A program made the position numbers and the translations under genes. From a virus, in the IMG/VR virus record IMGVR_UViG_3300048927_000254, positions 1 to 28,142 of that record: 28,142 nucleotides of DNA. One strand, 5' to 3'. Of this stretch, positions 1 through 28,142 are shown piece after piece (position 1 is the stretch's first letter; each line of letters starts with the position of its first letter). The notes under the pieces were generated by a model, which saw only the letters and a program-made list of their open reading frames with translations, was not told the DNA's origin and made no database searches.

Positions 1-1099
1 CGGTGATTTTGGCATCCGCCAGGGCAGCGGCCATGGCCGCCGTTTCTTCGACGCTGATACCGGCCTGCTTTGCCACCGGCGCGGCATAGGTCATGGTGTC
101 AGACAGCCCCTCAAAGGTGGCGGCAGATTTATTCATGGCCGTAGAAAGCACGTCACCGATGTGCGCCACGGTGTCATTGGTCATGCCAAACGCAGACTTC
201 ACGCCCATCAGCAGCGTGGCGTTCTCCTCCATGGTGCGCTTGTTTGCCAGAGACAGATTCAGAATGGTCGGCGTTGCCGCCAGAATGCCGTCTTTGTTCG
301 CGCCGGACTTCGCGACGATGATTTGCGCGGCGGCGGCATCATCGGCAGAGGCAGCAGTGTTGTCGCCGAGCTGCCGCGCCTGGGTGCGCAGCGCGGTCAT
401 ATCGGCGGAATCTTTCTCCAGTCCTAACGTCGCCTGCAATTCTGAGTTTTTCTGCGCAAAGTTAAATCCGGGCATAAGCAGCCCGACACCCGCCGCCGTG
501 CCCGCCGTCGCAATGCCGACGCCCGCCGCCCCTGCGCCGGTCACGCTGCCGGCCAGTTGTTTGCCCGCCTGATACCGGCCTTTCACCGCGTTGAGTTTGG
601 CCTGCTGCGCGCTCACGCGTGCCAGAGATTCACGCTGCCGGTTGAGCTGCGCGGTGGTTTCGCTGATGGACGTTCTCAGGCGGCGCTCAGAGTCAGACAG
701 CGTGCGCGTGCTGATGCCCGCCTGGGTAAGTTCCGTGCGCTGACGCTGCACCGACTGGCGCAGCCCGTTGAACTGGGTCTGCAACTGCGCGGCGGTACGC
801 TTCGCGGACTCCATGGCCTGCGCCTGGGCGCGGGTCGGGCTGGCGGTGTTTTTAAACTGAATCGCCAGCGCCGCCGCTTCCGCTTTGGCGTCTTTCAGTT
901 TCTGGCCGGTGACGGCGAGCTGCGCGCTGGATTTGCGGAAGCCGTCAATCTTTCCGGCCTGGGCGTTCAGGTCTTTGAGGCTGTTTTGTGAGTTGCGAAT
1001 ATCCCCAGACAGCGCCCTGCTGGCATTCTGCACAGCCTTAAACGGGCGGGTCGCCTGGTCAACCGCCTTTAACAACACCTCTACTTTTAAGTTACTCAC
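1..1099 (-). CDS. T: Tail tape measure protein gpT, N-terminal part (cut by window edge)
   Basis: The first 366 codons of the tape measure protein are visible; the rest lies beyond the left edge. The protein sets tail length and is packed inside the tail tube. The start is a GTG at 1099 that gives MSNLKVEVLLKAVDQATRPF, which closely resembles the P2 gpT N-terminus. The GTG overlaps the stop of E' by 8 bases, the usual P2 coupling. About 180 residues of charged, coiled-coil-like sequence are followed by a glycine- and alanine-rich hydrophobic stretch at roughly residues 185-213, as in the family. It belongs to the F operon (FI-FII-E/E'-T). Confidence 0.93.
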   Translation of the reverse strand, partial: MSNLKVEVLLKAVDQATRPFKAVQNASRALSGDIRNSQNSLKDLNAQAGKIDGFRKSSAQLAVTGQKLKDAKAEAAALAIQFKNTASPTRAQAQAMESAKRTAAQLQTQFNGLRQSVQRQRTELTQAGISTRTLSDSERRLRTSISETTAQLNRQRESLARVSAQQAKLNAVKGRYQAGKQLAGSVTGAGAAGVGIATAGTAAGVGLLMPGFNFAQKNSELQATLGLEKDSADMTALRTQARQLGDNTAASADDAAAAQIIVAKSGANKDGILAATPTILNLSLANKRTMEENATLLMGVKSAFGMTNDTVAHIGDVLSTAMNKSAATFEGLSDTMTYAAPVAKQAGISVEETAAMAAALADAKIT

Positions 1100-1528
1100 T
1101 GTCGGTGGCTCCGCTGCGCTGCATGGCCTTATGACGCCACACCAGCAGCTCGGTCAGCGTCATCGGGTTCAGTTCTGACGGCGGCCAGTGAAAAATCACC
1201 GCCACGTCCGCCATCAGGTCATCAACGGTCAGGGTAGGGGGAAGCTTTACTGTTCCGACTTCGGCGATAAAAAACCGATCACCTTGCCTGCCAGCGTAAT
1301 AAGGTCGGGCAGGTTCAGGCTTTTGCAGTCCTGGGCGGTGAGGTTCGGCACGGTAATGCGCGGCAGAATGACGGTCAGCGCGTCAACGTCGGCATTCGCC
1401 AGCGCCGCCAGGCCAATCCCGCGCAGGTGTCCGGCGTTCGGCTTGATGATTTCAACCTGGTTGATCAGGGTGTCGCCGCGTTTGATCGGTTCTTCCAGGG
1501 TAACGATGTTTTCATTATGTTCTGACAT
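1092..1528 (-). CDS. E': Tail assembly chaperone gpE+E', -1 frameshift product
   Basis: This is the long product made when ribosomes slip back one base near the end of gene E. The slip site is T-TTT-TTA at 1274-1268, a canonical heptamer in the E frame (codons 85-87). After slipping, the frame starting at base 1268 stays open for 58 codons to a stop at 1094-1092, giving 145 residues in total. The new tail contains VAVIFHWPPSELNPMTLTEL, which matches the P2 E' pattern. As with lambda G/GT, the two products are thought to act as chaperones loading tube subunits on the tape measure. The stop overlaps the GTG of T. Confidence 0.88.
1247..1528 (-). CDS. E: Tail assembly chaperone gpE, unshifted product
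   Basis: A 93-residue protein at the P2 gpE position between FII and T, with the family's length and central pattern (GIGLAALANADVDALTVILP). It is the abundant product of the E/E' pair; a minority of ribosomes shift frame at 1274-1268 and make gpE+E'. It is expected to be a cytoplasmic assembly factor that is absent from the virion. The Shine-Dalgarno before the ATG is weak (purine-rich GAAGAAGAG). Confidence 0.9.
   Translation of the reverse strand: MSEHNENIVTLEEPIKRGDTLINQVEIIKPNAGHLRGIGLAALANADVDALTVILPRITVPNLTAQDCKSLNLPDLITLAGKVIGFLSPKSEQ
1268..1274 (-). other. Programmed -1 ribosomal frameshift site
   Basis: On the minus strand the codons GGT TTT TTA of gene E contain T-TTT-TTA, a classical X-XXY-YYZ slippery heptamer, 18 bases before the E stop. 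The -1 frame downstream encodes a recognisable E' tail, so the site very probably works. I did not identify a clear stimulatory stem-loop downstream. Confidence 0.85.
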
Positions 1529-1587
1529 AGCGGTGTCTCTTCTTCAAAAGGTGAGGTTTTGCGCCGGTGTCCGGCGCGAGTTACGGG

Positions 1588-2097
1588 TTACAGGCCGATG
1601 TTTTTGCGGTGCTGTGCCACGCGGTCAACGCCGCCGACGATTTCCACCATGTTCACGGTGTCGACTTCAATCATGTCTTTGCCGTCAATCGTGAGCTTGA
1701 AATAGGTGCACTGGGTGGTGATTTTGGTTTCCGTGTCTTCACCCTGTTTGTACTCGCCGAAATCCATTTCCTTATGGCGTCCGCGCATCGTGACTTCCAC
1801 GGCGGAGGTGTCGCCGGTGTCGTCGCGCTGGAAGGAACCGGCAAAGCGCAGCGGCACGGCATCCACCGCGCCCCACTGCTGCAACACCAGTTCATCCAGT
1901 CCGCCCACCGTCCACTCAAAGCTCAGCGCGTCGTCGTCCAGACCGAAATCAATGGCGGCGGAACCGGTCATGCCGCCGCCGCGATAGTTCTCCAGCTTGC
2001 GGGTCAGTTTCGGCAGCGTCAGCGCGCTGACCGTGCCGAGGTAGCTGTTCCCGTCGTTAAACAGGTTCAGGTATTTCAGTTTCTTAGGCAGTGCCAT
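1588..2097 (-). CDS. FII: Major tail tube protein gpFII
   Basis: A 169-residue protein (P2 gpFII has 172) that forms the inner tube of the contractile tail. The N-terminus MALPKKLKYLNLFNDGNSYL and the central GGGMTGSAAIDFGLDDDALS follow the P2 tube family. A good ribosome site (AGAGGCG) precedes the ATG, and the gene follows FI by 13 bases in the same operon. I see nothing unusual in it. Confidence 0.95.
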   Translation of the reverse strand: MALPKKLKYLNLFNDGNSYLGTVSALTLPKLTRKLENYRGGGMTGSAAIDFGLDDDALSFEWTVGGLDELVLQQWGAVDAVPLRFAGSFQRDDTGDTSAVEVTMRGRHKEMDFGEYKQGEDTETKITTQCTYFKLTIDGKDMIEVDTVNMVEIVGGVDRVAQHRKNIGL

Positions 2098-2110
2098 GTT
2101 TTAGCGCCTC

Positions 2111-3280
2111 TTAGCTGTTAACGGAGGTGGCGAACGTCGCCAGGTACTGATCGGTGATGCGCTGACGCAGGGTTAAATCTTCCAGCGGCGGCACCGGCGT
2201 ATAGTCGTAATCAATAAACAACTTGCCTGCTTTCAGGGTGTCGACGGTGTTCGCGTCGGGGTCATACCAGCAGTTGCCATCAATGATCAGACCGGCGGTT
2301 TTCATTTCGCGCAGCTTGGCGTTAATGCCCGCAATCATGTCCTTGATAAGCGTCGGGGTCATTGGCCTGTCCATCGCCCACAGGTGCGCTTCCGCCATCG
2401 TGTCCGCCAGCACCTGCGCGGTGCGGGTGTAGTTCTCAAACAGGAACAGCGGATCATCTGAGCAGGTGCGCTGCCCCCAGAACTTAAAGCCGTCTTTGCG
2501 GATAAGGGTGGTGACGCACGCCTGGTTCAGCAGGTCAGCATCGGTGCCGGTGGTCTGCAAATCCCAGTACACGGAGGCAGACAGGCCGGTGACGCCGTTG
2601 ATCCCGACGTTAGAGAGTGTTTTATGCCAGCCGGTTTCCGCGTCGATTTTGGCACGCAGGCCGAGGGCGTAAGCGGTGGCGGGGGCGATGTCGCTGGCAT
2701 TGGTGGTGGTGTTCCAGACCACGAAATCCGGCCAGATCACCATCAGCTCACGCTGGCTGAAATTGTCGCGGTACTTAATGGCATCAGAGACCGTTTTACA
2801 GCCGTATGCGCTGACGTAGCCAAAGGCGCGGATCTGCTGACAGACGGCGGCAAGCGCGGCGGCGACTTCCTGGTTATCCAGACCCGGCACGCCGAGAATG
2901 CGCGGCTTAACGCCGAGTTCCGTTTGCGCAGACAGCAGGGCTTTCATGCCGGTATACATGCCGGTTTCATCCGAACCGCCGATGATGTTGGAGGTGGTTT
3001 CCGCTTCGGTTTCACCTTGGGCGACGCGCACAACGACAACAACCGGTTTAGCCTGGTTGGCAATTGCCATCAGGGAGGCGCGCAGCGTGCCGGTTTTACC
3101 CGCCTTGCCTGCGGCGGTCAGCACGTTGGTAATGAGTACCGGCGTATCCAGCGGGAAGGTCGCCGCGTCGGCATCGTCGCCGGTGCAGACCATCCCGATG
3201 ATGGCGGTGGAAACGGTGGAGATAACGCGGGTGCCGTCATTGATTTCAACAACGCGCACACCGTGATGATAATCAGCCAT
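2111..3280 (-). CDS. FI: Contractile tail sheath protein gpFI
   Basis: This protein forms the contractile sheath around the tail tube. The start at 3280 gives MADYHHGVRVVEINDGTRVI, which matches the P2 gpFI N-terminus, and 389 residues. The open frame extends further upstream, but that part is non-coding leader: it contains the ribosome site AGGAA just before the ATG and the Ogr box of the F operon. Conserved blocks such as FSQRELMVIWPDF, SDDPLFLFENYTRTAQV and LFIDYDYTPVPPLE are present. It is the first gene of the operon FI-FII-E-E'-T. Confidence 0.95.
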   Translation of the reverse strand: MADYHHGVRVVEINDGTRVISTVSTAIIGMVCTGDDADAATFPLDTPVLITNVLTAAGKAGKTGTLRASLMAIANQAKPVVVVVRVAQGETEAETTSNIIGGSDETGMYTGMKALLSAQTELGVKPRILGVPGLDNQEVAAALAAVCQQIRAFGYVSAYGCKTVSDAIKYRDNFSQRELMVIWPDFVVWNTTTNASDIAPATAYALGLRAKIDAETGWHKTLSNVGINGVTGLSASVYWDLQTTGTDADLLNQACVTTLIRKDGFKFWGQRTCSDDPLFLFENYTRTAQVLADTMAEAHLWAMDRPMTPTLIKDMIAGINAKLREMKTAGLIIDGNCWYDPDANTVDTLKAGKLFIDYDYTPVPPLEDLTLRQRITDQYLATFATSVNS

Positions 3281-3351
3281 GGTGTTTTTCCTGTGATTAA
3301 TAAGCCAATCAATCATCGCGTGTTGGGAACAATCAGGCACGGGGGGCGGGG

Positions 3352-3369
3352 TGTGTGGGAAATGGCACA
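3352..3369 (-). promoter_or_regulatory. Ogr/Delta-type activator box of the late F promoter
   Basis: The box reads TGT, 12 bases, ACA, and ends in GGCACAAC. P2-like late promoters need the zinc-finger activator Ogr/Delta bound to TGT-N12-ACA at about -55. Applied toward FI, this puts the transcript start near 3305, leaving a leader of about 25 bases with a ribosome site before the FI start at 3280. The same GGCACAAC half occurs at 8883-8890 and 16600-16607. Confidence 0.75.
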
Positions 3370-3388
3370 ACGTGGGAAAGCCAGAGAC

Positions 3389-3408
3389 AAAAAAGCCCCT
3401 TTCGGGGC
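3389..3408 (-). terminator. Rho-independent terminator ending the V operon
   Basis: Minus strand: GCCCC, a four-base loop, GGGGC, then six T. It lies between the small gene at 3437-3580 and the F promoter box. It should stop transcription coming from V-W-J-I-H-tfa, so that FI is expressed from its own promoter. Confidence 0.8.
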
Positions 3409-3436
3409 AGTGGGTGTTCTGAGGAAGGTCGTGGGG

Positions 3437-3580
3437 TCAGGCGCTGTCGAGTCCCAACTTTTCAGCCAGCCGGTGCAGGGCGCTGACGGTCATCACGTCC
3501 TCAGCAACCTGTGAAAAGGCAGACCAGTTGGCCGCCAGAAATCCCGCGATAATCTCCGCTTCCTCTTTATTTAATTCCAT
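3437..3580 (-). CDS. Small acidic helical protein, 47 residues, unknown function
   Basis: A short gene starting MELNKEEAEIIAGFLAANWS and ending LAEKLGLDSA. A strong ribosome site (AGGAGG) sits 5-6 bases before the ATG, which is good evidence that it is translated. The sequence looks like two amphipathic helices, with no membrane segment, signal or cysteine. It is the last gene of the V operon, directly before the terminator, at the place where P2 carries the Z/fun cargo gene after G. I do not recognise a family. The length, the ribosome site and the fit between tfa and the terminator support a real gene. Confidence 0.65.
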   Translation of the reverse strand: MELNKEEAEIIAGFLAANWSAFSQVAEDVMTVSALHRLAEKLGLDSA

Positions 3581-3662
3581 TTCATCCTCCTGAATAGTCT
3601 GGGGATATCCTTGGACATCGGCGGGACATGTTCAAATAGTTACTACTGATCAATTCTCCGTC

Positions 3663-3685
3663 ATTGATCGTTTTCAGCGATCAAT
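3663..3685. repeat. Perfect 8-bp inverted repeat directly after the fibre chaperone gene
   Basis: ATTGATCG, seven bases, CGATCAAT, abutting the stop codon of the fibre assembly gene. There is no T-run on either side strong enough for a terminator. It could be a processing or pausing hairpin, or a remnant recombination site; no invertase gene is seen. Confidence 0.4.
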
Positions 3686-4204
3686 TTATTCAGGTACAGC
3701 AGGCCAGTCGATATCCGGCGCAGCGGATAAATCCAGGCGATTCAGCGCCACGCGGAATGTCTTCCAGGCTTTCAGGTGCTCCCGTTCTGCGTCAGTCACG
3801 TCATCGATATCAACGGCATCCTGCAAAGGCGCAATGGCGGCGGCGGCCTGGCTGAGCAGTGCACTTTTGCGTTGCTCAGCCACCTCAGCAGCGGGCTGCA
3901 CGAACGGAATAAACTGGCCGTCCTGATAGCGGTACGCCAGCGTGCTGATATCCTCCGGCAACGCGGCGGTATCCAGTTCGTAAATGCTGACGCCTTCGGA
4001 CAGCGTTAAAAAGTTGGGATTTTCCGCCCAGGTGGAAACAAAACCGTCAGCGCCGACGGCGATAAAACAGTTTTCTCCCTGCCATTCTCGATCCCGCAGT
4101 TCGTACCAGTCCATGCCGTTCTCATCTTCAAAATAGAGCACCGGCAGCGGCAAACCCTCTTCTAAAACCTGTCGGGTCATTTTGATATTTTTAAATGTAA
4201 TCAT
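3686..4204 (-). CDS. G: Tail fibre assembly chaperone (Tfa / P2 gpG-like)
   Basis: A 172-residue protein with the layout of the Caudovirales tail-fibre assembly family: an N-terminal beta domain, an acidic linker, and a C-terminal helical part ending LKAWKTFRVALNRLDLSAAPDIDWPAVPE, a typical Tfa tail. It helps fold and trimerise the fibre encoded just upstream. The ATG follows the H stop by a single base, so the two are translationally linked, as expected for a fibre and its dedicated chaperone that travel together. Confidence 0.85.
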   Translation of the reverse strand: MITFKNIKMTRQVLEEGLPLPVLYFEDENGMDWYELRDREWQGENCFIAVGADGFVSTWAENPNFLTLSEGVSIYELDTAALPEDISTLAYRYQDGQFIPFVQPAAEVAEQRKSALLSQAAAAIAPLQDAVDIDDVTDAEREHLKAWKTFRVALNRLDLSAAPDIDWPAVPE

Positions 4205-4205
4205 G

Positions 4206-6392
4206 TTAGTTACCTACCTGTCGCCAGCTTCCGCTGGCCGTTCGTACCATTAACGCGCGGTAATATTTCCCCAGCGTGCGGGCGTCCCCCAAATCCGGCC
4301 TGACACTTAAGCCCGTCATAAAGCAACCCGTCGGAGCTTCCCAGCCTGTTTGTGTTGTCCAGCCTGCATTCTCCAGCGCCTGACTGCCGCGCTGTAAGTC
4401 GTAAACGAATCGCCCGTCGGATTCAGCCTTTGTATAGCTATCGCGCTGCGGCGGCGGGAAATTGGTGGTGTAAACCTCCCCCATATCCGACGCATCCACC
4501 TGAATTTTGACCCTTGATCCCGTCCAGCCGATATAGACTTTATTGGACTGCATACCGGCACCGCCGCCTTGCTGCACGGCGGTAAAGTTCCCGACATTCC
4601 CCAGCCCGACATTCGCGTTACTGAGATTGATATCCGCAGTGCCATCAAAGGCCACACCGGCAATCTTGCGGGCAGTGGCGAGTTTGGTCGCCGCGACGGC
4701 CGTCCCGCCTGCCGGTAATGCGCCGACGTCTGCCGGTGTCGGCTTGTTGGCCTGGCAGTAAATTTCATTCCAGGCCGTCCACGGACCATCGACGCCGTTC
4801 CATGCCCCCGACGCGCCACGGGTAAACTGTCGTCCGTTGTTGTTAAAGGCAATCTGCTGCGTCGCATTCGGTCCCCAGGTCACGAAAATTACGCCGACAA
4901 ACCCGTTCATCGGATAGCCTTTATCCGTGGTCGCGGCGGCGGCACCTGGGACGCCGTAATGCCCTAGCATAGCCGTGCCATGCAGCGCGTTGGGCGAGTC
5001 CGTCGCAGTTAAATTGGCGCGAATTTTAAAGGCCGTCGCAATTTCATCAGACAGCGCCTTTTCACTGGCGGCGCTTTGCGCGGCCGTCCATGCGCCCACG
5101 TCGGCGGCAGTGGGTTTGTTATTCGCGCTGTACGTCGGCACCCACTCTTTCCAGGGACCATCCACGCCGTTCCAGTCAGCGGACAATCCGCGATTCCAGA
5201 TATTGCCGGTGAACGTGACGTACATCTGCTGACAGCCGTAGGCGCTTGGTGTGACGTACAGCGTGCCTGCAATGCCTTGCGGATAGTGCAACGCCGCCGT
5301 GGCGTTGGCATTTTTAGGCTGCGCGTACAGGGCGGCACTTCCGGCTCCGCTGGCAAAGCCCAGGGTATTAATATCCGTGGTTGTCAGGATGGCCGACGGC
5401 ACCGTGACGGAATTCACCGCGCTGGCCTGCACCCAGTCACGCCAGGGTCCGTCCGCGCCATTCCAGGACGCATTCAGCGCACGCGTCCACACCATGCCGG
5501 TATTTTGCACGGTGTAACGCTGCAGCACGCCGCCCGTCCAGGACGCGGGGATAACCTCCAGCACGCCCGCCGCCTGTGAACCGGCCGGGTAGCCATTGGC
5601 GACGGTGGCATTCGCGCCGGTGCTCTGCACGTAAACCCCGATGTTTGCCAGATTCAGCGTATTGATATTCGCGGTGCCGAGAACGGCGGACGCCACAGGC
5701 AGCGCCCCCACGTCCGCCGCCGTCAGGGTAATGTCAGCGCTCAGCGCTTTATTGTTCACCTTACGGGTGGACGGCACGCGGCTATTGGCATTGTCGTTGG
5801 CGGCCTTGACCGCTTTGGGCGTGGCGGCCAGCGCTTCGCTGGTACTGCTGACCGAGCTGTTAAGCTGGACAAATCCCTTTGCCGTCAGCGTGCCGTCGGG
5901 GTGGTTGCGGGATTTTTCATGTGCGGCCAGCAGGTCATTCACATACTGCTCGGTGGCCATAATCACCGAGTCGTCGATCAGCAGGCTGATGGCCTCGGTG
6001 TTACTGACCGCAATCACCATCCGTAAAGTTTGCGTGCGCCCTGAACCTTCCGCCAAAGTTGGCTTGTAAGTGTCCGCCATGTTGCACACGGCAATCAGCG
6101 TGCCGTCGTCGGCAAACAGACCCATTTCGCGCATCCAGAAGCCGCCGACGCTCGCAGAAATCACCGCCTCAGCAATGACCCAGTTTCCGTGAGTCGGATC
6201 CAGCTTTAAGGAGTTGAGCTGCGTGCGGTACACCTCTTTAACCAGTTTTGTCTGCGTGGCAACCGGCGTGGTCGCTTTGCCGTTGCCGTCACCGACGGCC
6301 AACTGCGTGATATTGATGTCAGTCCCCGCCGCAATGGCTGCCGCAATGCGCGACTGTCCAAGCGTGGTGACAACGGATTTAAATGTGCTCAT
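4206..6392 (-). CDS. H: Tail fibre protein gpH
   Basis: A 728-residue fibre that recognises the host surface. Residues 1-150 are the conserved P2 gpH attachment domain (MSTFKSVVTTLGQSRIAAAI, then the block around AVISASVGGFWMREMGLFADD; phage tail-collar fibre family). The shaft has three roughly 100-residue modules, each ending in a WNG-x-DGPW-xx-W motif near residues 310, 406 and 530, separated by KPTAADVGA-type linkers. The C-terminal 110 residues form a distinct tip with no obvious P2 counterpart. Fibres of this type exchange modules and tips between phages, so host range cannot be inferred from the N-terminus. Confidence 0.9.
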   Translation of the reverse strand: MSTFKSVVTTLGQSRIAAAIAAGTDINITQLAVGDGNGKATTPVATQTKLVKEVYRTQLNSLKLDPTHGNWVIAEAVISASVGGFWMREMGLFADDGTLIAVCNMADTYKPTLAEGSGRTQTLRMVIAVSNTEAISLLIDDSVIMATEQYVNDLLAAHEKSRNHPDGTLTAKGFVQLNSSVSSTSEALAATPKAVKAANDNANSRVPSTRKVNNKALSADITLTAADVGALPVASAVLGTANINTLNLANIGVYVQSTGANATVANGYPAGSQAAGVLEVIPASWTGGVLQRYTVQNTGMVWTRALNASWNGADGPWRDWVQASAVNSVTVPSAILTTTDINTLGFASGAGSAALYAQPKNANATAALHYPQGIAGTLYVTPSAYGCQQMYVTFTGNIWNRGLSADWNGVDGPWKEWVPTYSANNKPTAADVGAWTAAQSAASEKALSDEIATAFKIRANLTATDSPNALHGTAMLGHYGVPGAAAATTDKGYPMNGFVGVIFVTWGPNATQQIAFNNNGRQFTRGASGAWNGVDGPWTAWNEIYCQANKPTPADVGALPAGGTAVAATKLATARKIAGVAFDGTADINLSNANVGLGNVGNFTAVQQGGGAGMQSNKVYIGWTGSRVKIQVDASDMGEVYTTNFPPPQRDSYTKAESDGRFVYDLQRGSQALENAGWTTQTGWEAPTGCFMTGLSVRPDLGDARTLGKYYRALMVRTASGSWRQVGN

Positions 6393-6401
6393 ATCGTCCT
6401 C

Positions 6402-6929
6402 TTATGCGGGGTAAACGGTCAGCAGCTCGCCCAGGTAGTGCGCCGCGCCGGTGTAAACATCGCCTTTGATATCCTGGGTGATGGTCAGGCCAATCAGATG
6501 GCGGCTGGCCGGTTTGGCGTCAGCAATAAGCCGCTCCATCTCCAAATACATGTCTTCGGTGATGCCGGTTTCCAGCACGCCGATATCCAGGCGAAACGTG
6601 CCGGGTTCGTCATTCGTTTCCCACCATTCGGTCACGTTAATCAGGTAGCCGAGCGGCTCCACCACGCGCCGGATAGCACCAATGGTTCCTTTATGGCAGT
6701 GAATGAACCAGGCCGACTGGATCACGCGGCGCTTGGTAGCGACAGGCCAGTTTTCATCCCAGCGGTCAACCGACAGCGCCCACGCCAGGTAAGGCAAAAA
6801 CTTCGCCGGACAGGTCAGCGGATCCCAAAGCTGCCGCAGCGGCACCGGCACGTTTTCAAGCGCGGCGCAGGCCTCGGCGGCGGCAACCTCAAGAGCCGAG
6901 GAACCGACGGGCAGCAGGCGATCACTCAT
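6402..6929 (-). CDS. I: Baseplate/tail protein gpI
   Basis: A 175-residue protein (P2 gpI has 176) that connects the baseplate wedge to the fibres. The sequence LWDPLTCPAKFLPYLAWALS and the following VDRWDENWP are the family hallmark. It overlaps the end of J by 8 bases and lies 9 bases before H, the standard V-W-J-I-H order. Confidence 0.94.
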   Translation of the reverse strand: MSDRLLPVGSSALEVAAAEACAALENVPVPLRQLWDPLTCPAKFLPYLAWALSVDRWDENWPVATKRRVIQSAWFIHCHKGTIGAIRRVVEPLGYLINVTEWWETNDEPGTFRLDIGVLETGITEDMYLEMERLIADAKPASRHLIGLTITQDIKGDVYTGAAHYLGELLTVYPA

Positions 6930-7830
6930 CGTAACCGCCCACTTTCAGGGTGTACGCGGTGCAGAATGACGCCTGCGTTTTATCCAGCTCGATGTCAGCG
7001 GCGGGGCTTTTCAGCTCCACCCGCTGCACGCCTTCAACGTGCAGCGCGGCATAAATCGCCGACAGCCGGATGTCGCGGCCTAACCGGTGCTGTGCGGTGG
7101 TGTAGGCAATCAGTTTTGCTTCGGCGGCTTCGCGAATGGGTTCGGCTTCGGGACCTGGGAACAGATACAGCACGGCGTCAATGGTGTAATTCACCACCGT
7201 AGCTGACTGGACGGTTACGCGGTCAGCCACGGGGCGCACGTTCTCGTCATTGAGCGCGGCCTGCACCACCGCCAGCAGGTCAGCGGGGGCGGTGCCGTTG
7301 CCGGTCTGTGCCAGCACGGAAATCGTTACACAGGCGGGCGACGGACTGATGACCGAAATATCCGCCACCCGCCCGTCAGCCGAGCGCCCGTGATACTCAT
7401 AGGAACCGACCGGACCGGCTACGCTCAGCCCCTCAAACGCCTGCTGCGCCCGGATACGCAAATCCGCATCGCTTTCCATCACTGCCGCCACGGCGGGCAC
7501 GCTGACCGTATCCGCAGGCGTGATCGTCAGGCGCTCCACGCTGAACGTGGCGGCGATATTGTCCAGGTCTGCGCCGGTGGCATAGGCCAGCATCACCGCC
7601 TGCGCCGCCTCGTTAACCCGCTGACGCAGGATCACTTCGCGGTAAGCGTTCTCCTCCAGCAGCTTCACAATCGGCTCAGACTCCAGGGTCAGCGTGCGGG
7701 CGATGGCGGCCTGCTGGTCTTCGGGGTACAAGGAGACCAGCGTGGCTTTGCGCTCCGCCAGCAGGATTTCGTAATCCAGTACCTCCACCACGTCGGGGGC
7801 GGGTAACTGGCTCAGGTCGATAGTTGCCAT
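6922..7830 (-). CDS. J: Baseplate wedge protein gpJ
   Basis: A 302-residue protein, the same length as P2 gpJ and of the Baseplate_J family. It carries the typical N-terminus (ATIDLSQLPAPDVVEVLDYE) and a block around YATGADLDNIAA. It builds the baseplate periphery together with gpI and gpW. It starts 3 bases after the W stop and overlaps I, indicating translational coupling. Confidence 0.95.
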   Translation of the reverse strand: MATIDLSQLPAPDVVEVLDYEILLAERKATLVSLYPEDQQAAIARTLTLESEPIVKLLEENAYREVILRQRVNEAAQAVMLAYATGADLDNIAATFSVERLTITPADTVSVPAVAAVMESDADLRIRAQQAFEGLSVAGPVGSYEYHGRSADGRVADISVISPSPACVTISVLAQTGNGTAPADLLAVVQAALNDENVRPVADRVTVQSATVVNYTIDAVLYLFPGPEAEPIREAAEAKLIAYTTAQHRLGRDIRLSAIYAALHVEGVQRVELKSPAADIELDKTQASFCTAYTLKVGGYDE

Positions 7831-7833
7831 AAT

Positions 7834-8184
7834 TCAGCTCACGGGTAGGGTTAAGGAAATGGCGGCGGACGTGTCTTTGCGGGTGCCGGTGAGTTCCACC
7901 ACCGCTTTCCCGTCAAACGTCGTTTCAAAGGTGATGCCGGTCAGGCTGACGCGTGGCTCCCACTTGAGGATCGCGCTGTAACAGGCCGCCATGATTTGCA
8001 GGCGCAGCGCCGCATTCTGCGGGCGGTCGGTCAGTATCGATAGCAATGAACCATAGTCACGGCGCATGACACGCGAACCGACCGGCGTGCGCAGAATGTC
8101 GCTGACCGACTGCTGAATGTGCGCCAGGTCTTCGACGCTGCGCCCCGTGTCGCGAGCCAGGCCGGTATATTTTGCATTCGTCAT
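7834..8184 (-). CDS. W: Baseplate wedge protein gpW (gp25-like)
   Basis: A 116-residue protein (P2 gpW has 115) related to T4 gp25, which ties the sheath to the baseplate. Typical features are IQQSVSDILRTPVGSRVMRRDYGS and the terminal beta segment. Its ATG overlaps the V stop (ATGA). Confidence 0.95.
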   Translation of the reverse strand: MTNAKYTGLARDTGRSVEDLAHIQQSVSDILRTPVGSRVMRRDYGSLLSILTDRPQNAALRLQIMAACYSAILKWEPRVSLTGITFETTFDGKAVVELTGTRKDTSAAISLTLPVS

Positions 8185-8822
8185 GAAGGCACCTGCGTCT
8201 GGCCGCCGCCCGTCTGGACGCCGCCGTGTTTATGGGTATGAACAACCACGCCGTTTGACGTGAGGTTGCCGCCGGAATGGGTGAGGTTGCCGGTTAGGGT
8301 GCCGCCTTGTTTCACCTCCAGACTGCCCGTGGTGAGTTTGTTGGTGCAGACCACCTCCGGCGTATCGAGCGTGATGCGCGTTTTCGCCGTGCAGGTAATC
8401 AGCGGAGCAGTTACAACCACCTTAGCCGAGGCGTTCACCGTGGCAGACTTAATGTCGGTTGCCAGCAGCGCGCCGGTCTTCGGCTCGTACTCGATCACCG
8501 CACCGTCAGGGAAAGTGACGTGCATGGCATCGGCTGACGCCGACGGCGCAGGAAATTCATCAGAAAAAATGCCAGGCATCACAAAGGCGGTATCCAGCTC
8601 GCCGCCCAGGCAGAACAGCAAAACCTGCTCCCCGATGGACGGCGCCCACCAGGAACGGGAGCGCCCTGCGCGGGACGTCAACCAGTGCAGCCAGTCGGTG
8701 ACGTTGCCGCCGGTGTTGACGCGACAGGTGGCAGTATCAAAATCCACTTCGGCAACGGTGCCAATGCGGATCAGATTGCGCAGCAGGCGCGGAATGTCGT
8801 TGTTTGGGATGGATGTATTCAT
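8181..8822 (-). CDS. V: Baseplate spike protein gpV
   Basis: A 213-residue protein (P2 gpV has 211) that forms the trimeric membrane-piercing spike. The N-terminal OB-fold contains NVTDWLHWLTSRAGRSRSWW and the next block GEQVLLFCLGGELDTAFVMPG. The C-terminal beta-helix ends with HTHKHGGVQTGGG, where the HxH pair is the iron-binding tip motif of P2 gpV. The start aligns with that of P2 gpV, although no clear ribosome site precedes it; a perfect hairpin sits 10 bases upstream. It is the first gene of the V operon. Confidence 0.95.
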   Translation of the reverse strand: MNTSIPNNDIPRLLRNLIRIGTVAEVDFDTATCRVNTGGNVTDWLHWLTSRAGRSRSWWAPSIGEQVLLFCLGGELDTAFVMPGIFSDEFPAPSASADAMHVTFPDGAVIEYEPKTGALLATDIKSATVNASAKVVVTAPLITCTAKTRITLDTPEVVCTNKLTTGSLEVKQGGTLTGNLTHSGGNLTSNGVVVHTHKHGGVQTGGGQTQVPS

Positions 8823-8832
8823 GCATAAAAGA

Positions 8833-8854
8833 ATGCCGCCCTGTCAGGCGGCAT
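8833..8854 (-). terminator. Hairpin followed by TCTTTT just upstream of V
   Basis: Perfect 8-bp stem (ATGCCGCC and GGCGGCAT) with a six-base loop; on the minus strand it is followed by TCTTTT. It fits a weak intrinsic terminator that isolates V from upstream transcription. It could also be a structure in or near the V leader, since it lies between the activator box and the V start. Confidence 0.5.
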
Positions 8855-8869
8855 ACAATTTGAGGCGGG

Positions 8870-8887
8870 TTGATGGCTGGTGGCACA
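8870..8887 (-). promoter_or_regulatory. Ogr/Delta-type activator box of the late V promoter
   Basis: TTG, 12 bases, ACA, embedded in GGGTTGATG...GGCACAAC. The same GGGTTGATG...GGCACAAC arrangement recurs at 16585-16607, and the GGCACAAC end at the F box. It lies directly upstream of V, as the P2 V promoter does. The usual -55 spacing would put the transcript start almost at the V start codon, so either the spacing differs or the leader is extremely short. Confidence 0.65.
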
Positions 8888-8896
8888 ACTTGAGGA

Positions 8897-8926
8897 TCAC
8901 TGACTGAGAAGTATTAGCTCATACTT
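8897..8926 (-). pseudogene. Possible relic of an S gene 3' end
   Basis: The minus strand reads K-Y-E-L-I-L-L-S-Q-stop here, next to the V promoter box. The intact S gene 2 kb away ends D-E-L-L-I-L-L-S-S-G-F-T, and the two share the 12-mer AGAAGTATTAGC (plus strand) at 8907-8918 and 10977-10988. This suggests that the cargo between S and V entered by recombination at the S terminus, leaving the old end behind. The match is short, so this is tentative. Confidence 0.35.
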
Positions 8927-8931
8927 GAGCT

Positions 8932-9358
8932 GACACATTTGGTAGGTAGAACATCATCAATCTGACAGTCTGGTTTGAGCGAGATATGAACGGACATGGC
9001 TCCTCACGACTAAGTATGCTTTATCACAACGGTCACTCTACAAGATAATCATCATTGATTATTGTTAGCAGGAAATTCCTGTTAATAGCTGATGTAGCTG
9101 GACACAGCTAAAGAGATGCGATCCTCACGGATGAATTAAAGCTTTTATTCACGATGCCGATAACATAATTTCTACAACAACAACTCGTGGCAAGTCCAGC
9201 ATGCTATGCTATAGCATTAAAGATAAACTTTTCAAAATGTTAGCCTAGCCCTCCATCTTTTTTGGACTGTATTCTGGCGAAATGGTAATAGACTGATGTA
9301 TGAACGAAGTATGGTCTGTTTGGCAAAAATTATATTTTTCTCATAATTGGTGAAAAAA
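8932..9358. other. AT-rich spacer upstream of the metallopeptidase gene, no gene seen
   Basis: No open frame with a ribosome site is visible. The stretch starts just after an inverted repeat at 8916-8931 (AGCTCA, four bases, TGAGCT) and contains a 10-bp palindrome TGCTATAGCA at 9207-9216. A possible sigma-70 promoter is TTGGAC at 9262-9267 with TAATAG at 9286-9291 (18-base spacer, preceded by TGG), pointing to the gene at 9359. Base composition is clearly richer in A/T than the phage backbone. Confidence 0.4.
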
Positions 9359-10399
9359 ATGCATACCGAAAAACGTAAAAAATTATATGAGCTTGAATTG
9401 AGTTACACAACAGCACTGAAAGCAGGTTATCCAACAGATGATATTACTTCTAAAATTCAGAATGAGTACAGTACGTTAGTAGATGATTTAAGTAATAAGA
9501 TTGGTAGTTCAGTTTACTCTTTAGTAAAATTAGTACAGCCTATATATCTAACTAAAGAATTCCTCAATTTTTTGCATTCTGTCGATAGTTCATTATTACA
9601 TAATGCTATTTCTGAGGAGCAATTTATCCAATCCCGTCTTGTAGTGGAAAGATTGTTAAAAGTAAATTTAGGGCAAACCCAATGGGTTCACCTAATAAAA
9701 AAGAGTAGAGAGAATGTTGAAGGTTTTTGCGTACCTAATGGAGATGTAGATCATTTTATATTCACCCAAGATGATGAGAATGGAGTTATATCTACAGATC
9801 TTTTGGTTCATGAGATGGGGCATGCTGCTGACTACACTATATCTAGATCTCTTAATAACAATGATCTACTTGTGGGGCATATTTCTTTTTCTGAAGCAGT
9901 GGCATTTTACTGTCAATATAAATATCTATCAGAATATGGAACTGAAGCACAACGAAGAGGAAGTCTTGGTGCTTTCATTTTCACATATCTGTGTATTATA
10001 ACTTTAAGATATTGTTTGAAACACAATTTCTCCCTTAAAGAGTTAAAAGTTGATGTTGCAATTAATGATGATGAATTTAAAGATATAATAGAGTCCTACT
10101 ATCCACGAGGTATTGATGGCAAAAAATTTATATCGAGTGTTTTAATTGAGAGAATATTACCATTTCAAGAGCTTACTAGCTTAGTTTTTTATGAAATAGC
10201 CCCTCGATTCGGAATTTTTCTTGCGATTACTTTTTTAGGTAGGGACTCAGAATACATAAAGAGATTTATCTATAAAAATACTATTAATACAGGTATCGAT
10301 ACCATAATCGATGAGTTGATACCCGATTACCATCAGAATGTCCTTGATTTTGAGAATAATGCCAAAGAATATATCCAGGGTGTCAAAATTGGCATCTGA
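9359..10399 (+). CDS. HEMGH zinc metallopeptidase-like cargo protein
   Basis: A 346-residue protein transcribed against the surrounding late genes. It carries LLVHEMGHAADY with H151, E152 and H155, the zinc-binding and catalytic HExxH motif. SFSEAVAFY supplies a likely third ligand, E179, 24 residues after H155: the gluzincin pattern, reminiscent of M3-type oligopeptidases. No signal peptide or clear membrane anchor is present, so action in the cytoplasm is expected. I chose the ATG at 9359 because GGTGA lies before it; GTG at 9350 or TTG at 9347 are alternatives. Very AT-rich, with its own terminator downstream, it looks like a lysogenic-conversion or defence cargo gene. Substrate and role are unknown. 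Confidence 0.75.
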   Translation: MHTEKRKKLYELELSYTTALKAGYPTDDITSKIQNEYSTLVDDLSNKIGSSVYSLVKLVQPIYLTKEFLNFLHSVDSSLLHNAISEEQFIQSRLVVERLLKVNLGQTQWVHLIKKSRENVEGFCVPNGDVDHFIFTQDDENGVISTDLLVHEMGHAADYTISRSLNNNDLLVGHISFSEAVAFYCQYKYLSEYGTEAQRRGSLGAFIFTYLCIITLRYCLKHNFSLKELKVDVAINDDEFKDIIESYYPRGIDGKKFISSVLIERILPFQELTSLVFYEIAPRFGIFLAITFLGRDSEYIKRFIYKNTINTGIDTIIDELIPDYHQNVLDFENNAKEYIQGVKIGI

Positions 10400-10487
10400 G
10401 TTATCTGAAATGACTAATGCAGCTGTTCCAAACATAAAAAAACTTTAAATATTACTAATTTGTGGGATTAATTATTCAATAATAAAT

Positions 10488-10513
10488 AAAAAAGCCTCAA
10501 AAGAGGCTTTTTT
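10488..10513. terminator. Bidirectional rho-independent terminator
   Basis: AAAAAAGCCTC, four A, GAGGCTTTTTT: a perfect 11-bp inverted repeat with a T-run on both strands. It can end the plus-strand metallopeptidase transcript and the minus-strand transcript of S and the 37-residue peptide gene. Confidence 0.85.
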
Positions 10514-10522
10514 ATCGATTTA

Positions 10523-10636
10523 TCAGAGGTCACAGGGTTGAGCGAAGTGGACACCTGTCCCACCCAGTAGCAGGAAGATCAATCCGACACCATATACTTT
10601 GAATTTGACTTTCACTTTAGCGACATGTTTTTGCAT
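10523..10636 (-). CDS. Small single-pass membrane peptide, 37 residues
   Basis: The peptide starts MQKHVAKVKVKFKVYGVGLI and ends HFAQPCDL. The N-terminus is strongly basic (six Lys and a His in 13 residues), followed by a hydrophobic segment of about 15 residues (YGVGLIFLLLGGTGV), so it probably sits in the inner membrane with the basic end in the cytoplasm. AAGGAG lies about 9 bases before the ATG, supporting translation. It lies downstream of S on the same strand and ends just before the shared terminator. The open frame extends upstream to 10711, but the ribosome site favours this start. I do not recognise the family; a small toxin-like or lysis-modulating peptide is possible but unproven. 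Confidence 0.5.
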   Translation of the reverse strand: MQKHVAKVKVKFKVYGVGLIFLLLGGTGVHFAQPCDL

Positions 10637-10957
10637 TGTTACGGTCTCCTTTATGAGTAGTAGTGGATTTGGATGGTTTTTTCTTCTTACCAAGGGGATT
10701 CGAACCCCCAAGACGGCTAACTTTAGTAGTGCTATTAACGTTCACATTTATGTTTACGTTCATTGAAACACTGATGCCAGTTGACCCGTCCCGCTCACTC
10801 CTCTGACCTCTTAGCGATTATTTTTACCAAAATTTATGTTGTGAAGCAAGTTTTGCAGATTATCTTCTCAAAGAATTAACAAATCATGACGTCTGCAACG
10901 TTCACTTCTGGCACAGAGCCGCCGCCGGATTAGGTTTGGCTCGGTGCCGCCGTTGTG
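10637..10957. other. Spacer between S and the 37-residue gene
   Basis: No convincing gene. At 10910-10948, right after the S stop, is an imperfect hairpin (GGCAC/GTGCC and GAGCC/GGCTC) without a T-run. ACGTTCA occurs at 10738-10744, 10756-10762 and 10898-10904. GGGGATTCGAACCCC near 10694-10708 resembles a tRNA T-arm, but no tRNA can be built around it. The composition changes from backbone-like to AT-rich at about 10910. Confidence 0.4.
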
Positions 10958-11416
10958 TCAGGTGAAGCCTGAGCTAAGAAGTATTAGCAATTCATCTTCA
11001 ACAATCTTCATATCCTCCGCGTCCAGCCCTAACAATGGCCTCTCCGGATACTGCATTTCTTTTGCACGGACCGATGGACGATCCCGCAGCCCGTACTGAT
11101 GCACCTTCGCCATGCGCTGCACCTGTCCGGTAAATTCCACCACCGCATCGTCAGCGGTGCCTTTGGCCTTCATATATTTAGCTGTGCGCAGTTTGGCGAA
11201 CATCTCCCGCTTAATGCGGCCTTTCTTTGCCCGCAAGGGCTGCGGGCGGCGCGGTGTGAACGGCTGACCTTCCGGCGTAACCTGCTGCTTGATGCGCTGC
11301 TGCTGATGTTTACGCAGACGCTTCGCAATGGTCGCCGCCATCGCCTTCCGGCTTTGCGGTGAGAGCGCCTCAATCAGCCCGGCGAGACGGGTATCAAACG
11401 CTGATAACTCACTCAT
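10958..11416 (-). CDS. S: Tail completion protein gpS
   Basis: A 152-residue protein (P2 gpS has 150) needed to finish the tail and join it to the head. Typical features are the basic N-terminal half (KRLRKHQQQRIKQQ, then TPRRPQPLRAKKGRIKREMF) and YPERPLLGL near the C-terminus. The ATG overlaps the R stop. The C-terminal LLILLSSGFT may have been replaced during acquisition of the cargo downstream. Confidence 0.93.
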   Translation of the reverse strand: MSELSAFDTRLAGLIEALSPQSRKAMAATIAKRLRKHQQQRIKQQVTPEGQPFTPRRPQPLRAKKGRIKREMFAKLRTAKYMKAKGTADDAVVEFTGQVQRMAKVHQYGLRDRPSVRAKEMQYPERPLLGLDAEDMKIVEDELLILLSSGFT

Positions 11417-11876
11417 GCCACTGGCTCACTAACTCGCCGTGCAGGTACAGTTCACGCGGCCTTTCCACCGGCTCAGGCAGCGGAGGTTCCGGAAAATGCT
11501 CCACATACAGACCGGCATCAATCTGTTTGACGACCACGCGCTCGGTGAGCTGCACGTCAATCGCGATATCGTAGGAACCATCATCGAGCATATCGGCCTT
11601 AAATTTAAAGCCGGTCTGCTGCTTTTCCGGTGTCGCCATGATGTCCGGCTGGTTCTCACGCAGCCATGCCAGAATGGGCACAATGATCAGATCGCAGTCC
11701 TCGGCAAAGTTGGTGATAAGTAGCTCCGTCTGATACTGGTATTCAAACGACAGCGAACTGGATAACGTGGAAACGATGCGCCCGTTATCCACAAACATCC
11801 GCAGGGTGTCGGGGCTGGTTTGCAGCACCGGCACGGCGTCAGTTAAGGCTTTTCGCAGTTGAGCGGGTTTTAACAC
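11409..11876 (-). CDS. R: Tail completion protein gpR
   Basis: A 155-residue protein (P2 gpR also about 155) that acts with gpS to complete the tail. MLKPAQLRKALTDAVPVLQT and the closing ELYLHGELVSQWHE are family signatures. It overlaps lysC by 38 bases upstream and S by 8 bases downstream, so lysis and tail-completion genes form one tightly packed operon. Confidence 0.94.
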   Translation of the reverse strand: MLKPAQLRKALTDAVPVLQTSPDTLRMFVDNGRIVSTLSSSLSFEYQYQTELLITNFAEDCDLIIVPILAWLRENQPDIMATPEKQQTGFKFKADMLDDGSYDIAIDVQLTERVVVKQIDAGLYVEHFPEPPLPEPVERPRELYLHGELVSQWHE

Positions 11877-12129
11877 GGTGTTCCTCCTGGCATTGTTTGA
11901 CCGCTTCCACCTGAAGGCCGCAGGCGGTCAGCGCGGCCTCCAGGTTTCTGACGTCACTGCTTAAATCGCCGTTAGTGGCCGGTGCGCTTGCCGGTATCGG
12001 GCAACTCGTTACCGCCGGACAGCCAACGTAAATAATCTGCGGCGCTGGCAAAGGCGGGGCGTTGGTGCATCCGGCCAATGCCGTCAGGCAGACGAGCGCT
12101 ATACCAGTCGCGCATTTCCTGATTTTCAT
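11839..12129 (-). CDS. lysC: Outer-membrane spanin subunit LysC (Rz1-like lipoprotein)
   Basis: The start at 12129 gives MKIRKCATGIALVCLTALAG with the next residue Cys: a lipoprotein signal peptide with the lipobox LAGC. The protein is 96 residues long, with a proline-rich stretch soon after the lipobox (NAPPLPAPQ), as in Rz1. It pairs with LysB to fuse inner and outer membranes in the last step of lysis. The gene begins inside lysB in another frame (158 bases shared) and runs into R, the classic embedded Rz/Rz1 arrangement. An upstream ATG at 12156 would add nine residues and is less likely for a signal peptide. Confidence 0.85.
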   Translation of the reverse strand: MKIRKCATGIALVCLTALAGCTNAPPLPAPQIIYVGCPAVTSCPIPASAPATNGDLSSDVRNLEAALTACGLQVEAVKQCQEEHRVKTRSTAKSLN

Positions 12130-12397
12130 TGAGTAACCTTTGAAGGTGAATTTCACGATCCCGCGCTAACTGCCCCGCTTGTGAGAGCTGTGTGCGCAGG
12201 CTTTGTTCCTGGCGTTCCCGCGTCAGTGCCTCATCGCTCAGGCGGTTAATGGCGTTGTCTCGGCTTTCAATACCGGCGGACAGCGTGCCGATAATGCGCT
12301 GCGCCTGGTCGGCTTCATCATGCAGGCCACCGATGCGCCAGGTTTGCAGCCCGGCCAGGGCAAGCGCCGCCAGCAGTAACAAAATTAAAATGCGCAT
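11972..12397 (-). CDS. lysB: Inner-membrane spanin subunit LysB (Rz-like)
   Basis: A 141-residue protein with one N-terminal membrane anchor (MRILILLLLAALALAGLQTW) followed by a long charged coiled-coil region up to about residue 95, which is the spanin periplasmic arm. It acts with LysC to disrupt the outer membrane after the wall is cut. The ATG overlaps the K stop (TGATG), so translation is coupled to the endolysin. Confidence 0.85.
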   Translation of the reverse strand: MRILILLLLAALALAGLQTWRIGGLHDEADQAQRIIGTLSAGIESRDNAINRLSDEALTRERQEQSLRTQLSQAGQLARDREIHLQRLLNENQEMRDWYSARLPDGIGRMHQRPAFASAADYLRWLSGGNELPDTGKRTGH

Positions 12398-12906
12398 CAG
12401 ACACCCCGCAGGCAGTAAGCCAGCTCATTCGCGCGGCGGCGCTCCAGGCCGGTGACGCGCTCGCCCTTCACAAACACCCAGCGCGGCAACTGCTCGCAGG
12501 CGTCACGCCATCGACCTTTGTTGATGAAAAAACCTAACGTTGATTTGCACGCCGCCGTCACGCCGACGTTAAACGCAAAGGACACCACGGCGTCGTACAT
12601 CGGCTGCGGCATGGCAACCGGCATACAGCGCGCAATGCCTTTCTCCACCCGCATCACGTCTTCCACCAGGTTAACGGCGGCCTGCCGTTCGCTGATTTGC
12701 GTTTGCGGCTTCACGCCTGCGGTGTGCCCGATGCCGTTTGTCCAGACGCCCGCGCTGCACTGATAGGCGGACAGGCGGCAGCCCTCAAAATCAGCAATCA
12801 GTGCCAGACCGGCGGCGGACGTTTTCAACGTGGGCGTTTGCGGCAGCAGCGCGGCAATTGCCAGGACGGCAGCGACGGCGCAGCGTCTAACGATTGATGG
12901 CTGCAT
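12397..12906 (-). CDS. K: SAR-type endolysin gpK (GH24 lysozyme)
   Basis: A 169-residue muramidase that cuts peptidoglycan. Residues 9-21 (CAVAAVLAIAALL) are a weakly hydrophobic, Ala-rich signal-anchor-release segment, so export would use the host Sec system and activation would follow release from the membrane. The catalytic triad is E41-8 residues-C50-5 residues-T56, the E-C-T variant of the T4-like E-D-T triad found in P1 Lyz relatives. Cysteines in the anchor (C9), beside E41 (C43) and at C50 allow control by disulfide exchange, as known for that group. It differs from the original P2 gpK, which is lambda R-like, so the lysis gene has been exchanged. It overlaps the holin by 20 bases. 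Confidence 0.9.
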   Translation of the reverse strand: MQPSIVRRCAVAAVLAIAALLPQTPTLKTSAAGLALIADFEGCRLSAYQCSAGVWTNGIGHTAGVKPQTQISERQAAVNLVEDVMRVEKGIARCMPVAMPQPMYDAVVSFAFNVGVTAACKSTLGFFINKGRWRDACEQLPRWVFVKGERVTGLERRRANELAYCLRGV

Positions 12907-13102
12907 TAATGTCCCCTCTGATGCCCATTTCTTTCAGCAGGCGGTAGGTTTTGCGCCGGTAGTGCCAGTTCACCAGGAAGGTCGCGACGCCGACGGCGGC
13001 ACCGACCAGAAAGGCGATATCCTGCGGTGACATTGCGCCGAGCCAGGCAAGAAAGGCCGCGACGCAGTAACAGATAAACGAGGTGATGCGCTCCATGGTC
13101 AT
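12887..13102 (-). CDS. Holin with two membrane segments
   Basis: A 71-residue protein starting MTMERITSFICYCVAAFLAW, with predicted membrane segments at about residues 6-21 and 28-45, a short loop between them (GAMSPQDI), and a basic C-terminal tail. The layout fits HP1-type or pinholin-type holins and not the longer P2 gpY. With a SAR endolysin next door, a small depolarising pinholin would suffice. The ATG at 13102 overlaps the X stop (TGATG); a TTG at 13111 is an unlikely start, and ATG at 13096 is an alternative. Confidence 0.75.
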   Translation of the reverse strand: MTMERITSFICYCVAAFLAWLGAMSPQDIAFLVGAAVGVATFLVNWHYRRKTYRLLKEMGIRGDINAAINR

Positions 13103-13305
13103 CAGTCCCAAAGTGAGACGGTTTCACTGACTGCGGACAGGCTTATGTCCGGCAGCTCCACCGCGTAGCCATGGGGCAAAATTGCCCCCTGTGCGGCTAA
13201 GCCAACGTTAGCCGCGTAAACCTGTTCCATCACCGACTCGGTACGCCCGTAATACCGCCAGCAGAGCAGATCCACGGTGTCGCCCTGTTCGGCAGTGACT
13301 TTCAT
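13102..13305 (-). CDS. X: Tail protein gpX (LysM-like)
   Basis: A 67-residue protein, the same size as P2 gpX, with the pattern GDTVDLLCWRYYGRT and the later ANVGLAAQGAILPHG, a compact LysM-like tail hub fold. It overlaps the L stop by one base and the holin start. Confidence 0.92.
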   Translation of the reverse strand: MKVTAEQGDTVDLLCWRYYGRTESVMEQVYAANVGLAAQGAILPHGYAVELPDISLSAVSETVSLWD

Positions 13306-13775
13306 CAGAGCAGCCCGATGATGCAGTGCGATACACCGGCGACGTCGCTGATCGCGTTGCGCCCGTCACGCCATAAATCATCAACGGTGCTTTCCACGAT
13401 TTCGGCCTTTTTGCTGCCCTTGTCGGTGGTGTCGTTATTCGGGTAACGCTCCGCCAGGAAGGCCGCCGCAATAGACGCCACGGCGCGCTGATAGGCGCAG
13501 ACTTTCACGTTTTCATCGTCAATCTGATCGGCGGGAACATCCGCCAGGCGTTTAAAGCCCTGGGCAATCTGCGCATCGCGAAAGCTGAACAGCTCGGCGT
13601 TCACTTCGGTCATGGCAAACTTTGCGGCGGCGCGCAGCCTTTTCGCGGTGACGGTGCCCTCCAGTCGCAGCGTGTCGCGCAGCTCAACCGGATCCACATC
13701 AGGCCAAAAGTGGGTATTTTTAATCGCGGGTTCCGTCGCGGCGTCCGGCTTTGGTGCAGGTACAACAAGGGACAT
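13305..13775 (-). CDS. L: Head completion/stabilisation protein gpL
   Basis: A 156-residue protein (P2 gpL has 169) that closes the head after packaging and makes the connector for the tail. The region FWPDVDPVELRDTLRLEGTV and the later AVASIAAAFLAERYP match the family. AGAGG precedes the ATG, immediately after a large hairpin in the M-L gap. Confidence 0.93.
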   Translation of the reverse strand: MSLVVPAPKPDAATEPAIKNTHFWPDVDPVELRDTLRLEGTVTAKRLRAAAKFAMTEVNAELFSFRDAQIAQGFKRLADVPADQIDDENVKVCAYQRAVASIAAAFLAERYPNNDTTDKGSKKAEIVESTVDDLWRDGRNAISDVAGVSHCIIGLL

Positions 13776-13792
13776 AATGACCTCTGAATAGG

Positions 13793-13851
13793 GGGCGGTG
13801 GACGCCAGCGTCGAACAAGGTCAAAGACCCGTCTCGGCTGGCGTGCCGCCC
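13793..13851 (-). repeat. Large interrupted stem-loop in the M-L gap
   Basis: GGGCGG/CCGCCC (13793-13798 with 13846-13851) and ACGCCAGC/GCTGGCGT (13802-13809 with 13837-13844) make a 14-bp, GC-rich stem broken by a small asymmetric bulge. It occupies most of the only sizeable gap in the N-to-S gene block and ends a few bases before the L ribosome site. No T-run follows, so it is more likely an mRNA processing or stability element than a terminator. Confidence 0.6.
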
Positions 13852-13870
13852 TGCGCGGGGCGCATGCTTT

Positions 13871-14527
13871 TTAGCTGCCGGATGCCTTTTTAATGGCAGA
13901 CTCCAGGCGCTCAATGTCTTTTTTTACGCCTGATTTGCCGTCGAGAATGAGGGCATTTTTCAGACGCTCCAGGGCTAACGTGTCCTTGCCGCCGTCGCGG
14001 TAGAGATAGCCGATAATCTTGTGCAACTGCGCACGGACTTTATCGGGCATATCCTCACTGTCAGTCAGTTCCAGCACCTCCAGCATCAGCTCAATGCTGA
14101 CCGGCTCACCGGCGGCGCGGGCACGCGTGGCCTGGTCAATCACTTCCTCCGTGAAGGCACAACCCGCCGTGCGGGTGCCGAACGGCATCGCGAGCCGGTG
14201 TTTAAAGGCGTAACGGGCAATATTCAGCGCACCGGCGATATCACCGGCGTCAATACGCCAGATCATCACGGTCATCAGGATGGCGTCCTGTGCGCCGTTC
14301 CCTTCGGCCAGCACTCCCGATACCCACGGGGCGTATTCAGGGAGCAGCTTGCGTTTCAGCTCCGCTTTGGCCTGGAAGGACTGGAGCTTGTGCAGTGCCT
14401 GCTTATCCGCATTCAGCTTTTGCATTTGCAGTTCGTAGCCGGTGGCATGGGTTAACTGACCGGCGGCCTGCTGTGCGGCGTTGATGGCGGACTGTCGCAA
14501 CATGTGACGGCGGCAAGGGCTAATCAT
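13871..14527 (-). CDS. M: Terminase small subunit gpM
   Basis: A 218-residue protein starting MISPCRRHMLRQSAINAAQQ, aligned to the start of P2 gpM; GGGGGA lies before this ATG. The open frame continues upstream inside the end of N, but that part is not gpM-like. Conserved blocks include LLPEYAPWVSGVL, GAQDAILMTVMIWRIDAGDI and MPDKVRAQLHKIIGYLYRDGG. With gpP it recognises cos and packages DNA. It is shorter than P2 gpM (247), lacking most of the basic C-terminal extension. Confidence 0.93.
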   Translation of the reverse strand: MISPCRRHMLRQSAINAAQQAAGQLTHATGYELQMQKLNADKQALHKLQSFQAKAELKRKLLPEYAPWVSGVLAEGNGAQDAILMTVMIWRIDAGDIAGALNIARYAFKHRLAMPFGTRTAGCAFTEEVIDQATRARAAGEPVSIELMLEVLELTDSEDMPDKVRAQLHKIIGYLYRDGGKDTLALERLKNALILDGKSGVKKDIERLESAIKKASGS

Positions 14528-14540
14528 GCTATGTCCCCCT

Positions 14541-15605
14541 TTATTCCGCTGATTCAGGCTTAACGTCTTTAAAGGTGCCGATCTGGATGTTTTCAACCAG
14601 GCAGCCGCCGCGATAGTCTTCCACCACGAAATCCTCATTAATGGATTCGTAGTTTTCGATACGGTCACGCTTTGGCACTTCCTCAATGTGACGGCGGTGC
14701 GTGCCGTCCTGCCAGTAAATGGACAGGTTATCCAGGCGGGTGATCATGAACGCATTGGCAGGGAAGCCAGGTACGCGCACCGCCGGTAAGTTACCGATGC
14801 GCTTCTGGCTGATAATCATGTCCGCCGCCAGGCTTTCGGAATTCTCCTGCGCCTTGTTCACCAGCGGGAAATACTTGTCGGCCAGCAACTGACGGCCGCA
14901 GATCACCACCAGGCCGGTATCGTCCTGATAAATCGGGTCAACCATGTTGTTGGTGGCGTCCATCACCAGCGCGTCCAGGTTCTCAAAGTCGCCCCCGGCA
15001 CCGACGCGGACAGTGGCAGAAATCACCGCATCATCCTCACCGAGAATTTTGCTCATCACGCGCTCCGGCGCATTGTCGCGGTACTTTTGCAGCCAGCCCA
15101 CGTTCACGTCCTGCAACAGCGGGTATTTAGCGCGGTCTGAAGTGGCCGCACGCTTCACGCCGTTAAAGCCGATGGTGATGCGATCCAGTGCCTGACGTTT
15201 CACGATGGCGTCACGTAAACGCGCCTGGAAATCCTGGTAACGCGCCCACAAATCAAGCGTGGCGTAGCGGAAATGGAAATCGTAGTTCGTCTGGCGGCAC
15301 TCGTAGCCCTCAGCGGTCAGGGTGTTGAAATCAGCCGTCTGGCGTTCACCGGTGCCGCTGGTGTCTGCCGTGCTGGCAATAGAGCCAGACACGCCGACGC
15401 CAACCTTTTCACCCTTCATTTCATCCACCGGAATGATGTTAATCATCTGGAGGAAGGCGGAAGATTCCTGCACGCGGGTCATCAGCGTCTGCGTCACCGA
15501 CGGCTCTACGCTGAATTTTTTATTCAGGTCACCGGTGTCCACCGAGTTCAGCTCAGCAATGCGGGACAGGAAGGCGTTAAATTGAAAACGAGTTGTTTGT
15601 TTCAT
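14541..15605 (-). CDS. N: Major capsid protein gpN
   Basis: A 354-residue protein (P2 gpN has 357) with the HK97-type fold of the P2 family. The N-terminal MKQTTRFQFNAFLSRIAELN is the region removed by the gpO protease during maturation. Internal blocks such as YECRQTNYDFHFRYATLDLW and the C-terminal NEDFVVEDYRGGCLVENI are typical. The gene sits between O and M, as in P2. Confidence 0.96.
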   Translation of the reverse strand: MKQTTRFQFNAFLSRIAELNSVDTGDLNKKFSVEPSVTQTLMTRVQESSAFLQMINIIPVDEMKGEKVGVGVSGSIASTADTSGTGERQTADFNTLTAEGYECRQTNYDFHFRYATLDLWARYQDFQARLRDAIVKRQALDRITIGFNGVKRAATSDRAKYPLLQDVNVGWLQKYRDNAPERVMSKILGEDDAVISATVRVGAGGDFENLDALVMDATNNMVDPIYQDDTGLVVICGRQLLADKYFPLVNKAQENSESLAADMIISQKRIGNLPAVRVPGFPANAFMITRLDNLSIYWQDGTHRRHIEEVPKRDRIENYESINEDFVVEDYRGGCLVENIQIGTFKDVKPESAE

Positions 15606-15651
15606 GCGTTTTTATCCAAATTTGTTAACGGGTTAATCGCGAGCGTTGTGC

Positions 15652-16509
15652 TTAGCAGTCGGTGAAATGGGCTGCATCACCCTTGCCGCCGCCGCTGGAA
15701 ACAGGGCGCTGCGTGTAGCTTTGCGGGGCGGACTTCTCCAGCTTGCCTTTCAGCGTGCTGAACTGTTCGCGGTCATTTTTCGCGGTTTGTTCCAGCGCGT
15801 TCAGGCGTTCCGTCAGTGAGGTTTGCAGCGCAGACAGCTTTTCATCAGTGGCTTTCAGGCCGGTTTCAACGTGCTCCACCACCACTTCCACGGCGTCATG
15901 CACGTCTTTAAAGCGGGCATCATCCGAGGCGGATTTGCTGGAAAGCAGTTGTTTCACGCGGGAGAACAGCGATGGGGCAGCCGGTGCTTCTTCCACGAAC
16001 TCGAACGCCGTTTCTTCGGCGGCGGTAAAGAGGTTTCCGGCATCCTGTTTGCGGCCAGCCAGCGGGTTTTGCTGCGCCTTCGCGCTAAATTGCAGGTATT
16101 CGGTGCCAAGGCTGGCGGGGCTGTCGGTCACGGCCAGGCCGATCAGGTAGGCTTTGCCGGTATCGGAAAACGAGGGGTTAACTTCGATGGAGGTGTAAAC
16201 CTTCTGGCGGGCTTTCACCATTGAGACTAAATCCGGGGTCGGGTCGATATCGGCATAGAGTGCCAGCTTGCCTTTCAGTGCACCGTCAGCCATCTCTTCG
16301 GCGTAAACGCCGGTGACATCGCCGTACATACGAAACGCACTGTCAGGGAAATAACCCTTGATGTGCTCCATGTTGATGCGTGCGCCGTAGACCTTCGGGT
16401 CATAGGTCGCCGCCATCTGTTCAATCCACTCGCGGGTGATTTCGCGCCCGTCGGTGGTTGCGCCTTCGGTGCAGATACGAAAGCGCTTCGCTTTTGTTGC
16501 CATTGCCAT
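15652..16509 (-). CDS. O: Capsid scaffold and maturation protease gpO
   Basis: The start at 16509 gives 285 residues (P2 gpO 284), with GGAG seven bases upstream; 51 further open bases upstream are leader. The N-terminal serine protease domain has D20, H49 (in INMEHIKGY) and S107 (in VYTSIEV), matching the P2 D19/H48/S107 triad. After about residue 180 follow the scaffold region and a long coiled coil (DVHDAVEVVVEHVETG onward). The protein shapes the procapsid, then cleaves gpN, gpQ and itself. It is the first gene of the O-to-S operon, transcribed from the O promoter. Confidence 0.94.
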   Translation of the reverse strand: MAMATKAKRFRICTEGATTDGREITREWIEQMAATYDPKVYGARINMEHIKGYFPDSAFRMYGDVTGVYAEEMADGALKGKLALYADIDPTPDLVSMVKARQKVYTSIEVNPSFSDTGKAYLIGLAVTDSPASLGTEYLQFSAKAQQNPLAGRKQDAGNLFTAAEETAFEFVEEAPAAPSLFSRVKQLLSSKSASDDARFKDVHDAVEVVVEHVETGLKATDEKLSALQTSLTERLNALEQTAKNDREQFSTLKGKLEKSAPQSYTQRPVSSGGGKGDAAHFTDC

Positions 16510-16587
16510 TTTCTGACTCCAGTCGGTGTGTGCTTCTGAGAAATCTAAGTTTCCAGACACACGCCCGACACCGCCAGCCGATGCGGG

Positions 16588-16605
16588 TTGATGCTTGATG
16601 GCACA
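16588..16605. promoter_or_regulatory. Ogr/Delta-type activator box between the divergent O and P genes
   Basis: TTG, 12 bases, ACA within GGGTTGATG...GGCACAAC, nearly the same as the box before V. Toward O it puts the transcript start near 16541, with TAGATT at 16547-16542 as a plausible -10. The sequence is a dyad, so it could also serve P, for which I find no second box in the gap 16510-16652. P2 likewise has back-to-back O and P late promoters. Confidence 0.7.
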
Positions 16606-16652
16606 ACGTGGACAGCAGGAAAATCAGCAGGCCGCCCGTTAACGTGGCAGTC

Positions 16653-18419
16653 ATGAAAATGACAAACTCAACCATCATCAGCGACCCACGGCGACAGGCG
16701 GCTCTGCTTTACTGGCAGGGGTTTTCTGTCCGTCAGATTGCGGAACTGCTGACCCAAAAAATACCGACGGTGCAGAGCTGGAAAACCCGCGACGCGTGGG
16801 AGAACGCCGCGCCGATTACCCGTGTGGAATCCAGCCTGGAAGCGCGTTTAATTCAGCTCACCACCAAAGACGTCAAAGGGAATGCGGACTATAAGGAAAT
16901 GGAGGCGTTAGGCCGGTTAATGGAACGCCTGGCACGGGTGAACCGCTACAGCCAGAGCGGGAATGAGGTGGATTTAAATCCTAACGTTGCCAACCGTAAC
17001 AAAGGGGAGCGTAAGAAGCCGACAAAGAACTTTTTCAGCGACGAAGCCCTGGAAAAGCTGGAGGATATTTTTCTGGCTCAGTGCTTCCAGTATCAGCGTG
17101 TCTGGTATGACGCGGGGCTTAAGCACCGCATTCGCGACATCCTGAAATCCCGTCAGATTGGCGCAACGTTCTTCTTTGCACGGGAAGCGTTATTGCGCGC
17201 CCTGGCTACCGGTCATAACCAAATTTTTCTGTCAGCCAGTAAAACCCAGGCTTACGTGTTTCGTGAGTACATCATTCAGTTTGCCCGCCAGGTTGATGTC
17301 GAGCTGACCGGCGACCCGATTGTGATCGGCAACAACGGCGCAAAGCTGATTTTCTTAGGCACCAACTCCAACACCGCCCAAAGCCATAACGGCGACCTGT
17401 ACGTGGACGAAATCTTTTGGATACCCAACTTCCAGAAGCTGCGCAAGGTTGCCAGTGGCATGGCGTCCCAGGAACATCTGCGCACCACCTATTTCTCCAC
17501 GCCGTCGGCGCTGACGCACGGTGCGTACCCGTTCTGGTCAGGCGAACTGTTCAACAAGGGGCGGGAAAATCCGAACGACAGGATTGAACTGGATATCGGC
17601 CATCACGCCCTGGCAAAGGGTCGGCTTTGTGAGGATGGACAGTGGCGGCAAATCGTCACCATTGAGGATGCGTTAGCCGGTGGCTGCAACCTGTTCAACA
17701 TCGACACGCTGAAACAGGAAAACAGCGCCGAGGATTTCCGCAACCTGTTCATGTGTGAGTTTGTTGACGATCAGGCATCGGTGTTCCCGTTCGCCGAACT
17801 GCAACGCTGCATGGTGGAAAGCACGGAGGAATGGCAGGATTTCAGCCCGTTCGCCGTGCGTCCGTTTGGCTATCGCGCCGTCTGGATTGGTTACGACCCG
17901 TCGCACACCGGCGACAGCGCAGGCTGCGCCGTCGTGGCTCCGCCGCTGGTGGACGGGGGGAAATTCCGCGTACTGGAACGCCACCAGTGGAAAGGTATGG
18001 ATTTTTCCGCCCAGGCCAAAAGCATTGAGGAACTGACAAAACGCTACTGCGTGGAATACATCGGCGTGGACGCCACCGGCATCGGCCAGGGTGTTTTCCA
18101 GCTTGTCCGGCAGTTCTTCCCCGCCGCGATGGAAATCCGCTACAGCCCGGAAACGAAAACAAAAATGGTCCTGAAAGCGAAAGACACCATCACGTCAGGC
18201 CGCCTGGAATACGACACCAACCACAAAGATATCACCTCGTCATTCATGGCGATCCGCAAAACCATGACCGCCAGCGGCAGCCGTTCCACCTACGAGGCAA
18301 GCCGCAGCGAGGAGGCCAGTCACGCCGATGTCGCCTGGGCAATCATGCACGCCCTGCTTAACGAACCGCTGACCGCCGCGAACGGCGGCCAAAGCCCTAA
18401 CATCCTGGAGTTTTATTAA
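16653..18419 (+). CDS. P: Terminase large subunit gpP (ATPase and nuclease)
   Basis: 588 residues (P2 gpP 590). The motor that cuts at cos and pumps DNA into the procapsid. The N-terminal helix-turn-helix-like part (DPRRQAALLYWQGFSVRQIA) is followed by the ATPase with the variant Walker A KSRQIGAT (residues 165-172) and Walker B DLYVDE (D252, E253). The C-terminal RNase H-like nuclease has acidic residues D415 (GYDPSHTGD), D473 (GVDATGIG) and D559 (HADVAW). No good ribosome site fixes the start: ATG at 16653 and at 16659 are both plausible. It is divergent from O and followed one base later by Q. Confidence 0.94.
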   Translation: MKMTNSTIISDPRRQAALLYWQGFSVRQIAELLTQKIPTVQSWKTRDAWENAAPITRVESSLEARLIQLTTKDVKGNADYKEMEALGRLMERLARVNRYSQSGNEVDLNPNVANRNKGERKKPTKNFFSDEALEKLEDIFLAQCFQYQRVWYDAGLKHRIRDILKSRQIGATFFFAREALLRALATGHNQIFLSASKTQAYVFREYIIQFARQVDVELTGDPIVIGNNGAKLIFLGTNSNTAQSHNGDLYVDEIFWIPNFQKLRKVASGMASQEHLRTTYFSTPSALTHGAYPFWSGELFNKGRENPNDRIELDIGHHALAKGRLCEDGQWRQIVTIEDALAGGCNLFNIDTLKQENSAEDFRNLFMCEFVDDQASVFPFAELQRCMVESTEEWQDFSPFAVRPFGYRAVWIGYDPSHTGDSAGCAVVAPPLVDGGKFRVLERHQWKGMDFSAQAKSIEELTKRYCVEYIGVDATGIGQGVFQLVRQFFPAAMEIRYSPETKTKMVLKAKDTITSGRLEYDTNHKDITSSFMAIRKTMTASGSRSTYEASRSEEASHADVAWAIMHALLNEPLTAANGGQSPNILEFY

Positions 18420-18420
18420 T

Positions 18421-19452
18421 ATGAGTAAGCGCAAATTCCGCAAGGCGGCATCAACTACCGTCACAGCAACCGCACAGCCGACAGGCGGCGCGGAGGCGTT
18501 CAGCTTTGGCGACCCGACGCCGGTATTAGACCGCCGTGAAATCCTGGATTACATCGAATGCACGGGGAATGGCCAGTGGTATGAGCCGCCGGTCAGCTTT
18601 GACGGCCTGGCCCGTACGCTGCGGGCAGCGGTTCACCACAGTTCGTCGCTGTATGTGAAACGTAATATTCTGGCCTCGACCTTTGTCCCGCATCCGCTGC
18701 TGTCACAGCAGGAGTTCAGCCGCTTTGCACTGGATTATCTGGTATTCGGGAATGCGTTCTTAGAAGTGATCCGCAACCAGCTCGGCGACGCCGTGGTGAT
18801 GAAAACGGTGCCCGCCAAATATGCGCGGCGCGGCGTAGAGCCAGATACTTACTGGTTTGTGCAGCAATGGAAAGAGGCGCATCAGTTCGAACCGGGAAGC
18901 GTATTTCATCTGATTGAACCGGACATTAATCAGGAGCTGTACGGCCTGCCGGAATATCTCAGCGCCCTGAATTCTGCCTGGCTCAACGAGGCTGCCACGC
19001 TGTTCCGCCGCAAGTACTACCAGAACGGCGCACACGCTGGTTACATTCTGTATATGACGGACGCAGCGCAAAGCAGCTCGGACATCGACCAAATGCGTAA
19101 AGCGATGCGCGACACCAAAGGGCTGGGGAATTTCCGGAATCTGTTCATGTACGCACCCAACGGCAAACCGGACGGGATCAAGATTTTGCCGCTGAGCGAA
19201 GTTGCGACGAAAGACGATTTCTTTAATATCAAGAAAGCCAGCCAGAACGATTTGTTGTGCGCGCACCGCGTTCCACCGCAGATGATGGGGATTATTCCAG
19301 AGAACAGCGGCGGGTTCGGGGATTCGGTTAAGGCGTCTCAGGTATTTGTGCGTAATGAGCTAACGCCTTTGCAGGAGCGGTTTAAGGAGCTGAATGCGTG
19401 GTTTAGGGAAGAGGTGATTAGATTTACTTCTTATGAGCTCACATCTGACTAG
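18421..19452 (+). CDS. Q: Portal protein gpQ
   Basis: A 343-residue protein (P2 gpQ 344) that forms the dodecameric portal through which DNA enters and leaves. Blocks such as LDYLVFGNAFLEVIRNQLGD, YYQNGAHAGYILYMTDAAQ and NDLLCAHRVPPQMMGIIPEN are strongly P2-like. The final residues (EEVIRFTSYELTSD) and their AT-rich codons depart from the backbone style, suggesting that the exchange junction for the downstream cargo lies at the very 3' end. It is co-transcribed with P. Confidence 0.95.
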   Translation: MSKRKFRKAASTTVTATAQPTGGAEAFSFGDPTPVLDRREILDYIECTGNGQWYEPPVSFDGLARTLRAAVHHSSSLYVKRNILASTFVPHPLLSQQEFSRFALDYLVFGNAFLEVIRNQLGDAVVMKTVPAKYARRGVEPDTYWFVQQWKEAHQFEPGSVFHLIEPDINQELYGLPEYLSALNSAWLNEAATLFRRKYYQNGAHAGYILYMTDAAQSSSDIDQMRKAMRDTKGLGNFRNLFMYAPNGKPDGIKILPLSEVATKDDFFNIKKASQNDLLCAHRVPPQMMGIIPENSGGFGDSVKASQVFVRNELTPLQERFKELNAWFREEVIRFTSYELTSD

Positions 19453-19459
19453 GACAACT

Positions 19460-19490
19460 AAGCCCCGCGGTAAGGGGCTTATTATATCTT
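19460..19490. terminator. Terminator shared by portal and PIN genes
   Basis: AAGCCCC, a short loop, GGGGCTT, then ATTATATCTTTT on the plus strand; on the minus strand the stem is followed by a short A/T-mixed stretch. It lies between the converging Q and PIN genes and most clearly terminates P-Q. Confidence 0.75.
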
Positions 19491-19496
19491 TTACCT

Positions 19497-20561
19497 TTAG
19501 TATTCCCATGTAGTTTCTTCAACATTAAATTCAATACCCGCGCTGAGTCCTTTTATATATAAATTGAATTCATCATTGATTAAACCTTCCTCATCTATTT
19601 CAAAGGATAAATCTAATTCGACCGAAAATTCTTTTTCTTCCTCTTCTTCGTTACGGGTAGATTCAAAAGTATAAAGAACTCCATCTTCTTTGTCATAATG
19701 GCCAGTTTCTGTATTAGGACCAGTTGCTTCTACGCGGAATTGCACAGTTACATCAAAAGTAATTTGACAGCTTTCATCATCTAAATGAATTATTTTTGGT
19801 TCAAAATCCTCGATCTCAATAACTTCAAAACTATCTACCTCAGAGTCATCCCACGTAGAGACGTTATAGCCTTCCGCGGTTTGTAGTTTTTCTTTTATCC
19901 TCTGGATAATATCATCTTTTTTGCGTTCTAAAAATTGTTCGATGAATTGAGCTCTTTGGTTATCATGCTTATTGTAAATGTCGAGCAATGCACTCAATGT
20001 TTCTACATTTACAAAGCCATCATTAGTTTCACAGAAACTTTTGTGGTCTGGGTCTTCTGAAACCACATAAACCTTCTCATTAACTCTTAAAGCTGAACGT
20101 ATTGCTAAAAGAGTGAATGCATCTCGAAACTCGTTAGGTTTCCTCGCACTAAATGGGCTGGTTTGATCAAAGTACATATCAATAACTTCATTAAGGTTTA
20201 CTTTTGCCATATCTACTACGGTAGCTTTAGATGTCTCAAGAAAATCACTAAATGCGGTTAGGGCTTTTGTCTCAATGTCATCTTCATTGATTTCGACGAA
20301 AAGATTTCTTATATTGTCATCATCATACTCTTTAAGAACAGCCGCTTTGCGTCTGAAATTCTTAATTCCTTTTAACGCTTCTTTGATCTGCTCAATAATT
20401 TTTCGTTTAACTTCTTTCACAACAATTGTGCTTGTAATATGCCTGAACTCACTGGTTTCACACAACTCTTCAAATGATTTTATCGTTCTTGAATTGAAAT
20501 CTAGATTTGCCTTTACAAAAAATTCAGTGTCGATAAAAACATTACGAGTAATTAGCGGCAT
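19497..20561 (-). CDS. PIN-domain (DUF4935-like) protein, candidate defence ribonuclease
   Basis: 354 residues. Residues 1-200 resemble a PIN nuclease: NVFIDTEFF supplies D11, VVKEV E50, EFRDAF D147, and VVSEDPD D170/D172, a spacing and set of acidic residues typical of PIN metal sites. Residues about 205-235 are a charged helical linker; residues about 240-354 form an acidic beta-rich domain with NEEEEEKEF. PIN proteins usually cut RNA; DUF4935-type members are often annotated in accessory islands, but I know of no fixed role. AAGGAG lies seven bases before the ATG. It is very AT-rich compared with Q. There is no antitoxin-like partner gene adjacent, so a classical VapBC pair is unlikely. 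Confidence 0.7.
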   Translation of the reverse strand: MPLITRNVFIDTEFFVKANLDFNSRTIKSFEELCETSEFRHITSTIVVKEVKRKIIEQIKEALKGIKNFRRKAAVLKEYDDDNIRNLFVEINEDDIETKALTAFSDFLETSKATVVDMAKVNLNEVIDMYFDQTSPFSARKPNEFRDAFTLLAIRSALRVNEKVYVVSEDPDHKSFCETNDGFVNVETLSALLDIYNKHDNQRAQFIEQFLERKKDDIIQRIKEKLQTAEGYNVSTWDDSEVDSFEVIEIEDFEPKIIHLDDESCQITFDVTVQFRVEATGPNTETGHYDKEDGVLYTFESTRNEEEEEKEFSVELDLSFEIDEEGLINDEFNLYIKGLSAGIEFNVEETTWEY

Positions 20562-20579
20562 TTCTCAACTCCTTTTTGT

Positions 20580-20608
20580 TTATTAAAAATACTCTCGCAC
20601 TTTCACAA
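20580..20608 (-). promoter_or_regulatory. Possible sigma-70 promoter of the PIN gene
   Basis: Minus strand: TTGTGA, 17 bases, TAATAA. Spacing is ideal and both hexamers are near consensus. The transcript would start around 20573, giving a leader of about a dozen bases that contains the ribosome site. It would allow expression in the lysogen independent of the late activator. Confidence 0.4.
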
Positions 20609-20639
20609 AAAAATGTCGACAGTTACTTGTGTGACCCCT

Positions 20640-20720
20640 ATCTAAAAAATTTCCAACGGCCGCTTCGCGGTGATGCTCCGCACCTCGGCGCGCGCAATGT
20701 TACCCGCCTACCCTCAGGTG
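20640..20720 (-). other. Candidate cos (packaging) site
   Basis: A GC-rich island between two AT-rich cargo genes. Read on the minus strand from 20716 it begins GGGTAGGCGGGTAACATTGC and continues GCGCGCC. From memory, the P2 left end begins GGCGAGGCGGGGAAAGCACT and continues GCGCGC, in the same orientation relative to the 3' end of Q. The two agree at most positions with a two-base gap. Position also fits: cos lies between Q and the tin/old/A side in P2-like phages. The exact nick positions cannot be set from this. Confidence 0.45.
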
Positions 20721-21231
20721 ACTTACTTCACTGTTTTTAATGCACGGTTCAGTAAAATCCAAAGCGTGGGCGAAGGGGTTTGAAGGCTTTTTTGGTCTTT
20801 TGTGATCATGCAAAACCACGCAAGTGCTCCATGCGCAGACCTGCCAAGGTCGTCCAATCCGGATTTGAGAATATTGTGAATAAAGTTGGGTAATGCAGGA
20901 CTTGCACATGATGCTAGTCTTATTATATCTAGTCGCTTAAATGTGATTGAAAACTACCTAACTATTATTATTTTAAAAATCATAACAGGATGTTCTGAAC
21001 ATTATCATATGCCAAATTATATATTCATGCACTCATGTATTCTAATAATGTTAGATGATAATCCCATCACCCATACATTATAGACTTGCAGGAGAAGGAC
21101 ACATAAGTTATACGTACCTTTGTAATGTGATTAAAACTATATAAGAATAATATTACGCTGCAAAATATTTCCCAAAACATTAATACCGATATGTTACTGA
21201 TAAGATACTAATAATCACGATAAGGAACGTT
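20721..21231. other. Non-coding stretch from the cos candidate to the NACHT gene
   Basis: The first half (to about 20880) has backbone-like composition and no convincing gene; it may hold the rest of the packaging site. The second half is AT-rich leader of the NACHT gene, with A/T hexamers such as GATACT at 21204-21209 that could be a -10 element, and AAGGA just before the ATG at 21232. Short open frames here lack ribosome sites. Confidence 0.4.
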
Positions 21232-24200
21232 ATGGCCGACTCATATGATTTGACACAGCTGGATACTCATACATTTGAACACTTAGTGAATTTCTTAGCA
21301 TTGAAAGTACTAGGGAATGGGGTTACAGGTTTTGCTGCCGGTGCTGATGGCGGGAGGGATGGCTACCTTGTGGGTAAAGCATGCTACCCAACACCAAAAG
21401 AAAACTGGGAAGGTACATGGTATCTCCAGTCAAAGTTTCATAAACCAAACCTGTCTAAAAATCCTCAAACTTGGCTATTACAACAGATCAAAGATGAAAT
21501 AGCTGAGTTTGAAAATTCAGAAGATAGAAATTTACCTGATAATTGGATTATTGCTACTAATATTGAACCTACAGGAAAACCACAAACGGGTTCATTTGAT
21601 AAAATCCATGATTTAGTAAAAAAGAAATTCGGAGATAAAATAAAAATTGATATATGGGGAGGTAGACGAATCCTCGACTTTCTTGCACATGATGAAGATG
21701 CCTCAAGATACTATGGCCATTTCATAACCCCAGGTCATGTAATTTCAGCTCTTTATGATAATTTAAAAAATAAAAGCAGAGAAATAAAATACATAATAGA
21801 TCATTTAATTATTAGTCAATTTAATGAGCTTATTTATACCAAACTTGAACAAGCAGGCTCAGGAAGCGATCAACGCCCCAAGATTTACGAGCTTTATGAA
21901 GACTTACCAGTAAGTTTTGACGGAGTTTTAGATAATCCATTTATTATGAAATCTTTAGTCTCCTCCTCATGCAATGTTCATAAAGCATCAGCATGGGAAG
22001 AGTTTGGAGACGGATGGAGAGTCTGGTCAAAAATACCATCAAGAGCAAGAACTATTCTTTTGAAAGGTGGCCCAGGACAAGGAAAGTCGACTGCTGGTCA
22101 GTATTTTTCACAGATTCAGAAGGCTGCTTTTATCCTTTCAGGAAAAGGTCCTAAAGTTACACCACAAATAAAGTCATTGGCAACAGAGTTAAAAAAACAC
22201 GCAGAATTGAAAGGTTATTGGCCTAGCCTGCCTCGAGTGCCGGTATTTATTGAGTTAAAAGATTATGCAAATTGGTATAATACTAAATTGGAAAGTGATT
22301 CTAAAAGCATAACCGCGTTTATATGTGATAAAATATACATCAGAACAACTAAAAAAATGACCACGGAAATGTTTGAGGAATCGCTAAGGCTGTTTTCATG
22401 GTTTATTAATTTTGACGGTCTGGATGAAGTGCCAAATGATTTGAAAGATACAGTTGCTGAAGAGATTATTTTATTTACCAACGAAGTATGTCCTTATTTG
22501 GATGCTGATGTTTTAATTCTTTGCACAACACGACCGCAGGGTTATTCTGGTCAATTCGAAAATTTAGATGCTGCAGTAGTTGTTCTCGATCCTTTACCGC
22601 CTGAAATAGCTTTATCGTGCGCATCATCTGTAGTTACATTTAGCAGAGATAAAGACGAAGGTTTACAATTTGTTGAAGTTTTAAAATCAGCAATGGAATC
22701 TGAGCAGGTTCGTGAATTGATGACAACCCCACTTCAGTCTCATATAATGGCTGTAGTTGTTCGTGATGGTGGTCGGCCACCGGAAAGAAGATGGGAGCTG
22801 TTTAATAACTTTTATCATGTTATGAAGAGGAGAGAAAGTTTAAAAAACTTCCCTGATAAAAAAATATCCCAACTTCTTAGAGAAAATGACGTTTTGTTAA
22901 AGTCTATTCATGACCGTCTGGGTGTTTCACTTCATACTAAGGCTGAAAAAAGCAATGGTGCTGAAGCCACTTTGGATAAAACTGAGTTCAAAATACTAGC
23001 TGAAAAAACCACAAAATTATTACTAGACGGCGATATTAATGCGGTGGTGAAAACTCTAATGGAGGCAACGACAGATAGATTAGTCTTTGTTAATACACCT
23101 GAAAGTAGCTCTACAGTAAGATTTGATATTAGACAGTTACAAGAGTTTTTTGCTGCTGAGTTTATTTATTCTGCAGTTACTTCCAAAGAGTTACATGACC
23201 GCCTTACGCTAATAGGTGCGGACTCTCATTGGAGGGAGGTTGTTCACTTTATACTGAGTGCTTTAACTTATAATAAAAGAGTCGCTGAGTTGGCGATCAC
23301 GATTGATATTTTATCGAATTTAGATAGTCACCCAAATCATAAAATTAAGCAGTTTAAGAAAAGAAGCGCTACAGGAGCACTTCTAGCCTTACGCTTGCTT
23401 ACGGAAGGTGTTTTGGAACAAGATCGACAGGTAAGGCTACAATTCGTAAAAGTATTTCAGCCATTGTGGGGGACACTTGACTATCAAATAATTTACAGAG
23501 TTTTGGCGGTAAATCATAATCAATCGAAAAGTTGGCTAGTTTCTGTAATGTCAGAAGCTGTTATGGAACTTGACTATAGTGAGAACATCACTAGTGGTTA
23601 CCTTTTAACCTTTATGCTTACAGAACAACATCCTCGTTTTGAAGAAGTTAAAAATAAAATCATTACAGCGCCAAAGTACTATCTAAATACGATACTCGCA
23701 ATGAGTGCTATTAAAAATTACTACTTGCCTGGAATAAATGAGTCGAAAGCTCAAAAATGGTTCATTTGTGAGCTGGTTAATATACTTATGTCTTCAGATT
23801 CACTCGATATTGTTACTTGTAATAATGCTTTAAATGTTTTGAGGCAAGAAAAGAGTTCTCTAATCCAATATTTAGATAGTGAAGGGGGTTCATCGAATGA
23901 ATTAGACTTGTTACTTTATTTAGTTAGAATTAATGATAAGCCAATAAAAACTAAAAATCCCCAAGAAAACAAAATTTCTTATTGTTTTGGTGACATAGTT
24001 TATCATGATCACTCTTGGGTCACAGATACGATACCTAGTGGTTTGTCAGTTTTAAAAACGAGCGACGTTAAGAATTCAATTTTGCTAGAGATGATCAAGC
24101 TGATTATTATTTTTTCTAAGAAAAGAGATATGGATTCATTACTTTTGTTTATTGAAAAATTTGAAAGTGTTGGGTTAAACTCATTAGGGATTCCATCAGA

Positions 24201-25218
24201 TTTGAAAGCCCTAATGCCAATTGATTTTGAAATAACCAAAGTCGAAAAATGCATTTCAACTCTAAAGGGAATGAATGACTCTGACCTTTCTGATATTTTA
24301 ACGCACCATAAAATTAAAGAGTACAAATTTGAAAGGCCTGTTAAACAGGCAAGGATTAATGACAAGCCTTTTAACAAAATATCTTGGCGGAAATTGTGTT
24401 GCGATCAGCCATTCTTAGCTATTCAGTTATGGAGCACTCCATTTCATAATATGGATCGTGAATTTGAATATAACTCATTGGATGCATTAAATCCGATATT
24501 AGAGATATTTGAAGAAAGTCCAAACCTGACTTCATGTTGTTTTTTGATGTGGGGAGAGGTTTTTAAAGCTTTCCCAGAAAGGGAAAGCTTAATTCGAAAA
24601 AAACTTATAAATAACTCTATATCTAAAAGAGATTTTAGTGGCCACTTCCACAGGAAAACTACGCCCTTTAAAATAGACTTAGAAAATGAGTTGGAATTTA
24701 TAATACTGTTTTCTCATTCCTTACATACGATTCAATCACTTTATCTAGATCATGCTGTTGGTATGATACATCAAGAGAAAATTGATTATAATGAAACTGT
24801 CCTTCAGGAATTTGGGCTGAGTTCAGAAATACTTTTGCATATATGTAATGATGCATCAAATTCCAATTTAGTACGTATCGCAGCATTAAGTTGTTATCTT
24901 GGACAAACCTTCGAAGATAAAAATCTCATAATAGATAATTTTTTCAAAACTGGTCTTAATAAAACCTTTTGCTCACTGTTGAACAAAGGGGATAATGAGA
25001 ATCTTATATCTGGTATATATGGGCTTTTTCTTGATATAAAACATCTGGATGATGACGTAATGGAATTCATCGGAGAGGTTACTTACATTTGCAAAGAGCA
25101 TTTTAGGATAAAATTTGTTTTGCAAAGTTTATATTCTAGATGGAGAGAAAGATCATCATCACCTGTACAAAAAAGTAATAAAATAGATGAGTGGTTGGAC
25201 TATACGTATAATATTTAA
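21232..25218 (+). CDS. Mrr-like nuclease-NACHT NTPase fusion, candidate phage sensor
   Basis: 1328 residues. Residues 10-75 carry a PD-(D/E)XK nuclease signature: E16 (TFEHLV), D43 (GADGGRDGY) and Q66-S-K68 (WYLQSKFH), the QxK form common in Mrr-like enzymes. The NACHT NTPase follows: Walker A GGPGQGKST (279-287), Walker B FINFDGLDE with D395, D398 and E399 (the DGLDE form is diagnostic of NACHT), and a sensor arginine R434 in LILCTTRPQG. After a helical region with DIRQLQEFFAAEF come about 650 residues of helical, non-repetitive-looking sequence, as expected for a ligand-sensing arm. Bacterial proteins built this way (AVAST, bNACHT) detect a phage protein, oligomerise, and degrade DNA or kill the cell. 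AAGGA precedes the ATG; it is AT-rich, a single gene, with its own terminator. The exact family is not established. Confidence 0.85.
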   Translation: MADSYDLTQLDTHTFEHLVNFLALKVLGNGVTGFAAGADGGRDGYLVGKACYPTPKENWEGTWYLQSKFHKPNLSKNPQTWLLQQIKDEIAEFENSEDRNLPDNWIIATNIEPTGKPQTGSFDKIHDLVKKKFGDKIKIDIWGGRRILDFLAHDEDASRYYGHFITPGHVISALYDNLKNKSREIKYIIDHLIISQFNELIYTKLEQAGSGSDQRPKIYELYEDLPVSFDGVLDNPFIMKSLVSSSCNVHKASAWEEFGDGWRVWSKIPSRARTILLKGGPGQGKSTAGQYFSQIQKAAFILSGKGPKVTPQIKSLATELKKHAELKGYWPSLPRVPVFIELKDYANWYNTKLESDSKSITAFICDKIYIRTTKKMTTEMFEESLRLFSWFINFDGLDEVPNDLKDTVAEEIILFTNEVCPYLDADVLILCTTRPQGYSGQFENLDAAVVVLDPLPPEIALSCASSVVTFSRDKDEGLQFVEVLKSAMESEQVRELMTTPLQSHIMAVVVRDGGRPPERRWELFNNFYHVMKRRESLKNFPDKKISQLLRENDVLLKSIHDRLGVSLHTKAEKSNGAEATLDKTEFKILAEKTTKLLLDGDINAVVKTLMEATTDRLVFVNTPESSSTVRFDIRQLQEFFAAEFIYSAVTSKELHDRLTLIGADSHWREVVHFILSALTYNKRVAELAITIDILSNLDSHPNHKIKQFKKRSATGALLALRLLTEGVLEQDRQVRLQFVKVFQPLWGTLDYQIIYRVLAVNHNQSKSWLVSVMSEAVMELDYSENITSGYLLTFMLTEQHPRFEEVKNKIITAPKYYLNTILAMSAIKNYYLPGINESKAQKWFICELVNILMSSDSLDIVTCNNALNVLRQEKSSLIQYLDSEGGSSNELDLLLYLVRINDKPIKTKNPQENKISYCFGDIVYHDHSWVTDTIPSGLSVLKTSDVKNSILLEMIKLIIIFSKKRDMDSLLLFIEKFESVGLNSLGIPSDLKALMPIDFEITKVEKCISTLKGMNDSDLSDILTHHKIKEYKFERPVKQARINDKPFNKISWRKLCCDQPFLAIQLWSTPFHNMDREFEYNSLDALNPILEIFEESPNLTSCCFLMWGEVFKAFPERESLIRKKLINNSISKRDFSGHFHRKTTPFKIDLENELEFIILFSHSLHTIQSLYLDHAVGMIHQEKIDYNETVLQEFGLSSEILLHICNDASNSNLVRIAALSCYLGQTFEDKNLIIDNFFKTGLNKTFCSLLNKGDNENLISGIYGLFLDIKHLDDDVMEFIGEVTYICKEHFRIKFVLQSLYSRWRERSSSPVQKSNKIDEWLDYTYNI

Positions 25219-25241
25219 CGTTTGGTTTTAAGGATATAAGA

Positions 25242-25284
25242 AAGAGCTACTTAGGAAAGTTTATATATAAGTGGCTCTTTTTTT
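25242..25284 (+). terminator. Terminator of the NACHT gene
   Basis: AAGAGCTACTTA and TAAGTGGCTCTT form a 12-bp stem (one G-U pair) around a 14-base AT-rich loop, followed by a T-run to 25284. It lies 23 bases after the stop codon, between the converging NACHT and A genes, and may partly serve the A transcript too. Confidence 0.75.
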
Positions 25285-25354
25285 AAATAGCAACCGCTTA
25301 GCCATCGCTTTGAAATAACTATACTATTTAGAGGGAATGAAAATATACGAGTTA

Positions 25355-27418
25355 TCATAATTCACCTTTAATTTTAGAGTTAATTAACCAAACATTTTTT
25401 GTGCTGATGTTCTGTCTATTATGAATAAAATTTGTTATCGGTAGTATCTCTACAGGCTCATTTGTGTCGTTTATTGTCGTTACAGAGAATTTTTCTTCAT
25501 TTCTCACCGATTGTTCAGGATGTTTCTGCAATATCGATTCCATATTGTTGCCTTTTCCACAGTTATTGACAGGACTCCGAGGCGCGCCGGAGGCGCTTTT
25601 TGCGGTCAAAACCTCAGAATCAACGGCAGAAGCAACGATGCGCCATTGAGTGGTGCGCGTTTCATATACATGTGATTCGCCGAGGTGGGGCGCGAAAATG
25701 CCCACAACTTTTTTCACTTCTTCATCGTAGGCGTTCAGCTCATTGGCAACGCGACGTGCTACGCGCACCGTCTGATCGTCACGCGGTACATTAGCGCCGC
25801 CCTGGGCAGTCATGTACGCCATAAAGTCACCGGCATCAGCAGCAGCGCGAACGGCTTCAACTTCTTCGTCAAAGGTTTCAGTCAGACTGATGGAACGGAT
25901 GCGGCGGCACTCACGGTATGAACCCATAGTAGGCAGGCCGATGGGATGGAATTGAGGGATACGCCATGTTGCAGCCCAGGCAGTAACAGCAGCAGCGGAA
26001 TCCGTCAGAAGCTCGCCGGTCTCGTGGTCGCGTTCGCCTTCCAGTGCGTAACCGTCGATATTCTTCGCGATGTATTTAGCGATGTAGCCAGCAGCACCGC
26101 CTCGGTTCAGGTGCTTACAGTCAAAGCGGTTCTTTGCTGCGCCGCGCTCGTCACCGTCTTCTTTCATGGCGTATTTGCGCATGATATCGATCACCGACTT
26201 ACGCATGGCAGGCTTGGTGAATAACATCATGTGCCAGTGCGGAGTCGCGTCGTGGTGAGGCTCAACTACGCGCATCCCATAAACTGATAGGCCACTGTCT
26301 TTAAACGCGGTGCGCATTTTGCTCCAGATCCCACAAAGATAACGCTGTGCATCTTTCGGCGTGTAGGCCTCTTTGTCCCAGGCATGATTTCGCTGAACGC
26401 GCTTGTTATCACCTTTACCAACCATGCGGGTCGGGTGAAATTTAGAAGGGGTGGTGATGGTCAGAAACATCCCGACGTCACCATTCGCGGCAGCATATTT
26501 TTCGGTGCCGGCGATAGTGCTCATCAGCTCCATGCGGCGGATTTCAGGGTTTGAAATACTCGCCATGACCTTATCGATCAAACTGATACGCTCGCCGGTT
26601 TCGACATTCTCCAGGTCACGGCTTTTTAGATAGTCCAGATTCGACAGTCGGCGGGAACGAACTTCACGGATAGCCTGCTTACTGGCATAGGGCGACGCGT
26701 CACGGTTAACCTTACCGATGGCGATCAGCAAGGATTCACGCCAGCGGGTACGCTGGCCTTTCAACTGACTTAACCACCAATCGGGATTTACCAGCCGAGA
26801 CATGCTAGCGATGGCAGACGTTGCATCAAGCTTGCCTTTAGTGAATTTTGTCCAATACATAGGGCTGACGTTGAAGGCACGAGACATTCCTGCAATATCA
26901 CGATACAGAGCGCACTGCGTATCAGACTGAAGAAGTACCGCGTAATCTCCACCATGTTCAGCCAAAAGCTGATCGCAACGGTCTTCATAAATGGCCTTCA
27001 ATTGTCCTGCAATATTCTGTGTGAAACGACGTAGCGGTTTGTCGCTCATGCCTGGTAACTGGTGATAAACATCGGCCTCTGAGATGAATTTCATGGTGGC
27101 ATTGATATTCATTGCATGGGCTTTATTAACTGCATCTACACGCGGCAGGATGCTGCGGCCAAGGGTATAAACCAGATATTTATTGGCTGCGTGAATGCCC
27201 TGAGTTTTGAGCAGGTACTTATGGCGGCCAGTGAAAATTTCTTGCAGGTCTTTAGAGAGGTTTTTTACTTTGATTAAAACAGCTTGCCCCTGATCGTATT
27301 CATCACGGGTAAGCGGTCTCGGCCTTTCTTGGGGGACAATTGGGGCTAGGGGTTTATTCCAGGGGAACGCCCAAACATCGGGCGTTTCAGTCTGAGAAGT
27401 AAAGCGATTGTTCTGCAT
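25355..27418 (-). CDS. A: Rolling-circle replication initiator gpA
   Basis: 687 residues (P2 gpA 761). It nicks the origin and stays bound to the 5' end, starting rolling-circle replication. Visible motifs: the HUH metal-binding block PHHDATPHWHMMLF with H394 and H396, and the catalytic tyrosine pair Y445 and Y449 in GYIAKYIAKNIDG, matching P2 Y450/Y454. The likely origin lies within codons around 610. The last 75 or so residues (from GKGNNMESILQKH) are AT-rich, unlike the P2 C-terminus, and look acquired together with the neighbouring cargo. Its ATG overlaps the stop of the 27-codon ORF upstream. Confidence 0.93.
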   Translation of the reverse strand: MQNNRFTSQTETPDVWAFPWNKPLAPIVPQERPRPLTRDEYDQGQAVLIKVKNLSKDLQEIFTGRHKYLLKTQGIHAANKYLVYTLGRSILPRVDAVNKAHAMNINATMKFISEADVYHQLPGMSDKPLRRFTQNIAGQLKAIYEDRCDQLLAEHGGDYAVLLQSDTQCALYRDIAGMSRAFNVSPMYWTKFTKGKLDATSAIASMSRLVNPDWWLSQLKGQRTRWRESLLIAIGKVNRDASPYASKQAIREVRSRRLSNLDYLKSRDLENVETGERISLIDKVMASISNPEIRRMELMSTIAGTEKYAAANGDVGMFLTITTPSKFHPTRMVGKGDNKRVQRNHAWDKEAYTPKDAQRYLCGIWSKMRTAFKDSGLSVYGMRVVEPHHDATPHWHMMLFTKPAMRKSVIDIMRKYAMKEDGDERGAAKNRFDCKHLNRGGAAGYIAKYIAKNIDGYALEGERDHETGELLTDSAAAVTAWAATWRIPQFHPIGLPTMGSYRECRRIRSISLTETFDEEVEAVRAAADAGDFMAYMTAQGGANVPRDDQTVRVARRVANELNAYDEEVKKVVGIFAPHLGESHVYETRTTQWRIVASAVDSEVLTAKSASGAPRSPVNNCGKGNNMESILQKHPEQSVRNEEKFSVTTINDTNEPVEILPITNFIHNRQNISTKNVWLINSKIKGEL
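25558..25590 (-). other. Likely phage replication origin (gpA nick region) inside gene A
   Basis: The minus strand reads CCGGCGCGCCTCGGAGTCCT, then GTCAATAACTGTG. In P2 the origin lies within gene A, and I recall its core as GGCGCGCCTCGGAGTCCTGT. A direct repeat of GCGCCTC follows from the adjoining GCGCCTCCGG. The codons spell GAPRSPVNNCG, a stretch kept across P2-like gpA proteins, probably because the DNA is constrained. Confidence 0.6.
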
Positions 27419-27501
27419 TACAAACCGTCTTTGATATCAATGATCAGATAGCCAGCATTGATGCCAGCCAGAATGAGCAATGCCATCGAGAACAAAATCA
27501 T
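27418..27501 (-). CDS. 27-residue membrane peptide between traR-like gene and A (P2 orf83-like position)
   Basis: The product starts MILFSMALLILAGINAGYLI and ends IDIKDGL, almost entirely one membrane helix. The ATG overlaps the stop of the zinc-finger gene (ATGA) and its stop overlaps the start of A (TAATG), so it is an exact translational link between the two. P2 has a comparably tiny reading frame (orf83) at the same position. Its function is unknown; it may serve mainly to couple A translation to the upstream genes. Confidence 0.6.
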   Translation of the reverse strand: MILFSMALLILAGINAGYLIIDIKDGL

Positions 27502-27722
27502 TTACTGTCTCGGTAATGCTTAGCGTTTAGCTCACTGATTTCCTTGCAATAGATACATAGCTCAACGCCAGGCAGAGCTGAGCGGCGTTCTTCAGGAATA
27601 GGGCGGTCACAGTCGAGGCAATACATGGCGGAAACGCCCGTAGTGCTTATGCGGGCAGCTTGAATTTGTGACTCTAAGATCAGGTCCGCTCGTTCTTGGG
27701 CAGCGTCAATAACATCAGCCAT
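27498..27722 (-). CDS. TraR/DksA-type zinc-finger protein
   Basis: A 74-residue protein with a C4 zinc finger, C35-xx-C38 and C56-xx-C59, around the TraR/DksA hallmark PIPEERR and PGVELC. The N-terminus MADVIDAAQERAD is an acidic helix like that of TraR, which enters the RNA polymerase secondary channel and mimics DksA with ppGpp. Homologues occupy this position (orf82) in P2-like phages. It probably modulates host transcription, although direct effects for the phage versions are not well documented. Its start overlaps the previous stop (TAATG). Confidence 0.85.
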   Translation of the reverse strand: MADVIDAAQERADLILESQIQAARISTTGVSAMYCLDCDRPIPEERRSALPGVELCIYCKEISELNAKHYRDSK

Positions 27723-27904
27723 TAATGAAATTCTCCCGCTTCGTTTTGGATGCGGGTAGCCTCAACGCGTAAAGCTTCGGCGGCTTCAGTGCCGGTCATT
27801 GCCTGCTTGACGATGAAACATGCGATAGCCTCAAGACGTGCAGCGAATACGGCTGCACGATTTAAACGTTCGTCAGAACGAGCTTCATTTATCATTTCTT
27901 CCAT
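27722..27904 (-). CDS. DUF2732-like early phage protein
   Basis: A 60-residue, largely helical protein (RLNRAAVFAARLEAIACFIV, then MTGTEAAEALRVEATRIQNEAG). The pattern fits the DUF2732 family found in P2-like phages just before the TraR-like gene. AGGA precedes the ATG. Function unknown; it is co-transcribed with the genes leading to A. Confidence 0.65.
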   Translation of the reverse strand: MEEMINEARSDERLNRAAVFAARLEAIACFIVKQAMTGTEAAEALRVEATRIQNEAGEFH

Positions 27905-27970
27905 TATCCAATCCTGTTTTTAGGCAAAAGAATGCCCGGCGGGTTGAACGCCAATTAAATTTCAGATGTA

Positions 27971-28142
27971 TTAATGTTCTATGTTGAGAACTGAGTCGGT
28001 TTCACTAATAAAGGCCGGAAGCGCCTTGCCAAACTCAATGAGTGAGTTAAGTGCTTCAATGACCTTTATTCTTTCACTGTGTGCCAATTCAAAGAAACGC
28101 ATATTAATATGGCGACTCTTCAACCCAGCATGAAAGCAGATC
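27971..28142 (-). CDS. C-terminal part of an early-region protein (cut by window edge)
   Basis: An open frame enters from the right edge and runs 56 residues to a stop at 27973-27971. Visible sequence includes CFHAGLKSRHINMRFFELAH and later EALNSLIEFGKALPAFI, helical and fairly hydrophilic. A Met at 28102 could start a 43-residue protein, but it lacks a ribosome site, so a longer gene is likelier. It lies where P2 has B and orf80; I do not recognise the family. Confidence 0.55.
   Translation of the reverse strand, partial: ICFHAGLKSRHINMRFFELAHSERIKVIEALNSLIEFGKALPAFISETDSVLNIEH

What the first reader, a model, noticed from the sequence alone, without database searches (positions are those of the whole stretch)
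21232..25218. Prophage-borne Mrr-NACHT fusion: candidate single-gene phage sensor and effector
Seen: nuclease residues E16, D43 and Q66-x-K68, NACHT Walker A at 279-287, DGLDE Walker B at 395-399, sensor R434, and about 650 further residues. Known: STAND/NACHT proteins with nuclease domains (AVAST, bNACHT) are anti-phage sensors, and the tin/old locus of P2-like prophages is a hotspot for such genes. Inferred: this is an exclusion system that protects the lysogen. The sensing arm showed me no clear TPR or other repeat, so it may represent an undescribed clade.
Basis: partly seen in the sequence, partly recalled or inferred. Interest (0 to 1): 0.85.

Follow-up and report, generated by a model that had tools for sequence, protein, structure and literature searches.

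The report
Prophage NLR-like nuclease phage-defence gene
A P2-type prophage carries, in its known defence-gene slot, a single intact gene for a bacterial relative of animal NLR immune receptors with a DNA-cutting domain at the front and a fast-changing helical arm at the back, probably a suicide alarm that protects the host cell from other phages.

Summary
It lies between the P2 portal gene (gpQ) and replication gene (gpA), the old/tin slot. An N-terminal Mrr-like PD-(D/E)XK nuclease is supported by profile comparison (94%, 1e-7) and by the catalytic pattern across 83 relatives. The middle is a true NACHT/NLR module: its best solved-structure matches are NLRC4, NOD2 and NLRP3 (Z about 22-24), well above Avs3/Avs4. 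The arm (about 700-1328) is a predicted helical, HEAT/ARM-like solenoid. Full-length relatives (48-56%) occupy the same gpQ-gpA slot in three other phages or prophages and in E. coli, including a decayed prophage with the gene intact. Others sit beside Shango, Lit or a Jet/Mks-like operon. The arm diverges about twice as fast as the front. Most likely it is a one-gene NLR-type abortive-infection sensor and DNase; trigger and activity are untested. It is a new member of the bNACHT nuclease kind. A clade-specific arm and C-terminal signature (WRERSxxPV) set this group apart; I found no description of it. Interest is moderate.

The parts
21232..25218 (+). NLR-like gene, 1328 aa: Mrr-like nuclease, NACHT, helical arm
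   Evidence: Single intact ORF; full-length relatives at about 38-56% identity
21232..21726 (+). Residues 1-165: Mrr-like PD-(D/E)XK nuclease domain (E16, D39, D43, Q66, K68)
   Evidence: hhalign to an Mrr_cat alignment 94.3%, E 9.7e-8, control 0.8%; alpha-beta-beta-beta-alpha-beta order in the model
22027..22551 (+). Residues 266-440: NACHT nucleotide-binding core (Walker A 279-287, Walker B 395-399, sensor R434)
   Evidence: Conservation; Pfam NACHT in 34 of 43 members, best 4e-16; NLRC4/NOD2/NLRP3 fold
22552..23331 (+). Residues 441-700: NACHT helical/winged-helix region with the FxxRxLQEFFAA motif
   Evidence: Profile match to NLRC4 over the same elements; structure
23332..25218 (+). Residues 701-1328: helical solenoid arm, putative sensor; C-terminal signature WRERSxxPV at 1304-1312
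   Evidence: AlphaFold2 pLDDT 83, almost all helical; weak HEAT/ARM matches; low conservation; signature confined to the clade
25238..25284 (+). Strong hairpin plus T-run just after the stop codon, likely intrinsic terminator
   Evidence: -18.5 kcal/mol, z -4.7; the pattern scan missed it because its loop is longer than the scan allows
18421..19452 (+). P2 gpQ portal gene, left border of the slot
   Evidence: phrog_68, 2.7e-166
25355..27418 (-). P2 gpA replication gene, right border of the slot
   Evidence: Pfam Phage_GPA 4.5e-100; phrog_91 8e-257
19497..20561 (-). PIN_12-domain protein, a second and independent cargo gene in the same slot
   Evidence: Pfam PIN_12 1.4e-20; no relative in the other slot-borne loci

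Best explanation
It is a one-gene, NLR-type (bNACHT-like) abortive-infection protein carried by a P2-like prophage. At rest the NACHT module holds the protein inactive. The C-terminal helical arm recognises a component or effect of an infecting phage, the NACHT module exchanges nucleotide and oligomerises, and the clustered N-terminal Mrr-like nucleases cut DNA, stopping the infection and probably the cell. Shown here: gene integrity, domain make-up, conserved catalytic and nucleotide-binding residues, NLR fold, location in the P2 exclusion slot, recurrence in that slot and in defence islands, and fast divergence of the arm. Inferred: phage sensing by the arm, oligomerisation, DNA cleavage, cell death and protection of the lysogen.
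For: Nuclease: hhalign to Mrr_cat 94.3%, E 9.7e-8 with E, D-x3-D and QxK aligned; control arm-versus-Mrr 0.8%; PADLOC PDC-S73 matches 35/43 members and an Aga_REase model 19/43, and the matches inspected fall in the nuclease region; the same domain is fused to nSTAND3 and to ABC-3C CTD12 proteins. NACHT: 34/43 members hit Pfam NACHT; profile to NLRC4 9.7e-7; model 1-735 pLDDT 85.5, best structures NLRC4 Z 24.3, NOD2 22.9, NLRP3 22.7. Slot: gpQ and gpA flank it; same slot in L010, L090, L091 and, with only the gpA side present, L093, and in E. coli SC467. In E. coli H2 the prophage lacks most structural genes but the NACHT gene is intact. Other relatives: a Klebsiella plasmid beside Shango SngA/B and Lit; Vreelandella, about 170 bp after a DUF3584/MksE operon; next to an integrase in L092. 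Arm segments 18-44% identical (C-tail 22-50%) versus 47-75% for nuclease, nucleotide-binding core and WHD parts. GC 32-37% against 50-59% for phage core genes. Analogy: bNACHT25/32 are PD-(D/E)XK-NACHT DNases whose D48A mutant loses protection (PMC12169576); the gpA-gpQ region is a validated hotspot (PMC9122126).
Against: No functional data for any close relative were found. The query itself scores below cut-off for Pfam NACHT and has no Mrr_cat hit; the assignment rests on relatives and on profiles. Weak arm similarity to solved structures leaves the sensing mode open. Low GC and rapid divergence are also expected of any horizontally acquired cargo.
Confidence: 0.8

Rival explanations
1. The gene is a defence protein but not a suicide system: the nuclease discriminates and cuts incoming phage DNA only, restriction-like, with NACHT as a DNA-triggered or modification-triggered switch.
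For: The nuclease is closest to Mrr type IV restriction catalytic domains; Mrr enzymes can act on modified DNA (general knowledge).
Against: The NACHT fold matches oligomerising NLRs and the analogous bNACHT25/32 degrade plasmid DNA on activation (PMC12169576). No DNA-recognition domain was seen besides the catalytic core.
Confidence: 0.12
2. It guards the prophage rather than the host: it is tuned against co-infecting relatives, helper-dependent satellites (P4-like) or superinfecting P2-like phages, and its trigger is a P2-family or satellite protein that the carrying phage itself avoids. (A question of target; it can be true together with the best explanation.)
For: Recurrence in the P2 slot of several phages with a rapidly diverging arm; P2/P4 hotspot systems can act against close relatives (PMC9122126).
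Against: Relatives also live on a Klebsiella plasmid and in chromosomes of cyanobacteria and Vreelandella away from the P2 genes searched for, so general phage sensing is likelier.
Confidence: 0.2
3. The gene is a passenger or decaying cargo with no present function.
For: It is rare: 1 of 395 Enterobacterales species genomes and 3 of 5426 E. coli genomes.
Against: Frame, catalytic and nucleotide-binding residues are intact here and in the close relatives aligned; it is intact in a prophage that has otherwise decayed; it has its own strong terminator-like hairpin.
Confidence: 0.06

Closest known systems
bNACHT25 / bNACHT32 (clade 6 bacterial NACHT proteins; PMC12169576)
   Same: N-terminal PD-(D/E)XK DNase, central NACHT, C-terminal sensing region, single gene
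   Different: Clade 6 has an NCH1 domain; no NCH1 match in this protein or in residues 1-735 of 43 relatives. Their sequences could not be fetched for direct comparison.
Avs (AVAST) proteins, notably Avs4
   Same: STAND ATPase with an N-terminal nuclease (Mrr-like in Avs4, from my own knowledge) and a long helical C-terminal arm
   Different: No PADLOC Avs match. Foldseek puts Avs4 and Avs3 at TM about 0.2 with this model, against 0.42-0.45 for the best NLR matches.
Animal NLRs NLRC4, NOD2, NLRP3
   Same: NACHT core, winged-helix and helical domains; Z 22-24 over about 400-430 residues
   Different: Effector is a nuclease instead of CARD/PYD; the arm is HEAT/ARM-like rather than LRR
P2 old/tin exclusion slot between gpA and gpQ (PMC9122126)
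   Same: Same flanking genes and same accessory, low-GC cargo character
   Different: Different gene; that paper lists an NLR category for this hotspot but I could not read its tables to see whether this family is included
PADLOC candidate PDC-S73 and Argonaute-associated REase proteins
   Same: Similar N-terminal nuclease region
   Different: Matches inspected cover only the nuclease end of those models

Membership tests
NACHT / NLR-like STAND NTPases (bNACHT in the broad sense) | Walker A, DGLDE-type Walker B, sensor Arg and NLR-type winged-helix motif | tested here: met
   Core positions conserved in 82-83 of 83; Pfam NACHT in 34/43 relatives; NLRC4 profile match
NACHT / NLR-like STAND NTPases (bNACHT in the broad sense) | NACHT three-dimensional fold | tested here: met
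   Model pLDDT 85.5; NLRC4 Z 24.3, rmsd 4.4 over 432 residues; NOD2 Z 22.9
NACHT / NLR-like STAND NTPases (bNACHT in the broad sense) | Ligand-triggered oligomerisation and phage protection | not testable with these tools
   Needs experiment
bNACHT clade 6 (bNACHT25/32) | N-terminal PD-(D/E)XK nuclease | tested here: met
   Profile match to Mrr_cat, motif conservation, core order of secondary structure
bNACHT clade 6 (bNACHT25/32) | NCH1 domain (PF22728) after NACHT | tested here: inconclusive
   No NCH1 match in the query (E up to 1) or in residues 1-735 of 43 relatives (E up to 0.01); but no positive control rang, so detection power is unproven
bNACHT clade 6 (bNACHT25/32) | Phylogenetic placement within the clade | not tested
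   bNACHT25/32 sequences could not be fetched by protein accession
Avs (AVAST) | Sequence match to Avs models | tested here: not met
   No PADLOC Avs hit at E up to 1
Avs (AVAST) | Closest structural relatives are Avs proteins | tested here: inconclusive
   Avs4 and Avs3 appear at ranks 40 and 46 with TM about 0.2, below animal NLRs
Avs (AVAST) | Senses phage terminase or portal | not testable with these tools
   Needs experiment
Mrr-like PD-(D/E)XK nucleases | E, D-x3-[DE] and QxK motifs in an alpha-beta-beta-beta-alpha-beta core | tested here: met
   control
Mrr-like PD-(D/E)XK nucleases | DNA cleavage | not testable with these tools
   Needs experiment
P2 gpA-gpQ hotspot cargo | Lies between gpQ and gpA of a P2-like phage | tested here: met
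   same in L010, L090, L091 and E. coli SC467

The most novel reading that the evidence does not exclude
A distinct, undescribed clade of nuclease-NACHT receptors (C-terminal WRERSxxPV signature, clade-specific HEAT/ARM-like arm) has become established in P2-like phages, which host an allelic series of sensors at one fixed locus; the arm variants recognise different phage components, perhaps including rival P2- or P4-type elements.
Probability: 0.35. Interest if true: 0.65.

Novelty: new member of a known kind. Interest (0 to 1): 0.48.

Why it matters
What bacterial NLR sensor arms recognise is mostly unknown. Here the same slot in several phages holds alleles with a conserved effector and switch and an arm only 31-40% identical to this one. 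Swapping arms between these alleles in a laboratory strain and selecting phage escapers would link arm sequence to trigger. It also adds a nuclease-NLR family that is found on prophages, a plasmid and chromosomes.

Tried and rejected
Single-sequence scans (Pfam, PADLOC, NCBIfam, PHROGs, PDB) gave no significant hit for the query alone; relatives were needed. Single-protein scans of genome contigs and viral contigs found nothing; alignment queries did, and a clade-specific rescan of viral contigs added nothing. Profile search of the nuclease alone against PDB sequences gave only chance hits. NCH1 was sought in 295, 10 and 369 genomes without any positive, controls included, so no NCH1 protein was available for comparison. 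Many NACHT-profile hits in Enterobacteriaceae are short P-loop matches and were discarded. Kibby et al. 2023 and Gao et al. 2022 are not held. A two-gene system with the PIN_12 protein was considered and rejected: no relative of PIN_12 occurs at the other slot-borne loci, and its relative in Enterobacter phage ENT4 lies at another cargo spot. The Lit, Shango and Jet/Mks-like neighbours are taken as separate systems, not partners, since they are not shared between loci.

Full report
WHAT IS THERE. The window is a whole IMG/VR virus record of 28142 bases from a P2-like phage. PHROGs identify portal gpQ (18421-19452 +), terminase (16608-18419 +), scaffold, capsid and tail fibre genes, and the gpA replication protein (25355-27418 -). 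Between gpQ and gpA lie a PIN_12-domain gene (19497-20561 -) and the gene in question, 21232-25218 (+), 1328 aa, uninterrupted. GC is 37% and 32% in its two halves against 50-59% for the phage core, and a strong hairpin with a T-run follows the stop codon (-18.5 kcal/mol, z -4.7). The nearest E. coli and phage DNA is only about 73-75% identical over core genes, so the host is not settled.

THE PROTEIN. Library scans with the single sequence give nothing above cut-off. Relatives settle it. A Klebsiella variicola plasmid carries a full-length relative (45%), and alignment-driven scans gave 80 loci in genomes and 8 in viral contigs, read as ORFs.

NUCLEASE. An alignment of 36 N-terminal domains compared with 15 Mrr_cat domains (from, aligned) gives 94.3% probability and E 9.7e-8 over 111 columns, with the E, D-x3-D and QxK motifs in register. 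The same Mrr alignment against the C-terminal arm gives 0.8%. In the AlphaFold2 model the order is helix 12-27, a short strand near 31-32, strands 44-50 and 59-68, helix 78-95, strand 104-109, with D43 at the start of one strand and Q66/K68 at the end of another, as in PD-(D/E)XK enzymes. The domain looks like a portable effector: it matches PADLOC PDC-S73 and Argonaute-associated REase models, and its relatives are fused to nSTAND3 and to ABC-3C CTD12.

SWITCH. 34 of 43 members score on Pfam NACHT at E 0.01 or better, best 4e-16. A profile of 70 members finds NLRC4 in PDB sequences at 9.7e-7, over the P-loop, the LMxTPL region and the SxQEFxA motif in order. The model of residues 1-735 (pLDDT 85.5) matches NLRC4 (Z 24.3, rmsd 4.4, 432 residues), NOD2 (22.9) and NLRP3 (22.7). 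Avs4 and Avs3 appear much lower (TM about 0.2).

ARM. Residues 644-1328 model well (pLDDT 83.0, pTM 0.83) as stacked helices with a few short strands. Solved-structure matches are HEAT/ARM proteins but weak (Foldseek E 0.014 or worse, VIA Z 9.0 or less), so this is an arrangement, not a proven relationship. The first ~130 residues of the modelled arm are shared with sister groups (hhalign 90%, E 1.4e-6). A profile of the arm built from 11 clade members finds, beyond those, only L014-L016, and the C-terminal WRERSxxPV-type signature appears only in this clade.

EVOLUTION AND CONTEXT. In a tree of 18 sampled sequences, the window and its 11 closest relatives form one group (100/100); the slot-borne ones cluster (one change on the tree, 0 of 500 shuffles as low), though their exclusive grouping is weakly supported (48/82). 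The gene lies in the same gpQ-gpA slot in Lelliottia (L010) and viral contigs L090 and L091, with gpA adjacent in L093, whose contig begins within the gene. Of 5426 E. coli genomes three carry it: SC467 shows the whole slot; SC487 has gpA adjacent and the record ends just upstream of the gene; H2 has lost most of the prophage structural genes, with a truncated portal, yet keeps the NACHT gene intact. The three are 99.9-100% identical to each other and 52% identical to the window protein. Elsewhere it sits beside Lit and Shango SngA/B on the Klebsiella plasmid, about 170 bp after a DUF3584/MksE operon in Vreelandella and beside an integrase in L092. It is rare: 1 of 395 Enterobacterales species genomes. 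Against the window protein the nuclease, nucleotide-binding core and WHD region are 47-75% identical in eight relatives, and the two main arm segments 18-44%.

MECHANISM. A conserved effector and switch with a diverging arm, in an exclusion slot and in defence islands, is what a sensor-effector defence protein would show. The closest studied analogues, bNACHT25 and bNACHT32, are PD-(D/E)XK-NACHT DNases that degrade DNA when a phage protein activates them, and D48A abolishes protection (PMC12169576). I therefore favour trigger recognition by the arm, NACHT opening and oligomerisation, nuclease clustering, DNA cleavage and abortive infection. The domain parts are shown; every step of the sequence of events is inference.

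KNOWN VERSUS NEW. The P2 gpA-gpQ region is a described hotspot whose figure legend lists an NLR category (PMC9122126). NCBI already names the E. coli copies 'NACHT domain-containing protein'. So the kind is known. What I did not find described is this clade with its own arm and C-terminal signature. Membership in bNACHT clade 6 is unresolved: no NCH1 match was seen, but no positive control was available, and the clade paper is not held.

Noticed in passing
window 19497-20561 (-): PIN_12-domain protein, GC 34.5%, a second cargo gene beside gpQ. A 68% identical relative in Enterobacter phage ENT4 lies not in this slot but at the other cargo spot, between baseplate and tail-completion genes, so this cargo seems to move between two slots of P2-like phages.
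   Followed up: partly
window 9347-10399 (+): 350-aa low-GC (32%) ORF of unknown function between baseplate and tail-completion genes, without Pfam or PADLOC match and with only a weak PHROG hit; likely cargo at a second hotspot.
   Followed up: partly
L144 5731-15559 (E. coli H2): P2-like prophage at yegQ-yegR that has lost most structural genes (truncated portal, broken lysis and tail genes) but keeps an intact NACHT gene and gpA.
   Followed up: partly
L100, L101, L103: The same Mrr-like nuclease domain fused to the ABC-3C C-terminal domain CTD12 (L100, L101) and to nSTAND3 (L103) in Enterobacteriaceae genomes: an interchangeable effector.
   Followed up: partly
L017 1-5823: Four-gene operon with DUF3584 and MksE proteins (Jet/Mks-like) about 170 bp upstream of the Vreelandella relative; no PADLOC match to any of the four.
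   Followed up: partly
L012/L013: Two cyanobacteria (Scytonema, Tolypothrix) carry copies nearly identical in the N-terminal half; the Scytonema reading frame ends early, at 1127 aa, although similarity continues beyond.
   Followed up: no
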